Shown one piece after another: positions 1 through 64,000 of a stretch of DNA of 64,000 bases. Location: positions 434,001 to 498,000 of the forward strand of contig NZ_CP100461.1 in the NCBI RefSeq assembly GCF_024228675.1, in the 5' to 3' direction. The position numbers and the translations under genes were made by a program. The notes under the pieces are model-generated. The model saw only the letters and a program-made list of their open reading frames with translations, was not told where the DNA came from and made no database searches. Numbering within the stretch: position 1 is the stretch's first letter; each line of letters opens with the position of its first letter. The stretch is from Salinigranum marinum (GTDB lineage Archaea; Halobacteriota; Halobacteria; Halobacteriales; Haloferacaceae).

Positions 1-375
1 TACACCGAGTATCGCGACGGCGAGCGCGTCCCCGACCTCCCCGCGACGGGCGAGGGGACGGAGGGTCTCGAACGCGACGTGTGGGACGCCCTCTACGGCG
101 TGGAGGACCCGGAGATGCCGATCAGTATCGTCGACCTCGGGCTGATCTACGGCGTCGACGTCGATCCCGCGGGACGCGTCGTCGTCGAGATGACGCTTAC
201 CTACACGGGCTGTCCCGCCCGCGATATGCTACAGGACGACCTCCGCGAGGCCGTCTCCTCGGTCGAGGGAGTCGACGACGTCGACCTCCGACTGGTGTGG
301 AACCCGCCGTGGTCGGTCGGGATGGTCACCGAACAGGGGAAAGAAGACCTCCGCGAGTTCGGGTTGAGCATCTGA
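1..375 (+). CDS. paaD: PaaD-like iron-sulfur maturation protein (MIP18 domain), 5' end outside window
   Basis: The reading frame is open to the left edge, so the start codon lies outside the window; 124 residues are visible. It holds a MIP18/DUF59 domain with the motifs DPEMPISIVDLGLIYG and LTYTGCPARDM; the Cys of TGCPA is the conserved cysteine of the family. In bacteria PaaD has this domain plus a C-terminal zinc ribbon and is needed to assemble the iron centre of the phenylacetyl-CoA 1,2-epoxidase PaaABCE. Here the protein stops after the MIP18 domain, and the zinc ribbon is encoded by the next gene one base later. This and the PaaK, PaaI, thiolase and hydratase genes nearby support a phenylacetate role over general Fe-S assembly. 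The other paa subunits probably lie to the left of the window. Confidence 0.88.
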   Translation, partial: YTEYRDGERVPDLPATGEGTEGLERDVWDALYGVEDPEMPISIVDLGLIYGVDVDPAGRVVVEMTLTYTGCPARDMLQDDLREAVSSVEGVDDVDLRLVWNPPWSVGMVTEQGKEDLREFGLSI

Positions 376-376
376 T

Positions 377-547
377 ATGCGCCGGAACCGCGACCCGAGC
401 GTCACCACGTCCGGGGACGACGACCGCGCCGAGTGTCCCTACTGCGGGGGGACGAACACGACGCGCGATCATCCGAAAGGTCCCTCGCTCTGCCGGTCGA
501 TGCACTTCTGCGAGGACTGCCAGGAGCCGTTCGAGAAGTTTGGTTGA
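377..547 (+). CDS. small zinc-ribbon protein, detached C-terminal domain of PaaD
   Basis: This is a 56-residue ORF starting ATG one base after the paaD stop codon. Four cysteines form two knuckles (CPYCGGTNT near residues 20-27, and CEDCQEPF near 45-52), with a further Cys at 39 and His at 43. The CxxC pairs and the ending EPFEKFG match the C-terminal zinc ribbon that follows the MIP18 domain in single-chain bacterial PaaD. I infer that the two chains act together in maturing the epoxidase. The start is set by the tight coupling to paaD; there is room for no other gene before the convergent thioesterase. Confidence 0.82.
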   Translation: MRRNRDPSVTTSGDDDRAECPYCGGTNTTRDHPKGPSLCRSMHFCEDCQEPFEKFG

Positions 548-571
548 GGTGACGCGCGACCTGCGGCGTGC

Positions 572-961
572 TCACCCCGTCTTGTAGACTCCGCGCGCCG
601 TGGCGACGTGTTCGCTCCCGTCGTCCGCAGCGTACACGTCGACGTCCACCGTCCCCACGTCGCCGCCGATCCGGACGACGTCAGCTTCGGCTTCGAGATC
701 GCCCGTCCCCGCGCTCAGGTAGTCGATCCGCATGTCGATTGTGGGGACGGGCTGGTTCACCTCCGAGACGAGCGCCGCGCCGCCGACGGTGTCGGCGAGG
801 GTGAACGTGACGCCGCCGTGGGCCATCACCTGGTCGGCGTTCCACGACAGTTCCTCGCGCATCTCGATCCTCCCCTCGGCGTGGCCCTCGCCGACGTCGG
901 TGAGTTCGACTCCCAACAGTCGGGCGAACGGCATCGACTCGAAGAACGTCTCGATGTCCAT
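572..961 (-). CDS. PaaI family hotdog thioesterase
   Basis: A 129-residue single-domain hotdog protein. The PaaI/4HBT signature is clear: a HGG motif at residues 48-50 preceded by Asn41, and an acidic residue (Asp57) in TLADTVGG on the following helix. These are the catalytic elements that hydrolyse acyl-CoA thioesters. In the phenylacetate pathway PaaI rescues CoA from dead-end ring-hydroxylated thioesters. It is convergent with the PaaD zinc-ribbon gene, 24 bases away. The substrate cannot be told from sequence; a second PaaI-type protein is encoded at 8708. Confidence 0.86.
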   Translation of the reverse strand: MDIETFFESMPFARLLGVELTDVGEGHAEGRIEMREELSWNADQVMAHGGVTFTLADTVGGAALVSEVNQPVPTIDMRIDYLSAGTGDLEAEADVVRIGGDVGTVDVDVYAADDGSEHVATARGVYKTG

Positions 962-1284
962 ATCCCTCGCTCGTGGCGGTGGGTCTTCGTCGTTTCCCCC
1001 GCTCGTCGCGCAGGTGGGTTACTCCGGTCGCCCCGTCGCGCGAGGGATGAGCGAGTGACCGGCGGGAACGAGCGAGTCGGCTGGGGAGGCCCGTGGTACA
1101 ACTGCCCTGGCGACCGCGTGACCTCCACACCCACGTTCTCGCCTCTCTGCTTCCACCCCCCGGGTCCCCGCTTCTCGCTCGTCGGCCTTCGGAGCGGCTT
1201 CTGCGGACTCGTACCACTGCCACACGTCGCACGACACGTCGCATCGCCGTCACGAGCCAACTTCTCACAGGGCGACTTCACCGA
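962..1284. other. gene-free intergenic region carrying a dispersed repeat copy
   Basis: About 320 bases between the thioesterase start and the livF stop with no convincing gene. It holds one copy of a repeat also seen near 8.4 kb and 34.4 kb (see the repeat entries). Long open frames across it are GC-rich shadow frames. Confidence 0.6.
1036..1118 (+). repeat. dispersed intergenic repeat, copy A
   Basis: The blocks GCGAGGGATGAGCGAGTG, ACCGGCGGGAACGAGCGAGT and TCGGCTGGGGAGGCCCGTGG occur in this order, followed by CCCTGGCGACC. The reverse complements of 34322-34415 and 8380-8463 carry the same blocks in the same order with scattered substitutions and short indels. The aligned length is about 65-90 bases. 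The copies lie only in gene-free gaps. Confidence 0.6.
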
Positions 1285-2010
1285 TCACTCCACCGTCGAC
1301 ACGCCCAGATACCGGTCTAACACCGCGTCGTTCTCGGCCACGCTCGCGGCGGTTCCCTCGTGGACGACCCGCCCCTTGGCGAGGATGTAGACGTAGTCGG
1401 CGACGTCGAGCGCGACGCCGACGTTCTGTTCGACCAGGAGCACCGTCGAACCCTCCCGGTTCAGTTCCGCGATCTTCCGCCGGACCTGCTGGACGATCGT
1501 CGGTGCCAGCCCCTCCGTGGGCTCGTCCAGCATGAGCAGTTCGGGCGCGGCGACGAGCGCGCGGGCGATGGCGAGCATCTGCTGCTCGCCGCCCGACAGC
1601 GACGAGCCGCGGCTGTCGCGGTGCCGCCGGAGGTTCTCGAACTCGTCGACGACGTCGTCGACGGTCGGCTTGTCGGCGTCGCGTCGCCCGCCGAGGCGGC
1701 CGATCCGGACGTTCTCCCTGACGGTGAGCCCGGGGAAGATCCGCCGCTCTTCGGGCACGAGCGCGATACCGGCCTGGGCGGTCCGCTCCGCCGACAGGGT
1801 CGTGACGTCCTGGCCGTCGAACGTGACCGACCCCGACGTGGGGGTGACGGTGCCGAGGATCGTCCGGAGCGTGGTCGTCTTCCCGACGCCGTTGCGGCCG
1901 ATGAGCGCGACGACGGCTCCCTGGTGGACGTCGAGGTCGATCCCCTGGAGGACGCGCGTCGCCCCGTAGCCGGAGACGAGGTCGCGGACCGACAGGAGGG
2001 GATCGGTCAC
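1285..2010 (-). CDS. livF: branched-chain/aromatic acid ABC transporter ATP-binding protein LivF
   Basis: A 241-residue ABC ATPase: Walker A GRNGVGKTT at 38-46, signature LSGGEQQ at 138-144, and Walker B LLMLDEPTEGLAP starting at 158. The 'EPTEGLAP' wording and the short length are typical of LivF, the second of the two ATPases in HAAT-family importers. It is the last gene of a four-gene operon (SBP, fused permease, livG, livF) and overlaps livG by 4 bases, so translation is probably coupled. HAAT systems carry branched-chain amino acids but also aromatic acids and amides. The surrounding phenylacetate genes make an aromatic substrate plausible; that is inference. Confidence 0.92.
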   Translation of the reverse strand: MTDPLLSVRDLVSGYGATRVLQGIDLDVHQGAVVALIGRNGVGKTTTLRTILGTVTPTSGSVTFDGQDVTTLSAERTAQAGIALVPEERRIFPGLTVRENVRIGRLGGRRDADKPTVDDVVDEFENLRRHRDSRGSSLSGGEQQMLAIARALVAAPELLMLDEPTEGLAPTIVQQVRRKIAELNREGSTVLLVEQNVGVALDVADYVYILAKGRVVHEGTAASVAENDAVLDRYLGVSTVE

Positions 2011-2807
2011 ACCTCGACACCTCCGAAGTACGCCTCGCGGACCGCCTCGTCGGCCGCGATCTCCTCCGGCGTCCCCTCGGCGAGCACCGCGCCGCGGTGG
2101 AGGACGGTCACCCGGTCGGAGACACGCATCACCAGATCGATGTCGTGTTCGATGAGCACGAGCGTCCGGTCGGCGAGCACGTCGTCGATCAGCTCCATGG
2201 TCGCCCGGGTCTCGTCGGCGCTCATGCCGGCGGTGGGTTCGTCGAGCAGGACGACCTCGGGGTCGGTCGCGAGGACAATCGCGATCTCGAGGCGGCGGCG
2301 GTCGCCGTACGCGAGCGCGTCGGCCACCTCGCCCGCGCGGTCGGCGAGCCCCGAGCGCTCGAGCACGCGCGCCGTGTGGTCCGCGACGTCGTCGAACGTC
2401 GCGGCCCGGCGGAGGAACGCCTCGCGCGGGCTGAACCCACCCTCCCGGGCGGCCTGGGCGGCGAGGCGGACGTTCTCGTGGACCGTCAGGCCGCCGAAGA
2501 CGTTCGTGAGCTGGAACGACCGGCCGAGCCCGCGGCGGACGCGCTCGTGCGGCGCGAGGTCGGTGACGTCCTGCCCGGCGAGCAGCACCCGCCCCGCCGA
2601 GGGGGCGAGCGCGCCGGTCAGCAGGTTGAACGTCGTCGTCTTGCCGGCCCCGTTCGGCCCGATGAGGCTGCGGAACTCCCCCGGAGCGACGGCGAGATCG
2701 ACGTCGTCGACGGCGACGAGGTTGCCGAAGCGCTTCGTCAGCCCGACCGTGCGGAGGACCGGGCCGTCCGGGTCGCCATCGATCGATCGGGACCGCGGCT
2801 CACTCAT
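2007..2807 (-). CDS. livG: branched-chain/aromatic acid ABC transporter ATP-binding protein LivG
   Basis: A 266-residue ABC ATPase with Walker A GPNGAGKTT at 50-58 and Walker B VVLLDEPTAGMSADE. The signature helix reads LAYGDRRRLEIA, the LivG form that lacks the usual LSGGQ. The C-terminal extension with GTPEEIAADEAVREAYFGG is the LivG tail. It overlaps livF by 4 bases and the fused permease gene by 8 bases. It would form the heterodimeric motor with LivF at the inner face of the membrane. Confidence 0.93.
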   Translation of the reverse strand: MSEPRSRSIDGDPDGPVLRTVGLTKRFGNLVAVDDVDLAVAPGEFRSLIGPNGAGKTTTFNLLTGALAPSAGRVLLAGQDVTDLAPHERVRRGLGRSFQLTNVFGGLTVHENVRLAAQAAREGGFSPREAFLRRAATFDDVADHTARVLERSGLADRAGEVADALAYGDRRRLEIAIVLATDPEVVLLDEPTAGMSADETRATMELIDDVLADRTLVLIEHDIDLVMRVSDRVTVLHRGAVLAEGTPEEIAADEAVREAYFGGVEV

Positions 2808-4767
2808 GCTCGGCCTCCCCGTCGGTCACGGTCCCGGGCTCCCGACGCCACGACTGCACGGTCGGGTGATCGAGGACGGTCCGCGGGAGCGACACCAGCC
2901 CCCGCGGCACGAACACCACGAACAGCACGAAGAGGACCCCGATCACCAGCCGCCACTGCTCGACGTACGACGACAGCACGTCCTCGCTGGCGACGAACAC
3001 GCCGGCTCCGAGCATCGGCCCGTAGAGCGTCCCCATCCCGCCGAGGACCGTCATCACGATCACCTCGCCCGAGTTGATCCAGTGGAGGAAGGTCGGGGCG
3101 ACGTAGCCGTTGTTCGTCGCGAACAGCCCGCCCGCGAGTCCCGCGAGGCCGCCGCTCACCACGAACGCCCGGCGCTTGTAGACGGTGACGTCGTAGCCGA
3201 CGAACGACGCGCGCTGTTCGGACTCGCGGATCGCCTGGAGGACGGAGCCAAAGGGCGCGCGGATGAGCCGCCGCGCAAGCAGGTACGAGCCGACGACGAC
3301 CGCGAGGAGGACATAGTAGTGGACGACGCCGCCGTCGACGACGACGGGCCCGAGCACGACCTCGACCGTCGAGAGGTCGACCCCGACGCCGGCGATCCCG
3401 TAGACCCCGTCGACGCCGAAGAGCCCGTCGGAGCCGCCGGTGAACTCGAACTTGAAGACGGCGTTGTAGAACAGTTCGGCGAACGCGAGGGTGATCATGG
3501 CGAAGAAGACGCCCGAGACGCGGATGGAGAGGAAGCCGATCCCCCACGCGAGGGCGGCACACACCCCGACGGCCACGACGAGCGCCAGCGGGATCGACGA
3601 CGAGACGTGCAAAAGCGCCAACACGGCGGCGTACGCCCCGGCGCCGTAAAACAGGGTGTGGCCCAGCGACACCAGCCCCGCGTACCCCAACACGAGATCG
3701 AGGCTGAGTGCGAACAGCGCCCAGATCAGGATGTCCTCCAGCAGCGTCACGGTGTAGGCGGCCCCCGTCAGTTCGGCGAACAGGGGGACGAGCGCGAGCG
3801 CGCCCACGGCGGCGGCCCCGAGCTTCGTCCGGGTCTCCGCCGAGAGCACCCCGCCCTTTGCCCCGTGGAGCAACGCGCCGCCGTGGCCGCCCTCGTGAGC
3901 GGTCCCGAACAGCCCGGTTGGGCGGACGACCAGGACGCCGATCATGAGGAGGAACACCACGAGCCCCTCTAAAAACGGCGTGTACGTCCGCGCGAGCGTC
4001 TGGACGAGGCCGACGAACAGACCGCCGACGACCGCCCCGCGGAACGAACCCAGTCCGCCGAGGACGACGATGACGAACGCGGGGATGATGACTGAGGAGC
4101 CCATCGTGGGGCTGACGTTCTGGAACGCGCCGAGGACGATCCCCCCGACGCCGGCGAGCGCGGCGCCGAAGCCGAACGTGAGCGTGTAGTATCTGTCGAT
4201 GTCGATCCCGAGGGTCCGGACCATCTCGCGGTCCTGCGACCCCGCGCGGACGATCATGCCGAACCGCGTCCTGTTCAACAGGAGCCACGTCCCGAGGGCG
4301 AGCAGCGCGCCGAAGCAGATCATCGCGTAGCTGTACAGCGAGTATCTGAAGCCGAACAGCGCGACCGGCCGGTCGAGCAGCGCGGGGATGGCGAACGGCT
4401 GGGCCGACTTGCCCCACACCGCCGTGATGAGGTCGTTGATGATGAGGACGAGCCCGAAGGTGAGGAGGATGTGGTACAGCGGGTCGCGGTCGTACAGCCG
4501 CTTGACGGTGAGCCGCTCGATCCCCATGCCGACGACGCCGACGAGCAGGGGTGCGACGACGAGTGCGACCCAAAAGCCCGCGCCGCCGAGCGGGCCCGCG
4601 ATGGCGAACGCGAGGTACGCCCCTAACGCGAACAGTTCGCCGTGGGCGAAGTTGATGACGTCCATGACGCCGAAGATGATCGACAGGCCCGCCGCCAGGA
4701 GGACGTACACCATCCCGACAGTGAGCCCGTTGAGCACCTGCTCCGCGAGCCCCGTGACCACGGACAT
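2800..4767 (-). CDS. fused LivH-LivM permease of a branched-chain/aromatic acid ABC transporter
   Basis: A 655-residue membrane protein combining both HAAT permeases. Residues 1-290 match LivH (NFAHGELFALGAY motif near 39-51; ends with VRPTGLFG). Residues about 320-640 match LivM (LDLVLGYAGLVSLGHTLFYG, then a second permease domain ending FVPRGLVSLP). The linker has a Gly/His-rich stretch. In most organisms LivH and LivM are separate. The two halves should form the full transmembrane pathway in one chain. The gene sits one base after the substrate-binding protein gene and overlaps livG. Confidence 0.92.
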   Translation of the reverse strand: MSVVTGLAEQVLNGLTVGMVYVLLAAGLSIIFGVMDVINFAHGELFALGAYLAFAIAGPLGGAGFWVALVVAPLLVGVVGMGIERLTVKRLYDRDPLYHILLTFGLVLIINDLITAVWGKSAQPFAIPALLDRPVALFGFRYSLYSYAMICFGALLALGTWLLLNRTRFGMIVRAGSQDREMVRTLGIDIDRYYTLTFGFGAALAGVGGIVLGAFQNVSPTMGSSVIIPAFVIVVLGGLGSFRGAVVGGLFVGLVQTLARTYTPFLEGLVVFLLMIGVLVVRPTGLFGTAHEGGHGGALLHGAKGGVLSAETRTKLGAAAVGALALVPLFAELTGAAYTVTLLEDILIWALFALSLDLVLGYAGLVSLGHTLFYGAGAYAAVLALLHVSSSIPLALVVAVGVCAALAWGIGFLSIRVSGVFFAMITLAFAELFYNAVFKFEFTGGSDGLFGVDGVYGIAGVGVDLSTVEVVLGPVVVDGGVVHYYVLLAVVVGSYLLARRLIRAPFGSVLQAIRESEQRASFVGYDVTVYKRRAFVVSGGLAGLAGGLFATNNGYVAPTFLHWINSGEVIVMTVLGGMGTLYGPMLGAGVFVASEDVLSSYVEQWRLVIGVLFVLFVVFVPRGLVSLPRTVLDHPTVQSWRREPGTVTDGEAEHE

Positions 4768-4768
4768 C

Positions 4769-6037
4769 TCAACCCAGGTCGCAGCCGAGTTCGCCGCAGG
4801 CGGGCAGGGCGTCCGCGCCGTCGATCCGCTTTACCGTGTTGACGGTCGCTGGTCCGCTCCCGCCGTCGGGGGGGACGAGTTCGGCTGCCCACACGGGGTT
4901 CATCGCCTGGTGGTCGCAGGCGCGGAACTCGTTCGCGCCGAGGATGGTGTCCATCCCGAGCCCCGGCAGCGTCTCTTTCACCTCCGCGGGGTCGGTCGTC
5001 CCCGCCTCGGCGATCCCCTGGGCGGTCATCGTGATCGACATGTACGCCACGCGGGCGAAGTTGTCCGGCGGTGAGTCGTACGCCTCCTGGTAGGCGGAGA
5101 CGAACGCCTGGTTGTTTCCGGTTTCGAGCGTCGGGAGGTACCGGACGCCGCCGTAGGTGCCGTAGGCGGCCTCGCCGAGCGCGTTGCGCACGACGGCGAA
5201 CGTCATCGTCGGCGACATCAGCGCGACCTGCTCTTTCAGCCCCTGGCCGGCGGCCTGCTTGACGAAGTTGATGAGGTCGCCGCCGGTCATGCCGAGGACG
5301 GCGACGTCGGCGTCGGAGTTGGCGATCTGGCTAACGTACGAGTTGAAGTTCTGCGCGCCCAGCTGGGAGCGACTGCGGCCGACCACGCTGATGTCGCGGC
5401 CCTGTTGCATCCGCGACTCCACGCGGTTCATCACCGACTCGCCGTAGGCGTAGTCGGCGATGTGGAACCAGACGTTCGTCCCGAGTTCGTTCGCGGTGTA
5501 GTCGGAGATGGCCTCGGCCATCTGCGCCGTGTTGGTCTCGGCGCGGAAGACGTACTCGTTGCAGTTCGACCCCGTGATGGGCACCGCGGCGCCGCCGGGG
5601 TTGTAGATCACTTCCTGCTCTACGGCGAACTCGTTGAGCGCGAGCGCCGTCGACGAGGAGATGGCTCCCATGAGGTAGGAGGCCCCCTCCTGCTCGACGG
5701 TCGACTGTGCCTTCCGCCGTCCGGTCGCCGGATCGGCCTCCGTGTCCTCGTACACGCCGGTGATCTCCACGTCGAGGTCGTCGTCCTCGTTGACGTGCTG
5801 GATGGCGAGTTCCGCGCCGTTGCGCTGGCCGACCGCGAGCCCCCCGTACGGCCCCGTCATGGGGCTGATCACCCCGTACGTGATGCTGTTTGTCGCCCCG
5901 CCGCCGGCCGTCCCCCCGAGACAGCCGCTCGCCCCCGCGAGACCGGCGACGCCGGCGAGACCCGCAGCCTGTACGAACGACCGTCGCGACGGACGTGGCC
6001 CCCGGCCGGCGTCCGCTGGAACTCCGTCTCTGGACAT
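4769..6037 (-). CDS. ABC transporter substrate-binding protein, LivK/amide-binding type, Tat lipoprotein
   Basis: A 422-residue periplasmic-binding protein. The N-terminus has a twin-arginine motif (RRSFVQAAG from residue 18) and a lipobox ending at Cys39 (AGASGC), so it is probably Tat-exported and lipid-anchored. The body begins ITYGVISPMTGPYGGLAVGQ, typical of the Peripla_BP_6 fold of HAAT importers. It is the first gene of the operon, with an AT-rich promoter just upstream (6066-6085). Such proteins bind branched-chain amino acids, amides or aromatic acids; the location among phenylacetate genes favours an aromatic acid but does not prove it. Confidence 0.9.
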   Translation of the reverse strand: MSRDGVPADAGRGPRPSRRSFVQAAGLAGVAGLAGASGCLGGTAGGGATNSITYGVISPMTGPYGGLAVGQRNGAELAIQHVNEDDDLDVEITGVYEDTEADPATGRRKAQSTVEQEGASYLMGAISSSTALALNEFAVEQEVIYNPGGAAVPITGSNCNEYVFRAETNTAQMAEAISDYTANELGTNVWFHIADYAYGESVMNRVESRMQQGRDISVVGRSRSQLGAQNFNSYVSQIANSDADVAVLGMTGGDLINFVKQAAGQGLKEQVALMSPTMTFAVVRNALGEAAYGTYGGVRYLPTLETGNNQAFVSAYQEAYDSPPDNFARVAYMSITMTAQGIAEAGTTDPAEVKETLPGLGMDTILGANEFRACDHQAMNPVWAAELVPPDGGSGPATVNTVKRIDGADALPACGELGCDLG

Positions 6038-6065
6038 GATACGTGCTATGGGTAATCGTACCAGG

Positions 6066-6085
6066 GTATCTATAATTAATAAATG
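6066..6085 (-). promoter_or_regulatory. promoter (TATA-like) of the liv operon
   Basis: On the minus strand the stretch reads ATTTATTAATTATAGAT, by far the most AT-rich part of this gap. It lies about 29-48 bases before the substrate-binding protein start, which fits an archaeal TATA box with a very short leader. Confidence 0.6.
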
Positions 6086-6207
6086 TTCGCGTCAGTGCGG
6101 CGGGTAGCGCGTGTCGTGCGCTCGCCGCGTCGACCGGCGCCGAGCGATGACGACCGACGTCGACCGGCGCCGACCGAGTCCCAGTCGCGGCCCGTTCGCC
6201 GGCGAGC

Positions 6208-7212
6208 TCAGGCGAGTTCGGGTGCGACCTCGCTCCCGAGGCGCTCGATGCACTCGGCCATCCGCTCCGTGCCGACGCCGGGGTGGTAGGTCCGGAAAAT
6301 AACGTGGATGTCGTCGCCGAGCGCGTCGCGGTACTCCTCCAGCCGAGCGACGACGTCGTCGGGCGTCCCGTAGATGGCCTGCGCTCTCAGTTCTCGCACC
6401 CGCTGGTCGGGGAGTTCGTCAACCGTCTCGCCGGAGAAGATCTCGGCGTACCGCCGCTGGATGTAGAGGTAGCCGTCGCGCATCGCGTCCCACGCCGCCT
6501 CTTTCGAGTCGCCGACGAAGCCGTGCTGGAGGACGTACACCTGGAACTCGCCGTCGATTCCCTCCTCTTCGCGCACTCGTTCGATGTCCGCCACGCGCTT
6601 GCGCACCCCCTCGACCGAGAGCGACGACGGCGCACACCACGCGTCGCCGATCCGCGCCGCACGGCGGACGGCGGGCTTGGCCGACCCGCCGAGCATCACG
6701 GGTACGTCGTGTGCGGGCTTCGGCGTCACGTTCACGTCGGGGGTGACGTCGTGGAACCGCGACTCGGTGTCGAGCGGGCCGTCGGACCACGCCGCCCGGA
6801 CGAGGTCGACGGTGTCGGTGAGGCGGTCGACCCGCTCGTCGGTGGGGACGCCGAACGCCTCGAACTCCCGGGGGTCCGAACCGATGGCGAGCCCCAGCGT
6901 CGTTCGGCCCCCCGAGAGGAGGTCGACGGTGGCGACGTCCTCTGCCAGTCGGACGGGGTCGTACAGCGGCGCAAGCGCGATGCACGTGCCGATCTCGACC
7001 TCCTCTGTGACGGCGGCGAGCGCTCCCAGCGCCGGCATCGTCCCCGAGAGGTAGTCGTCCGGGGTGAAGTGGTGCTCCGACACCCACGCGCTCGCGAGGC
7101 CGGCCTCGTCGATGGCGCGCCCGAGCGTCAGCATCTCGTCGTACAGTTCGGCCCCCGACCGGTCGTCGTCCGGTCGTCGCTGGCAGGTGAACAGTCCCGT
7201 GCCGAGTTCCAT
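6208..7212 (-). CDS. LLM-class F420/FMN-dependent oxidoreductase (luciferase-like)
   Basis: A 334-residue luciferase-like TIM-barrel protein, starting MELGTGLFTC; a GTG nine bases upstream is possible but the ATG is preferred. Family features are WVSEHHFTPDDYLSG near residues 44-58, TVDLLSGGRTTLGLAIGSDPREF near 96-118, and a C-terminal YHPGVGTERMAECIERLGSEV. LLM enzymes use FMN or F420 for monooxygenation or hydride transfer. Specific chemistry cannot be read from sequence. It is divergent from the VOC protein and lies between the liv operon and the CoA-thioester genes, so a step in aromatic or side-chain oxidation is possible. Confidence 0.86.
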   Translation of the reverse strand: MELGTGLFTCQRRPDDDRSGAELYDEMLTLGRAIDEAGLASAWVSEHHFTPDDYLSGTMPALGALAAVTEEVEIGTCIALAPLYDPVRLAEDVATVDLLSGGRTTLGLAIGSDPREFEAFGVPTDERVDRLTDTVDLVRAAWSDGPLDTESRFHDVTPDVNVTPKPAHDVPVMLGGSAKPAVRRAARIGDAWCAPSSLSVEGVRKRVADIERVREEEGIDGEFQVYVLQHGFVGDSKEAAWDAMRDGYLYIQRRYAEIFSGETVDELPDQRVRELRAQAIYGTPDDVVARLEEYRDALGDDIHVIFRTYHPGVGTERMAECIERLGSEVAPELA

Positions 7213-7265
7213 ACCCCCCACACTGTCCCGCCGCGGTTAAGCGTTGGGCGGCCGACAGGGGACGC

Positions 7266-7784
7266 ATGACAGATCTCCCGGCGGACCTGCCGCCGATGCC
7301 GCCCGCTCGCGTCGACCACGTGGGCATCGCCGTCCGCGACGTCGACGCCGCCGAACCGACGCTCCGCGCGCTCGGCTGTACGCCCCGCTACCGCGAGACC
7401 CTCGCGAGCAGCGGGTTCGAGTGGGCGACGTACGGCCTCGGCGACGCCTCGCGGATCGAACTGATCGCTCCGGTCGACGGCGCGGCCGGCGAGACGGAGA
7501 CCGACGAAGGTGCGTCGTTCCTGACGCGGTTCCTCGCCGACCACGGCCCGGGGCTCCACCACGTCACCCTCGAAGTGACCGACGTCGACGCCGCCGTCAC
7601 TCGACTACGGGCCGCCGGCGAGCGGGTCGTCGGCTACGCCGTCGAGGACGGCTGGACCGAGGCGTTCGTCTCCCCACACAACCCGACCGGCGCGCTGTTC
7701 CAGTTGATGGAGTACCACGACGACTACGGCGACCGCGGCCGCGACGAGGCGCTGTTCGTCCGCGGCGAACCGCTCGTCGAGTGA
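7266..7784 (+). CDS. VOC superfamily protein, methylmalonyl-CoA epimerase-like
   Basis: A 172-residue protein with two beta-alpha-beta-beta-beta halves: VDHVGIAVRDVDAAE near 17-31 and GLHHVTLEVTDVDAAV near 96-111. It ends PHNPTGALFQLMEYHDDYG, as in methylmalonyl-CoA epimerase. Metal ligands expected for that enzyme are visible as His19, His98 and the Glu in LMEYH. It could epimerise methylmalonyl-CoA or be a glyoxalase/dioxygenase relative acting on another CoA ester. Being in the aromatic-acid region and about 80 bases from the divergent LLM gene, the second option stays open. Confidence 0.78.
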   Translation: MTDLPADLPPMPPARVDHVGIAVRDVDAAEPTLRALGCTPRYRETLASSGFEWATYGLGDASRIELIAPVDGAAGETETDEGASFLTRFLADHGPGLHHVTLEVTDVDAAVTRLRAAGERVVGYAVEDGWTEAFVSPHNPTGALFQLMEYHDDYGDRGRDEALFVRGEPLVE

Positions 7785-7794
7785 GCCGGGCGGG

Positions 7795-8259
7795 TCACTC
7801 TGCGTCCCGGCGTTTGATCAGGAACTTCAGGTCGCCTTCGAGGACGACCGTCCCGTCCTGGTTCGTGAGCGTACAGTCGAGGACGACGAGACCGGCGTCC
7901 TCCCGAGAGAGCTCCTTCCGATCGGTGACCACCATCTCCAGGGAGACCGTGTCGTCGATGTAGACGGGGTTCGGGAGGTCCATGTAGTTCATCCCGAGGA
8001 AGGCGACGGCGGTGCGTTCGACGATGCCCGACCGGTAGACGAGGCCTGTGGCCTGGACGAACGTCATCGGCCCCTGCGCGATCCGACCCTCGAACTGCGT
8101 GTCTTCCACGTACTCCTTGTTCGTGTGTAGCTCCGTCCAGTCGCCCGACAGCGCCGAGTGCATCACGAAGTCCGTCTCGGTGATCGTCCGACCGACGGTC
8201 TCGAACTCGGTGCCGATCTCGAAGTCCTCGAAGTAGTGCGGCTCGTAACTGTACGCCAT
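7795..8259 (-). CDS. MaoC-like hotdog dehydratase / (R)-enoyl-CoA hydratase
   Basis: A 154-residue protein, ATG chosen at MAYSYEPHYFEDFEIG. The hydratase motif with catalytic Asp40 and His45 is seen in SALSGDWTELHTNKEY, followed by GRIAQGPMTFVQA, the MaoC/R-hydratase pattern. These enzymes hydrate enoyl-CoA esters. In phenylacetate degradation a MaoC domain (as in PaaZ) hydrolyses the ring oxepin-CoA, so this could be a PaaZ-ECH-like stand-alone protein or serve beta-oxidation. It converges with the VOC gene 10 bases away. Confidence 0.85.
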   Translation of the reverse strand: MAYSYEPHYFEDFEIGTEFETVGRTITETDFVMHSALSGDWTELHTNKEYVEDTQFEGRIAQGPMTFVQATGLVYRSGIVERTAVAFLGMNYMDLPNPVYIDDTVSLEMVVTDRKELSREDAGLVVLDCTLTNQDGTVVLEGDLKFLIKRRDAE

Positions 8260-8379
8260 ACCGGTCCCTCTCGCGCATCGGATAAATCGCTTTACCCCGG
8301 ACCGTGTTCGATCGTTCGCACGCCTTCGTCCATCACGGCGGCCGAACCGAGACCGAGCGACGCGGGGCGCACGGGGACG

Positions 8380-8463
8380 TAGCCGTCTGAGCGGTGAATC
8401 CACGGCCCCCGCCATCCGATTCGCTCGTGCTCTCCGGACACTCGCCCGTCCCTCGCGTCGGGG
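8380..8463 (-). repeat. dispersed intergenic repeat, copy B
   Basis: Read on the minus strand it gives GCGAGGGACGGGCGAGTG, then ACGAGCGAATCGGATGG, then GGGGGCCGTGGATTCACC. Copy A near 1036-1110 has the same three blocks in the same order, about three quarters identical by eye over some 65 bases. Confidence 0.55.
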
Positions 8464-8594
8464 GGTGACGAGATCTCCGTCTCGCGGCTTCGCGCTCGCG
8501 CGACTCGTGGAGAACGCGGCCGGAGCCGCGATCGCCACGCCACCGCGGGCGGGTCGGCGTCCGGCCGCGAGCGAACAGACGTGAGCAGGTGGAC

Positions 8595-8652
8595 GCGCGA
8601 AGGGCGACCGAACGAAGCGATGGCCTCGGCTGGGGCGGTGGCTAGTGTACGC
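8595..8652 (+). repeat. possible weak repeat copy
   Basis: The stretch GCCTCGGCTGGGGCGGTGG, followed by CTAGTGTAC, resembles the TCGGCTGGGGAGG core of copies A and C and their flank. The match is short, so this could be chance in GC-rich DNA. It is inverted relative to copy B, about 130 bases away. Confidence 0.3.
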
Positions 8653-8707
8653 TCTCTGCCTCCCGAGGCGGCGACGCCTACTTCCCCGACGAACGAGAGA
8701 CGGAACT

Positions 8708-9163
8708 ATGGCTCCCGACGAAGCCGATGAAGCCGACGCGGACGGCGGCGGAGAGGAGACGGGCGAGAACCCGGTCGCTGCCGTCGCCGAACGCGCCGCG
8801 AGCGACCCCTTCTGCGAGACGGTCGGCGTGAACCTCACCTCCGTGCACCCGGGCTACGCCGAGACGGTGCTCACGGTCGAGGAGCGTCACCTGAACTTCC
8901 ACGGAACCCCCCACGGCGGCGTGGTGTACACGCTGGCGGACGCGGCGTTCGCGGCGGCGTCGAACACGGGGTCGAAGACGGCGGTGGCGCTGGAGACGAA
9001 CATCTCGTATCTGGCGGCGGTCGAGGTGGGCGAGACGCTCCGTGCGGTCGCCGAGGAGACGCATCTGGGGGGCCGCACCGCGGCGTACGAGGTACGCGTC
9101 ACGGACGAGGCCGGCGACCCGGTGGCGACGTTCCGCGGGCGCGTCTACCGGCTGGACGGGTGA
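8708..9163 (+). CDS. paaI: PaaI family hotdog thioesterase, second copy
   Basis: A 151-residue protein starting MAPDEADEAD, with an acidic 22-residue leader. The hotdog core has Asn63, HGG at 69-71 and Asp78 in VVYTLADAAFAAASN, the PaaI arrangement that activates water for acyl-CoA hydrolysis. It faces the paaK gene convergently, 6 bases away. Of the two PaaI-like proteins in the window this one has the more typical PaaI sequence (NFHGTPHGGVVYTLADAAFA) and is the better candidate for the phenylacetate thioesterase. Confidence 0.87.
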   Translation: MAPDEADEADADGGGEETGENPVAAVAERAASDPFCETVGVNLTSVHPGYAETVLTVEERHLNFHGTPHGGVVYTLADAAFAAASNTGSKTAVALETNISYLAAVEVGETLRAVAEETHLGGRTAAYEVRVTDEAGDPVATFRGRVYRLDG

Positions 9164-9169
9164 GACTGG

Positions 9170-10462
9170 TCACTGCCCCCGGTGGTCGTACACCCGCTGG
9201 ATCTTCCCCGTCTCCTGGCGGGCGATGTCGCCGTAGGGGACGAGGTTGAGGTCGTCCGGCGTGAACCCGAGGACGTTCTTCAGCCTGGTTCCGATCCGCC
9301 CGTGGAGGTCGTCGATGGCCCCCTCGAACCCCTCGACGAGTTCGACCGTCAGTTCGACCGTATCGAGGTTGCCCTCGCGGTGGAGGTCGATGCGGTAGTG
9401 GGGGGCGACCTCGTCGAACTCCAGGACGACGTCCTCGACCTCGCTTGGATAGAAGTTGACGCCGCGGACGATGAGCAGGTCGTCGGCCCGGCCGGTGACG
9501 TTGTCCATCCTGACCGCGGTGCGCCCGCACTCGCAGGTGTCGTAGTCGAGTGTCGTGAGATCGCCGGTTCGGTACCGGAGGACGGGCACCGCGTCCTTCG
9601 CCAGTGTCGTCAACACGAGTTCGCCCTCCTCGCCCTCCTCGACGGGTTCGCCCGTCCTCGGATCGACGACCTCGGGATAAAAGAGGTCTTCCCAGATGTG
9701 CAGGCCGTTCTGCGCCTCGATGCACTCGATCGAGACGCCGGGACCGACGATCTCCGAGAGGCCGTAGATGTCGACGCCTTTCACGCCGAGGCGCTCTTCG
9801 ATCTCGTAGCGCATCGGGTCGGTGCAGGGTTCGGCCCCGAAGAGGATGAGCCGGACGGGCAGGTCGTGGACGTCGGTGCCCATCTCCTCGGCGACCTCGG
9901 CGAGGTACAGCGAGTACGACGGCGTGCAGGTGAGCACGTCGCTCCCGAGGTCGTCGAGCAGTTCGACCTGGCGCTGGGTGTTGCCGCCGCCGATGGGGAT
10001 GACGGTCGCGTCGATCTCTTCGATCCCCTGGTGGAGGCCGAGCCCCCCCGTAAAGAGGCCGTAGCCGTAGGCGTTCTGGACGATGTCGTCGGCGGTGACG
10101 CCGGCGGCGACGAGACACCGCGCGACCGCTTGGCTCCAGACGTCGAGATCGTCCTGGGTGTAGCCGACGATCTTCGGCTTGCCGGTCGTGCCCGACGACG
10201 CGTGGATGCGGATCACGTCGGACATGTCGCGGGCGAACAGCCCCGTCGGGTACTCGTCGCGGAAGTCTTCCTTCGTCGTGAAGGGAAGTTTCCCGATGTC
10301 GTCGACGCCGTCGATGTCGTCGGGGGTGATCCCCCGTTCGTCGAGTTCTTCCCTGTAGTAGTCGACGTTCTCGTACGCGTTCTCGACTGTCGCCCGGAGG
10401 CGCTCGTCTTGGATCTCCCGGAGTTCCTCCCGTGGTGCGGTCTCGACGCTGTCGTACACCAT
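9170..10462 (-). CDS. paaK: phenylacetate-CoA ligase
   Basis: A 430-residue adenylate-forming enzyme of the PaaK type. The P-loop [14 protein letters not shown] is at 89-102, and the second motif [15 protein letters not shown] is central. The C-terminal AMP-binding lid contains [15 protein letters not shown]. Length and the [11 protein letters not shown] wording fit phenylacetate-CoA ligase, which activates phenylacetate with ATP and CoA, the entry step of the pathway. ATG chosen at [14 protein letters not shown] because a TATA-like element sits about 27 bases upstream. The thiolase gene follows on the same strand upstream. Confidence 0.92.
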
Positions 10463-10484
10463 GAGGGAAACCGACGATTGTTTG

Positions 10485-10496
10485 TGATAAAAAACG
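10485..10496 (-). promoter_or_regulatory. TATA-like promoter of paaK
   Basis: The minus strand reads GTTTTTTATC, centred about 28 bases before the paaK start codon. This spacing implies a leaderless or nearly leaderless transcript and separates paaK from the thiolase gene behind it. Confidence 0.55.
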
Positions 10497-10542
10497 TGGG
10501 GGTCGGTCGTGGGCCTGCGTCCGATTCGGTCTCCACCACCGA

Positions 10543-11688
10543 CTACACCCGCTCGAACACGGTTGCCACGCCCTGGCCGAAGCCGACACACATCGTCGCC
10601 AGCCCGTACCGGCCGCCGCGCCGGGCGAGTTCGTGCAGCAGCGTCGTGGTGATCCGCGCGCCGGAACAGCCCAGCGGGTGGCCGAGCGCGATCGCGCCGC
10701 CGTTGACGTTCAGCTGGTCCTCGTCGAGCCCCAGTTCCCGGACGCAGTAACGGCTCTGGGCCGCGAACGCCTCGTTGAGTTCGACGAGGTCGAGGTCGTC
10801 GACTGCGAGATCCGCCGCGGCGAGCGCGGCGCGAGTGGCCGGGACGGGCCCGACGCCCATCACCTCGGGGTCGACGCCGACGACCGCGCGCGAGACGACG
10901 CGGGCGAGGACGGGCAGGCCCTCACGCTCGGCGTACGCCTCGGAGGTGACGAGCAGACCCGCCGCGCCGTCGGTGAGTGGGGAGGCGTTGCCGGGCGTGA
11001 CGCTCGCGGCCTCGTCGTCGGCGAACACCGTCGGCAGGTCCGCGAGGGCATCTATCGAGGTGTCCGCGCGCGGCCCCTCGTCGCGCGCTGCGACCCCGTC
11101 CGGCGTCTCGACAGGGACGACCTCGTCGTCGAAACGGCCCTCGTCCCAGGCGGCGACCGCTCGCTCGTGCGACCGGAGGGCGAACGCGTCCTGTTGCTCC
11201 CTCGTGATCCCGTGGCGACGGGCGACCGTCTCGGCCGTCCGTCCCATCGAGAGGTCGTCGCCGCCGTCGTACCGCGCTTCGATCGCGGGGTGGAGCCAGT
11301 CGGAGAAGTGCACCCGCGACATGTGCTCGACGCCCGCGACGGGGTACACCTCGGCGTCGCCCGCCTCGACCGCCCGGGCGGCGTCGGTCAGCGCGGTGAG
11401 CGACGAGCCGCACAGCCGAGAGAGCGTCGCGCCGGGGACCGACTCGGGGAAACCGCCCGCGAGGAGGGACTGCCGGGCCAGGTTCCGACCCTGTTCGCCC
11501 TCCTGGTTCGCACAGCCGAGGCGGAAGTCGGCCCACTCCTCGGGGTCGACCCCCGTTCGGTCGACGAGCGCGTCGAGTACGGTCGTCACGAGGTCCTCGG
11601 GGTGGACCGCGGCCAGTGCGCCGTCCTTCCGGCACTGAGGGGTCCGAACTGCGTCCACGACGACCGCGCGGCAGGGCGTCTCTGTCAT
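10543..11688 (-). CDS. acetyl-CoA acyltransferase (thiolase), PaaJ/FadA type
   Basis: A 381-residue thiolase. The nucleophilic Cys93 is in [11 protein letters not shown]. The C-terminal half has [20 protein letters not shown] with the catalytic His, and the second catalytic Cys is in [10 protein letters not shown]. The length and [10 protein letters not shown] pattern place it with degradative thiolases. In this setting it would cleave 3-oxoacyl-CoA (for example 3-oxoadipyl-CoA) to acetyl-CoA and a shorter acyl-CoA. It is divergent from the 3-hydroxyacyl-CoA dehydrogenase gene, with 112 bases between the starts. Confidence 0.9.
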
Positions 11689-11770
11689 GCCTCGCGGGTT
11701 GGAGGGGACGGTGTATGAAGCTTGGTTCGGGTTCGGCTCGTGGCTCGCGCTCTTCGGCCCGGAGGCAAAC

Positions 11771-11780
11771 GGTTATACGG
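11771..11780 (+). promoter_or_regulatory. TATA-like promoter of the hbd-ech operon
   Basis: GGTTATACGG stands out as AT-rich in the gap and is centred about 26 bases before the ATG at 11801, consistent with leaderless initiation. Confidence 0.5.
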
Positions 11781-11800
11781 TTCGCCGAAGCCCTTCCGCC

Positions 11801-12682
11801 ATGCACGTAACCGTACTCGGGGCCGGCACGATGGGCCACGGGATCGCACAGGTGTCGGCCATGGCCGGCCACACGGTGGCGATGCGGGACGTCGAGGAGG
11901 CGTACGTCGACGACGGCCTCGACGCGATCGAGTCCAACCTTCGGGGTGGCGTCGAACGCGACAAGGTGACCGAAGCGGAGCTGGAGGCGACCCTCGACCG
12001 GCTGTCGGGGACCACCTCGCTGGAGGAGGCGCTCGCCGACGCCGACCTCGTCGTCGAGGCCGTCCCCGAGGACGTCGACCTGAAGAAAGAGACGCTCGCG
12101 GAGGTCGAGGGGCTGGTGGCCGACGACACGGTCATCGCCTCGAACACGTCGTCGCTCTCCGTGACCGAGATCGTGAGCGCGCTCTCGAAGCCGGAGCGGG
12201 GGCTCGGCCTCCACTTCTTCAATCCGGTCCACATCATGGCGCTCGTCGAGATCGTGGTCGCCGAACAGACCGCCGACGAGACTCTCCGCTTCGCCCGCGA
12301 CTTCGTCGCCGACGTCGACCGAACCGCCGTCGAGGTTGACGATTCGCCGGGCTTTGCCTCCTCGCGGCTCGGCGTCGCGCTCGGCTGCGAGGCGATGCGG
12401 ATGGTCCAGGAGGGCGTCGCCTCGCCCCCCGACATCGACGCCGCGATGGAACTCGGCTACAACCACCCGATGGGCCCGATCGAACTCGGCGACGTCGTCG
12501 GCCTCGACGTCCGCCTCGACATCCTCGAGTACCTCCGCGAGGAACTGGGCGAGCGCTTCCGGCCGCCGCAGGTGCTCAAGCGGAAGGTCCGGGCGGGCAA
12601 ACTCGGCAGGAAGTCCGGCGAGGGGTTCTACGTCTGGGAGGACGGCGAACCCGTCGGCGTCAGCGGCGAGGTGGACCGATGA
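11801..12682 (+). CDS. 3-hydroxyacyl-CoA dehydrogenase (3-hydroxybutyryl-CoA dehydrogenase type)
   Basis: A 293-residue protein with the NAD-binding motif GAGTMGHGIA at 7-16 and the family signature around HFFNPVHIMALVEIV, where His is the catalytic base. The C-terminal domain has SPGFASSRLG and a two-fold helical region ending KVRAGKLGRKSGEGFYVW. It oxidises 3-hydroxyacyl-CoA with NAD, as PaaH does in phenylacetate degradation. The hydratase gene overlaps its last 4 bases, giving a coupled two-step beta-oxidation pair. Confidence 0.92.
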   Translation: MHVTVLGAGTMGHGIAQVSAMAGHTVAMRDVEEAYVDDGLDAIESNLRGGVERDKVTEAELEATLDRLSGTTSLEEALADADLVVEAVPEDVDLKKETLAEVEGLVADDTVIASNTSSLSVTEIVSALSKPERGLGLHFFNPVHIMALVEIVVAEQTADETLRFARDFVADVDRTAVEVDDSPGFASSRLGVALGCEAMRMVQEGVASPPDIDAAMELGYNHPMGPIELGDVVGLDVRLDILEYLREELGERFRPPQVLKRKVRAGKLGRKSGEGFYVWEDGEPVGVSGEVDR

Positions 12683-13506
12683 CGGACGCGGGCGACACCG
12701 GGGTCGAGTCGGTCGCCGCCGACTGCGAGACCGTCGACGCCGCGGTCGACGACCGCGTCGCGGGCGTCACGACGGTGACGATGAACCGGCCCGACGCGCG
12801 CAACGCGCTGAACGCCACGCTCAGGGCGGAGCTCGGGCGCGTCCTCGACGCGATCGAAGCCAGCGACGCCCGCGTGGTCGTCCTCACGGGGGCGGACGAG
12901 GCACGGGCGTTCGTTGCCGGGGCCGACGTGAACGAGCTCCGCGAGCGCGACATGCTCGCCCAGCGCGAGGCGAGCAAGCGACCCCGGGTGTACGAGCGCG
13001 TCGACGACCTGCGCCAGCCGGTGATCGCGCGGCTCAACGGCCACGCGCTCGGCGGGGGGTGCGAACTCGCCCAGGCGTGCGACGTCCGCATCGCCCACCA
13101 GCGCGCCAAGCTCGGCCAGCCCGAGATCAACCTCGGGATCATGCCCGGCGGTGGCGGCACCCAGCGGCTGGTCCGCCTCGTCGGCGAGGGGCACGCCATG
13201 CGGCTGATCCTCTCGGGCGAACTCGTCTCGGCCGCGGAGGCGGCCGACATCGGACTCGTCGACGAGGTCCACGGTGACGAGACGTTCGACGACCGCGTGT
13301 ACGACCTCGCGGCGTCGATGGCCGAGAAGAGCCCGGTCGCGCTGGAGTTCGCCAAGCAGGCCGTCAAGGCCGCCTCACGCACGGATCTCGACCGGGGCAT
13401 CGACTACGAGGCGGAGCTGTTCGCCCAACTGTTCGCCCACCCGGACAAGGACGAGGGCATCGACGCCTTCCTCGAGGACCGCGACCCGGTGTGGGCCGAT
13501 CGCTGA
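12679..13506 (+). CDS. enoyl-CoA hydratase/isomerase (crotonase family)
   Basis: A 275-residue crotonase. The oxyanion-hole region AGADVNELRERD follows a conserved ARAFVAGAD. The second motif GHALGGGCELAQACDVRIA and the GQPEINLGIMPGGGGTQRLVR segment carry the two acidic residues needed for hydratase activity. An N-terminal 25-residue acidic extension precedes the fold. It overlaps the dehydrogenase gene by 4 bases. A general beta-oxidation role or a PaaF/PaaG role are both possible; the surrounding genes favour the latter. Confidence 0.9.
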   Translation: MTDAGDTGVESVAADCETVDAAVDDRVAGVTTVTMNRPDARNALNATLRAELGRVLDAIEASDARVVVLTGADEARAFVAGADVNELRERDMLAQREASKRPRVYERVDDLRQPVIARLNGHALGGGCELAQACDVRIAHQRAKLGQPEINLGIMPGGGGTQRLVRLVGEGHAMRLILSGELVSAAEAADIGLVDEVHGDETFDDRVYDLAASMAEKSPVALEFAKQAVKAASRTDLDRGIDYEAELFAQLFAHPDKDEGIDAFLEDRDPVWADR

Positions 13507-13559
13507 GGCCGACACCCGGTCCCCGTCACGACGCTGTCTCACTCGTCCAATCGGAGTGT

Positions 13560-13576
13560 GTTCGAACAGCTCGAAC
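13560..13576. promoter_or_regulatory. palindromic operator-like site 1 (GTTCGARYAGYTCGAAC)
   Basis: The sequence is GTTCGAACAGCTCGAAC. It shares the pattern GTTCGARYAGYTCGAAC with the sites at 13728 and 14593. All three lie within about 350 bases of the ends of the iclR gene, so binding by that regulator is the simplest reading. It sits 53 bases after the hydratase stop codon. Confidence 0.55.
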
Positions 13577-13644
13577 GGCTCGGCACCTGACACCGCGGGT
13601 TGATACGCCGAAGAATCGGACATTAGTCCACCCGCCCGAGAGTT

Positions 13645-13668
13645 CGTTACACTCGTACTCGTGTAACG
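13645..13668. promoter_or_regulatory. perfect inverted repeat (hairpin or operator)
   Basis: CGTTACAC and GTGTAACG flank an 8-base centre, giving an 8-bp perfect stem. It lies almost exactly midway between operator-like sites 1 and 2. It may be a terminator for the hydratase operon, a second operator type, or part of a small RNA. Confidence 0.45.
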
Positions 13669-13727
13669 TATTCCGGTGCACCCGTCGACGTGTGTCTCGT
13701 TCTACACGATTTATCCGCCGGTATCTC

Positions 13728-13744
13728 GTTCGAACAGTTCGAAC
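13728..13744. promoter_or_regulatory. palindromic operator-like site 2
   Basis: The sequence GTTCGAACAGTTCGAAC consists of two copies of GTTCGAAC, itself a palindrome, separated by one base. It begins about 15 bases after a TATA-like element on the plus strand, a position that would cover the transcription start. Confidence 0.58.
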
Positions 13745-13795
13745 AGAGTCGGCGCGACCGGGTAGTTCAGCGGAATCGAGGTCGACGGCGCCGGT

Positions 13796-14560
13796 TCACG
13801 CGTAGCTGAGGTTGATCTCGATCTCGTTCGCGGCACCGAGCAGGAGGTTCGGGAGGCCGTCGGTGAGACGGTCGCCGTCGAGACGGTTCGAGGGGCCGGA
13901 GACGCTGATCGCACCGATGGCCCGGCCCGACTCGTCCGTGATCGGCACCCCGACGGCGTTGAGTTTCGGCACGGACTCCTCTCGGTTGAGGGCGAAGCCG
14001 CGGTCGCGGACCCGCCGCAGGTCGGCGAACAGGTCGTCGCGGTCGGTGATCGTGTGTTCGGTCTTCGCCGGCAACCCGTGGCGGTCGCAGATCTCGTGGA
14101 CGCGGTCGTCGGGGAGGTGTGCGAGGATGGCCTTCCCCGCGGCGTGCTGGTGGAGGTGGGTTCTCGCGCCCTCGCGCGCGTACGTCCGCACCGATCCCTC
14201 GCCCGTTGCGCCGTACAGGTGGACCGCGCGTCCCGCCTCGGCCGTGATACACCAGACCTTCTCGCCCGTCTCCCCGGCGAGTTCGTCGACCTTCGGGGCG
14301 GCAACTGCGTACAGAGCGTGGGCGTTCCGTGCGGCGACACCGAAGTCGAGGAACCGCAGACCGACGCGGTAGCCGTCGTCGCTCCCGACGACCGCCCCCT
14401 CCCGTTCCAGCGTCCGCAGGTGTCTGTGGACCGTGCTCTTTGCCATCCCCAGGTCGGCGGCGAGGGCGGTCGGCCCGAGCGGGCCCTCGCGCTTGAGCCG
14501 TTCGAGGATGGCGAACGCCGTTTCGACGGTCTTCACCGGACGTCGTTGTGCCGGAGCCAT
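13796..14560 (-). CDS. IclR family transcriptional regulator
   Basis: A 254-residue protein. A winged helix at residues 8-70 (TVETAFAILERLKREGPLGP, then ALAADLGMAKSTVHRHLRTLE) is followed by the IclR effector-binding domain, with HAAGKAILAHLP near 138-149 and the ending GAANEIEINLSYA. IclR regulators respond to small aromatic or acid metabolites and often control a linked catabolic operon. ATG chosen at MAPAQRRPVK, with a TATA-like element 27 bases upstream. One palindromic site touches that promoter and two more lie beyond the 3' end, which points to autoregulation and local control. Confidence 0.9.
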   Translation of the reverse strand: MAPAQRRPVKTVETAFAILERLKREGPLGPTALAADLGMAKSTVHRHLRTLEREGAVVGSDDGYRVGLRFLDFGVAARNAHALYAVAAPKVDELAGETGEKVWCITAEAGRAVHLYGATGEGSVRTYAREGARTHLHQHAAGKAILAHLPDDRVHEICDRHGLPAKTEHTITDRDDLFADLRRVRDRGFALNREESVPKLNAVGVPITDESGRAIGAISVSGPSNRLDGDRLTDGLPNLLLGAANEIEINLSYA

Positions 14561-14582
14561 GACGTCTCGTGCACGGCGATCG

Positions 14583-14591
14583 ACATAAATC
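14583..14591 (-). promoter_or_regulatory. TATA-like promoter of iclR
   Basis: The minus strand reads GATTTATGT, centred 27 bases before the iclR start codon, the usual geometry for a leaderless haloarchaeal mRNA. Confidence 0.6.
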
Positions 14592-14592
14592 T

Positions 14593-14609
14593 GTTCGAGT
14601 AGCTCGAAC
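14593..14609. promoter_or_regulatory. palindromic operator-like site 3, upstream of iclR
   Basis: GTTCGAGTAGCTCGAAC matches the 17-base pattern of sites 1 and 2. It starts two bases upstream of the iclR TATA-like element, overlapping the expected BRE, a position suited to blocking or helping TFB binding. Confidence 0.6.
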
Positions 14610-14800
14610 GACTTCGTCCGGGACGGCCGACGATAGAGCAAAGTGCCGGCCACGAGAAGGAAGCGCGATGGTGCCACACACCGTACGCCACCGGTCGTCG
14701 GAGCCACCGCGCCGTCGAACGCACGCGCGATCGCCGCATCGCACCGCGCCGCGCATCCGCCGCGCCGCACGGTCCGTCACCCTTCGAGCGTGACCCGACG

Positions 14801-16495
14801 ATGAACACGAGCGAACGACTCGTCACGAGCCTGGAATCGCTGGGCGTCGAGCGCGTCTTCGGCTACCCCGGCGGTCGCGTCATCGAACTGTTCGACCACC
14901 TCCCGGAGTCGAGCGTCGACCTCGTCCGGCCGCGCGACGAGCGCGAGGCGAGCGTCATGGCCGAGGTCCACGGCCGGCTCACGGGCGATCCAGGAGTTCT
15001 CACCGGCCAGGGTCCCTGGATCGGGAGCCTCGGACTCATGGGCCAGATGGAAGCGCGACTCGCCTCCTCGCCGATGGTGACGATCACGGAGGCGTCCGAA
15101 CGGGGCGAGTACTCGACACTCGCGCCGTATCAGCAGTCGCGCGGCGACTACGGGGGGCTCGCCCTCCCCGACATACTCGATGCCGTCACCAAGGAGCACT
15201 GGTTCCCGCGTACGCCGACCGAGACGGTCAGGAGCCTCCAGTTGGCGTTCAAACACGCCGTCGCCGGCCGCCCCGGCCCGACGGCCGTCATCCTCGACGG
15301 GGACGCCGTCACGGCCGACCTGCCGGACGATCCGGTGCCACCCGTGTGGGGCGACCGCGCGCAGGCCCGCACGTGGACCGCGCGGCCGACGGCGCGCGAC
15401 GTCGCCGCGGCCGCCGAGGCGCTCTCCGGGGCGGATCGCCCGGTCGTCGTCGCCGGCAACGGCGTCCACGCGGCGGGGGCGTACGACGAACTCCAGGCGG
15501 TCGCCGAGGCGTACGAGGCGTGCGTCGTCACCTCTTACCTCGGCAAGTCGACCATCCCCGAGACGCACCGACTCGCCGGGGGCGTTATCGGCTCGTTCGG
15601 CCACGAGGGGGCGAACCGGATCGTCAGCGAGGCCGACACGCTCCTCGTCGTCGGCTGTCGGCTGAACCCGATGGACACGAACTGGACCGCCCCCGACTTC
15701 ATCCGGCCGGGCGAGCAGACGATCGTCCACGCCGACGTCGACGCGCGCAACGCGGGCTGGGTCTACCCCGCCGACGTCGGACTGATCGGCGACGCCGCCG
15801 AGAGCCTCGCCGACCTCGCGGACGCGGGCGGCAACGACGGCTCCTGGGCGGCCGAACGCGCGGCCGAGGCCCGCGAGGACTTCCACGCCCCCGCGTGCGA
15901 GTCTGACGCCGCCCCCATCACCCCCCAGCGAGCGGTGACGGAGATCGAGCGGGTCGTCGACGCGGAGACGGTCGTCACCGCCGACTCGGGCAACAACCGC
16001 TTCTGGCTCCTCAATTACCTCCAGACGCCCGCGGTGCGGACCTACTTCGGCTCCGGCGGCGTCGGCGGCATGGGCTGGGCGAACCCCGCGGCGGTGTCGG
16101 CGGCGCTCGCGACCGACCGAGACGTCGTGGCGGTCGCCGGCGACGGCGGCTTCGCCATGACGATGACGAGCGTCGAGACGGCCGTCCAGGAGGGCGTCGC
16201 GCCGACGTTCGTCGTGCTGAACGACCGGAGCCTGGGGATGGTCCGGCAGATGCAGTCCGAACCGGGCGACATCGCCGGCGTCGACTTCCCCGACACCGAC
16301 TTCACCCGCGTCGCCGAGGCGTTCGGTGCAGACGGCGTCCGGGTCGACGCGCCGGACGACCTCGCGGACGCGCTGGCGGCGGCGACGCGCTCGTCGGTCC
16401 CCACGGTCGTCGACGTGGCGATCGACCCCGACGAGGACATGGCGGCGACGCTCCAGTCCTCCTTTTACGCGTCCGTCGGCGGCCTCCACGAGTGA
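14801..16495 (+). CDS. thiamine diphosphate-dependent enzyme (acetolactate synthase-like)
   Basis: A 564-residue protein with the three domains of the ALS/decarboxylase family. The N-terminal PYR domain has FGYPGGRVIELFDHL and the putative catalytic Glu47 in RPRDEREAS. A central domain follows, then a PP domain with the ThDP motif AGDGGFAMTMTSVETAV ending in Asn (VVLNDRSLG). The N-terminal part diverges from true acetolactate synthases (LTGQGPWIGSLGLMG in place of the usual ATSGPG region), so a decarboxylase or lyase role is as likely. It is divergent from iclR, 240 bases apart, and is followed by an epimerase gene. Confidence 0.85.
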   Translation: MNTSERLVTSLESLGVERVFGYPGGRVIELFDHLPESSVDLVRPRDEREASVMAEVHGRLTGDPGVLTGQGPWIGSLGLMGQMEARLASSPMVTITEASERGEYSTLAPYQQSRGDYGGLALPDILDAVTKEHWFPRTPTETVRSLQLAFKHAVAGRPGPTAVILDGDAVTADLPDDPVPPVWGDRAQARTWTARPTARDVAAAAEALSGADRPVVVAGNGVHAAGAYDELQAVAEAYEACVVTSYLGKSTIPETHRLAGGVIGSFGHEGANRIVSEADTLLVVGCRLNPMDTNWTAPDFIRPGEQTIVHADVDARNAGWVYPADVGLIGDAAESLADLADAGGNDGSWAAERAAEAREDFHAPACESDAAPITPQRAVTEIERVVDAETVVTADSGNNRFWLLNYLQTPAVRTYFGSGGVGGMGWANPAAVSAALATDRDVVAVAGDGGFAMTMTSVETAVQEGVAPTFVVLNDRSLGMVRQMQSEPGDIAGVDFPDTDFTRVAEAFGADGVRVDAPDDLADALAAATRSSVPTVVDVAIDPDEDMAATLQSSFYASVGGLHE

Positions 16496-16592
16496 ACGTG
16501 GGTCGACCCCGTGGCGCGGCCCCCGTCGCCCGGCGGGCGTCGGCGTGCGAACGCGAGAAAGGCTTTTGCCGGCGGGCCGGGCACCTACCCCC

Positions 16593-17552
16593 ATGTCAGC
16601 AACGACCCTGGTCACGGGCGGGACCGGCTTCATCGGCTCGTACGTCGCCGCGGACCTGCTCGACCACGGCCACGAGGTGGTCGCCTACGACCGCTCGACC
16701 GACCCCCGGATCCTCGAGAAGTTGGACGTCGCCGACGCCGTCGAGGTCCGGGGCGGTGACGTCACCGACGCGACAGACGTCGCCCGCGCGGTCCGCGAGA
16801 CGGGCGCGACCCACGTGATCCACCTGGCGGCGCTCCTCACGACGGCGGCCGAGGCGAACCCCCGCGCGGCGATGCAGGTCAACGTCGAGGGGACGAACAA
16901 CGTCTTCGAGGCCGCCCGGCTCCTCGACGACCAGGTCGAACGCGTCGCGTGGGCCTCCTCGGCGGCGGCGTACGCCCCGCCCGCGAGCTACGGCGACCGG
17001 TTCGTCACCGAGGACGACCTGCTCTCGCCCGACACGCTCTACGGGGCGACGAAGGAGTACAACGAACACCAGGCGCGGGTGTACCACGAGGAACACGGCG
17101 TCTCCCACGTCGCGCTCCGCCCCACCGTGGCGTACGGCCCCTACCGCGAGACCGGGGGCTCGGCGTTCCTCGCGAACATCGTCGAGAAACCCGCGCTGGG
17201 CGAGTCTTTCGAGGTCGAGTACGGCGACCAGGTGATCGACTGGCAGCACGTCCGCGACATCGCCCAGGCGTTCCGTCGGGCCGCGTTCACCCCCGACGAG
17301 GAACTGCGCCAGCGCGTCTACAACGTTCGGGGCGAACTCGCCACCATCCGCGAGGCCGTCGAGACCGTCGAGCGACTCCTCCCCGACGCCGATCTCAGCG
17401 TCTCCGACGCGGGACAGCTCCCCTGGACACAGCGGCTCGACATGACGAAGGCACAGGCTGACCTCGGGTACGAACCCGAGTACGGGCTCGAACGCGGCTT
17501 CCGGGAGTACATCACCGTGCTCCGCGCGGAACACGGCCTCGATCCGGTCTGA
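16593..17552 (+). CDS. NAD-dependent epimerase/dehydratase (extended SDR)
   Basis: A 319-residue extended short-chain dehydrogenase. The cofactor motif GGTGFIGSYVAADLL is at 9-23, and the active-site Tyr-Lys pair is in YGATKEYNE. HLAALLTTAAEANP and VAYGPYRETGGSAF are also typical of the GalE-like group. The substrate is unknown; sugar-nucleotide epimerase and aldose-type dehydrogenase are both possible. About 100 bases separate it from the ThDP enzyme on the same strand, so they may be co-transcribed. Confidence 0.86.
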   Translation: MSATTLVTGGTGFIGSYVAADLLDHGHEVVAYDRSTDPRILEKLDVADAVEVRGGDVTDATDVARAVRETGATHVIHLAALLTTAAEANPRAAMQVNVEGTNNVFEAARLLDDQVERVAWASSAAAYAPPASYGDRFVTEDDLLSPDTLYGATKEYNEHQARVYHEEHGVSHVALRPTVAYGPYRETGGSAFLANIVEKPALGESFEVEYGDQVIDWQHVRDIAQAFRRAAFTPDEELRQRVYNVRGELATIREAVETVERLLPDADLSVSDAGQLPWTQRLDMTKAQADLGYEPEYGLERGFREYITVLRAEHGLDPV

Positions 17553-17567
17553 CCGCTGGCGGTGGCG

Positions 17568-17756
17568 TCAGGCCTCGTCCGCGTACAGGTCGAGGATCTC
17601 CGAGATCTCCGCCGCCGAGAGGAGTTCGACGATGCTCTCGCCGTCGTCGTACCGGGCGCGTTCGTCGGGCGAGAGGTAGCTGTTGAGGTCGCCCTCGGAC
17701 AGTTCGAGTTCGAGTTCGCGTTCGAGGTCGTCGGGGTCGTAGCCGGGGATCGTCAT
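17568..17756 (-). CDS. small acidic protein of unknown function
   Basis: A 62-residue, very acidic protein (MTIPGYDPDDLERELELELS...) rich in Glu, Asp and Leu, predicted helical, with no cysteines and no export signal. The function is not recognised. The minus strand just upstream has ATGATATAGGGG, a TATA-like element at about 17780-17792, roughly 30 bases before the ATG, which supports a real gene. It converges with the epimerase gene 15 bases away. Confidence 0.6.
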   Translation of the reverse strand: MTIPGYDPDDLERELELELSEGDLNSYLSPDERARYDDGESIVELLSAAEISEILDLYADEA

Positions 17757-17836
17757 GTGCGGCCATACGACCCCCAGCCCCCTATATCATGATGCTCTGA
17801 CATCACGTTCGGTGCGAGGTGTTACCCGGCGTGTTC

Positions 17837-18517
17837 TCACCGGCACGCCAACTCCGTCGAGACGGTCGACCGCTCCGTGGTGCCGTCGCTCGTGACGACC
17901 ACGTCCGTCGCGGAGTCGTTACAGTCGAACCGCTCGGGATCGACGTCGATCTGGACGAGCGGGGCGTCGGCACCGTCCTCTTCGAACGCGACCGTGTAGG
18001 CGGCGGGGCGGCGGAAGACGACCGCGACGCCGTCGTCGGGGGGGATCTCGACGGACTCTTCGAGCACCGTGCCCGCCGGCACGGTCACCACGAGGCGTCC
18101 CCTCCGCGGCGCGTCGCCGCCGTTCCAGAGCCACACCTGGTGGGGGCGGTGGTCGTCGCCGACCCACTCCGTCCCGCCGACGACGAACGCCCGGGCGGCG
18201 TCGCCGAAGTCGCCGCCGGAGGTCGGCAGCATCGGAACGCTCCGTGTGACGGCGTCGCGTTCCGTCACTGGGAGGTCCGCGAGCGACGGCGTTCGGGTCG
18301 GAGAGCGCGTCGCGGTCGGTGACGGCGTCGCCGACGGCGAGGGAGCCGAGGCCGGCGTCTCCGATGTGGTCGACGCCGCGATCGGGGTCGCCGTCTGCGT
18401 CGCGGAGGCCGGGGAACCCGATCCGTCGGCGTCGGTTCGGGGGGCCGCACAGCCGCCGAGCGCGACGGCGACCAGCGAGACAGTGGTTCGGAGGAGGGCT
18501 CGTCGAGCGTGGGACAC
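17837..18517 (-). CDS. haloarchaeal lipoprotein of unknown function
   Basis: 226 residues, with a GTG start chosen because it yields a complete signal peptide (SHARRALLRTTVSLVAVALGGC, lipobox Cys at about 23). A Thr/Ser/Pro-rich linker of some 60 residues follows, typical of the glycosylated stalks of haloarchaeal surface proteins. The folded part (about 95-226) has VWLWNGGDAPRRGRLVVTVP and FDCNDSATDVVV, with a Cys pair (FDCND and ELACR) that could form a disulfide. The function is not recognised. It is likely anchored on the outer face of the membrane. Confidence 0.68.
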   Translation of the reverse strand: MSHARRALLRTTVSLVAVALGGCAAPRTDADGSGSPASATQTATPIAASTTSETPASAPSPSATPSPTATRSPTRTPSLADLPVTERDAVTRSVPMLPTSGGDFGDAARAFVVGGTEWVGDDHRPHQVWLWNGGDAPRRGRLVVTVPAGTVLEESVEIPPDDGVAVVFRRPAAYTVAFEEDGADAPLVQIDVDPERFDCNDSATDVVVTSDGTTERSTVSTELACR

Positions 18518-18576
18518 GGGCGACGGATTCGGCGTCGGGCACAACTGTCTTGTGTTCTCGGTCGCCGGCCGTGGCG

Positions 18577-19161
18577 TCACTGCGTCTGTGAGTACTCCTC
18601 GACCCACTCGGGGAGGCTGATCCCCATCGTCGCCTGCGTGATGGCGTTCGAGGAGACCGAGTTCGCGCTCTTGACCAGTTCCGCTTCGAGCGTCCGGGTC
18701 GGGATCTCGCCGATGAAGTGCGGGATCGCCCGCTGGACCGCCAGGGGACAGCCGACCTCGTGGGCGAGCGCGTAGCCCGACAGGGAGTGCGGCACCTCCT
18801 CGGTGGCGTACTCGGGGTCGGGATCGACCAGCTCCGCGTCGACGACGTCGACGTACTCGTAGCACTTGCCGACGTCGTGGAGGAGACAGGCCGCCCGGAC
18901 GACGTCGAAGTCGGGGTTAGCGCCGTGGAAATCGCGCTGCTCGCTCGCACTCGCGACCGCGATCCGGGTCACGCCGCGGACGTGCTCGACGTTCGACACT
19001 TCGTCGATGTTCCAGGCATAGGGGATATCCTCGACGTGTCGCCACCCGCCGCGGTCGAGGCCGAGACACCACGCCTCGACCACCTGTGCGCGGAGGGTCG
19101 CCTCGTCGATGTCGTCGAGTTCGGGAAACGCCTCCTCGACCTGGGTGCGGTAGTCGGTCAT
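18577..19161 (-). CDS. HD-domain metal-dependent phosphohydrolase-like protein
   Basis: A 194-residue HD-domain protein. The metal site is seen as an early His in NVEHVRGVTRIA, the HD pair in ACLLHDVGKCYEYVD, a further His in PHSLSGYALAHEVG, and an Asp/His region in QRAIPHFIGEI. HD hydrolases cleave phosphoester or nucleotide substrates; the substrate here is unknown. Its ATG overlaps the stop codon of the preceding EthD gene by 4 bases (ATGA), so the two are translated together and probably act in one pathway. Confidence 0.82.
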   Translation of the reverse strand: MTDYRTQVEEAFPELDDIDEATLRAQVVEAWCLGLDRGGWRHVEDIPYAWNIDEVSNVEHVRGVTRIAVASASEQRDFHGANPDFDVVRAACLLHDVGKCYEYVDVVDAELVDPDPEYATEEVPHSLSGYALAHEVGCPLAVQRAIPHFIGEIPTRTLEAELVKSANSVSSNAITQATMGISLPEWVEEYSQTQ

Positions 19162-19877
19162 CTCGTCTCGTCCTTCTGGACGGTCTCGCGGCCGACGAAC
19201 CGCGGGCGGTCGCCGATCGAGAGGAAGTTGTCGACGTCCTCGCGCGGCGCGCGCGCCTTCGGATGGTCGGGGTCGTAGTCCCGCGAGGACTCGTGGCCGA
19301 GCCCCGCCCGCAGGGCGTCGAGGCTCTCGAAGTACAGTTCCGCGACGCCGTCGAACTCCGACGCGTCGGGATCGGTCGGGACGACCCGGGTGTACCGGAC
19401 GACGCCCGGGATCTCCCGCGCGAGCGGGACGTGCTCGGTCGCCCAGTGGTCGAGGAACGCGTCGTGGCTCATCCCCGGTTTGCGGACGAGAAACGCCGAG
19501 TGTTTGTACAGTCCCGTGGTGTCGCCGCCGACATCGTCCTTCTCGACGTGCTCCTCGCCGATGAACCGGGGTCGGCGCTCGACGTCGAGGAACTCGTCCA
19601 CGTCCTCCCGCGCCTCTTTGGCCGTCCCCTTCGCGGGGTCGTAGTCCCGCGACCCCTCGCTCCCGAGCGCGTCGTGGAGCGCGTCGAGGTCCGCGAAGTA
19701 CAGTTCGGCGAGGCCGTCGAACTCCGCCGCGGCGGGGTCCGCGGGGAGGACGGTGTGATAGCGGACGACGCCTTCGATCTCCCGCGCGATGGGCGTGTGG
19801 TTCGTCTGCCAGTAGTCGACGAACGCCTCGTGTGAGAGCCCCTCCTTGCGGACAAGCAGGGCTATGTGCTTGTACAT
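19158..19877 (-). CDS. tandem EthD-domain protein
   Basis: A 239-residue protein made of two repeats of one EthD/dimeric alpha-beta barrel domain. Both halves carry YKH(I/S)A(L/F)LVRK, a LSHEAF/MSHDAF segment, a WQTNHTP/WATEHVP segment, GVVRY, and an (A/V)ELYF motif followed by SRDYDP. EthD domains normally form homodimers, so the duplication would make a built-in pair. EthD proteins occur beside monooxygenases and in polyketide/aromatic metabolism; the reaction is rarely known. It is the first gene of a two-gene unit with the HD protein. Confidence 0.82.
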   Translation of the reverse strand: MYKHIALLVRKEGLSHEAFVDYWQTNHTPIAREIEGVVRYHTVLPADPAAAEFDGLAELYFADLDALHDALGSEGSRDYDPAKGTAKEAREDVDEFLDVERRPRFIGEEHVEKDDVGGDTTGLYKHSAFLVRKPGMSHDAFLDHWATEHVPLAREIPGVVRYTRVVPTDPDASEFDGVAELYFESLDALRAGLGHESSRDYDPDHPKARAPREDVDNFLSIGDRPRFVGRETVQKDETR

Positions 19878-20070
19878 GCTGACTCGTTCGCGAGTCGTCG
19901 GAGACCACAATAAATTGTGAGGGATGTCGGACCGTCACCGTGGGCACGCCAGCACCGCTCCAGTCGGATCGACTCCCCATCATCCCCGGCGGTGTCCGAC
20001 CCGCCACTCGGACCGCTCTCACGCCCCGGACCGGGCGTACCTTCATTACTCGCACGGGCGACGTACGAGC

Positions 20071-21342
20071 ATGCCCTTTCACGAGCGGGAGTTCATGAGC
20101 GGGACGCGCGGGACGATGGCGGTCGACTGGGAGGAGCGGATCGACGTGAAGCGGCTGCGGAGCGACCGTCACGAGCGCGCGCTCGACCGGATGCGCGAGG
20201 CCGGGCTCGGGAGCATGCTCCTCGTCGAGGATCCGAACATCCGGTACGTCACCGGCCTGGCCATGACCGGCGGGTCGGGCGCGGACCACTACTCGCTCCT
20301 GGTCGAGGACGGGACGGTCGTCCACTGGGACACCGCCGACCACGCCGCGAACGAGCGGTACAACTGCCCGTGGCTCTCCGACGTTCGGTACGCCTGTCCC
20401 GGCCTGGGCAACGTCCCTCGGGCGTCCGGACGCGACTCCGCTCGAGCGTTCCTCTTGGAGAAGATGGCCGAGACGGTCCGCGACGCCCTCGACGACTACG
20501 GCGTCGCCGACGAACCGATGGGCATCGACACCGGCCACGCCGGCCTCGTCGACACGTTCGAGTCGAACGGCGTCGAGGTCCGCCCCGCCGACTGTGCGGC
20601 CGTGATGGAGGACGCCCGCAAGACCAAGACCCGCGACGAGATCGAGTGCCTCAGACAGGTCGCGGCGATCTGCGAGGCGGGGTTTCAGGCGATCGTCGAC
20701 GGGCTCCGACCCGGGAGGCGGGAGTCGGAGGTGTGGGCCGACGCCGTGGGTGAACTCTGGCGACACGGTGCGATGGTGCAGGGTGGCTATCTCACCTCCG
20801 GGCCGAACACGTGGCCGAAACACCAGGCCAACACCACCGACCGGCTGATCCGGCCGGGGGATCTAGTGTACGCCGACTTCTACAACATCGGGTACCTCGG
20901 GTACCGATCGTGTTACTATCGGACGTTCTCGGTGGGCGAGCCCACACGGGCCCAGAAAGACGCCTACGAGACCGCCCGCGACAACCTCTACCGCGTCCTG
21001 GACGCCATCGAACCGGGCGTCACGACCGCCGAGATCGCACGCGAGTTCCCCGACATGGACGGCGAACACGCCGACTGGTACGGCGCGGACGAACACTGGC
21101 AGCTCACTACGAACCACTGGGCGCACGGGCTCGGCCTCCAGCTGTACGAGGTGCCGCTGATCTGGCGTGGGCTCTCGCCCGACCACCCGATCGAGATCGA
21201 GGAGGGCATGACGATGGCCGTCGAGACCCAGGAACCCGCCGACCGACAGGGCGTCCGCGTCGAGGAGATGGTCGTCGTTCGCGACGACGGCGTCGAACTG
21301 CTCAGCCAGTGGCCCGTCGAGGAGATCACGGTCGTCGACTGA
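20071..21342 (+). CDS. M24 (creatinase/aminopeptidase fold) protein resembling DddP
   Basis: A 423-residue protein with an N-terminal creatinase-like domain (DPNIRYVTGLAM near 54-65) and a C-terminal pita-bread domain. Expected metal-site positions read Asp269, Cys281 (where M24 enzymes have Asp), His352, Glu385 and Glu399. Layout and wording (LTSGPNTWPKHQ, EGMTMAVETQE, ELLSQWP near the end) resemble DddP, the M24-fold DMSP lyase, more than prolidase. However, the segment after His352 reads HGLGLQLYE, and the Asp that DddP has there is not present. The function is therefore open: peptidase, creatinase-type hydrolase, or lyase. Confidence 0.75.
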   Translation: MPFHEREFMSGTRGTMAVDWEERIDVKRLRSDRHERALDRMREAGLGSMLLVEDPNIRYVTGLAMTGGSGADHYSLLVEDGTVVHWDTADHAANERYNCPWLSDVRYACPGLGNVPRASGRDSARAFLLEKMAETVRDALDDYGVADEPMGIDTGHAGLVDTFESNGVEVRPADCAAVMEDARKTKTRDEIECLRQVAAICEAGFQAIVDGLRPGRRESEVWADAVGELWRHGAMVQGGYLTSGPNTWPKHQANTTDRLIRPGDLVYADFYNIGYLGYRSCYYRTFSVGEPTRAQKDAYETARDNLYRVLDAIEPGVTTAEIAREFPDMDGEHADWYGADEHWQLTTNHWAHGLGLQLYEVPLIWRGLSPDHPIEIEEGMTMAVETQEPADRQGVRVEEMVVVRDDGVELLSQWPVEEITVVD

Positions 21343-21679
21343 CGAAATTATTGAAAGTCATTACTCAATTTAAGTGCGAAGCAACCGCGTCCCGTCGCTC
21401 GCTCGCGCCAGCGGTCCGACTCGGCCGTCGAGTCCGACCGACGGCGCACCGGCGTGAGCGCCTCTTCGAGCGGTTCGCTCACGTCGACGCGGTGTCTCGT
21501 GTCACCTCCGAGTCAGACCCGCGTGGGACGGGATTCGAGCCGTCGGTCACCGAGTTCGAGGTTCTGGACGCCCGTAACAGGGATTCAGCGGTTGCCATGG
21601 GGAGCGACCGGGCCCACTGCCGACGCCTGCGGATTGCTCCGTTCGGGGTTGAAATAAGTGAGTAAGGAATTCTGTGGAG
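21343..21679. other. gene-free gap between two convergent genes
   Basis: About 335 bases. AT-rich stretches mark both ends: GAAATTATTGAAAGTCATTA then CTCAATTTAAG at 21345-21373, and GAAATAAGTGAGTAAGGAA at 21650-21668. The middle is GC-rich without a good reading frame. The AT-rich ends may act as terminators for the two converging genes. Confidence 0.5.
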
Positions 21680-22933
21680 TTACTCCCAGGGGACCGACCG
21701 CGCCTGGAGTTCGCCGACGAGGTCTTCACCCATCGCGGCCGCCGGGTCGGGGTGGTTCGCCAGCGCCCACATCAGTTTCACCTTGGCGGTGCCGGGGAGG
21801 GTGTCGCCGGCTTCGACGACGCCCGCGTCGAGGAGGTCGCGCCCGGTGTCGTAGACGCGGTCGCAGACGCGGCCGGAGAGACACTGGCTCGTCATCGCCA
21901 CGACGGTACCGTCGTCGACGAGGTCCGCCAGAACGGGAATGAAGTCGGTGTGGACGTGCCCGAGGCCCGTCCCCTCGACGACGAGCCCGTCCAGATCGGC
22001 GCTCCGGAGGAAGTCGGCGTACCGATCGAGGTCCATCCCGGGGGTGAACTTCAGCAGGTCGACGTCCTCGTTCAGGTCGTCGTGGAGCGCGAGGTCGCGG
22101 TCGCCCCGCTCTACGTACGAGTGCCGCCACTCGATCTCCTCGGTCTCGTAGTCGACCTCGCCGAGGGGGCGCGCGCCGACGGTCTCGAAGGCGTCCCGCC
22201 GGGAGGTGTGGTTCTTCCTGACTCTTGTTCCGCGGTGGAGCGCACAGGCCGTGTCGGACTGGCTCGCGTGCATGCAGATGAGCACCTCAGCACAGTCGCT
22301 CTTGGCGGCCTCGACCGCACACACCGCGTTCATCACGTTGTCCGACGAGGGCCGGTCCGCCGAACGCTGGCTCCCGGTGAAGACGATGGGGACGGGCGTA
22401 TCGAGCATCAACGCCATCGCCGTCGCCGAGAACTGCATCGTGTCCGTGCCGTGCATCACGACCACGCCGTCCGCGCCGGCGTCGATCTCCTCGTGGATCG
22501 CCCGCGCCAGCTCCTGCCAGATCCCCGGATCCATGTTCTCCGAGAGGATGTTGGCGACGACGCGGCCGCGGTAGTTCGCCCGGCCCGCGAGATCCGGTAC
22601 GGCCCTGAGCACGTCCTCGGCGGTGAACTGCGCGGTCACCGCGCCCGTCCGGTAGTCGACCGTGGAGGCGATCGTCCCGCCGGTCGAGATGAGCGAGACG
22701 GTGGGGAGGTCGTCGTCGAACTCGATCTCCGAGGAGGTGTCGCCGTCCTGGGCGCTCTCGATGTCGTAGACGCCGCGTTCGAGCACCTCGACGTCGCTGT
22801 CGTCCCTGCTAACGCCCACGTTGTACCCGCCGTCGAGTTTGACGACGAGCGTCTCGGGCGTCGACGAGGGAAGGAGGACGCCCTCGTCCGTGACGCCCGC
22901 GCGAGTGACGCGGACGCGGTCTCCTGGGTTCAT
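21680..22933 (-). CDS. gatD: glutamyl-tRNA(Gln) amidotransferase subunit D (asparaginase-like)
   Basis: A 417-residue protein. An N-terminal small beta domain (MNPGDRVRVTRAGVTDEGVL) is specific to GatD and absent from plain asparaginases. The asparaginase domain follows, with the first catalytic Thr in ISTGGTIAS near residue 84 and the second set in MHGTDTMQFSATAM. GatD releases ammonia from glutamine for GatE, which converts Glu-tRNA(Gln) to Gln-tRNA(Gln) in archaea. gatE is not adjacent, as is common in haloarchaea. Confidence 0.92.
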   Translation of the reverse strand: MNPGDRVRVTRAGVTDEGVLLPSSTPETLVVKLDGGYNVGVSRDDSDVEVLERGVYDIESAQDGDTSSEIEFDDDLPTVSLISTGGTIASTVDYRTGAVTAQFTAEDVLRAVPDLAGRANYRGRVVANILSENMDPGIWQELARAIHEEIDAGADGVVVMHGTDTMQFSATAMALMLDTPVPIVFTGSQRSADRPSSDNVMNAVCAVEAAKSDCAEVLICMHASQSDTACALHRGTRVRKNHTSRRDAFETVGARPLGEVDYETEEIEWRHSYVERGDRDLALHDDLNEDVDLLKFTPGMDLDRYADFLRSADLDGLVVEGTGLGHVHTDFIPVLADLVDDGTVVAMTSQCLSGRVCDRVYDTGRDLLDAGVVEAGDTLPGTAKVKLMWALANHPDPAAAMGEDLVGELQARSVPWE

Positions 22934-23280
22934 ACGCCGAGATATCGTGGGGGCGGACTTGAATCCCACCGATCGAGCCGAGCGACGCGATCGGCCGACA
23001 GTCCGGCACCGTCGATGGTCCCCGACTCGTCGTGGGCGCTCTCGACCGGCGGGAACGCCGAGTGACGGACCTGCCGGAGTCCCCGGTGTGCGGCGAAACG
23101 CTTCGCTCTCCCCCCTGGCGGCTGTCGTCGTCCGCCTTTGCCCGCTGCTCCGGCCGTCGACAGACTCGACGCGAGAGTCCTCCGTCCCACCACCGTCGGA
23201 TATCTCCCGCCACCCCGACACCTCGACACGCTACTTCTCGGGACACAAGAGCCATACACCCCGCGCTCTGATCGTTTCGT

Positions 23281-23826
23281 ATGCAACGGAGCGACGAGTC
23301 CGAACAGTCCGTCGACGAACTACTCGCCGACGTCGAGCGGCTGACCGACGACGACATGACCGACGGCGTGAGCGACGACGGGGGGCGATCGGAGCCGTCA
23401 GCCGCCACGTCGACGCGCGGCGGTCCCGGCGGCTCGTCGGTTCGTGACCGACTCGGCGGCCTCTTCTCGCCCCGGACGTTCCTCATCGCGCTCGTGCTCT
23501 CGGTCGGGGCGGTCGTCGTGGGCGGGTCGATCCCCCTGTTGGGCTTCGTCGGCCGTCTCGTCGGCCTGTTCGCCGTCGCCTTCCTCGTCGGCGTCGTCGG
23601 GAGCGACCGCCACTACCTCGAAGTCGGCCTCGCGGGCGCGCTCGCCTCGGGGCTCGGCTTCGTCGTGAGCACGCTCACCTCCGCGTTCTTCCCGTTCGCC
23701 GTCCGACTCCTCTCGGAGTACGGCATCGCGATCGCCGGGGTCGGGGCCGGCGTGGGCGCGCTCGCGGCGCTCGTCGGCCACTACGTCGGGCGGGACCTCC
23801 GCGACGGGCTCACCCGGGAGCTGTAA
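23281..23826 (+). CDS. haloarchaeal membrane protein of unknown function
   Basis: 181 residues. The first 60 are acidic and disordered (MQRSDESEQSVDELLADVERL...). Then come about four hydrophobic segments: FLIALVLSVGAVVVGGSIPL, LVGLFAVAFLVGVVG, AGALASGLGFVVSTLTSAFF and YGIAIAGVGAGVGALAALVG. It resembles DUF456-type haloarchaeal membrane proteins in layout, but a family call is not secure. It converges with the HTH regulator gene 27 bases away. Confidence 0.7.
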   Translation: MQRSDESEQSVDELLADVERLTDDDMTDGVSDDGGRSEPSAATSTRGGPGGSSVRDRLGGLFSPRTFLIALVLSVGAVVVGGSIPLLGFVGRLVGLFAVAFLVGVVGSDRHYLEVGLAGALASGLGFVVSTLTSAFFPFAVRLLSEYGIAIAGVGAGVGALAALVGHYVGRDLRDGLTREL

Positions 23827-23853
23827 CCGGATCGCTGGAGGCGACGCCGCGGC

Positions 23854-24510
23854 TCACTCGACGACGTGCCACTCGTCGCCGTGCTGTTCGGCGAGGCCAC
23901 GCTCGGCCAGCGCGTGCAGCGCCCGCTCGACGTCGTCGGCCGCGGTGTCGACCTCCCCGGCGATCCCCTCCGGGGTCCGCTTCCCCGTGGCGACCGCCGC
24001 GAGCACCTCGGCGTAGAACCGCGAGTCCGAGTTGGCACCGATCCGCTCGTTCAACCGGTCGAGCACGTCCGTGAGCCGGCCGTGGACGTACCGCTGGGCG
24101 AGCGAGAGCTCGTTTTCGAGGTCTTCGAGTCGGGCGAGTTCGCTCGCGAGGCTCGCGAGCGAGTCGCCGTTCTCCGAGGGGACGTCGATCGAGACGTGCG
24201 GACACCGCCCGGACATGTCCAGGCTCGGACTCGCCGGATAGGCGCTCTTCGCCCCGAAGCCGTACCGCGAGACGTTCACTTCGAGGCGGATGTCCCGGGA
24301 GATGTGGAAGTACTTCCGGCGCTGGTCGTCCGTCCGTGACTCGACGAGGCCGGCCTCTTCGAGCTTTCGGAGGTGGTCGATGACCGCTTTGGGCGAGACT
24401 CCGAGATACTCACTGATCTCGGTCACATAACACGGTTTGTGTGCGAGTAGGCGGAGGATGCGCCGCCGGTTCTCGTTGCCGAGGAGATCGAGAAGAACCG
24501 CGGAGTCCAT
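23854..24510 (-). CDS. ArsR-type winged-helix transcriptional regulator
   Basis: 218 residues. The N-terminal winged helix (LLDLLGNENRRRILRLLAHK, then TEISEYLGVSPKAVIDHLRKLEEAGLV) is the HTH_20/ArsR pattern, with the wing at DDQRRKYFHIS. A middle region (EVNVSRYGFGAKSAYP) and a coiled-coil stretch near 120-150 (ELARLEDLENELSLAQRYV) follow. A second small helical domain lies at 165-218 (TGKRTPEGIAGEVDTAADDV), looking like a further winged helix. No metal-binding cysteines of true ArsR are visible, so the ligand is unknown. Confidence 0.82.
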   Translation of the reverse strand: MDSAVLLDLLGNENRRRILRLLAHKPCYVTEISEYLGVSPKAVIDHLRKLEEAGLVESRTDDQRRKYFHISRDIRLEVNVSRYGFGAKSAYPASPSLDMSGRCPHVSIDVPSENGDSLASLASELARLEDLENELSLAQRYVHGRLTDVLDRLNERIGANSDSRFYAEVLAAVATGKRTPEGIAGEVDTAADDVERALHALAERGLAEQHGDEWHVVE

Positions 24511-24587
24511 TGAGCGAAGCTACGCGTCTGACGCTCAAAAGGTTGACTCCCTCGGATCGACCGCCCGACAGCGTCCGGATCGGCGGC

Positions 24588-25229
24588 TCAGACGGCCTCG
24601 ATCCGGTCGAAGACGCGGGCGGCCACCGCGACCGAGAACACCGACAGCGCCAGGGTAACGACGACGAGCACGGCCCCCGGCTCGTAACGGAGCGGCGGGT
24701 AGTAGCCGAAGCCGTAGTCGAAGACGTCGTTCACGAGGAGCGCGACGAGCGCGAACGCGAGCGCCCCGCGCGTCGTCCGCCCGTAGTGGGGGATCAAGAA
24801 CGCTTCGAGGACGAACCCGAGGTGGGTGAGGGTGATCCCCCAGTAGTCCCACAGCGCCGCCCCCGAGAAGCCGACGTACAGATCGGGGCGGAGCGAAAGC
24901 GCCACGCCCGTCCACAGCCCGTACTTCACGAGCCAGACGAACGCGAGCGTGTGGAGATACGCCAGCGGGCGGTTCGTCGGGGCGTCGCGGACGGGCCGAC
25001 CGAGGTTCGGCAGCAGCGTCGCCATCGAGAGCGTCACCAGCGCGAGCGCCGTGGGGGAGTCGCCGAACAGCGGGTACAGAAAGGTCGGCAGGTCCGCGAG
25101 CGAGGGGTCGGAGTGGACGTAGAAACTGACACCGACCAGAAAGGCGCTTGCGTTGAGCGCGAGGAAGGTGACGAGGCTGGGGCCGTTACCCAGGTACTCC
25201 TGCACGTAGCGCTCGGGGACGAGAGCCAT
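24588..25229 (-). CDS. DUF1405 family membrane protein
   Basis: A 213-residue integral membrane protein with about six hydrophobic segments. Family wording includes NASAFLVGVSFYVHSDP near 30, FPLFGDSP-like YPLFGDSPTAL, the HTLAFVWLVKYGLWT stretch, ITLTHLGFVLEAFLI, and DVFDYGFGYYPPLR near 175. It is DUF1405, conserved in archaea and Bacillus; the function is unknown. The ATG at MALVPERYVQEYL is chosen because the upstream frame is a GC-rich shadow. Confidence 0.82.
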   Translation of the reverse strand: MALVPERYVQEYLGNGPSLVTFLALNASAFLVGVSFYVHSDPSLADLPTFLYPLFGDSPTALALVTLSMATLLPNLGRPVRDAPTNRPLAYLHTLAFVWLVKYGLWTGVALSLRPDLYVGFSGAALWDYWGITLTHLGFVLEAFLIPHYGRTTRGALAFALVALLVNDVFDYGFGYYPPLRYEPGAVLVVVTLALSVFSVAVAARVFDRIEAV

Positions 25230-25320
25230 CGTTTCGTCCCTGGCGTCGCCCCGAGAAAACCGTGGCGTTTGCGCGCTCCCCGCGGACGTGCTCGCGGCGT
25301 CCGTCGGTCGCGGGTCGCGC

Positions 25321-27918
25321 TCACTCCGCGTCTTCCTCGCCGAGCGCACGCGCCGCCCGCCGGTCCGCCGTCTCGATCCGCCGACCGGCGACGCGCCCCG
25401 CCGGCTGTGGCACCGCGTCCTCCTCGACGAGCGCCGCGATCGTCGCGAGAGTCTCGCGGAGTTCCCGGAGCGCCGTCTCGGTCGCCGCCCGGTCGCCGTC
25501 GACCGCCGCCGCGTTCGCGGCCTCGGCCTGGGCGACGGCCGTGTCGAACAACTGGCGGAGTCGCTCCGCGATCGACCCGACGATGACCGGCGCGTCGGCC
25601 GCGGGCGTGGCTGTCGGCGTCCGTGTCTCGGTCGCGGTCGGCGTGGCAGTCCGTGTCCCGGTCGCGGTCGACGTGGCAGTCCGTGTCCCGGTCGCGGTCG
25701 ACGTCGAGGTGTCGTCTGCGTCCTCGTCCTCCGCGTTCTCGCCTGTGGCGGTCTTCTCGCTCTCGTCGTCATCCGCCTCGGCCGTCCCGTCGCTCGGTGC
25801 CTCGGTCGGCGTCGACTCCGCCGCATCGTCACCCCGGGGTGTCGACTCCGCCGACTCCGATTCGCTCTGGTCGTCCTCCGGGTCCGCCGGGCGCGCACCG
25901 CCACGACGGAGCAGCCGCTCGACGGTCGCGCGGGTCTCGGTCAGGTAGTCGACGAGGAACCGAGTCACGCCGGCGACGCCCGTCCGGGCGTTCGCGACCT
26001 CGGCGGCCTCCTGGTTCGGACCGGGGTTGACGCGCTCGACGCTCGTCTCGCCCCGCTCGTCGGTCACCTCGACGACGTATCCGCCCGCGCGGTGGACGTA
26101 CACGCCGGCCCGCCCGTCGGACTCGGCCGGGCGCGCGTCGTACACTCGTCCCGCCCGGTCGTCGTCGACGCGGACGCGGCGCGCGCCGCCGCGGTCGGTC
26201 GCGTCGACCGCCAGTTTCACCGCGTCCTCGTTCGGGACGAGTCCGATACGGCCGTCGCTTCCGAGGCGGGCGGGCCTCGTGCCGCCCTCGGGGGCGTCGG
26301 GTGTCGGCTCCCCGGTCGTGGCGGTCGCCGTCGCGGCCTCGGTGGTGGTCGACGCCTCGCCGCCCGCGTCTCCCACCTGGATCCGCTGTGCGTACGGCGC
26401 GTACCCCGGGCCGTTGACTGTGAGCGTGTGCTCGCCGGGGTCGACGTCGACGAAGGCGACGGTCCCGCCGAACGTCGGAACCGCGACCGGATCCGAGGCG
26501 AGTTGGGCCACCAGTTCGACCGGCGGCGCGCTCAGCGTCACCCCGTCCTCGACGCCGTCGGCCGGGGCGACCGTCTGAACCTGCCCGACGACGGTCTCGC
26601 CACGGTCGCCGGGAGCGAGGCCGAACCGCTCGGCGATCGCCGCACGGTGGTCGTCGTCGGTCACGTCCGCGAGCGGGTCGTCGTACCGCGGCTGGTCCCA
26701 CGGCGTCGACGTCGTCGTGATGTGCGACGAGATCGCGTCCTCGGCGAACTGCGGAACGAGAAACTCGAAACTCAACTGCGGTCCGGTGAACGCCGCGATC
26801 TCCTCGAGTTCCGCGGTCGGGACGAGCGCGTACGTCTCGTCGACCGCCGCGTCTCCGTCGCCCCCATCGTCGCGGCCGTCGGGACCGAACACCGGCCCCG
26901 GTTCGCGGAGCGGCAACCCCGTCGGCGGCCGGGCGAGGTCGGTGAACGACCGGACCGTCAGCTCCGCGGGAACGAGGTCGGCCGCCGAGACGTTGGGGAG
27001 TTCGGGGTGGTCCGTGACGGGCGCACCGTCGAGTTCGGGGACGACGTACGGGAGGCGGAGCCCCTCGTCGCGCGGGAGCCCGTAGGCGAAGGGGATCGCG
27101 GCCTCGTCCGTCAGCGTCGAGAGCACGCCGTTCGTCACGTCGGCCGAGAGGCCGTCGATCGAGACGCGCTGGAACGTGTCGCGCTGGTCGTTCACGCCGA
27201 GCGCCGACGAGTGTGAGCCGACCTCGCTGATGACCGCCGGCGCCCGCGGCGGGTCGAGGAACTCGTTGTTCGGCACCGTCCGCGAGTGGGCGCTCGCCGC
27301 GTACAACGCCGGTTCCTCGATGTCGCGGTCGACGAACACCTGCAGGAGCTCCCAGTCGTGCCAGTGGAAGTTGACGGAGAACTGGTCGAACGCCGAGTAG
27401 ACCCAGTACTGGACGACGGCGAGGCGATCGGTGTACGTGAGGACGTGGTAGAACACGGTCGGGTCGGGCGCGGGCGTGTCCGACCCGGCTTTCGCCGCGG
27501 CGTAGCCGTCGAGCGCGTCGAAGCCCCGCACGACCGTCTCGCCGTCGACTTCGCTGGTGTACGGGCGAGGATCCGTCGGGAACCACCGTTCGCGCCGGCC
27601 GAAGTAGAAGGTCGGGGCGAACGCCTCGGCGAGCCGTCGCGCCTCGTCGCCCGCGACGGGGGTCGTCTCCGGCGGCGTCCCGTCGGGAGGCCGCGTGGTG
27701 TCCGTCGTAGGCCTGTCGGCGTCTCCGTCTCCATCCCCGTTGCCACCGAGGAGCGCGGCTCCGCCCGCGACGCCGACGCCCGCGAGGGCGGCCCCGCCGA
27801 GGAGCGCGCGGCGACTGAGCGGGAGACCCGCAGTCGCGGCCGTCTCTGTGTCGCCGTCCGCCGGCTCTTCGTCGCGCCCGGGACCGTCGACACCGCCGCC
27901 ACCGCCGTCGGGGACCAT
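25321..27918 (-). CDS. large Tat-exported protein with an HDWE-motif domain (Vps62/NLP-like)
   Basis: 865 residues. A Tat signal is at about 33-60 (SRRALLGGAALAGVGVAGGAALL). An N-terminal domain follows with FYFGRRERWFPTDPRPY and, near residue 165, a run ending WHDWELLQVFVD; this resembles the core of Vps62-like and NLP-like proteins, whose HxHDWE motif binds metal. The centre has a PEGA-like segment (VDVDPGEHTLTVNGPGYAPY). The C-terminal third has an acidic, Thr-rich low-complexity linker with tandem repeats, and a helical end. It is probably exported and attached to the outside of the cell. The substrate is unknown. Confidence 0.72.
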   Translation of the reverse strand: MVPDGGGGGVDGPGRDEEPADGDTETAATAGLPLSRRALLGGAALAGVGVAGGAALLGGNGDGDGDADRPTTDTTRPPDGTPPETTPVAGDEARRLAEAFAPTFYFGRRERWFPTDPRPYTSEVDGETVVRGFDALDGYAAAKAGSDTPAPDPTVFYHVLTYTDRLAVVQYWVYSAFDQFSVNFHWHDWELLQVFVDRDIEEPALYAASAHSRTVPNNEFLDPPRAPAVISEVGSHSSALGVNDQRDTFQRVSIDGLSADVTNGVLSTLTDEAAIPFAYGLPRDEGLRLPYVVPELDGAPVTDHPELPNVSAADLVPAELTVRSFTDLARPPTGLPLREPGPVFGPDGRDDGGDGDAAVDETYALVPTAELEEIAAFTGPQLSFEFLVPQFAEDAISSHITTTSTPWDQPRYDDPLADVTDDDHRAAIAERFGLAPGDRGETVVGQVQTVAPADGVEDGVTLSAPPVELVAQLASDPVAVPTFGGTVAFVDVDPGEHTLTVNGPGYAPYAQRIQVGDAGGEASTTTEAATATATTGEPTPDAPEGGTRPARLGSDGRIGLVPNEDAVKLAVDATDRGGARRVRVDDDRAGRVYDARPAESDGRAGVYVHRAGGYVVEVTDERGETSVERVNPGPNQEAAEVANARTGVAGVTRFLVDYLTETRATVERLLRRGGARPADPEDDQSESESAESTPRGDDAAESTPTEAPSDGTAEADDDESEKTATGENAEDEDADDTSTSTATGTRTATSTATGTRTATPTATETRTPTATPAADAPVIVGSIAERLRQLFDTAVAQAEAANAAAVDGDRAATETALRELRETLATIAALVEEDAVPQPAGRVAGRRIETADRRAARALGEEDAE
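25621..25710 (-). repeat. three 30-bp tandem units inside the Thr-rich linker
   Basis: The unit CCGTGTCCCGGTCGCGGTCG plus ten bases occurs three times with few changes. It encodes a ten-residue Thr/Ala/Arg unit (TATGTRTAT-like) in the linker of the large exported protein. Such in-frame units can change in number by slippage or recombination. Confidence 0.75.
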
Positions 27919-28064
27919 CGTGTGCACCGTGGTCGGCGTCGGCCGGTAAGTCTCTGTTGGCTTCGATCGGGGGCGAGTCGGGCAGCCGGACTGCGGCGAA
28001 GCGACGCGTCGGCACCGCTCGGCGAAGCGACACGTAGTTACCGCTCGGCGGTGAGCACTCGGGT

Positions 28065-29579
<1,515 letters not shown>

Positions 29580-30233
29580 TCACTCGGCGTCGACGCCGGG
29601 AATCGGCTCGTCCGCCCGCCGGAAGAACGCGCGGTACACCGGACCTGCGAGGAGGAGCGCCGCGGCGAGGCCGGCGGCGACGACAACCCGGAGGTCGACC
29701 GTCCCGAGCGACGCGTCGGCGAGGGAGTCGAGCGACGTGCCGGCGAGCACGCCGGCGAGGGCCCACGGCAGTTCCCCGACGGTCGTGCCGACGACGAACG
29801 TCGGCAGCGACACTCCGGAGACGCCCGCGGCGGCCGAGACGACGTCCGACGGTGCAGGGAGGAGCCGCGAGCCGACCACGCTCCGGAGCCCGCCGGCCTC
29901 GCTCACGACGCGCTCGCCCGCGCCGGCGACCCACGACTCGCGGCCGAGGTGGCGGGCGACGACGAACGGCGGGACGCTCGTCAGCGTGATGAGCGCGAGC
30001 GCGTACGGTAGCCCCAGGACGCCGTAGCCGTAGCCGGCGGCGACGGCCAGGAGCGTCGTGGGCCAGGCGACGAGCGGGCGGAGGAGCGCCACTATCAACA
30101 GGGCCACGCCGAACCGGAGCGGGTCGGCGGCGAGCCACGCCAGCCGGGCGAGCGTCGCCCGCGGCGCGACGAGCGCCGCCGCGACGACGACGGCGAGGAC
30201 CCCGCCCCCGACCAACAGGCGCGACCGTGGCAT
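29580..30233 (-). CDS. TVP38/TMEM64 (VTT domain, DedA-like) membrane protein
   Basis: 217 residues with five or six hydrophobic segments. The VTT/SNARE-associated pattern is seen in RPLVAWPTTLLAVAAGYGYGVLG (near 52-74) and in GSRLLPAPSDVVSAAAGVSGVSLPTFVVGTTVGELPWA (120-157), the re-entrant loop region with a conserved Arg and Pro. Such proteins move lipids or small solutes across membranes. The stop codon directly abuts the gpmI stop. Confidence 0.82.
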   Translation of the reverse strand: MPRSRLLVGGGVLAVVVAAALVAPRATLARLAWLAADPLRFGVALLIVALLRPLVAWPTTLLAVAAGYGYGVLGLPYALALITLTSVPPFVVARHLGRESWVAGAGERVVSEAGGLRSVVGSRLLPAPSDVVSAAAGVSGVSLPTFVVGTTVGELPWALAGVLAGTSLDSLADASLGTVDLRVVVAAGLAAALLLAGPVYRAFFRRADEPIPGVDAE

Positions 30234-30422
30234 ACGCGACGTGTCCCGACGGGAGGGTATACGCTTTGTGCTCGTTCCTCCTCGCCTGGACCCGACCACG
30301 AACCTACCTCGCTCTCGACGCGAACGCACACGCGCCGTCGCGGTCGCCAGGCAGTGTCAACGATCGACTGACACGTATATGTCCCTCGGCGTCGTATTAC
30401 TGTCGATCCGAGAGGTGATCTC

Positions 30423-30521
30423 ATGACACAACGCAGGACCGAGCGTCGATCGTCGAGGCGTGTACGGCCGTCTCGGACCCGTTCGAGGTGGGTCACCGTG
30501 AGAGCCGGGCCGATGTCGTGA
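30423..30521 (+). CDS. possible 32-residue basic leader peptide upstream of a membrane protein gene
   Basis: ATG at 30423 opens a 32-residue frame (MTQRRTERRSSRRVRPSRTR...) with some 13 Arg, very unlike the acidic proteins around it. Its stop TGA overlaps a GTG at 30518 (GTGA), the form used for coupled starts in this window. This suggests a leader peptide or simply a chance frame; no homology is recognised. Confidence 0.3.
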   Translation: MTQRRTERRSSRRVRPSRTRSRWVTVRAGPMS

Positions 30522-32029
30522 CCGCGGAGTCGCGGACCGACACGGACAGCGAGATCGACGTGGGGACGCCGGCTTGGTCGGTGCCACCGGAGGACTCACA
30601 GCAGTCGAGTGACTCGACCGGGGAGGACCGTCGCACGCGACCGACCGGGCGGTGGCACGACGTGCTGTTGCTCCGGGTGGTCGTCCTCGTCGCCGTGCTC
30701 GGGGTACTCCTCGCGGCGTTCGGGATCGTCACGGAACTGACCGCGTCGGTTCCGGTCATCGTCCTGGCAGTCGGTGTCGCGGGCGGTATCGCCGGCGGGG
30801 CGCTGTCCCGTCTCACCCCTCGGCCACGACGGCCGACACAGCCGTGGTCCACGCCGGCGGTCGCGTTCGTCACCGGGCTGGTCGCGGCGGGCGGTGTCAC
30901 GGCGGTGCTCCTCGTGGCGGGGTCGCTCCCGTCGCTCGTCGCCGTCGGCCTCGTCACCGGCGCGCTCACGGCGGTGTTGATTCACCCGCCGGCGTACCGC
31001 TGGGAATCCGTGGCCGGCGAGCAGTACTCGGCGATCGACGCGTACCGTCGCGTCGTCGAGCGCCACGAGCGACGACTGAACGAGGCGGTCGCGGACCGAA
31101 CCGCGTCGGACGGCTCCGGTGCCGATCTGCCGGCGATCGAACGGCAGGCTCGAAAGGGGAGACGAGCGATCGAGGCGAGTAAGGCGAGCCTCGCGGTCGC
31201 GGAGAAGGCGGTCGACGAGCGTCGCACGAACGACTTCCTCCAGCACTACTATACGGCGAAGCGACAGTTCATCCCGCTCCGGCTGACGATCGCCGCGCTG
31301 GAGGCGGGACCCGGCAGTTCCGAGCCACAACTGGAAGTCAGTCTCACCGTGTCGGACGGCCCGACCACCCTCACCCACACGTCCGGACGCGGGGGAAAGA
31401 CCGAAGCGGCGTGGTTGCTGACGCAGTGCAACCGCCTCCTGAACCTCGCGGAGAGCCGACTGGGGGCGCGCGAGGTCGCGTACGTTCGACGGCTCCTGAC
31501 CACGACGGACGGCCGTGTGAAACCCGACGTTGACGAGAGCGCGGTCATGGAGGCGGCGATGGTTCTCCAGGACGCGTACCGTCGACGAGGACAGCGGCTT
31601 CGGACCCTCTCGCGGCTGCTGCGCGTCGGCATCCTCACCGGCGTCGTCGGCCTCGTCGTCCTGTTGTCGGTCGTTCCGATCCCTGCGGTGGCGGCGTCGA
31701 TTCCGCAGGTCGCCCTGTTCGGCCTGTTCGGGGCGACGACGAGCACGATCCTCTCCCTACGGGCGGTCTCGACACGGATCGACACCGATCCGTCGCTCCC
31801 CGACCCGAGCATCGATCTCGAGATGACGATCGCCCGCCTGCTGTTCGGGGTGATCGCGGCGATCGCGCTCTACGTCATGCTCGTCGGTGGCGTCCTCAAC
31901 CCGGCGCTCGTCACCGAGAGCGGCGGCGGTGGGCTCGTCCTGGCGGTCGCGTTCGCCGCCGGGTTCTCGGAACGGCTGCTGGTGAACGCGACCGAGCGGT
32001 TCGTCGACACGGTCGGGGACGGCGACTGA
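30488..32029 (+). CDS. large membrane protein with cytoplasmic helical domain, unknown function
   Basis: 513 residues from the first GTG; a second GTG at 30518, overlapping the stop of a tiny upstream frame, may be the real start (503 residues). The first 55 residues are acidic and polar. Four hydrophobic segments lie between about 58 and 165. A long helical soluble domain follows at 170-375 (many Arg/Ala, RRVVERHERRLNEAV, KASLAVAEKAVDERR). Then come three more hydrophobic segments, ending GFSERLLVNATERF. The layout suggests a membrane sensor or scaffold. The function is not recognised. Confidence 0.72.
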   Translation: MGHRESRADVVTAESRTDTDSEIDVGTPAWSVPPEDSQQSSDSTGEDRRTRPTGRWHDVLLLRVVVLVAVLGVLLAAFGIVTELTASVPVIVLAVGVAGGIAGGALSRLTPRPRRPTQPWSTPAVAFVTGLVAAGGVTAVLLVAGSLPSLVAVGLVTGALTAVLIHPPAYRWESVAGEQYSAIDAYRRVVERHERRLNEAVADRTASDGSGADLPAIERQARKGRRAIEASKASLAVAEKAVDERRTNDFLQHYYTAKRQFIPLRLTIAALEAGPGSSEPQLEVSLTVSDGPTTLTHTSGRGGKTEAAWLLTQCNRLLNLAESRLGAREVAYVRRLLTTTDGRVKPDVDESAVMEAAMVLQDAYRRRGQRLRTLSRLLRVGILTGVVGLVVLLSVVPIPAVAASIPQVALFGLFGATTSTILSLRAVSTRIDTDPSLPDPSIDLEMTIARLLFGVIAAIALYVMLVGGVLNPALVTESGGGGLVLAVAFAAGFSERLLVNATERFVDTVGDGD

Positions 32030-32087
32030 CCCGAGCGGCTCTCGTCGCAAACACCGGCCGGACGCCGCGTCCCCGGGGAGAGCGCGG

Positions 32088-32096
32088 AACGCTTAT
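32088..32096 (+). promoter_or_regulatory. TATA-like promoter of the DUF5830 gene
   Basis: CGCTTATTC lies about 30 bases before the GTG start, supporting initiation at that GTG on a short or absent leader. Confidence 0.45.
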
Positions 32097-32121
32097 TCCC
32101 GCGACCGAAGAACGCCGAGAC

Positions 32122-32487
32122 GTGACCGAGCGCTCCGACCGGGTCGAACTCGCGCTCGACCTGCTCGCCCACCTCGAAACCGACGAACTTCCCCTCGCGG
32201 ACGTCGTCGACCGCATCGAGACGGTCACGACCGACCCCTCGCTCACTCGCGAGATCCTCGACAGGGCGGAGATGAGAGGCATCATCGACCGCGAGGGAGC
32301 GCGCGTCCGGACGCGACGCGGCGGCACGTTCGTCCGCTTCGACAGCCAGGTCGTCGTCAGAGAGGGAGAGTTCGAGTGTCGTCGCTGCGGGGCCGGGCTG
32401 TCGACCGGCCACTTCGTCCGGTTCGACGCGGGCGAACTCGGGCCGTTCGGCTCCTCGTGTGTGCGGAAGGTACTCGGCCGCGACTGA
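32122..32487 (+). CDS. DUF5830 family protein (HTH plus zinc ribbon)
   Basis: A 121-residue protein with a GTG start. The N-terminal 55 residues are helical (RVELALDLLAHLETDELPLADVVDRIETV) and look like a winged helix. The C-terminal part has CRRCGAGLSTGHFVRFDAGE followed by FGSSCVRKV, a zinc-ribbon-like set of three cysteines and a His. I recognise it as haloarchaeal DUF5830. The role is unknown, possibly nucleic-acid binding. Confidence 0.78.
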   Translation: MTERSDRVELALDLLAHLETDELPLADVVDRIETVTTDPSLTREILDRAEMRGIIDREGARVRTRRGGTFVRFDSQVVVREGEFECRRCGAGLSTGHFVRFDAGELGPFGSSCVRKVLGRD

Positions 32488-32491
32488 CGAC

Positions 32492-33742
32492 TCAGAGGCG
32501 ATTGCGGAGTTCGACGATGAGCCGTTCGATAAGCTCCTCCTGCCGGGCGATGCGCTCGTTCTGCGCCTCGACGCTCTCGCGGAGCGCCTCGACCTCGGCG
32601 GCCAGCGCCGCGAGTTCGTCGTCTCGCGCCCCCGGATCGGCGCTCGACCGGCTCTCGCCATCGTCCTGTGGACCGAGCAGGTCGCCGGTCTCGATGGTGT
32701 CGAGCCCGCTGGTCCGCTCGTCGTCGTCCCGATCCGCTTCCGACTCTCCCGCCGACTCGGCGGTCCGGGTCGATCCGTCGGTCTCCCCGTCCGTCGGCTC
32801 CGCCGCCGTCGTGCCCGCCCTTTCGGCGGCCTCCCCCTCGTCAGGGGTCGTCTCGGACGGTGCGGTCGCGCCGGTGGCGTTGGCCGCGTCGGCGGTCAGT
32901 GGCTCCCCGTCGGTGTCACCTCCGGCCGACGGCGTGGGGGCCGCGTCGACCGCCTCGCGCTCGCGTTCGTCGGTATCGGCGTCTTCGTCGTTCCTGGTCG
33001 CGTTCGCCGGCTGTTCGGCGAGTTCACCGGGGTTGACCGACAGCGGCGTCGGCCCGTCGCCGAACGACACCGTCGACGAGCGGGGTTCGTCCGCGGCGTC
33101 GGCGTCGGGCGCGAACCGTTCGCGGAGTTCGGCGACGCTGTCGACGCCGTGGTGGGCGAGGACGACCTCGGTCAGGCGCTCGCGGACCTCCCGTGCCCGC
33201 TCGTTCGGCGCTTTGAACCGCTCTTGCCGCCCGGCGAGCGTGAGGACGACCGTCGTGGCGACGCTTCCCTCCTCGAACGCGAGGTCGGTGACGTCGTCGT
33301 AGTGGAACTCCTCGAACTCCTCGTCCCACACCGCGTTGCCGATGTGTTTCACGAGGCGGTCGCTCGTGATGACGAGCGTGAGTTCCGAGAAGCGGAACGT
33401 CTCCTTGATCGTCTCGCCGGGGTCCGTGACGCCCACGGCGTTGAGCGTTCCCGCGAGCACCGGGTGCAGCGCCCTGTCGACCGTCTTCGAGGGGACCGTC
33501 ATGGTCCGTTCGCCGTCGAGCCCGTAGTCCAGCGTCACCGTGGACTTGCGACGCCCCGGCGAGACGGTGATCCGCTCGGCACCGTGGGGGTACTCCTCGA
33601 CCGACTCGTCGGAGAGGAGTTTGTCGGCGTGGTAGAGGATCGTCCGCGTCGGCGTGACGAACAGGGCGTCGTCGCCGAGATCGACGCGGGCGGCGACCCC
33701 TTCATCGCCGAGCGCCGACTGGACGATGTCCGGGCGTGTCAT
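32492..33742 (-). CDS. haloarchaeal protein with PH-like N-terminus and coiled-coil end
   Basis: 416 residues. Residues 1-205 fold as two similar beta-rich halves (ARVDLGDDALFVTPTRTILYHADKLL; LTLVITSDRLVKHIGNAVWDEEFEEF), like the PH/bPH-type domains of haloarchaeal DUF7115-like proteins. Residues 210-370 are acidic and disordered. The last 45 residues form a coiled coil (LAALAAEVEALRESVEAQNE) that should oligomerise the protein. ATG chosen because the TATA-like GCATAAATCC (33766-33775) lies about 28 bases upstream. The function is unknown. Confidence 0.72.
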   Translation of the reverse strand: MTRPDIVQSALGDEGVAARVDLGDDALFVTPTRTILYHADKLLSDESVEEYPHGAERITVSPGRRKSTVTLDYGLDGERTMTVPSKTVDRALHPVLAGTLNAVGVTDPGETIKETFRFSELTLVITSDRLVKHIGNAVWDEEFEEFHYDDVTDLAFEEGSVATTVVLTLAGRQERFKAPNERAREVRERLTEVVLAHHGVDSVAELRERFAPDADAADEPRSSTVSFGDGPTPLSVNPGELAEQPANATRNDEDADTDEREREAVDAAPTPSAGGDTDGEPLTADAANATGATAPSETTPDEGEAAERAGTTAAEPTDGETDGSTRTAESAGESEADRDDDERTSGLDTIETGDLLGPQDDGESRSSADPGARDDELAALAAEVEALRESVEAQNERIARQEELIERLIVELRNRL

Positions 33743-33765
33743 GGTTTCCACGTCCCGGTCGGTCG

Positions 33766-33775
33766 GCATAAATCC
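33766..33775 (-). promoter_or_regulatory. TATA-like promoter for the PH-like/coiled-coil gene
   Basis: The minus strand reads GGATTTATGC, centred about 28 bases before the ATG at 33742. Confidence 0.5.
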
Positions 33776-34021
33776 GTGGGTGGGGGTATCAAAAGGCGAG
33801 GCCCGCAGGAACACCGCCGTCAGACGCTCGTCCGCCGTTCGCACGCCGGTCGGTCGCGACCGGCCGCGCCGACTCGTCGCGCGACGCCGCGCCGGTGCCG
33901 GGGGAGTGCGATCACATCCGATCGACGGCGATGGCGGGTCCCCACACGCCGCATGATGGCATACGACTCGCCCGACGAGGATAGGAAGGTTGAAGGGCAG
34001 GACCGCAGTACGGCAGAGTGA

Positions 34022-34173
34022 GGCCGGGTGGCTTAGCTGGACATAGCGCCGCACTCATAGGGTTCTGAGATTCGGTGCGGTACCGCCTTGGAAGCCTCCG
34101 TCACCCCACGGGGCCTGCCGAGCCTCGGACCTGGGCCATGCGGAGATCGCGGGTTCGGAGCCCGCCCCGGCCA
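34022..34173 (+). tRNA. elongator tRNA-Met (CAU) with a 78-nt archaeal intron
   Basis: Exon 1 is 34022-34059: acceptor GGCCGGG, D arm, anticodon-stem strand CCGCA, loop start CTCATA with anticodon CAT at 34056-34058. Exon 2 is 34138-34173: stem strand TGCGG, T arm GCGGG-TTCGGAG-CCCGC, acceptor CCCGGCC and discriminator A. All stems pair. The intron (34060-34137) sits between positions 37 and 38, the usual archaeal place, and would be removed by the splicing endonuclease at a bulge-helix-bulge. CCA is not encoded. Haloarchaeal elongator tRNA-Met genes are known to carry introns of about this size. The exact splice points may shift by a base. Confidence 0.9.
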
Positions 34174-34520
34174 TGTTCTCGGACGAGTCCTCGCGTCAGC
34201 GAGTAACGAGTCTCCACGGACCGGCCGTGACGCGGGCGGAGAACCCGGAACGGTCGCCGCGAGCGTCACCGAGCGGTGAGTCGGCGGAGACGGACGGAAG
34301 CGACGGACCGAGAGTGGTCGCCAGGGCGGTGGGACCACGATCCTCCCCAGCCGACTCGCCCACTCGCTCCCGCCGGTCGCTCGATCGCTCGTCCCTCACG
34401 CGCCGCTCACTCCGTTCGCTTCCGCGCGCCACCGCATCGCGGCGTCTGTCGGGCAAAGGGAGCGGACGCGAGCGAACGGCGACCGGAGCGCCGTGCGAAC
34501 CCGTTCGCGAGGTCGGTCGG
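34174..34520. other. gene-free region after tRNA-Met with a dispersed repeat
   Basis: About 350 bases between the tRNA and the end of the ABC permease gene. No gene is convincing. It contains repeat copy C. Confidence 0.55.
34322..34415 (-). repeat. dispersed intergenic repeat, copy C
   Basis: Read on the minus strand: TGAGGGACGAGCG, GAGCGACCGGCGGGAGCGAG, GGGCGAGTCGGCTGGGGAGG, CGTGGTCC and CCCTGGCGACC. Copy A near 1 kb has the same blocks with shorter spacers. TCGGCTGGGGAGG and CCCTGGCGACC are identical in both. Confidence 0.65.
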
Positions 34521-35720
34521 TCAGCTCCCCCGCAACGCCTGCACGGGGTCGAGCGTCGCGGCCTTCCACGCGGGGTACGCCCCGCTCAGGAGGCTGGAGC
34601 CGACGCCGAAGGCGAAGCCGGCGGCGAGGTAGAAGACGCTGAGCGTGTCGAACGCCAGCGGGTCGCCGAGAAAGAGGCTGTTGACGCCGGCACCGATGAG
34701 GAAGCTCACGACGACGCCGACGGTCCCGCCGGCGAGGCCGAGGATGCCTGCCTCCGTCAGCAGGATGCGGAGGACGGCGCGCTTCTCGAACCCGACTGCC
34801 CTGAGCACGCCGATCTCCTCGCGGCGTTCGACGGTCGACATGAGCATCACGTTGAGGATGCTCGTGCCGGCGACGACGAGCGAGACCGCGCCGATCCCCA
34901 CGAGGAAGAGGTTGAGCTGGAAGAACAGCTGGTTGATCTGGTCGGCGAGTTGGCCGAACTCGAAGATCTGGACGCGCTGTTGCCGGCCGTTCATCGCCGT
35001 TCGGATGTCCATCGCCGTCCGATTGGCCTCGGCGGTCGACTCAGACAGCACGACCACCTGCGCGTACGTGTTCTCGTCGAACCGGTCCGGCGGCAAAAGC
35101 ACCGCGTTGTCCGGGTTGACGATGACGGCCTGGCCCGTCTCGTCGAGCACCGCCACGACGCGGAACGTCTGCCCGTCGACCGTCAGTGCTTCACCGGCGC
35201 GGATCCCCTCGTCGGCCGCGAGTTGACTCCCGACGACAGCCCCGTCGCGCCACTGGTCCGGGATGAACCCCTGCCGGACATCGTACAGGGAGTTCGGATC
35301 GGCGAGGCCGTACACCGTTCGGTTCTGGGTCTCCCCGCGGAAGGTCACCTCCCGGCTGTCGCGTTTGACCGCGACGAGTTCGGTCCCGCCCGCCGCTCGT
35401 TGGATCTCGCGCAACTGCGTCTCGGTGAAGTTGTCCCGCCCCAGGTCCTCGCCGGGGGCGACCGCCACGTCGTTGCCGATCTGTCCGATGTTCTCCATCT
35501 GCGAGCGCTGGAACGCGGAGCCGAACATCCCGAGCGAGGCGATGGCGATGACGCCAATGGCGATCCCGAGCGCCGCGAGCACCGAGCGCGTCTTCGTCCG
35601 CGTGAGGTTGCGTGCGGCCAGCGCGAGGACGGGAAAGCGGTCCACGAGCGTCGCGCCCGGCGCGTCCTCGGGGCGGTCCGGCCCCGACGGAGCGCGCCAC
35701 GACGGGCCGTCACGAGACAT
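34521..35720 (-). CDS. MacB/FtsX-type ABC transporter permease
   Basis: 399 residues. An N-terminal membrane helix (RSVLAALGIAIGVIAIASLGMFG, near 44-66) is followed by a large extracellular MacB periplasmic-core-like domain (70-260). Three C-terminal membrane helices carry the FtsX domain (FLVGIGAVSLVVAGTSILNVML and VERREEIGVLRAVGFEKRAVL). FtsX/MacB permeases do not carry small solutes through a channel. They use ATP to drive changes in their outer domain, for lipoprotein release, peptide export or signalling. The gene overlaps the ATPase gene by 11 bases and is the last of three. Confidence 0.9.
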   Translation of the reverse strand: MSRDGPSWRAPSGPDRPEDAPGATLVDRFPVLALAARNLTRTKTRSVLAALGIAIGVIAIASLGMFGSAFQRSQMENIGQIGNDVAVAPGEDLGRDNFTETQLREIQRAAGGTELVAVKRDSREVTFRGETQNRTVYGLADPNSLYDVRQGFIPDQWRDGAVVGSQLAADEGIRAGEALTVDGQTFRVVAVLDETGQAVIVNPDNAVLLPPDRFDENTYAQVVVLSESTAEANRTAMDIRTAMNGRQQRVQIFEFGQLADQINQLFFQLNLFLVGIGAVSLVVAGTSILNVMLMSTVERREEIGVLRAVGFEKRAVLRILLTEAGILGLAGGTVGVVVSFLIGAGVNSLFLGDPLAFDTLSVFYLAAGFAFGVGSSLLSGAYPAWKAATLDPVQALRGS

Positions 35721-36399
35721 GCTGTGTCTCCCGGGAGGACGCGCCGAGTCGACCGTCGACCAGTTCGACGACGCGGTCGGCGTGGTCGGTCACGAGTCGG
35801 TCGTGGGTGACGGCGACGACGCTGACGCCCTCCTCCGTGATGGCCTCGAACTCGCCGAGGATCTGCGTGCCCGTCGACTGGTCGAGGTTGCCCGTCGGTT
35901 CGTCGGCCAGCAACACACCCGGCTCGTTGATCAGTGACCGGGCGATTGCGACGCGCTGTTGCTGGCCGCCGCTGAGCTGTGGCGGGCGGTGCTCCGTGCG
36001 GTCGCCGAGGCCGAACCGCGTCAGCAGGTCGACCGCGCGCCGGTTGCGCTCGGCGGCCGACCCGACGAACAGCCGGGGCAGGGCGACGTTCTCCCGGGCC
36101 GTCAGCGTGGGAATGAGGTAGAAACTCTGGAAGATGAACCCGATCGTCTCACGCCGGAGCGCCGTCCGCTCGGTGTCCGACAGCTCCCCGGAGTCGACGC
36201 CGTCGACGAGCACGGTCCCCTCGCTCGGCGTGTCGAGGAGGCCGAGCACGTTCAACAGCGTCGACTTGCCCGACCCCGAGGGGCCGACGACGGCGACGAA
36301 CTCCCCGCGCTCGACGGTGAAGTCCACGTCGTCGAGCGCGGTCACCACCTCCGCGCCGACGTCGTACCGCCGGCTGACGTCGCGGGCCTCAAGCAGCAC
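35710..36399 (-). CDS. MacB/LolD-type ABC transporter ATP-binding protein
   Basis: A 229-residue ABC ATPase: Walker [13 protein letters not shown] at 39-50, Q-loop IGFIFQSFYLIPTLTA, signature [15 protein letters not shown], and Walker B LLADEPTGNLD, the wording typical of the MacB/LolD group. It overlaps the permease gene by 11 bases and the gene behind it by 11 bases. It powers the adjacent FtsX-type permease. Confidence 0.93.
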   Translation of the reverse strand: MLLEARDVSRRYDVGAEVVTALDDVDFTVERGEFVAVVGPSGSGKSTLLNVLGLLDTPSEGTVLVDGVDSGELSDTERTALRRETIGFIFQSFYLIPTLTARENVALPRLFVGSAAERNRRAVDLLTRFGLGDRTEHRPPQLSGGQQQRVAIARSLINEPGVLLADEPTGNLDQSTGTQILGEFEAITEEGVSVVAVTHDRLVTDHADRVVELVDGRLGASSRETQHVS

Positions 36400-37861
36400 G
36401 GCGGCGCCTCCACAGGAACACCCCTGCGACGGCCACCACGAGGACGACGCCGACGCCGACGAGCGGGAAGCCGGAGCCGCCGCCGCTGGGGGTCTCCGGC
36501 GGGTCGTACGTTGCCCGCACGGTTCGCGTGCGCTCCTCGCCGTCGACGAGGTACGTCACTTCGAGCGGGATCGTCGTCCGGTTCCCGCCGTCGAGCCGCG
36601 CGTTCACGGTGAACGACGAGAAGTCGCTGGCGGCGATCGAGCCGACGAAGTACTCCTTGCCGGGGTTCGCCGGGGTGACCGAGTCCGTCGACGCGACGCG
36701 GACGGTGACAGCTTGGACGCCCGTCGTGCCGACGTTGCTCGCCGTACCGGTGATACGAACCGTTCCGTCGTTCGTCCCCGTCACGTCGATCCCGGTGAGG
36801 TCGACCCGTCCCGGGACGAACGCCCCGCCGACCTCGCGGGTCGTCTCTCGGCGCTCGCCGCCGACCTCATAGTCGGCGCGGACGGTGAGCTCCGTCCCGA
36901 CCGCGGCGAGATCTGTGACGTTGAGCCGGACCGTCTCCGAGGTGCGGGAGTCGACCCTGTCGAGGAGCGTGGTCGAGAGGCTCGCCTCGCCGCTCTCGCC
37001 GGTGACCGCCACGTCCTCGAGCGGTGCGTTCCCGAGGTTGACGACCGTCACTTCGACGGCAGGCGTCTCCCCGCGAACGGTCGCCACGTCGAGTCGGACC
37101 TCGCTCTCCAGGGGCTCGACCACGTAGCGGAACCGCTCCGTGACGGCTCGCTGCTCGCCGGTGGCGTCGGTGTACGTCAGCCGCGCGGTGAGTTGCCGGT
37201 CGCCGGCGCGCTCGGGCGTCACGCCGAACGTGTAGTTCGCCTCCGATTCGGCCGCGAGCGCCGACCGGACGCGGCCCGGTCGGTCGACGCGCACGCCGTC
37301 GCCCGCCAGTTCGACCCTGACGTTCCGGATCGAGTCGGTGAGCCCGTTCGCCACAGTCACGTCGACGTCGGACTCGGCCCCCACGACGCCGTCCTCGAAG
37401 TCGAGATCGAGCTGCGGTCGCTGCTGGTCGACGACTCGGACGGTGACGGGGTACGTCACCTGGACCGCCCGTCCGGTCAGCGTCTGCCCGTAGACGAGCA
37501 CCCGAAGCTGGTGCCAGCCGGGCTCGTCGACCGTCGCCGTGAGTGTGACCTGCATCGACGATCCCGGCGATAGCGTCCCGAGGTCGCCGGCGCTCGAGTA
37601 GCCCGCCGGGCCGCGACCGGGCACTTGGACCGCGACCTCTCTGACTCTGAACGGGCCGTCGGCCCCAGCCTCGTTGCGGATCGTCGCGCTGACCTCGAAC
37701 GTATCGCCGGCACTTGGAGTCGTCGGCGTGTGGGTCGCGTTCGTCACGACGACCGACGCCGACTGTGCGGCGGCCGGGGTCGGGGTCGCGGCGAGGCCAC
37801 ACAGGAGACAGAGTATCGCGAACGTGGCGACTACGCCGAGAGGAGTTCGTTCCGGGGACAT
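36389..37861 (-). CDS. exported COG1361-type surface protein linked to the MacB-like exporter
   Basis: 490 residues. A Sec-type signal peptide is at 1-33 (FAILCLLCGLAATPTPAAAQSA). The protein then has three or four Ig-like CARDB/NEW3-type beta domains (TFEVSATIRNEAGADGP; LDVATVRGETPAVEVTVVNLGN; RITGTASNVGTTGVQAVTVR). It ends with a C-terminal membrane helix (FPLVGVGVVLVVAVAGVFLW) followed by RRRRAA, so it is anchored with its domains outside. Such COG1361 proteins are regularly encoded with archaeal MacB-like ATPase/permease pairs and probably act as the extracellular adaptor. It is the first gene of the three. Confidence 0.86.
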   Translation of the reverse strand: MSPERTPLGVVATFAILCLLCGLAATPTPAAAQSASVVVTNATHTPTTPSAGDTFEVSATIRNEAGADGPFRVREVAVQVPGRGPAGYSSAGDLGTLSPGSSMQVTLTATVDEPGWHQLRVLVYGQTLTGRAVQVTYPVTVRVVDQQRPQLDLDFEDGVVGAESDVDVTVANGLTDSIRNVRVELAGDGVRVDRPGRVRSALAAESEANYTFGVTPERAGDRQLTARLTYTDATGEQRAVTERFRYVVEPLESEVRLDVATVRGETPAVEVTVVNLGNAPLEDVAVTGESGEASLSTTLLDRVDSRTSETVRLNVTDLAAVGTELTVRADYEVGGERRETTREVGGAFVPGRVDLTGIDVTGTNDGTVRITGTASNVGTTGVQAVTVRVASTDSVTPANPGKEYFVGSIAASDFSSFTVNARLDGGNRTTIPLEVTYLVDGEERTRTVRATYDPPETPSGGGSGFPLVGVGVVLVVAVAGVFLWRRRRAA

Positions 37862-38219
37862 GAGCTCGGATAGCCACTCATGTGCCGCGGGCTTATCTCT
37901 TGCCGTCCAGGTGAGTGTCCGCTCAGTACCTCGTACCACCAGTCGGTATCGGGATACGTTCACGGCCGGTGGGGATCGCCAGGAGCGGCGGTCCACCGGC
38001 GTGCCCGTGAGCCTCCCGTTCTCACGCGACCCATCAAGACACTGTTTCGAAGGGGGAGGCTAGCCGGGAGTGGACGAGTAGCACACAAAAACGTATCGAT
38101 AGTTGTGCTGGACCGTCACACGGCTGTCGTCACCCGGCGGCGTCGCACGGGACGACAGCTGTGTGGCCGACAGGCTCGTACGCCGAGTCATGCGACGGGT
38201 CGGCGTTCGATGCTCGCGG
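37862..38219. other. gene-free region upstream of the COG1361 gene
   Basis: About 360 bases. AAAAACGTATCGATAGTTG at 38087-38105 is AT-rich and could be promoter DNA. No coding frame is convincing before the remnant M48 gene. Confidence 0.45.
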
Positions 38220-38824
38220 TCGGGCTGTCGGTCGCCGACGCTGTACCCCGCGGCGGCGATCGTCCTCCTCCGGCTGTTCGCGACCGCGTTCCACGGCGCG
38301 ACGAATCTCCCGACGACCGGGGTCGTGCTCGCGGCCACGAGGTGCTGATCGGCTACCTGAGCGACCGGTTCGGGACGACCCTCGCGTACAGCGCCGTCCA
38401 GACGGTGACGGGCGTGGCGTTCGTCTGCTCGCTCCCGCTTGCACTCGCGCTCGTCGGCCTCGCTCGCGGCGTCGCGTGGGCGGCTGGGCGGTCGGTCCGC
38501 CGGACGGATACTCCGTTCGCCCAACTCCGCCGGGTGATCTCCGACAGCGTCGGCGCCTTCCTCTTCGTCCTGGTCGTGGCGCTGTTCGCGCACTCCCGGC
38601 GGCGCGAATTCGCGGCCGACGACCGCGCCGCGCGGGTCACCGGTAAACCGCTCGCGCTCGCCAGCGGGCTCCGGCAACTGAACGTCGCAACCGACCGGTG
38701 GCTCCTCTCCTCGCTGACGGTCCGGGGAACCGACGACCACCCGCTCACCCGACCGCTCTCGACGCATCCGCCGACCGAAGAGCGGCTCGACCGGCTCGTC
38801 CGTCGGGCGAACCGCCGCCGATAA
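38220..38824 (+). pseudogene. decayed M48-family peptidase gene
   Basis: The last 165 residues read like the C-terminal half of an M48/HtpX peptidase: a membrane pair (TGVAFVCSLPLALALVGLARG and AFLFVLVVALFAH), then SRRREFAADDRAARVTG, which holds the third zinc ligand Glu, and the typical THPPTEERLDRL ending. The HExxH zinc motif expected before the membrane pair is missing; there is only GHEVLIGYLSD. A hydrophobic stretch (TLYPAAAIVLLRLFATAF) lies upstream in another frame and stops at 38348. I read this as a gene with a deletion and a frameshift. A functional short membrane protein from the intact frame cannot be ruled out. Confidence 0.65.
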
Positions 38825-39033
38825 CACCGGGTCATGGGGAGCGTCGACGGGCTGCATCGGGTGGGTCGCACGGGCTGTCGACCGTGGTACGACACCGCCC
38901 CTCACACAACTTTTATTATAGTTCATGATATACCTGAAATCGAACGACGATGTCCGAAGTACGCGTACGCGTCTGATTCTCCCCGCTGTGGCATCGTCAC
39001 CCGACCGTCCCGATCCGTTCCCCCACTCACCGA

Positions 39034-39192
39034 ATGAGCACAACACCCCAACCCGCCGACTCGACACCGACGACACCGGCCGACCGAGAGACGCGCCGCC
39101 GAACCGGCGCACCGCGAACGTTCTCGACGACGAACCGGAGCCCGCTCCCGCCCGCGTTCGGCGAGGAGGAGTGGGCGACCGGCGAGCCCTGA
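39034..39192 (+). CDS. small haloarchaeal protein of unknown function
   Basis: A 52-residue frame with ATG: MSTTPQPADS, then a basic middle (RETRRRTGAPRTF) and the end NRSPLPPAFGEEEWATGEP. The ending, with a conserved-looking Pro-Pro-Ala-Phe-Gly and an acidic Trp-containing tail, does not look like random GC-rich sequence. An AT-rich stretch at 38908-38941 (CTTTTATTATAGTTCATGAT) is about 100 bases upstream. Unsure whether it is translated. Confidence 0.45.
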   Translation: MSTTPQPADSTPTTPADRETRRRTGAPRTFSTTNRSPLPPAFGEEEWATGEP

Positions 39193-39242
39193 CGACGGGC
39201 GCCGTCGACAGTAACGTCGGGACGAACCCCGCTCAGCCCCCG

Positions 39243-39251
39243 AGATTTATG
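39243..39251 (+). promoter_or_regulatory. TATA-like promoter of the 75-residue zinc-ribbon gene
   Basis: GATTTATGC centred 28 bases before the ATG at 39275. Confidence 0.5.
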
Positions 39252-39274
39252 CCGTCCGCCAACCCACGCCGACC

Positions 39275-39502
39275 ATGGAAGACTTCGACGAGATGCTCGC
39301 GTCGCTGACGGTCCAAGAGACCGCCGGCGGCATCCGACGGTACCGGAACACGGTCAGCATCACCTGCCCGGCGTGCGGGGAGTCGTTCGACGACCTCGTG
39401 GTCTGTGAGGACGAGTACAACAGTCTCGAACTCAGTATGCCGCTGGATCTCTGTACGACGAGCCACGACGGGCAGGTCGTCCTGTTCACGCACAAGCCCT
39501 GA
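39275..39502 (+). CDS. small haloarchaeal zinc-binding protein
   Basis: 75 residues: an N-terminal helix, then a zinc-ribbon-like fold with TCPACGESFDDLVVCEDEYNS and a later Cys (DLCTTSHDGQVVLFTHKP). Three or four Cys with a nearby His could bind one zinc. It matches a family of small haloarchaeal proteins often annotated near flagellar clusters (DUF7385-like; name not certain). No operon partner here. Confidence 0.75.
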   Translation: MEDFDEMLASLTVQETAGGIRRYRNTVSITCPACGESFDDLVVCEDEYNSLELSMPLDLCTTSHDGQVVLFTHKP

Positions 39503-39576
39503 GCCCGCGGCCGCCATCTTTCGACTTTCGACCCTCCGCCCGACGGCCGGGCGACGACCGGCGTGGTCGACGGTCC

Positions 39577-40299
39577 TCAGTCGAACACGCCGACCGCGAC
39601 CGCGAAGCTCCCGAGGAGCATCGCGAGCAACGGGAGGAAACTGGCCCCCCAGAGGAGCGGGCAGTCCCCGCCGCAGGTCTGGAGTCGTGCGGTCACCTGC
39701 GCGGCACCGCCCCACAGCGCCAACAGCGACAACACCGCTCCCCCGACGACGAGGCCGGCCCGGACCGCCACCGGGTGGTCGGCCGGGGGCTGGAGCTCCC
39801 GGGTCGTGCTGGCCGTCGCGCCGCCGTCGGCGACGGCGGTGCCCCCGCCCGACTGGGCGTGGTCACGGACGAGACCGCGCAGTCCCGCACGGTCGACGAG
39901 CGTGACGAGTTGGTCGCTGGCGAGACACTCGATGCCGTGTTCCTCGGCGGCCGTGTACACCGCGGCGTCGTAGTCCCGGCCGCTCGTGAGCGTGGCGTCG
40001 GCGTCGCCGAACGACGCCGCCATTCGGTCGAGCCGCTCGACGTGCCCCGGCGTCGCCGCCGCCTCGGGGTCGACCCAGACGACGTGGACGGGTTCGCCGT
40101 CCGTGTCGCGAACCAGCACGAACCGGTGCCCGCTGCGGTCGGTTCGGGCGGTGCGGTAGCCGCGGTCCTGCCAGAACCGTTCGACGACCGCGGTGAGAAG
40201 CGGCGTCGCCGCCGTCGCGAGGAGCCGACGAAGCGGCGCGTCCGCGCGGGGCGGTCGCTCCCGCGGTGCGTCGTCACCGGTTGGGGGTGTCTCGCTCAT
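39577..40299 (-). CDS. membrane protein with degenerate Mrr/restriction-endonuclease-like domain
   Basis: 240 residues. Residues 25-150 follow the alpha-beta order of the Mrr_cat fold (LLTAVVERFWQDRGYRTARTDRSGHRFVLVRDT, VHVVWVDPEAA, ATLTSGRDYDAAVYTAAEEHGIECLASDQL). The usual catalytic D...(Q/E)xK is not seen: the third strand reads HVVWVDPEA without a Lys. Two C-terminal hydrophobic segments (AVRAGLVVGGAVLSLLALWGG and LPLLAMLLGSFAVAVGVF) anchor it. An inactive binding or sensing role at the membrane is likely. Confidence 0.65.
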   Translation of the reverse strand: MSETPPTGDDAPRERPPRADAPLRRLLATAATPLLTAVVERFWQDRGYRTARTDRSGHRFVLVRDTDGEPVHVVWVDPEAAATPGHVERLDRMAASFGDADATLTSGRDYDAAVYTAAEEHGIECLASDQLVTLVDRAGLRGLVRDHAQSGGGTAVADGGATASTTRELQPPADHPVAVRAGLVVGGAVLSLLALWGGAAQVTARLQTCGGDCPLLWGASFLPLLAMLLGSFAVAVGVFD

Positions 40300-40437
40300 C
40301 GGCTGCGGTGGATGCTGTCGGTCGTCCGCTCCCCGGACGCGGGTCGGCGGCTGCCGGGCGGTTCGATACGTGAAGGGTGGCGTCCGCGGCGTATAGCTGT
40401 TGGTGCCCGGTTATCACATCTGATACAACTGAGCGAA

Positions 40438-40448
40438 ACGTTTAGCAG
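40438..40448 (+). promoter_or_regulatory. TATA-like promoter of the bipartite zinc-finger gene
   Basis: ACGTTTAGCA lies about 27 bases before the ATG at 40470. Confidence 0.45.
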
Positions 40449-40469
40449 GCTCGTGGTCGTTGGCGGCGT

Positions 40470-41324
40470 ATGGTCCAACTGCGGTCTTGTTACTTCTGTG
40501 GGACGACGGAGGCGCTTTCGGAGTACGAGACACTCCCGAGCGACCTGCGGGAACACAACGCGTCCCAGCGGGTCGTCCTCTGTGACCGGTGTCACACGAA
40601 GCTCACAAACGTGCTGACACCGATCGTCGAACGGTTCGAAGACGCTGACGGCCCCCGCGACGCGCCCTCACCGGGCGGGACCGCAGCCGACGAGGACGCG
40701 GACGCGACGAGCGAACCGGACCAGGCGGTCGGTCCGACCGACGACGAGTCGAGCCAGACGGACGTGACGTTCACTGGCGTGTCGACGCCTGACGACGCGG
40801 ACGCGACGACGGAGTCGCCCGTGACCGATCCCGCGCCACGCAACGTCCCCCCGGCGGACGAACCCGACGAGGAGGGGCCGAGCGTCGCCGAGGCCGAACC
40901 GTCCCCGGCGACCGCGACATCCACGGCGGACGCGGGTGGTGCGGGTGACAGGGGTGATGTTGACGACGCGTCCGAAGACGTCGACGAGGACGGCGCGGCG
41001 GGAGACCGACCAGCGGACGAACCCGGCGGTACCGACACCGACGCGACCGGGCCCCGAAGCGAGTCGACCGACGATGCGCCCGACGCCACCGACACGGAGT
41101 CCGCGTCGACCGACGACCCGCCCGTGCGTGACGACCTCGACCGAGTGTATCACAAACTCCTTCGGTTCCTCCGAAACCGGGAGTTCCCCATCCCACGAGC
41201 GGAGGCGGAGGCCGTCGCACAGAGCGCGTACGACCTCACCGCGCCAGAGGCCGCGGAGGTGATCGGGCGCGCCGTCGACCGCGGCGTGCTGGAGGAACGC
41301 GACGGTGAACTCCACCGTCCCTGA
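40470..41324 (+). CDS. bipartite protein: N-terminal zinc finger, acidic linker, C-terminal helical domain
   Basis: 284 residues. Residues 1-55 hold CYFCGTTEALSEYETLPSDL and VVLCDRCHTKL, a CxxC...CxxC(H) zinc-binding pair. Residues 60-215 are an Asp/Glu/Thr/Pro-rich disordered linker. The last 65 residues (VYHKLLRFLRNREFPIPRAE, AEAVAQSAYDLTAPEAAEV) form helices that look like a winged-helix or helical bundle. The two ends are likely functional domains joined by a flexible tether, perhaps for nucleic-acid binding. No exact family is recognised. Confidence 0.72.
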   Translation: MVQLRSCYFCGTTEALSEYETLPSDLREHNASQRVVLCDRCHTKLTNVLTPIVERFEDADGPRDAPSPGGTAADEDADATSEPDQAVGPTDDESSQTDVTFTGVSTPDDADATTESPVTDPAPRNVPPADEPDEEGPSVAEAEPSPATATSTADAGGAGDRGDVDDASEDVDEDGAAGDRPADEPGGTDTDATGPRSESTDDAPDATDTESASTDDPPVRDDLDRVYHKLLRFLRNREFPIPRAEAEAVAQSAYDLTAPEAAEVIGRAVDRGVLEERDGELHRP

Positions 41325-41671
41325 CTGGGTTTCGACGCGTCGATCGGCCGTCGGTTGGGGTCGCGCTCTGGCGACCGAGCGACCCCGCGACCGGAGTCGT
41401 CGGTGACGACGTCCGATTATCCGGAGGGAGAGTCGGAGAGGTGTGTTTATTACCACCGCCTCGGTTAGACGGAGTAGGCACGCGTTCCGGCGTCGACGGG
41501 ACCGACGGTACCCGCGTTCGACATGCCGAACGTTTCGCTCGTTCGGATCTTCTCCTCCGACTTCGATGCGACACCGCCGAGGGCCCGCGTCGTGTGGGTG
41601 CGGCCACGGTACACCTGGCGGTCGGCAAGCGGTGAGAACGGCCCAGAGAAACCGCGGGCGTCGCCGTGGGT
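41325..41671. other. gap with no supported gene
   Basis: About 350 bases. GTGTTTATTACC near 41442-41453 is a good TATA-like element on the plus strand, but no convincing gene follows. A frame starting MPNVSLVRIFSSDFDA at 41523 runs antisense into the next gene and has poor codon character. Confidence 0.4.
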
Positions 41672-41860
41672 TCAGACCGGGCGGCCGCCGCCGTCAGTTC
41701 CGACCAGGTACGTCCCGTACGTCAAGAGGAGTGCAGCCGGTAGCAGCGCGAACGTGGCGGCCTGGCCCGAACTGGGTATGAGGCCGGGCAGAAACGCCAG
41801 CGTGCCGACCAGCATGAGGACCACACCCACGAGCCCTTTCTTGCTGAGTTTCAATCCCAT
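41672..41860 (-). CDS. small two-helix membrane protein
   Basis: 62 residues: MGLKLSKKG then two hydrophobic segments (LVGVVLMLVGTLAFLPGLI and AATFALLPAALLLTYGTYLVG). This layout is common among small haloarchaeal membrane proteins. The function is unknown. It is followed after a short gap by a similar small membrane protein on the same strand. Confidence 0.6.
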   Translation of the reverse strand: MGLKLSKKGLVGVVLMLVGTLAFLPGLIPSSGQAATFALLPAALLLTYGTYLVGTDGGGRPV

Positions 41861-41908
41861 ACGGGCAGGTGAGTAGTCGGTGAATATGGAGGTTGCGCTT
41901 TCGACTGC

Positions 41909-42169
41909 TCACTGGCCGTGTCCGTGGCCGACGACGAGCGCGAGCGCATTAAGGGCCAATAGGAGTCCGAAGACGAGCGTCTCCTGCCCGTCGAGACCGC
42001 TGACCAACAGCGGAAGGTAGAGGAAGGGCAGGGCGACGGCAGCCCAGAAGCCGACGAACCGGAGGGGTGCGGCGACGAGCCGGACGCCGTGTTGGAGGGA
42101 CTGTGACTGTACCACCTCCCGCAGACGAGAGGCGCGTTCGCGGGAGACCGAGGGCGAGGAGTTCGACAT
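41909..42169 (-). CDS. small membrane protein of unknown function
   Basis: 86 residues; ATG at MSNSSPSVSRERASRLREVV. A 30-residue amphipathic N-terminal helix is followed by two hydrophobic segments (FVGFWAAVALPFLYLPLLVSG and LVFGLLLALNALALVVGHGHGQ). The His-rich ending HGHGQ is notable. The gene is on the same strand as the 62-residue one and may be in one unit with it. Confidence 0.65.
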   Translation of the reverse strand: MSNSSPSVSRERASRLREVVQSQSLQHGVRLVAAPLRFVGFWAAVALPFLYLPLLVSGLDGQETLVFGLLLALNALALVVGHGHGQ

Positions 42170-42744
42170 GGAGATTACCTCACTCGTCGCCACGACGGCT
42201 GCGTACATATAACCGCCCGAGGGTTAAGCTTGTTTCAGCACCGTATCGGGTTGATAACTAATCGTTCATAACTCCGTCCAGTGTCCGTTAACGTTTTATC
42301 ACCGTTTCTAACTCTTTTATTCGTCGAACGAGTTTGGATATGAACGTCTGACGTAAAAGCGGCAATCGATTCCGTAACCGATGCCGGCGGTGTTCTCGTG
42401 CGTCCCCACAGCCGTCGAAGTCCGTCGTGTCGGCGTCCGCTCGCGGCGTGTCACCGTGTGCTCGTTCCCACGTCTCTCTCGGTGACCTCCTGACTCCCGA
42501 AGAGTGACACCCGGACGTGGTGGCCAGTGTGACGCTTCGTGTCCTCCGAGCATGGTATCTCCCCCCTTCCCCCGTGCTCTCACTGGCCGACGCGTCGAGT
42601 GGGACCTCCGGTTCGGCCCTCGGAGGGTCCGTTCGATGGTACTGGTCGAAGTGTTAAAATAGTAATCCTTCTATCTCCAACCCTATTTACGTGGGGCTCG
42701 GCTCCCGAGGGTGTCGTCCCGGTCGACGACGCCCTCGGTTCGGC
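42170..42744. other. 575-bp gap, AT-rich in its left half
   Basis: No gene is supported. The left part (42205-42345) is much richer in A and T than the rest of the window (GGTTGATAACTAATCGTTCA, TAACGTTTTATCACCG, CTCTTTTATTCGTCG) and may include the promoter of the 86-residue protein. The right part, up to the EamA stop, has AAAATAGTAATCCTTC at 42654-42669, which may mark the EamA transcript end. Confidence 0.5.
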
Positions 42745-43692
42745 TCAGTCGTCCTCTCGCGCGAACGCGAGGCGGCCGCGCTGTCGAAGCCGGGGCAGTT
42801 CGGCGCGGATCGCGCCCTGTTTGACCAGCACGAACCCCGTGAAGATGAGGACGAAGCCGACGACCGTGTACGCCGTGGGCACCTCCGCGAGGAACAGCCA
42901 GCCCGCGATCGCCGCGAACACCGGGGCGACGTACGAGACGAGGTTGATCTCGATGGGGCCCAGCCGGTCGAGCAGGTCGAAGTAGATGAGAAAGCCGAGC
43001 GCCGAGGCCGCGAGCGAGAGGTACGCGAGCGCCGCGATCGACTCGGTCGTCCAGACGATCGCGCCGACTGACTCGCCGATCGCGGCCGAGACGGCGTGCA
43101 TGGCGAGCGCGCCGCCGACCATCGACCAGGCCTCCATCGTCTCGATCGGGACGTCGGCGTCGATGCGGCGCGTGAGCACGGAGCCGAGCGCGAACGCCGT
43201 CGCCGCACCGAACACGAGGAGTTTCGCCACCGCACCACCGCCCAACAGGTCGTTCGGGTTCGGCTGGGTGAGCACGACTACGCCGACGAGACCCAAGAAG
43301 AGCCCCACAGTGCCGACCGCGGTGAGGCGCTCGCCGGGGAGCAAGAGTCGGGCGAACCCCGTCGTCAGGACGGGGCTCAACGAGACGATGACCGCCGCGG
43401 CCGCCGACGTGACCGCCGGATCGGTCTCGCCGACGAACAGCAGGACGTGGTACCCGGCGATCAACAGGAGCGAACCGACGGCGACCACGGCCCACTGGTC
43501 GCGGCCGCGGGGGATCGGGTCGTCGAGCACGTAGGCGGCGTACGCGAGCATGACGATCCCGGCGATGTCGTAGCGGATCGCCGCGAAGAGGACGGGCGGG
43601 AAGTACGCGAGGCCCGCCTTGATCGCCATGAACGCCGAGCCCCACACCGCGGCCAGGAGGACGAAGAGGACGAGGTTCCGGTACCGGGTCAC
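42745..43692 (-). CDS. EamA/DMT family transporter
   Basis: A 315-residue protein with ten hydrophobic segments in two EamA repeats (VLFVLLAAVWGSAFMAIKAGL at the start; LGSVLTRRIDADVP and AASALGFLIYFDLLDRLGPIEINLVSYVAPVFAAIAGWLFLAE in the second half). The AVWGSAFMAIK and VAPVFAAIAG motifs are typical of the drug/metabolite transporter family, which exports amino acids or other metabolites. The substrate is not predictable. Confidence 0.88.
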   Translation of the reverse strand: MTRYRNLVLFVLLAAVWGSAFMAIKAGLAYFPPVLFAAIRYDIAGIVMLAYAAYVLDDPIPRGRDQWAVVAVGSLLLIAGYHVLLFVGETDPAVTSAAAAVIVSLSPVLTTGFARLLLPGERLTAVGTVGLFLGLVGVVVLTQPNPNDLLGGGAVAKLLVFGAATAFALGSVLTRRIDADVPIETMEAWSMVGGALAMHAVSAAIGESVGAIVWTTESIAALAYLSLAASALGFLIYFDLLDRLGPIEINLVSYVAPVFAAIAGWLFLAEVPTAYTVVGFVLIFTGFVLVKQGAIRAELPRLRQRGRLAFAREDD

Positions 43693-43725
43693 ACTGGTTC
43701 CACTCGGCGGGTGTAGAAGTGTCTT

Positions 43726-45054
43726 TCAGTTCGTCTCCGGGGCGTCGGACCGGGATCGATCGTCCCCGGTCTCGCCGTCGGCGACGAGGTGACAGGCCGT
43801 CCCGTGACCGTCGCCGACGCGCTCGGGACGCCGCGTCTCGCAGACGCTCTCGAACCGCTCGCGGAGCGTCGCGGTCGCCACCTCGCGCTCCCCGCGGGCC
43901 AGCGCGCCGAGCGCCTCGTCGACCACGCGGGCGTTCGCTCCCGAGAGGGAGCCGTCGAAGAACGACTCGCGGACGTGGTCGACGAACGCCGCCTCGTCGC
44001 TCTCGGCGGCGTCGAGCCGCTCGGAGGCCGCCTCGGGGACGAGCTCACCCCGTTCGAGCGCGTCGCGGAGGTCCATCACGTCGCGGTACACCGACTGGTC
44101 GATCTCGACGTCGTCGGGGGGGATCACCGCTGGACAGCGGGTCCGGAACCGACAGCCCGAGGGCGGGTCGCGTGGCGAGGGGACGTCGCCCGCGAGCGCG
44201 TCGACCCGCCGGCCGTGTTCGGCGACGCTGGCCCGTGGAACGCTCTCTAAGAGCGCCTGGGTGTACGGGTGTGCCGGGGCGTCGAAGATCTCGTCCGTCG
44301 GGCCGAGTTCGACCATGTTCCCGAGGTACATCACTGCGACGCGGTCACAGAGGTGCCGGACGACCGAGAGGTCGTGTGCGATGAACAGGTACGTGAGTCC
44401 GAACTCTGCCTGGAGGTCAGCGAGGAGGTTCAGCACCTGCGCCTGGACGCTCACGTCGAGCGCGGAGACGGGCTCGTCGAGGACGACGAACTCGGGATCG
44501 AGCGCCAGTGCCCGGGCGATGCCGATCCGCTGGCGCTGCCCACCCGAGAACTCGTGTGGGTAGCGGTCGAGCTGTGTCGCCGAGAGCCCGACCCGTTCGA
44601 GGAGGTCGCTCGCGCGCTCGCGCCGCCATTCGCGCTTGCTCTTCGACCCGGGCTCGTCGGGCAGGTCGTGGACGACGAACGGCTCGGCGACGATGTCGCC
44701 GACGGTCATCCGGGGATCGAGACTGGAGAAGGGATCCTGAAAGACGACCTGCGCCCGCCGGCGGAAGGCGTCGAGTCCCGTCTTCGAGAGATCGAACACC
44801 GAGTCGCCGTCGAACCGCACCTCGCCGCCCGTCGCCTCTCGCAGTCGGAGCAGGGTCTCGCCCGTCGTCGACTTCCCGCAACCGGACTCGCCGACGAGGC
44901 CGAGCGTCTCCCCCTCGTGGATGTCGAAGCTCACCCCGTCGACGGCCTTCACGCTCCGTGCCTCCCTGCCCAGGAGGCGGTCGACGAGGGTGTCCTGCTC
45001 GAAGTAGTACTTCTTCAGGTCGCGCACCTCGACCAGCGGCGCTCGGTCAGTCAT
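43726..45054 (-). CDS. oligopeptide/dipeptide ABC transporter ATP-binding protein (OppF/DppF type)
   Basis: 442 residues: Walker [13 protein letters not shown] near 56-67, signature [18 protein letters not shown], and Walker [15 protein letters not shown]. The OppF C-terminal part has [15 protein letters not shown], but the last conserved Cys region (VCETRRP, then ACHL) comes only after an inserted acidic helical region of about 90 residues. The gene overlaps oppD by 8 bases and is last in the five-gene unit. It energises peptide uptake with OppD. Confidence 0.92.
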
Positions 45055-46285
45055 CGGCGGTCGCCTCCCCCTCCTCGACCTCGGGCTGCTCACCCGCGAA
45101 GTACTCGTCGCCGAGCGCCGCGTCCGGGTCGAACCCCCGGTCGGCGAGGACACAGCGGACGGCGTGTTCGCCGTCGACCGGACGCTCGGCGACCCGACCG
45201 AGGCAGTCGTCCATCGCCTTCGGACAGCGGTCGGCGAAGTAACAGCGGTCGCCCATCTCGCTGTCCAGGAGCGAGGGGACGTTGCCCGGGATCGGCTCCA
45301 GTCGCGGCGCGGGGTCTTCGATGTCGGGGATCGATCCCAACAGCCCCTGCGTGTAGGGGTGGACCGGGCGGTCGAACACGTCTTCGAGCGTCCCGCGCTC
45401 GACGATCTCGCCGGCGTACATCACGCCGACGCGGTCGCACATCCGCGCGATGACGCCGAGGTCGTGGGTGATCATCACCACGCTCATCCCCCGGTCGCGC
45501 TGGAGGTCGCGGAGGAGGTTGAGGATCTGCGCCTGGATCGTCACGTCGAGCGCCGTCGTGGGTTCGTCCGCGACGAGGAGGTCAGGCTCGCCCGCCAGCG
45601 CCTGGGCGACCATCGCCCGCTGGAGCATCCCGCCGGAGAACTGGTGGGGGTGTTCCGTGGCGCGCTCTTCGGGGTCGGGAATGCCGACCTGATCCAGCAG
45701 TTCGACCGCCCGCTCGCGGCTCTCCTCGGAGACGTAGTCCCGCGAGGGGAGCAGCGTGTCGCGGACGTACTGGCCGAGGCCGTACCCCTGTGTGCGCGAG
45801 CGCGTCCGGCGGGGGTTCGCCCGCGCGCGCCGCTGGACCTCGACGGCTTCGGCGATCTGGGTCCCCACGGTGATCGAGGGGTTGAACGACGACATCGGGT
45901 CCTGAAACACCATCGAGAACGACGAGCCACGGAGCGACCGCCGGACGCCGCCGGGCAGTCGGCGGAGGTCGACGAAGTCCCCGTCGACCGCCTCGGGCGT
46001 CGAGTCGCGGAACTCGTCGGCGAGTGGTGCATCCCGATACCACACCTCGCCGCCCGTGATCCGCCCCGGCGCGTCAACGAGGTCGATAAGCGACAGCGCC
46101 GTTACCGACTTCCCCGACCCCGACTCGCCGACGATGCCGAACACCTCGCCGTCGCGGACGTCGAAGTTCACGCCCTCGACGGCGTTGACCTGGCCCTCCT
46201 CGGTGAAAAACCGGGTCCGGAGGTCGCGGACCCGAAGCAGGTCGTCGGCGGCCGCCGACGCGCCCGGTGAAGAGTCAGAGCTCAT
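45047..46285 (-). CDS. oligopeptide/dipeptide ABC transporter ATP-binding protein (OppD/DppD type)
   Basis: 412 residues: Walker [15 protein letters not shown], and signature [16 protein letters not shown], the OppD form, with Walker [15 protein letters not shown]. An insertion of about 70 residues between the Q-loop and signature ([20 protein letters not shown], then a long region) is larger than in bacterial OppD. The C-terminal Cys set ([17 protein letters not shown]) resembles the Fe-S-like motif of OppD. Overlaps the neighbours by 8 and 4 bases. Confidence 0.92.
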
Positions 46286-47397
46286 ACCCCTCCCTCCCCT
46301 TCGATGCCGGGGTCGAGCGCGTCGCGGAGCCAGTCACCGACGAGGTTGAGCCCGATGACGGTGACGACGATGGCGAGGCCAGGCATGGTCGAGATCCACC
46401 ACGCCGTCGACTGGTACTGCCGACCGAGCGCGATGTCGAACCCCCACGAGACGTTCGCCCCGGAGAAGCCGAGGAACGAGAGCGCGCTCTCGAGAAGGAT
46501 GATCGCCGCCACCTGGATCGTCGCCAGCACGAGGATCGGGGTGATCGCGTTCGGGAGCACGTGTCTGAAGACGATCCGCGCGTCTGAGGCTCCGAGCGCC
46601 CGCGCGGCCTTGACGTACTCCTCCTGTCTGAGCGCGAGCGCCTCGCCGCGCGAGACGCGCGCGAACCAGACCCAGTTGACGAGCGCGACGACGACGACGA
46701 CCGTCCCCGGGAGGACGACGTTCGTCGGCATCGCCCCCGCCGAGGGGAGGCCGACCGCGCCGCGCCAAGCCGCGGCGACCCCGGAGGTCACGAGAGGATC
46801 GGGGAAGGTCACTTGCGCCTGGCCCCAGACGCCGACGAGCGCGATCGCCAACACGAGCGACGGGAACGCGAGCATCACGTCCGCGGCCCGCATCAGGCTG
46901 TCGTCCACGCGGCCGCGCGCGTAGCCCGCGGTGAGGCCGACGCAGACGCCGACGAGCGCGGCGAGCGCCGTCCCGAAGACGCCGACGAGCATCGAGGTAC
47001 GCGCGCCGTAGACGAGCCGGGAGAGGATGTCGCGGCCGTTGCCGTCGGTACCGAGCGGATGCGCGGCGGTGGCGTTGTTCGACACCCGCCTGGTCTCGGT
47101 AACGACCTGCCCGTCCTCGATGACGACGCTGCCGTTCTCCCGCACGGTCACCTCCCGCGTCTCGGTCGTCGAGAAGCCCAGCGGGGGTGTGCGCGCCTCT
47201 TCGAGGTTCTGCGAGCCGGGGTTGTACGGCGCGACGAGCGGCGCGAGCGCCGCCATCAGGAGGACGAACGCGACGACCGCGATGCCGAGTTTCGCGAGGC
47301 CGCTTCGGCGGAGTTCGCGCCTGAGGTTCCGCAGCGTGCGCGGCGAGACGGCCGACCTGAGCGACCCGAGAACGCGGGTGAGGAGTCCAGGAGGCAT
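46282..47397 (-). CDS. oligopeptide/dipeptide ABC transporter permease (OppC/DppC type)
   Basis: 371 residues: an N-terminal helix after RRSGLAKLGIAVVAFVLLMAALAPL, a 60-residue extracellular loop with HPLGTDGNGRDILSRLVYGAR, then five helices with the binding-protein-dependent transport motif (EEYVKAARALGASDARIVFRHVLPN). The motif is the OppC EAA loop that contacts the ATPase. Overlaps oppD by 4 bases and is 1 base from oppB. Confidence 0.93.
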   Translation of the reverse strand: MPPGLLTRVLGSLRSAVSPRTLRNLRRELRRSGLAKLGIAVVAFVLLMAALAPLVAPYNPGSQNLEEARTPPLGFSTTETREVTVRENGSVVIEDGQVVTETRRVSNNATAAHPLGTDGNGRDILSRLVYGARTSMLVGVFGTALAALVGVCVGLTAGYARGRVDDSLMRAADVMLAFPSLVLAIALVGVWGQAQVTFPDPLVTSGVAAAWRGAVGLPSAGAMPTNVVLPGTVVVVVALVNWVWFARVSRGEALALRQEEYVKAARALGASDARIVFRHVLPNAITPILVLATIQVAAIILLESALSFLGFSGANVSWGFDIALGRQYQSTAWWISTMPGLAIVVTVIGLNLVGDWLRDALDPGIEGEGGV

Positions 47398-47398
47398 C

Positions 47399-48397
47399 TC
47401 AGTCGAACGCCACCTGTGGGTTGACGTACGCGTACAGCGTGTCGACGACGATGTTCACCAGGACGAACGCGACGGCGACGACGATGAGCGAGCCCTGCAG
47501 GACGGGCCAGTCCCGGGCGTTGATGCTGTCGATGATCAGGGTGCCGAGCCCGGGCCACGCGAACACCGCCTCCGTGATGACCGCCCCGCCGATGAGCGTC
47601 CCCAACTGGAGGCCGACGACCGTGATGACCGGGATGAGCGTGTTGCGGAGCGCGTGGCGGTAGCGCGTGAGCGTCTCGGGTAACCCCTTCGCGCGCGCCG
47701 CACGGACGTACGTCTTCCCCAGTTCGTCGAGCATCCCGCTCCTGGTGAGCCGGGTGATGAGCGCCGTGAAGTACGTCCCGAGCGTGATCGCCGGGAGCGT
47801 GACGTGCCAGAGCCACGTCAGGAGGCCGTCGGCCGCGCCGGCGACGCGCCCTGCGAGGAGCAGTCCGACGACGCCGTCGAGGCCGATCGGGCGCTGGCTC
47901 GTCGGGAACAGATCCAGTTGGACGGCGAGGATGATGATGAGCATCACGCCGAGCCAGAAGTTTGGCGTCGAGATGCCCAGAAGCGAAAACAGCGTCGCGC
48001 CGTAGTCCGCGGGGTCGTGCCGCCGGGTGGCGCTCACGACGCCGAGCGGGACGGCGATGACGACCGCGACGACCGTCGCCGCGACCGCCAGCTCCAGCGT
48101 CGCCGGGATCTTCGCGACGACCCGCGCCGTGACGGGCGTTCGGGTGACGAGCGAGAAGCCGAGATCGCCCATCGGAACGCCGGTGACGAAGTCGAAGTAC
48201 TGGACGTGCAGGGGGTCGTTCAGCCCGAGCTCCGCGACGACCTGCCGGCGGACCGCAGGGTCGACGTCCGGTGGGAGCAGGACGTTCGCGGGATCGCCCG
48301 GCGAGACGAACCGGAGGGCGAAGACGACCGTCACGACGCCCCAGACGACGAGGACACCCTGGAGGGCCCGCTTGACGAGGAACCTGGCCAGCGACAT
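47399..48397 (-). CDS. oligopeptide/dipeptide ABC transporter permease (OppB/DppB type)
   Basis: 332 residues with six hydrophobic segments. The N-terminus MSLARFLVKRALQGVLVVWGVVTVVFALRF and the motif LGKTYVRAARAKGLPETLTRYRHALRNTLIP (EAA loop) are typical of OppB. The region between helices 2 and 5 contains TRRHDPADYGATLFSLLGISTPNFWLG. It forms the pore with the OppC-type permease. Confidence 0.93.
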   Translation of the reverse strand: MSLARFLVKRALQGVLVVWGVVTVVFALRFVSPGDPANVLLPPDVDPAVRRQVVAELGLNDPLHVQYFDFVTGVPMGDLGFSLVTRTPVTARVVAKIPATLELAVAATVVAVVIAVPLGVVSATRRHDPADYGATLFSLLGISTPNFWLGVMLIIILAVQLDLFPTSQRPIGLDGVVGLLLAGRVAGAADGLLTWLWHVTLPAITLGTYFTALITRLTRSGMLDELGKTYVRAARAKGLPETLTRYRHALRNTLIPVITVVGLQLGTLIGGAVITEAVFAWPGLGTLIIDSINARDWPVLQGSLIVVAVAFVLVNIVVDTLYAYVNPQVAFD

Positions 48398-48404
48398 CGA
48401 CGAC

Positions 48405-49967
48405 CTACTGCGGGCTCATCGCGTACGCGTCGATGCGCTCGTCGCTCCGAGCCTCCCAGGCGACCCGTTCGGAGACGCCGTAGACGCTGAACTGGCGGTT
48501 CAGGAAGATCCACGGTGCCTGGTCGTGTGCGAGCGCGTTCGCCTCCCGTAGCGTGGCCTCGCGCGTGTCCCCCGACTCTTCGGCCGCCTGGCTCAACAGC
48601 GCGTCGAACTCCTCGTTGCTCCAGGAAGTGAGCTGGCCGTCGCTCGTCAACAGCGCGGTCATCACGAGGCCGCCGTCGAACGTCGCCTCGCCCCAGCCGA
48701 TGAGATACCACGGCGGCTTGTCCTCGATGTTGCCCGTGAGGAGCTCGTCGACGAGCGAGCCGAAGTCGCGCTGGCGGACGGACGCAGAGACGTTGGGAAG
48801 TTCGTCGATGAAGCCCGCGACCGCCTGTGCGATCTCGAGGTCTTTCAGGTAGCGACCGACGGGCGTGTTGAGTTCGATCTCCACGCCCGCGTGGCCACTC
48901 TCTTCGACCAGCTGCTCGGCCTGGCCGGGGTCGTACGCGTACGGATCGACGTCGGGGTTGTGCCCGACGAAGCCGTCGAGCGTGGGCTGGCCGGTCGCCG
49001 ATCCGAAGCCGCCGAGGACGTTCTCGACGATGCTGTCGAGGTCGACGGCGTAGTTCATCGCCTGGCGGAACGCCTGCGACGAGAACGGCTCGACGTCGTA
49101 CCGCATCGCGTTGTAGATGACGCGCGTGCTCGGTGCCGAGGCGATGCGTGCGGTGTCGCTGTCGTTGACCCGCTGGACCTCCTGTGGCGGGACGTTCACG
49201 ACCACGTCGGCCTCGCCCTGGAGGAGCTGGTTGACACGGGTGCCGGCCTCGCTCGCGGCGCGGAACGTCAGTTCGGTCACCGCGGCGGTGTCGTCCCAGT
49301 AGTCCTCGTACGGAGTGAACACGACCTCTTCGTCCTCCGTGTACGACGACAGCTGGAACGGGCCGGTGCCGTTCATCTCCTGACCGATCTCGGCCTTCGA
49401 GCGCTCCTCGACCCAGCTCTGCTGCATCACGTCGCAGTAGGTGGCGAACTCGGAGAAGACGATGGGGTTGAGCCCGTCGTTTTCGACCACGACACTCCCG
49501 TCGTCGGCCACCTCGGCACCGGTGACGCCCGCGAGCTGGTCGCTCTGGGGGCTGGCGAAGCCGACGCCCTCTCGGACGATCCGGTTGATCGAGTAGGCGA
49601 CGTCCTCGGGCGCGAGCGCGTCGCCGTTGTGGAAGGTGACGTCCTCGCGGAGCTGGAACCGGACCGTGTTCTCGCCGTCGACCCGTTCGTACCCCGTCGC
49701 GAGTGCCTCGGTGATCGAGCCGTCGGCCGTGCGGGTGAGCACGCCCTCGTACGCGTGGAGCATGACGACGTCCGTCGGCGTCTCGCGGTGGTCGTGGGGG
49801 TCCAGCCCCGAGGGCATGTTCCCCTGGACGATCGTGACGGGGAACTCCTGGGTCGATCCGCCGCCGCCACCACCACTCCCGCTACAGCCGGCGAGGCCCG
49901 CGACGGCCGCCGCCGTCCCGCTGAGTTCGAGAAATCTCCGCCTACCGAGCGTGTCGTCGGAGGTCAT
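48405..49967 (-). CDS. peptide/nickel-type ABC substrate-binding lipoprotein (OppA/DppA family)
   Basis: 520 residues. A twin-arginine motif (RRRFLELSGTAAAVAG, from about residue 9) and lipobox ending at Cys28 (AGLAGC), then a Gly/Ser linker. The SBP_bac_5 fold shows LDPHDHRETPTDVVMLHAYEG, YERVDGENTVRFQLREDVTFHNGD, and LAPEDVAYSINRI. First gene of the unit; TATA-like GTATATATGC 27 bases upstream. Substrate: small peptides or similar compounds. Confidence 0.92.
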   Translation of the reverse strand: MTSDDTLGRRRFLELSGTAAAVAGLAGCSGSGGGGGGSTQEFPVTIVQGNMPSGLDPHDHRETPTDVVMLHAYEGVLTRTADGSITEALATGYERVDGENTVRFQLREDVTFHNGDALAPEDVAYSINRIVREGVGFASPQSDQLAGVTGAEVADDGSVVVENDGLNPIVFSEFATYCDVMQQSWVEERSKAEIGQEMNGTGPFQLSSYTEDEEVVFTPYEDYWDDTAAVTELTFRAASEAGTRVNQLLQGEADVVVNVPPQEVQRVNDSDTARIASAPSTRVIYNAMRYDVEPFSSQAFRQAMNYAVDLDSIVENVLGGFGSATGQPTLDGFVGHNPDVDPYAYDPGQAEQLVEESGHAGVEIELNTPVGRYLKDLEIAQAVAGFIDELPNVSASVRQRDFGSLVDELLTGNIEDKPPWYLIGWGEATFDGGLVMTALLTSDGQLTSWSNEEFDALLSQAAEESGDTREATLREANALAHDQAPWIFLNRQFSVYGVSERVAWEARSDERIDAYAMSPQ

Positions 49968-49990
49968 AGGCCGTCCTTTGCGCAGGACAG

Positions 49991-50000
49991 GTATATATGC
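49991..50000 (-). promoter_or_regulatory. TATA-like promoter of the peptide transporter operon
   Basis: The minus strand reads GCATATATAC, centred about 28 bases before the substrate-binding protein ATG at 49967. Implies a leaderless five-gene mRNA. Confidence 0.6.
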
Positions 50001-50010
50001 TATGTGTGAA

Positions 50011-50286
50011 CTACCCCACCCTGCTCGCGCTGACGCGCTCGCTGAGGGTGGGACTTCCTGCTTCCACGACGCGCTTTGCAGATACGGGTGTATCCACAGG
50101 GAGCGCAGTCACCACAGGCGCTGCTTCGGAGTGTCCCACTCCTAGTTGCTCGACGCGAAAGTTCCATGGGACAGCGCACGCTTCTTGTCGCGTTTGAACG
50201 CCATCCGTGTCTGTCACCTTCGTAAGAAGCGAGTCGCTCCGCATGGAACGACGAGCGAGTCGAAGCTGACAGGTCGGAACGTCCAT
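50011..50286 (-). mobile_element. 3' remnant of an IS1341-type tnpB gene with the element right end
   Basis: A frame on the minus strand ends with LGVGHSEAAPVVTALPVDTP and SAKRVVEAGSPTL, which I recognise as the C-terminal tail of haloarchaeal TnpB proteins of IS1341-type elements. The RuvC-like and zinc-finger parts are missing, so this is a truncated remnant of about 90 residues. The last codons overlap an inverted repeat (CCCACCCT at 50015-50022, AGGGTGGG at 50045-50052), where TnpB elements carry their right end and omega-RNA. No tnpA is seen. Confidence 0.6.
50015..50052. repeat. inverted repeat at the tnpB remnant 3' end (right-end / omega-RNA hairpin)
   Basis: An 8-bp perfect stem CCCACCCT/AGGGTGGG with a 22-base GC-rich centre that covers the last codons of the tnpB remnant. 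Confidence 0.5.
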
Positions 50287-50382
50287 CTTGACCGGTTATC
50301 CGGCGGTCGTGAGTATAACTGCTTGCGTGGGCCTGTGGATCAGCAATAGAACGTGCAAGACAGATGATGACGGCGCTGTAAT

Positions 50383-50440
50383 CCCACCCTACTGTGTTCT
50401 TTGTCTGCTGGCGCGGACTGCGGTACTCGTTGAGGGTGGG
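50383..50440. repeat. second CCCACCCT/AGGGTGGG inverted repeat
   Basis: The same 8-bp arms recur 370 bases further right, here 42 bases apart, with TGAGGGTGGG shared as a 10-base block with the first. It may be the right end of a second decayed element of the same family. Confidence 0.4.
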
Positions 50441-50513
50441 CCTAGCGCCTATCTCAAGCTAAACATCGTAAGAACTCGGTACCGCCGTTCCCCCCCACCC
50501 CTGCGCTGGCGTA

Positions 50514-50523
50514 CGTTTAAGTA
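50514..50523 (+). promoter_or_regulatory. TATA-like promoter of the RNase HI gene
   Basis: CGTTTAAGTA is centred about 27 bases before the ATG at 50545. Confidence 0.55.
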
Positions 50524-50544
50524 GCCCGCTTGCCAAAGCCGAGT

Positions 50545-51198
50545 ATGGCCGTTCACGGCCGTCAGACGCTCCGGGACCTGTTCGACGACTCCCCGACGCC
50601 CCACATCGCGCACCCGCCGCGCACCCACCACCGTCACTTCTACGTCGCCACCGACGGCTCTTACCGACCCGACGGCGGCGGCCTCGGTGCCGTCATCGAG
50701 GCGCGCGATGGCACACGCGTCGCCCGCATCGCGCTCTCGGACACACCCCCCGACAACAACGTCGCCGAGTACCGTGCGCTCCACCTGGGTCTCGATGTCC
50801 TCGCCGCCCGTGCGCCGCGCGACGCGCTCGTCGGCGTCCTCGTCGACCACGACGACCTCGCGGGGAACGTCAACAGCGCCGTGTTGGAGACCCAACAGCC
50901 CGGCTGGCGACCCGGTGGGGACCCGTCGGTCCCGGCCGGGAGCGAACACCACTGGCGCGGCATCCAGGCGCGTATCGCCGGCTTCGGCGAACTCCGCGCC
51001 GCCCGAATCGACTCGCGGGACAACCCCGCCCACCCGCTCGCGAACGCGCCCGCGGAGTACGCGCACGTCAACCGACAGCCCGACCGGTGTGTCCTGCCGA
51101 GCGCGGCGAACGCCGGCACCGAGGCCACGGACCCGCAGTTCCCACCGCCGTCGCGGTTCGACCGCCCCGACCGCGTCGGCAGCGCCGGGAGCGACTGA
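50545..51198 (+). CDS. rnhA: RNase HI family protein
   Basis: 217 residues. The RNase H fold starts at HFYVATDGSYRPDGGGLGAV, with the first catalytic Asp near residue 38, and continues with NNVAEYRALHLGLDVLA, holding the catalytic Glu. A third acidic region is DHDDLAGNVN, and a final Asp sits in DSRDNPAHPLANAPAEYA. It is of the archaeal/reverse-transcriptase-like RNase HI type, which removes RNA from RNA-DNA hybrids. A 60-residue C-terminal extension (NRQPDRCVLPSA...) is specific to haloarchaea. ATG chosen for the leaderless promoter spacing. Confidence 0.85.
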   Translation: MAVHGRQTLRDLFDDSPTPHIAHPPRTHHRHFYVATDGSYRPDGGGLGAVIEARDGTRVARIALSDTPPDNNVAEYRALHLGLDVLAARAPRDALVGVLVDHDDLAGNVNSAVLETQQPGWRPGGDPSVPAGSEHHWRGIQARIAGFGELRAARIDSRDNPAHPLANAPAEYAHVNRQPDRCVLPSAANAGTEATDPQFPPPSRFDRPDRVGSAGSD

Positions 51199-51230
51199 CG
51201 CGACACCGTCATCTGTTTGCTGCCCCTCGC

Positions 51231-52016
51231 TCAGACCCCGAGGCCGTTCCCCAGGAGTCGGACGCCGATGAACGCCAGGAGGAGGAACATCCCGGCCCGC
51301 CGAACCCGCCGCGAGAGCCGAGGACGGAGCCGCTTGCCGAGCGAGACGCCGGCCAGCCCCGGCACCGCCGCGACCGCCGACAGCACGAGCAGGCCGCCAC
51401 CCTCGTACAGCCCGAAGAGCCCGGCGGCGACCACGCGGACCGAGGAGATGCCGAGGAAGACCATCGCCACGACGCCGACGAACGTCGTGTGATCGAGGTC
51501 GAGGCTCTTCAGGTAGGCGACCACCTGGACGCCGACGTTCGACGCGCCGAACACGAGCCCCGAGCCCAGCCCCAAGAGGAGTTTCACGCCGAACGTGTCG
51601 GAGACGTGCGCGCGGACCCACGCCTCGCCGGGCAACGGATACCGCTCCTGTGTGAACGCGAGGAAGCCGAAGACGAAGAGGCCGAGCGCGACCGTGAGCG
51701 GTCGCGTCGGCACCCGCGAGAGCAGGCTCATGCCGGCGACGGTGCCCACGAGCGCCGCCGCGACGAACGGCCAGAACCGCTCGGCGCACGTCCGGAGGCC
51801 CGTCCCGTCGAGTTCACGGACGAGCGAGACGTTCGCCGCGAGGATCGGCAGGATCATCACGACGACCGCCACCTGCGGTTCGACGACGATCGCCGTCAGT
51901 CCCGTCCCGATGACGGAGTAGCCGAAGCCGTTCACCCCGGTCACGAGACCGCCGAGGACGACGATGCCGAACACCACGGCCGCGAGCGACGGAGAGAGCG
52001 GGGCGAGAGAGAGCAT
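51231..52016 (-). CDS. sulfite exporter TauE/SafE (TSUP) family protein
   Basis: 261 residues with seven or eight hydrophobic segments. The two TSUP repeats carry VVLGGLVTGVNGFGYSVIGTGL (near 20-41) and LLGLGSGLVFGASNVGVQVVAYL (near 148-170), each with the Gly-x-Gly-x-Phe/Asn pattern of the family. TSUP proteins export sulfite, sulfoacetate or other organic sulfonates or acids. Substrate unknown. Confidence 0.85.
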   Translation of the reverse strand: MLSLAPLSPSLAAVVFGIVVLGGLVTGVNGFGYSVIGTGLTAIVVEPQVAVVVMILPILAANVSLVRELDGTGLRTCAERFWPFVAAALVGTVAGMSLLSRVPTRPLTVALGLFVFGFLAFTQERYPLPGEAWVRAHVSDTFGVKLLLGLGSGLVFGASNVGVQVVAYLKSLDLDHTTFVGVVAMVFLGISSVRVVAAGLFGLYEGGGLLVLSAVAAVPGLAGVSLGKRLRPRLSRRVRRAGMFLLLAFIGVRLLGNGLGV

Positions 52017-52162
52017 CTACCCCACGGGACGGCCATCGGCGATATCAATACACCTCCGGCGTGCGACGGCCGCGCCCGGCCGCGGTGAGCGCAGTCGGAC
52101 ACCGACGGTCCGGCGTGAGAGGGGGAGAAAGTTGACAACGCCCTGCCAGTGACGTCCGGGCG

Positions 52163-52864
52163 ATGCACCCCGACGCCTCTCCCACGGTCGTCGCCCGCGG
52201 CGGGCGCGCGTCGCCGCTCGGCGACGCCCTCTCCGGGTACTCCCGACCGCTCCTGGCCGTCTTCGTCGTCGCGACGGTCGCCACGACCGGCGTCGTCCTG
52301 GGCACCGTCGACACGACCGCTCCCCCACCGGCGCTCCCCGTCGACGTCGCCGTGACCGGGTCGCTCGCGGCGCTCCGCATCGCGGCCGGGGTCGGACTCC
52401 TGGGCGGGGCCGGGTCGACCGCGCTGGCGACCGCGGGACTCCTCGTCCGCGACCCGCGCGTCCGACCTGCACGTGGGCTCCCATCTCTCGCCGTCGCCGC
52501 GGTCGCGTTCGTTACGGGCACCGCGGCCGCACACCTCGCTGTCCCCCACGTGCTCGCGCTGTCGACGGCGAGCACCCGCGGGACGCTCGCGGCGACCGTC
52601 GACCCGGTCGGACTGGTCGAACTCGCGCTCTTTTTCCCCGTCGTCGTCGGTGTCGGCTGTGCGCTCCCGGCGGCGCTCGTCGGGGGCGTCGCAGCCGGTG
52701 CCGTTCCTCGCCACACCTCGACGCGCCAGCGCGGGTACGCCGCCCTCGCGGTCGTGACGGCCGCGGCAGTCCTCTCGCCGACTGACGTCGCGACGTTCGG
52801 CCTCTTCGCGGTCCCTCCGTTCGTCGGGTTCGGGGCGGGCGTCGCCTGGCTCGAACTCCGGTGA
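52163..52864 (+). CDS. divergent TatC-like membrane protein
   Basis: 233 residues with six hydrophobic segments. The C-terminal half lines up by eye with TatC: VELALFFPVVVGVGCALPAALV matches the TatC stretch after the third periplasmic loop, and TRQRGYAALAVVTAAAVLSP with TDVATFGLFAVP matches RPYVLVGAFVVGMLLTP with PDVFSQTLLAIP of E. coli TatC. The N-terminal HLxELRxR signature is replaced by LGDALSGYSRPLL. The cytoplasmic Glu that reads signal peptides is also not visible (LLVRDPRVRPARG). Likely a paralogue with another role in the Tat system. No partner gene is adjacent. Confidence 0.6.
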   Translation: MHPDASPTVVARGGRASPLGDALSGYSRPLLAVFVVATVATTGVVLGTVDTTAPPPALPVDVAVTGSLAALRIAAGVGLLGGAGSTALATAGLLVRDPRVRPARGLPSLAVAAVAFVTGTAAAHLAVPHVLALSTASTRGTLAATVDPVGLVELALFFPVVVGVGCALPAALVGGVAAGAVPRHTSTRQRGYAALAVVTAAAVLSPTDVATFGLFAVPPFVGFGAGVAWLELR

Positions 52865-52905
52865 TCTCCCGGGGGGCGCGTCTCGCTCGCCGGTGCGGCG
52901 GGGTC

Positions 52906-54150
52906 TCACTCATCGGCCGGCGCGAGCGCCGACCCGTCGTCGCGCTCGCCCTCGTCGCCGTCGCCGTCGCCGCCTCCGTCGCTCTCGGTCGCCTCGCGGT
53001 CCCCGGTTTCGGTCGACTCCTCGGGCGCGTCGAGCCGTGGTTCCGAGCCGATCGACGTGGCGGTCGCCGTCGTCAGCCGGTCGCCGTGGAGCAGTTCCGG
53101 GAGCACGATGCTCACCGCCTGTGCGACGAGCACGACGAGGAGCGGGCCGAGAAAGAGGCCATACCAACCGAACAGCGCCGCGCCGAGGACGTACGCGAAC
53201 AGCACGAGCCCGGAGTGGAGCGACCGGCCGGAGACGTACGGGCGGACGAACGTCTGGGGGACCAGGTCGAGAAGCAAGAAGCAGACGACGAGAAAGCCCG
53301 CGACCCACGGGAAGAGCCCCGCACCGTCGGCCGCCCGCGTGGTCACGAAGACGAGGTAGCCGGTCGTGGGGACGTACACCAGCTTCCCGACGACGAGCGG
53401 TACGAACGTCGCGAGCCCCGTCAACAGCGCGAGGAGCGTGGGGAACGGCAGCCGCAACGCGGTCGGAGCGAGGAGGTTGAAGCCGTTGTAGATCACGAGT
53501 GACGCGGCGCCCACCGCCAGCACCGTGAGGACGTTCCCGAAGTAGACCGTCTCCAGGTCCGTGTCGACCGCCGTCAGGTAGGCGTCGGCGACCCCGCCCG
53601 CCTCGGCGACGTGCCCGCGAAACCACGCCGCGAGGCGCGGGCCGTCGCGGAGGAGAAAGAACGAGACCGCGAGCGCGAGCGTCAGATGGAGCAGACCGTT
53701 GGCGGCGCCGCCGAGCGCGTCGACGCCCGTCAGCACGAACGTCCGCAGGCGCGAGCGGGTCTGCAGGCGGGCGAGGAGTTTCGTCGGCGACTGGAGCGCG
53801 TCCCTGATCGTTCGCGGGTCGCCGGGGAGCTGTCCGAGTACCACGTCGGTCAGGCTCGGCCCCGCCACGACGGCGAACTCTCTGACCGCGACCACGCCCG
53901 CGTAGCCGATCAGGGCGACTGCCGGCAGCACCACGAACAGCACGGTCAACGTGGCTGAGAGCCCGCGGCGATCGATCCGCGCGTGCACCCGGCGGTGGAG
54001 CGGCCGCACCCCGTAGTAGACGAACAGTCCGAGGACGAACGTCCCGACGAACGACGCGACGAACAGCGCCAGCGCGATCCCCAGTCCGACGACCACGAGC
54101 CACCACGCGAGGCGAGCGCGGTCGAGACCGGGGAGGGCCGGTTCGGCCAT
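52906..54150 (-). CDS. AI-2E family (TqsA/PerM-like) transporter
   Basis: 414 residues with about eight hydrophobic segments. Family wording: LFVYYGVRPLHRRVHARIDRRG near 40-61, ALAVSFFLLRDGPRLAAWF near 160-178, and YGLFLGPLLVVLVAQAVSIVLPELLHG near 340-366. The last 45 residues are an acidic tail. Members move autoinducer-2, sodium/protons or unknown small molecules. Confidence 0.85.
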   Translation of the reverse strand: MAEPALPGLDRARLAWWLVVVGLGIALALFVASFVGTFVLGLFVYYGVRPLHRRVHARIDRRGLSATLTVLFVVLPAVALIGYAGVVAVREFAVVAGPSLTDVVLGQLPGDPRTIRDALQSPTKLLARLQTRSRLRTFVLTGVDALGGAANGLLHLTLALAVSFFLLRDGPRLAAWFRGHVAEAGGVADAYLTAVDTDLETVYFGNVLTVLAVGAASLVIYNGFNLLAPTALRLPFPTLLALLTGLATFVPLVVGKLVYVPTTGYLVFVTTRAADGAGLFPWVAGFLVVCFLLLDLVPQTFVRPYVSGRSLHSGLVLFAYVLGAALFGWYGLFLGPLLVVLVAQAVSIVLPELLHGDRLTTATATSIGSEPRLDAPEESTETGDREATESDGGGDGDGDEGERDDGSALAPADE

Positions 54151-54271
54151 ACCCGGAGCTACGGCGGGGGGCGGTTTCTATCCGGCGCCCGCGTGACGGC
54201 GGTCGCGCCCCGTTCGTCCGGGCGTCGAGGCGGCGAGCGACGCCTCACAGGGCGTACCGTGCGTTCCGAGA

Positions 54272-54286
54272 TTCCGTCGAACGGAA
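54272..54286. terminator. possible terminator hairpin after the malic enzyme gene
   Basis: TTCCGT-CGA-ACGGAA is a perfect palindrome with a 3-base loop, just 14 bases after the malic enzyme stop codon (on the minus strand). No T-run follows, so confidence is low. Confidence 0.35.
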
Positions 54287-54299
54287 CGCGAACAGGCGG

Positions 54300-56549
54300 T
54301 TACTCCGTCTGGGCGTCGACGACCGCCACGCCGGCCAGGTTGACGATGTCCTTCACCTCGTCGCCGCGCTGGAGGACGTGGACCGGCTTGGCCATGCCGA
54401 CGAGCATCGGCCCGATCGCCTCGGCCCCGCCGAGCCGCTGGAGGAGTTTGTAGCCGATGTTTCCGGCTTCGAGGTTCGGGAAGACGAGGACGTTCGCCGG
54501 TTCGTCGAGATCGGCGAAGTCGTAGGTGCCTTCGAGGATCTCCTCGACGACGGCCGTGTCGGCCTGCATCTCGCCGTCTACGGGGAAGTCGACCTCGGAG
54601 TCGTCGTGGAGCATCCCGACCGCCTCGCGCGGCTTGCGGGTCCCCTGGTTGTCGACCGAGCCGAAGTTCGAGTACGACAGCAGCGCGGCCCGGGGCTCGA
54701 CGTTGAACCGCCGCGCCAACTGCGCCGTGTGTTTCGTGATCTCCGCGAGCACCTCGGCGGTGGGGTCGAGGTTCACGGTCGTGTCGGCGGCGAAGATGAC
54801 CCGGTTCCTGAAGGTGAGCAGGTAGACTCCGGCGGCGTAGTTCGCGTCCTCGGCGGTGCCGATGACCTGAAGCGGCGGGCGGAGCGCCGACGGGTAGTGG
54901 TGGGTCAGCCCCGTGAGCATCGCGTCGGCGTCGCCCTCCTCGACCATCACGCTCGCGAAGTAGTTGCTGTCGGTGCGGATGTGCTGGTCGGCCTCCGACC
55001 GCGTCAGCCCCTTTCGCTGGCGGAGTTCGTACAGCCGGTCGGCGTAGTGGTCCCAGTCGCCGTCGCGGGGGTCGGCGACGCTCGGCTCGAACTCTAGGCC
55101 GAGCCGTGCGGCCGTCCGCCGGATGCGCTCCTCGCGGCCGATGAGGATCGGGCGGGCGATCCCCTGCTCTTCGATCTGGTAGGCCGCGCGGATCATCTTC
55201 TCGTCCGTGCCCTCCGCGAGCGCGACGACCTTCGGGTCGGACTTGGCCTTGTTGAGCACGACGCGCATCATCTCGCGGGACTTGCCCAGCCGGGCCTCCA
55301 GTCGCTCGACGTACTCCTGGAGGTCGATCTCCTCGCGGGCCGCGCCCGAGGAGATGGCCGCCTGTGCGACCGCGGGGGCGACCTCGAACAGCACCCGGGG
55401 GTCGAGCGGCTTCGGGATGACGTACTCGGAGCCGAACTGCAACGGCTGGTCGCCGTAGGCCTTCACGACGGCGTCGGGCACGTCCTGGCGCGCCAACTCG
55501 GCGAGCGCCTGGGCGGCGGCGAGTTTCATCTCCTCGTTGATCTCGGTCGCGCGCACGTCGAGCGCGCCGCGGAAGATGAACGGGAAGCCGAGCACGTTGT
55601 TCACCTGGTTCGGGTAGTCCGACCGACCCGTCGCCATGATGACCGTGTCGTCGCGGGCCGCCTTCGCGTCCTCGTAGGTGATCTCGGGGTCGGGGTTCGC
55701 CATGGCGAAGACGATCGGATCGTCGGCCATCGACGCGATCATCTCCTGGGAGACGATCCCTCCCACCGAGAGGCCGACAAAGACGTCCGCGCCCGCCATC
55801 GCGTCCGCGAGATCGCCGTCGGGGACGTCCTGGGCGTACTCGCGTTTGAACTCGTTGACGTCGTCGGCCCGCGCGGCGGTGATGATGCCGGTCGAGTCGC
55901 ACATCACGATGTTCTCGTGGGTCGCTCCCAGCGACTCGTAGAAGCGGGCGGTGGCGATCGCCGAGGCACCCGCACCGGAGAAAACGATCTCCAGTTCCGA
56001 GAGCTCCTTGTCGACGATCTCGGCGGCGTTGATCAGCGCGGCCCCGGAGATGATCGCCGTGCCGTGCTGGTCGTCGTGAAACACCGGGATCGACATCTCC
56101 TCGCGGAGGCGACGCTCGATCTCGAAGCATTCGGGGGCCTTGATGTCCTCGAGGTTGATCCCGCCGAACGTCGGCTCCATCGCCGAGATCGTGTCGATCA
56201 TCTCGTCGGCGTCGGCGAGGTCGAGTTCGATGTCGAACACGTCGATGTCGGCAAAGCGCTTGAACAGCACGCCCTTCCCCTCCATGACGGGTTTCGACGC
56301 CTGCGCACCGATGTCCCCCAACCCGAGCACCGCGGAGCCGTTCGAGACGACCCCGACGAGGTTCCCCTTCGCCGTGTACTCGTACGCCCGGTCGACGTCA
56401 GCGTCGATGTCGAGACAGGGGGCGGCGACGCCGGGCGAGTACGCGAGGGAGAGGTCACGCTGGGTGTTCGTCGGTTTCGTCGTCGCGATCTCGATCTTCC
56501 CCGGTGGATCCTCCCGGTGATACTCCCGTGCGTCGTCGTCTAATCCCAT
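54300..56549 (-). CDS. maeB: NAD(P)-dependent malic enzyme fused to a phosphotransacetylase-like domain
   Basis: A 749-residue two-domain protein. Residues 1-420 are malic enzyme: [34 protein letters not shown], catalytic Lys and metal ligands near [16 protein letters not shown], and a [12 protein letters not shown] cofactor loop. Residues 430-749 match phosphate acetyl/butyryltransferase ([32 protein letters not shown]-like [15 protein letters not shown]). This MaeB layout is common in proteobacteria and haloarchaea; the second domain probably senses acetyl-CoA rather than catalyses. Converts malate to pyruvate, feeding pyruvate and reduced cofactor. A TATA-like element is 27 bases upstream. 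Confidence 0.94.
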
Positions 56550-56570
56550 GACGCGGACGTTTACCTGTGT

Positions 56571-56580
56571 ACGTAAATAG
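56571..56580 (-). promoter_or_regulatory. TATA-like promoter of maeB
   Basis: The minus strand reads CTATTTACGT, centred about 27 bases before the ATG at 56549. Confidence 0.6.
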
Positions 56581-56685
56581 ATACTCCTGTCCGTCGATTT
56601 TACCGTTCGACGACTGTCGAACCGCGGCGGCCGATAGCGGCGGCAGACGGCGGTGGCCGAGCGTCCGCCGCGGCCCCCATCGCGG

Positions 56686-57795
56686 TCAGTGCTGGAGCAC
56701 GTCGTGGCGCTCCAGCGTCGCCGAGCCCCAGACGGAGTCGACTTCGAGCGTCGGCCACTCGCCCGTCTCGGTCAGCGTCTCGAAGCCGTCGTCGGTGACG
56801 AGCACGGTGTCTTCGCTTTTGGTCCCCTGTATCGTCGGGTTCCAGGCGTACGCCATGGGTTCGAACACTCGTGCCTCGTGGTCGGGGGTGGCGATCCACT
56901 CTCGCCCGTCGTAGCCGGCGGCCCCACCCTGATGGTGGTTGCGCCACTCGCCCTCCCAGCCTACTCTCGAATAGGCCTCCCGAACGTCGGCGAAGACGTT
57001 GCCGGCGCGGCCCGCGTTCGTGGCAGCCGTCCGCGTGGCGTCAAGCGCCGAGACCTCGACCTGTGCGGCGGCGGCGTGTCGCTCCGTGAGCCACGCGGGC
57101 GGGTCGAACGCGACCGTCCGCGTGAGGCTCGCGTGGAGGCCGCCGCGCCGGGCCGTGACCGAGACGAGCGCGTAGTCGCCGAGCAGCGCGTCCGTGGGCG
57201 TGTAGTGTCGGTATTTTCCGACTCTGTCGGCCCCGCCGACGAGCGCGACGGGGGACTCGATGCCACGTGCGGAGAGCGCTACGCGGAGCGCCGCGGCGAC
57301 CTCCTGTTCGGTGTCGTCGGACTGCAGTTCCCGGCAGACCCGCTCAACCGCGGTCGCCGCTTCGTGGCCGAGCGCGCGGTAGCGCTCGACGTCCGCCTCG
57401 GTCAGCGGCTGGCGGAGCGCCGCGGCGTCGACCGACGCCCACCCGGGAACGTCGATGTCGGCCGCCGCTGGCGTCGGCGACCGGTCGACGAGGGCGTCGG
57501 CGAGCGATCCCGCGTACCAGTCGTACGACTCGACGGCGTCGCCGTGGGGGAGTTCCTCGTCCGCTAACCGACCCGCCTCGATGTTGTCGGTGAGGGCGCG
57601 GACTTCGTCGCCGTCGTAGCCGACGGCCGCCACGCCGTGGGAGGCCTCCCGGTCGACGACGTTGTTCCCGCCACCGGTGAGCCAGGCGAAGGAGTTCGGC
57701 CGGGCGAACCAGACGGCTTCGAGGCCGTGGTCACGCAGGTACGCGTCGAGTCGCCGTCGCTTCGCGTCGCGGTCGGGGGCCGCTGGGGGGGTCAT
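56686..57795 (-). CDS. M24 aminopeptidase-fold protein with most metal ligands lost
   Basis: 369 residues. A creatinase-type N-terminal domain ([27 protein letters not shown] near 15-41) is followed by a pita-bread domain. Where active M24 enzymes have the two-Asp motif this protein reads [18 protein letters not shown], with no Asp at either place. The His region reads [14 protein letters not shown], and the fourth ligand region reads [14 protein letters not shown], where the usual Glu is Asn. One Glu (GTKSEDTV) remains. It is probably a non-peptidase with a binding or other catalytic role. Divergent from ctaA with 118 bases between starts. Confidence 0.78.
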
Positions 57796-57882
57796 GTCCA
57801 CGGGTCGTGATGCCGGCGTATTGAATCGGCCGGTGCGACGTCGGGTCGGGGGCGCTTCCGAGCCGACGAGAAACAAAGTCAG

Positions 57883-57891
57883 GCATAAGTA
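57883..57891 (+). promoter_or_regulatory. TATA-like promoter of ctaA
   Basis: GCATAAGTA is centred 27 bases before the ATG at 57914, giving a leaderless mRNA. Confidence 0.6.
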
Positions 57892-57913
57892 CGGACGGTC
57901 CTGAGAGGGGACA

Positions 57914-58783
57914 ATGAGCCAGTATCGCCCCTCGTGGCTGTCGTTCCGTCGCTTCGCGGCGTTCACCACGGGCTTCGTGCTGACGCTCGTGATGCTCGGC
58001 GTCTACACTGCCGCGACCGGCTCCGGGCTGGCCTGTTCGGCGCAGTGGCCGCTGTGCGACAACGGACTGCTCCCGCAGACGATCCCCTCGTTCATCGAGT
58101 GGTTCCATCGGCTGGTCGCGATGATCGCCGGCTTCTTCATCCTCGGGACCGCGCTCTGGTCGTTCTCGGCGGGGGACCGCCGGACGAAGACGACCGCGAC
58201 GCTCGCCGTGGTGCTCCTGCCGCTGCAGATCTCTATCGGTGCCGTCACCGTGACGCTCAACGGCCTGCTCCCGCAGGGCTACTCGCCACCGACCCAGGGT
58301 GCGCATCTCGTCGTCGCCCTCACGATCTTCACCGCGCTCGTCCTGACGACACTCCGGGCGTACCGCGACCGGTGGGCACGGCCCCCGCTCCGCCGCGCCC
58401 GTGACGCACTCGTCGTCGCGCTCGGCCTCGTGCCCGTCGCCGTCGTGCTCTCGCGGGTCGTGCCGGTGGTCCCGTACACGCCGGCGGCGCAGGCCGGCTT
58501 CTACGGCGTCGCACTGGCGCTGTTCGCCGCGCTCGTCGCCGCCATCGTTTGGCTCTCGGGGACGCCCGCCGCCCGCCTGCGGCTCCCGATCGGGGCGGCG
58601 CTCGCGGCGACGTTCGTCGCGCTCCTCTTGGGGCGCGACCTCGTCTTCTACACCCCGACCTGGCGGCTGGTGAACGCCGGACTGTTCGTCCTCGTGAGCG
58701 TCCTCGTCGGCGGCGTCGTCTGGGCTGTTCGCCGTCGGGACGTCTCACGGCCGGCCGACGTACGGGGCGTTTCGAGCGACTGA
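57914..58783 (+). CDS. ctaA: heme A synthase (COX15/CtaA family)
   Basis: A 289-residue, eight-helix membrane protein. Family residues are seen in TAATGSGLACSAQWPLCDNGLLP (near 35-57, with the Cys pair of the first extracellular loop), IEWFHRLVAMIAGFFIL (heme-binding His), and QGAHLVVALTIFTAL (second heme His). It oxidises heme O to heme A for aa3-type cytochrome oxidase, consistent with an aerobic haloarchaeon. The oxidase genes are not in the window. Confidence 0.88.
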   Translation: MSQYRPSWLSFRRFAAFTTGFVLTLVMLGVYTAATGSGLACSAQWPLCDNGLLPQTIPSFIEWFHRLVAMIAGFFILGTALWSFSAGDRRTKTTATLAVVLLPLQISIGAVTVTLNGLLPQGYSPPTQGAHLVVALTIFTALVLTTLRAYRDRWARPPLRRARDALVVALGLVPVAVVLSRVVPVVPYTPAAQAGFYGVALALFAALVAAIVWLSGTPAARLRLPIGAALAATFVALLLGRDLVFYTPTWRLVNAGLFVLVSVLVGGVVWAVRRRDVSRPADVRGVSSD

Positions 58784-58926
58784 CCGACCCACCCCGGCGG
58801 CCGATCCGTCCTCCCGAGCGTGATTGTATTAGGCCCTTGTATATCATCGGTCGATGCTAGGTGTCTAAGGCCCCGTCGCGGAAGATCTAACAAGCATTAA
58901 ATGGACGCCAGTACCACGTTGGAGAT

Positions 58927-59877
58927 ATGGATCGACGGACGTACCTGAAACTCAGTTCAGCAGCGGCCGCGGGCATGGGGCTCGCCGGCTGTACCGGTGG
59001 CGGTGGCGGCGGGAGCGGCGACGGTGGTTCCGGCGGCGACACCGCAGCCGACGGTGGTTCCGGCGGCGACACCGCAGCCGACGGTGGTTCCGGCGGCGAC
59101 GCCGAGACGACCGAGTCGGAGATGACTGACGCGGAGACGACCGAATCGGCCGTCCCCGCGAACGTCGTCATCGGCTCGGACATCCCGTACCGACCGTTCG
59201 AGTACGAGACGGCCGCGGGCGAGCTCAAGGGGTTCGACGTCGAGATCGCCGAGGCGGTCTTCTCCGGGCAACTCGGCGTGAACTACGAGTTCAAGAAGAC
59301 CTCCTTCGACACGATCATCCCCTCGCTGAACAACGGGAACTTCCGCGTCATCATGTCCGCGATGACGATCAACGACGACCGTGCGGAGCAGGTCGACTTC
59401 TCCGACCCGTACTTCACCGCGTACCAGACGATCATCGTCCGTGAGGACTCCGAGATCAGCGCGCGGGAGGACCTGATGGGCCGGGCCGTCGGCGTCCAGA
59501 AGGGGACGACGGGGCTCGGGGCGGCCGAACAGCTGCAAGAGGAGTTCGACGGCGACCTCGACCTCAAGGAGTACGACCAGATCACGGGCGCGTTCGACGC
59601 GCTGATGAACGGGCAGGTCGACGCCGTCATCAACGACAACACGGTGAACGCCGAGTTCGTCAACAATCAAGACGGGGTTCGGTTCGTCGAGGGCGAGGGC
59701 GCGGCCGCCGAACAGGGCGAGAACGCCCCGCCGTACCTCACCCTCACGGTCGAAAACTACGGCATCGCGTTCCGGCAGGACGACGACGCCTTCCGCGAGC
59801 GGGTCAACGAGGCGATCGCGGCCATCCGCGAGTCCGGCGAGTACGACGAGATCTACTCGAACTACTTCTCCGGGTAA
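58927..59877 (+). CDS. polar amino acid ABC transporter substrate-binding lipoprotein (GlnH-like)
   Basis: 316 residues. A signal peptide with lipobox ending at Cys22 (MGLAGC), a Gly/Ser/Asp-rich linker built from 30-bp tandem repeats (residues about 32-58), then the SBP_bac_3 domain: VVIGSDIPYRPFEYETAAGELKGFDVEIAEAV, FRVIMSAMTINDDRAEQVDFSDPYFTAYQ, and AVGVQKGTTGLGAAEQL. Binds polar amino acids such as glutamine, glutamate or arginine. First gene of a three-gene importer. Confidence 0.93.
   Translation: MDRRTYLKLSSAAAAGMGLAGCTGGGGGGSGDGGSGGDTAADGGSGGDTAADGGSGGDAETTESEMTDAETTESAVPANVVIGSDIPYRPFEYETAAGELKGFDVEIAEAVFSGQLGVNYEFKKTSFDTIIPSLNNGNFRVIMSAMTINDDRAEQVDFSDPYFTAYQTIIVREDSEISAREDLMGRAVGVQKGTTGLGAAEQLQEEFDGDLDLKEYDQITGAFDALMNGQVDAVINDNTVNAEFVNNQDGVRFVEGEGAAAEQGENAPPYLTLTVENYGIAFRQDDDAFRERVNEAIAAIRESGEYDEIYSNYFSG
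59020..59100 (+). repeat. 30-bp tandem repeat in the lipoprotein linker
   Basis: GACGGTGGTTCCGGCGGCGA followed by ten bases repeats at 59020-59049 and 59050-59079 with a partial third unit to 59100. The first two units are identical. Encodes the repeated DGGSGGDTAA linker. Confidence 0.85.
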
Positions 59878-59927
59878 CCCCGGCGAACCGTCTCACTTTT
59901 CACGTCACACTGTAACACACCACATCA

Positions 59928-60758
59928 ATGGCCGAATCATACTCGACTGACTCGCTCCCGGCGGAGGACCGGGTCGACGAGTCGGTGATCAACGACCGCA
60001 CGCTGAAGTACGCTGGGATCGTCGTTTCGAGCCTCTTCACACTCGTCGTGGTCGGCCTCATCGGCTACATCGTCTACGCGAAGGTGAGCTTCGATCTCCT
60101 GGTGACGATCTTCCCCCGGTTCGTCGACGCGTACATCCTCGTGTTACAGATCTTCATCGCGGGGAGTGTTCTGTCGGTGCTCGCAGGCGTGTTCGTCGGC
60201 TTCATGCGCGTCTCGGACACGTTCCCGACCGGAAGCGTCGCCCGGGGGTACGTCCAGTTCTTCCGCGGGACGCCGCTGCTGTTCCAGATCATTATCGTCT
60301 ACTTCGGGATCCCGGCGCTCTGGACCGGCACGTTCCCCATCCAGAACTGGGAACTCCCGGCGGCGATCATCGCGCTGACGCTCAACCACGCCGCGTACGT
60401 CGGCGAAGCCATCAGGGGCGGGATCGGCGCGGTCCCCGACGGCCAACTCGAAGCGGCACGGTCGCTCGGCATGTCGTACACGCAGGGGATGCGCGAGGTC
60501 GTCCTCCCGCAGGCGTGGCGCAACGCACTCGCCGCCATCGGCAACGACCAGGTCATCCTCGTCAAGGACACCTCGCTTTTGACCGTTATCGCCGTCCCGG
60601 AGATCATCAGCGTCTTCCGGAGCGTCAACTCCGCGACGTTCGACCCCTGGACGCCGATCGTCCTGACGGCGGTGGCGTACCTCGGGATCACCATCCCGCT
60701 GGGCTACGTCGTCAGCCGCCTCGAGGATCGCTCCGACTGGGGCGGTGACGGCCGATGA
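59928..60758 (+). CDS. polar amino acid ABC transporter permease (GlnP-like)
   Basis: 276 residues: a helical N-terminal extension with one membrane segment ([26 protein letters not shown]), then the His/Glu/Gln/Arg permease domain with [19 protein letters not shown] and [31 protein letters not shown], the EAA loop that contacts the ATPase. 50 bases after the binding-protein gene, and overlapping the ATPase gene by 4 bases. Confidence 0.93.
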
Positions 60759-61486
60759 CCACCCTCCTCGAGTTCGACCAGGTCGACAAGTACTTCGGCG
60801 AAACCCACGTCCTGAAGGACGTCTCGCTCGACATCGAAGACGGTGAGGTGTGCGTCGTCATCGGCCCCTCGGGGTCGGGGAAGTCGACCCTGCTCCGGTG
60901 TGCGAACCGGCTGGAGGAGATCCAGGGCGGCGAGATCCGGCTCGAAGGGCAGTCCATCTCCGCGCCCGACGCCGACATCGATCGGCTCCGTCAGCGCATC
61001 GGGATGGTGTTTCAGTCGTTCAACCTCTTCCCGCACAAGACGGCGCTGGAGAACGTGACGCTCGCCCCGAGGAAGGTACGCGGCGTCGACAAGCGGACCG
61101 CCCGTGAGCGCGCCGATCGACTCATCGAGCAGGTCGGGCTGGGGAATCAAAAGGACTCGTACCCCAACCAGCTGTCGGGCGGCCAGCAACAGCGCGTCGC
61201 CATCGCCCGCGCGCTCGCGATGGACCCGAAGGTGATGCTGTTCGACGAGGTGACGAGCGCGCTCGACCCCGAACTCGTCGGCGAGGTGCTGGGCGTGATG
61301 CGCGACCTCGCGGACGACGGCATGACGATGATGGTCGTCACCCACGAGATGGGCTTCGCCCGCGAGGTCGGCGACCGCATCGTCCTGATGGCCGAGGGCC
61401 GGATCGTCGAGACCGCGCCGCCGAAGAAGTTCTTCGAGGACCCCGAGACGGAGCGTGCGAAGCGGTTCCTCTCGCGGATGCTGTAG
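60755..61486 (+). CDS. polar amino acid ABC transporter ATP-binding protein (GlnQ-like)
   Basis: 243 residues: Walker [16 protein letters not shown] at 36-50, Q-loop [20 protein letters not shown], signature [17 protein letters not shown], Walker [20 protein letters not shown], and the H-loop in [14 protein letters not shown]. All match GlnQ-type ATPases. Last gene of the importer. Confidence 0.95.
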
Positions 61487-61549
61487 CCGCCAGCTCTGAG
61501 GCGAAACGTCCCCGAACTTCTATTCACGATTGATACCCGAGGAAGAAGA

Positions 61550-61558
61550 CTTATATCG
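61550..61558 (+). promoter_or_regulatory. TATA-like promoter of the 66-residue zinc-ribbon gene
   Basis: CTTATATCG is centred 27 bases before the ATG at 61581. Confidence 0.6.
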
Positions 61559-61580
61559 ACAGTTCCACTCCAAACCGGTG

Positions 61581-61781
61581 ATGACACTCGCATCGACGCC
61601 CGAACGTCTCCGCCAGTTCCGCTCCGCCGGTTCGTCCTCCACCACCGACGCGCGCTCGAAGACAGTGCTGTTCTGTGAGTGCGGCCGGGAAGCGTCGCCC
61701 CAGTCGTGGCGGACCGAGCGCGACGGTCGCCGTCGCCTCCTCGTCTGCCCCGACTGTGACGCGACCCTCACCGTCCGCTGA
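61581..61781 (+). CDS. small zinc-ribbon protein (DUF8106-like)
   Basis: 66 residues: an N-terminal Ser/Thr-rich part, then VLFCECGREASPQSW and LLVCPDCDATL, a CxC...CxxC zinc ribbon. Haloarchaea have many such one-domain proteins; the function is unknown. The well-placed promoter supports the start. Confidence 0.75.
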   Translation: MTLASTPERLRQFRSAGSSSTTDARSKTVLFCECGREASPQSWRTERDGRRRLLVCPDCDATLTVR

Positions 61782-61901
61782 TCGATCCATCCTCCGGGAC
61801 GTGTCTTCCCCGTCCGCTTTCGACGACACCCCACGTTTCAGTGCGGTGGGTGGCCAGTGCGAGCGCCGACGAACTCGCTGCGGGACGCCACGGCGCTCGG
61901 C

Positions 61902-62960
61902 TCAAAAGTCGGTGACGACCTCGACGCCGACCGTCCCGTAGTCGGTCATCGCCGCCAGCCGGTCCGACACCTCCTCGAGCGATACCTCCCTGGTGACGAG
62001 TGCCGCGGGGTCGACAGCGCCGCTCTCGACGAGGCCGAACAGTTCGTCGTACCGCGTCGGCGGCATGCCACGGGAGCCGACGAACGAGACCTCCCACCGC
62101 GTCATCCAGTCGGTCGGGAGCGACACCTCGCCGCGTTCGGCGTCGGTGGTGAGGCCGACCTGGACGTGCGTCCCGCCGGGTCGGACACACCGGACCGAGT
62201 TCCGACAGGTCTCGGCGCGCCCGAGCGCGTCGACGGAGACGTGTGCGCCCTCGCCGGTCGTCTCCCGTACGCGGTCGACGACGGCCTCGTCGCTGGCGTT
62301 CACCGTGACGTCGGCACCCACCTCGCGGGCGAGCCCCAGCGCCTCCTCGCGGACGTCGACCGCGACGGTCCGGTGGCCGGTCGCGGCGGCGACCGACAGC
62401 GCCGAGAGGCCGACGCCGCCGCAGCCGTGGACGGCGATCCACGACCCCGGCGTCGGCTCCGTTCGGTGCGCCAGCGCGTGGTACGCCGTCATGAACCGAC
62501 AGCCGAGCGCCGCCACGTCGACCGGTTCGACCCCGTCGGGCAGGGGGAGACAGTTGTAGTCGGCGTGTGGGACGTGGACGCGCTCGGCGAACGCGCCGGG
62601 GGCGGCCGACTCGAAGCCGAGGGCGGCCCCGTCCGCACAGACGTTTCCCCGACCGGCGAGACACCGCGGGCACGATCCGTCGCCGAGATTGAACGGGACG
62701 GCGACGCGGTTGCCCGCCTCGAGCGCGGTCACGCGGTCGCCGACGGCCACGACCCGACCCGCGGGCTCGTGACCGAGTATCTGTCCGACCGGGGCCCGGT
62801 CGTCGGCCCACTCGCCGTGGCCCTGCCAGGCGTGCCAGTCGCTCCGACAGATCCCACAGGCGTCCACCTCGACGACGACGCCGTCGGCCGCTGGGGTCGG
62901 CTCGTCGACCTCTCTGATCGAAAGCGGTGCTCCGTACTCGGTGAGGACGGCCGCGCGCAT
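61902..62960 (-). CDS. zinc-dependent alcohol dehydrogenase (MDR family)
   Basis: 352 residues. Catalytic zinc ligands: Cys34 in DACGICRSDWH, His in GHEPAGRVVAVGD, and Cys in LGCRFMTAYHA. A structural-zinc cluster with four Cys appears as CPRCLAGRGNVCADG (three Cys, the fourth position being Asn or absent), so that site may be incomplete. The cofactor motif is VHGCGGVGLSALSVAAA. Acts on alcohols or similar substrates, with NAD(H) or NADP(H) not decided. The neighbour on the left is convergent. Confidence 0.88.
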   Translation of the reverse strand: MRAAVLTEYGAPLSIREVDEPTPAADGVVVEVDACGICRSDWHAWQGHGEWADDRAPVGQILGHEPAGRVVAVGDRVTALEAGNRVAVPFNLGDGSCPRCLAGRGNVCADGAALGFESAAPGAFAERVHVPHADYNCLPLPDGVEPVDVAALGCRFMTAYHALAHRTEPTPGSWIAVHGCGGVGLSALSVAAATGHRTVAVDVREEALGLAREVGADVTVNASDEAVVDRVRETTGEGAHVSVDALGRAETCRNSVRCVRPGGTHVQVGLTTDAERGEVSLPTDWMTRWEVSFVGSRGMPPTRYDELFGLVESGAVDPAALVTREVSLEEVSDRLAAMTDYGTVGVEVVTDF

Positions 62961-63006
62961 GGGTGTCGTTCGAGCCCGGGGGTGAAATGGGTCCTCCCCG
63001 ACGCAC

Positions 63007-64000
63007 TCAGTCGGGGTTGTCGTCGGCGTCGTCGCCGTCGTCGGTGTCGGTGTCGGTACCGCCATCGCCATCGCCCCCGTCGGCGACCGCACCCGAGTCG
63101 GCGTCTGACGACTCCGCCGGTGGGCCGCTCGCGTCCTCGTCGGTCCCTGCGACGTCGACCCCGCGGAACTCGAACCGCGCGCCGCCGTCGGTCCCGTCGC
63201 GGACCGACACCGTCCAGCCGTGGGCGTTCGTGATGCGCTTGACAATAGCGAGGCCGAAGCCGGTGCCAGAGCGGTCGGTCGTAAACCCCGACTCGAACAC
63301 TTTGACGTGGCGCTTTTCGGGGATACCCGGGCCGTCGTCCTCGACGAAGAAGCCGCAGACGCCGTGGCCGTCGTCGAGGGGACCGACGCGAACGGTCGGG
63401 TCGGAACCGGCGTGTTCGCGGACGTTGCCGAAGAGGTTCTCGAACAGCGCGCTCAGTCGCTCCTCGTCGGCGCGGACCCACGGGAGTTCCTCCTCGATGA
63501 CGTGCGAGTCGGGGTCGAGGCCGACCGTCAGCGCCGCCGCCTCGGCGACGTCGGCGACCGACACGCGCTCGGGGTTGTCGACGACGCGCCCCTCGCGCGC
63601 CAGGCGCAGCATGTCGTCGATGAGCCGGCGCATGCGATCGTGTGCGTTCCGGATCCGTTCGAGGTTGTCGGACTGGCTCTCGTCGGCCGACTCCTCGACG
63701 AGCGTGAGGTAGCCCTCGGCGACGTTCAGCGGGTTCCGGAGGTCGTGGGAGACGAGCCGTGCGAACTCCCGCAGGCGCTCGTTCTGCTCGCGGAGACCGT
63801 GTTCGGCCGCCTTCTGCTCCGTCACGTCGCGGACCGCACAGACGAACCCGCCGCCGTCGAGGTCCGCCAGCGACTTGGCCTTCGGAAACGTCGAGCCGTC
63901 CTTTCGGAGACCGACCGACTCCCCGCGCCAGATCCCTTCCTCCCTGAGAATCGGCAGGATCTGGAGATGCATCCGCTCGTTCTCCTCGGGCGGGTTGATC
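63007..64000 (-). CDS. PAS-domain histidine kinase, N-terminal part outside window
   Basis: The frame is open to the right edge; about 330 C-terminal residues are visible. The end of a PAS domain (WRGESVGLRKDGSTFPKAKSLADLDGG) is followed by the H-box with phospho-acceptor His (FARLVSHDLRNPLNVAEGYL), the N-box (LFENLFGNVREHAG) and the ATP lid (VEDDGPGIPEKRHVKVFESG and GTGFGLAIVKRI). An acidic Asp/Gly/Thr-rich tail of some 45 residues ends the protein. Its input is unknown as the N-terminus is not in the window. Confidence 0.9.
   Translation of the reverse strand, partial: INPPEENERMHLQILPILREEGIWRGESVGLRKDGSTFPKAKSLADLDGGGFVCAVRDVTEQKAAEHGLREQNERLREFARLVSHDLRNPLNVAEGYLTLVEESADESQSDNLERIRNAHDRMRRLIDDMLRLAREGRVVDNPERVSVADVAEAAALTVGLDPDSHVIEEELPWVRADEERLSALFENLFGNVREHAGSDPTVRVGPLDDGHGVCGFFVEDDGPGIPEKRHVKVFESGFTTDRSGTGFGLAIVKRITNAHGWTVSVRDGTDGGARFEFRGVDVAGTDEDASGPPAESSDADSGAVADGGDGDGGTDTDTDDGDDADDNPD

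Follow-up and report, generated by a model that had tools for sequence, protein, structure and literature searches.

The locus at 50011-50440 of the window (the whole 64,000-nucleotide stretch of Salinigranum marinum DNA analysed here) carries a TnpB-like tail and two similar hairpins, which raises the question of whether these are debris of transposition or parts of a single unit. The initial annotation had read them as the C-terminal tail, all that is left, of an IS1341-type TnpB, with two decayed right ends in a row that suggested nested or repeated insertion. Both inverted repeats were confirmed at the positions it gave: in the first, CCCACCCT (50015-50022) pairs with AGGGTGGG (50045-50052), and in the second the partner of CCCACCCT (50383-50390) is the 10-base block TGAGGGTGGG (50431-50440), also present at 50043-50052. 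The derivation of the tail from TnpB was borne out by two approaches. Using the full TnpB of L011, a locus of the same genome, as a tblastn query, we found that the C-terminus of the 91-aa ORF matches aa 350-411 (E 1e-15); furthermore, the tail DNA is ∼85 % identical to four tnpB 3' ends of the genome and 81 % identical to a fifth. As the ORF has no Pfam match, a Pfam scan alone would have missed the similarity to TnpB that had been proposed for checking by profile search. The overlap of the tail's 3' end with the right end and the omega-RNA region likewise held.

Ends and parts of the element

The second hairpin turned out to belong to a different kind of end from the one first assumed. The region that contains it, 50326-50462 (−), matches positions 1745-1871 of L014, directly upstream of an open tnpA (1920-2324) and an open tnpB (2326-3627), and therefore corresponds to the left end of this complete tnpA- and tnpB-bearing element, not to a second right end. 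Nested or tandem right ends are thereby ruled out, and a left end and a right end enclosing a unit of similar size is the standard architecture of the relatives. At the opposite side, the tnpB copies L011 and L012 are alike up to GTAGTTCAC and then diverge, the equivalent position in the window being 50006. The hairpins are part of ends that dozens of related elements have in common, with TTTAG-C on the left and GTAGTTCAC on the right; a chance occurrence of 8-bp repeats was therefore rejected.

Judged by these comparisons, 50006-50462 (−) is one 457-bp protein-less element of IS200/IS605 type and of the PATE kind, with two different ends (Table 1). No ORF of TnpA length is present in the 457 bp, which besides the 91-aa frame hold overlapping short ORFs alone, and aa 350-411 are all that is left of TnpB; the intact tnpB or tnpA of an autonomous IS1341/IS605 element is thus missing. 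What is present instead corresponds to a PATE: no transposase gene, IS605-related palindromes near the termini, neither terminal inverted repeats nor target duplication, and mobility. A MITE was excluded, as the two ends differ (TTAGC... and ...GTTCAC) and there is no target duplication. The TTTAG at the left junction is presumably the target, a role that we carry over from the IS200/IS605 model.

Table 1. Features of the protein-less element and its right flank (window positions)
Feature	Position	Strand	Evidence
Whole protein-less element	50006..50462	−	Left end TTAG to right end GTAGTTCAC; complete elements and ∼46 distinct related insertions
TTTAG, left junction, probable target/TAM side	50459..50463	−	TTAG in 45/48, preceding T in 34/48 left junctions
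Left-end imperfect hairpin (second inverted repeat)	50383..50440	−	Like the hairpin at the left ends of L011, L012 and L014
TATA-like box TTATA, centre 27 nt upstream of inferred RNA start	50314..50318	−	Aligned boxes in relatives
Structured RNA region, ∼284 nt, inferred start AAGATGG	50006..50289	−	80/83 pairs; z −3.84 for 50006-50237
5' structured domain, absent beside tnpB	50145..50289	−	Covariation in alignment A5
Omega-RNA scaffold: tnpB 3'-end homology and right-end hairpin	50006..50144	−	Model R1 match, 3.3e-48
Right-end hairpin (first inverted repeat)	50015..50052	−	Inverted repeat and conserved fold
Inferred guide, first 16 nt of flank past right end	49990..50005	−	Position only
91-aa ORF, TnpB-like C-terminal half, probably no protein gene	50011..50286	−	Open in 12/23 window-type copies

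Relatives, junctions and mobility

In order to place the element among its relatives, we used a covariance model of the omega-RNA scaffold built from 8 sequences (R1), which matched at least 132 of the 148 genomes of the host's family. We inspected 157 matches (45 loci at hand and 112 fetched, with the 8 weakest of the window's own genome, L071-L078, excluded); 119 of them have more than 330 of the 414 TnpB residues upstream, and many of the remaining 38 are truncated at the end of a contig. The genome itself holds three further protein-less elements, namely L061 and L063 (380 and 376 bp, 91 % identical) and the shorter L064. Many genomes have near-full-length copies of this 380-bp short type, and 14 of 71 matching plasmid records contain at least 80 % of it. 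The window element represents a second, window type, with complete relatives in Haladaptatus halobius, Halorubrum yunnanense, Halorubrum sp. 48-1-W and haloarchaeal MAGs, the named haloarchaeal ones (e.g. the first two) keeping the order left end, promoter, RNA and right end.

A 23-nt motif of the 5' domain identified 62 loci in the genome collection, all of them haloarchaeal or named only to archaeal level. The left-end motif is present in 53, hairpin 1 in 57, the right-end motif in 54 and all three in 45, with 10 loci cut by edges; the figure of 54 is up to 4 too high, as the loose pattern matched inside hairpin 1 of L300, L338, L342 and L355 (true right ends are present in L300 and L342). 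Within 600 nt upstream and 500 nt downstream of the 62 loci, tblastn detected TnpB only as C-terminal pieces, in 13 cases. Models of the two 5' domains (R2 and R3) matched 40 and 42 of 391 haloarchaeal genomes, covering 26 of 86 genera each (E ≤ 1e-6, with rough E-values), and the models of the two subfamilies detect each other's members. Of the 119 near-full-length tnpB loci, L118 alone has a match to the 5' domain, of the short type, and there a second, protein-less unit stands in tandem past the tnpB right end. This unit (L234, at G006:C80) has no left end and begins 4 nt past the right end of the tnpB element. A weak, partial antisense match to the 5' domain was seen in L172. Nothing was found in phage records, nor in viral contigs, which were searched with one motif. 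Elsewhere, L093, L146, L162 and L163 have the omega-RNA scaffold and right end alone, with no tnpB and no left end in the 420 nt upstream. A different omega-RNA subfamily, with the right end GCCTCGGGGCTTGACCCCGAGGCGATTCAC, is found in L007, L025, L027 and L031; L062, which is the same place as L007, has no tnpB.

The insertion in the window is lineage-specific, since the syntenic gap between a solute-binding-protein gene and an RNase-H-like gene is present and empty in all three other genomes of the genus. Among 48 junction rows, whose left-end counts are given in Table 1, the right end is GTAGTTCAC in 43 and no flank is common to both sides, arguing against target duplication. The 16 nt past the right end are distinct in 46 of the 48 rows, the two repeats being places listed twice; as such, they differ at every distinct insertion, and each insertion would carry a guide of its own. 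The geometry fits an omega-RNA whose guide would be taken from the flank past the right end. Two window-type copies in Haladaptatus halobius are 100 % identical over 385 nt, yet lie on two plasmids with different flanks, and in Halorubrum G109 the short-type copies are nearly identical, again with different flanks. Near-identical copies at different sites, with different guides, indicate that the family is mobile despite encoding no protein. For two further copies in the window's genome we found no clean joined empty site, and the exact target is thus inferred. As the window type has a single copy in this genome, that copy need not be active. In the window (49990-50010), the right end lies ∼8 bp upstream of a TATATA box, the probable promoter of the solute-binding-protein gene (start 49967). 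As this box falls within the inferred guide, the insertion may alter expression of that gene.

RNA structure and coding potential

Window-type copies share one order of parts: TATA-like box, AAGATGG, a 145-nt 5' domain, hairpin 1 (GGAGUG/CACUCC), scaffold and right-end hairpin, with the scaffold opened by the 5' hairpin GGAGTGGGACACTCC. Boxes resembling TTATA or TTTATAT are aligned at equal spacing in most window-type relatives. We derived a consensus structure of 83 pairs from 10 relatives, leaving out the window itself and dropping the rearranged L318. The window forms 80 of these pairs, whilst its 33 substitutions placed at random leave 71.6 ± 2.2, and none of 2000 null draws reached 80. 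The alifold energy was −113.0, vs −62.2 ± 4.8 for column shuffles (z −10.6). In the A5 alignment, which covers the 5' domain and hairpin 1 in 11 sequences (the partly deleted L353 being excluded), 97.4 % of cells are paired, compared with 33-43 % when the structures are slid along. Two-sided changes occur in 16 of 52 pairs (5.5 ± 1.7 in shuffles, 0/500 as high), although these are not independent events, as several copies come from one genome. Across 26 copies of the short type, the RNA part (141-380) is conserved at 0.78-0.96 and the left-end hairpin blocks (21-40 and 61-80) at 0.83, whereas the spacer (81-120) reaches only 0.58-0.63. The conserved fold spans the tnpB 3' end and the right end, as expected of an omega-RNA. 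Rfam had no match at E ≤ 1 within 49500-51000 and none at gathering score in L011, L013, L014, L015, L220 or L293; known sotRNA families therefore do not cover this group. In some copies extra perfect hairpins are inserted in the RNA loops. Furthermore, in many copies (L223, L293 and others) an inverted repeat TACTACC ... GGTAGTA surrounds the start, possibly as an operator or an additional hairpin.

Twelve of 23 window-type copies (the window's own and 11 of 22 relatives) and 17 of 26 short-type copies keep an open frame between the ATG and the stop at the right end. This frame begins right after the inferred start, so that a leaderless small protein fused to the TnpB tail (91 aa in the window, 77 aa in the short type) might be the product. 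The remaining copies, however, have stops, frameshifts or ACG/ATA starts. In the window type, the pN/pS of this frame is 0.99 for the 5' domain, where other frames are as low or lower, and 0.79 for the scaffold. In the short type the scaffold reaches 1.08 and the 5' part 0.61, against 0.76 and 0.79 when the latter is read in the other frames. We read these values and the open-frame counts as conservation of RNA rather than of protein; a leader peptide is possible, whilst the 91-aa ORF is probably not a protein gene, and a small protein as the product of the element strikes us as very improbable.

Two further explanations leave the RNA without a role. The element might be a plain relic, an IS605-type element that has lost its interior, with its ends and tail left and its RNA unused. 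In keeping with this, the window type is a single copy in its genome, three of the 83 predicted pairs are broken, and there are other tnpB-less tails that have no left end. Against it, many genera carry the unit of left end, 5' domain, scaffold and right end, which also exists in identical copies at separate sites, and the substitutions in the window avoid breaking pairs; we thus consider a relic unlikely. Alternatively, the folding might serve recognition and movement of single-stranded DNA by TnpA, the RNA being irrelevant. Recognition of near-terminal hairpins by TnpA is established for IS608 and ISDra2. Because such hairpins work in single-stranded DNA, some of the structure could indeed have its role there. 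PATEs, for their part, are mobile without genes (PMC3119063). Nevertheless, the constrained 5' domain and scaffold are internal and reach up to ∼280 nt away from the right end; variation in many of the pairs passes through G-U, which would be A-C on the other strand, and the TATA-like box is retained at a fixed spacing. A DNA-only function is accordingly less probable still than a relic, if not as remote as the small protein.

A candidate guide-RNA element and its possible partners

By comparison, then, we have shown one element with two different ends, a mobile family spanning several genera, and conservation of structure at the level of RNA. The initial view of a decayed tail alone was correct in that the tail derives from TnpB, but the RNA part is conserved across genera, its structure is kept and a conserved promoter-like block lies upstream; the suggestion that an omega-RNA could outlast the loss of its nuclease was right. 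The locus is, in our view, likely to be a non-autonomous element whose only contribution is a guide RNA and which depends on other elements for TnpA, and probably for TnpB. With similar confidence we propose that it retains three things, namely the left end, the right end and a structured omega-RNA gene that has a promoter-like box of its own and an additional domain at the 5' end. Rather than dead scrap, it resembles a mobile element relying on the enzymes of others. Mechanistically, the Y1 transposase TnpA of full elements would move the protein-less element in trans. Driven by the TATA-like box, transcription of its RNA would run past the right end into flanking DNA, so that each insertion would receive a new guide. 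The TnpB of another element would load this RNA and cut re-emptied copies of the insertion site, whose repair would restore the element. The outcome would be RNA-guided retention with no nuclease of its own, in line with the IS605 retention model of the TnpB literature.

Potential partners are at hand in the window's genome, with open tnpA and tnpB in L014 and an open tnpB in L011. Among 18 carrier genomes, 17 have a Y1 TnpA and 17 a TnpB match, a co-occurrence that does not amount to enrichment because it was established in carriers only. Some observations count against this reading. In the carrier G138 (95 % complete) our searches detected neither TnpA nor TnpB, and the block of the left end thought able to pair with the target is CTAG in the window and CTAA in most other copies.

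Cas12 descends from TnpB, whose guide RNA is regarded as the partner of its own nuclease gene; standalone omega-RNAs have been discussed for IscB. To our knowledge, omega-RNAs were still undiscovered in 2011. In that year haloarchaeal PATEs were defined (Dyall-Smith et al., 2011; PMC3119063), and in the sections of that paper on which we draw, those of Haloquadratum, such as HqIRS71, resemble the window element in having no transposase gene, IS605-like near-terminal palindromes, mobility and no target duplication. HqIRS71, whose likeness to the window family is drawn from its description alone, also has C-terminal coding remnants. The same sections describe these PATEs as non-coding, however, and propose neither a promoter nor a guide RNA nor any conserved RNA domain. 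The omega-RNAs (sotRNAs) that accompany IS200/IS605 tnpB genes in haloarchaea are arranged like the scaffold of the window family, with the RNA at the 3' end of tnpB and a hairpin at the right end. In the part of PMC12558985 considered they overlap tnpB, whereas the window element has no tnpB and an extra 5' domain. A PATE-like element of Halanaerobium hydrogeniformans combines a left-end hairpin, a tnpB remnant (there the last 58 nt) and a whole right end; it differs in being a single copy in a bacterium, and the part of PMC7290912 considered reports no RNA analysis and no 5' domain. The complete elements L011, L012 and L014 share the left end, right end and omega-RNA scaffold with the window element, but carry tnpB (L014 also tnpA) and have no 5' RNA domain. 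PATEs and omega-RNAs are each known, and within the literature partially covered here we found none that links the two; the portions of PMC11061315 and PMC11870625 considered make no mention of standalone or non-autonomous guides.

More generally, guide-RNA-only transposons may be widespread in haloarchaea and may recruit foreign TnpB (and TnpA) so as to be retained, or to home, in an RNA-guided manner; we put this generalization forward tentatively, at slightly less than even odds. Equally tentatively, such an element would make a single product, a guide RNA that has its own promoter and bears an additional RNA domain at its 5' end. If so, the transposon would be a parasite of a parasite, and its 5' domain a new RNA module, either standing in for what the processing of tnpB mRNA supplies or favouring or controlling loading on foreign TnpB. 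Were a mobile family to retain the guide RNA while losing the nuclease, it would demonstrate that RNA-guided retention is open to exploitation in trans, would account for the persistence of core-bearing PATEs in haloarchaea, and would offer a natural two-part TnpB/guide system, testable in Haloferax.

Two minor features of related loci were also observed. In L011, L012 and L019 a small ORF (MHTVKRTTITLREDQHEWIQ...), which we take to encode a ribbon-helix-helix protein, precedes tnpB, between it and the left end. Finally, at L015 2217-2277 (G000:C1 ∼330717-330777) two right ends face each other ∼9 bp apart (...GTTGAC / GTGAAC...), a convergent double insertion.
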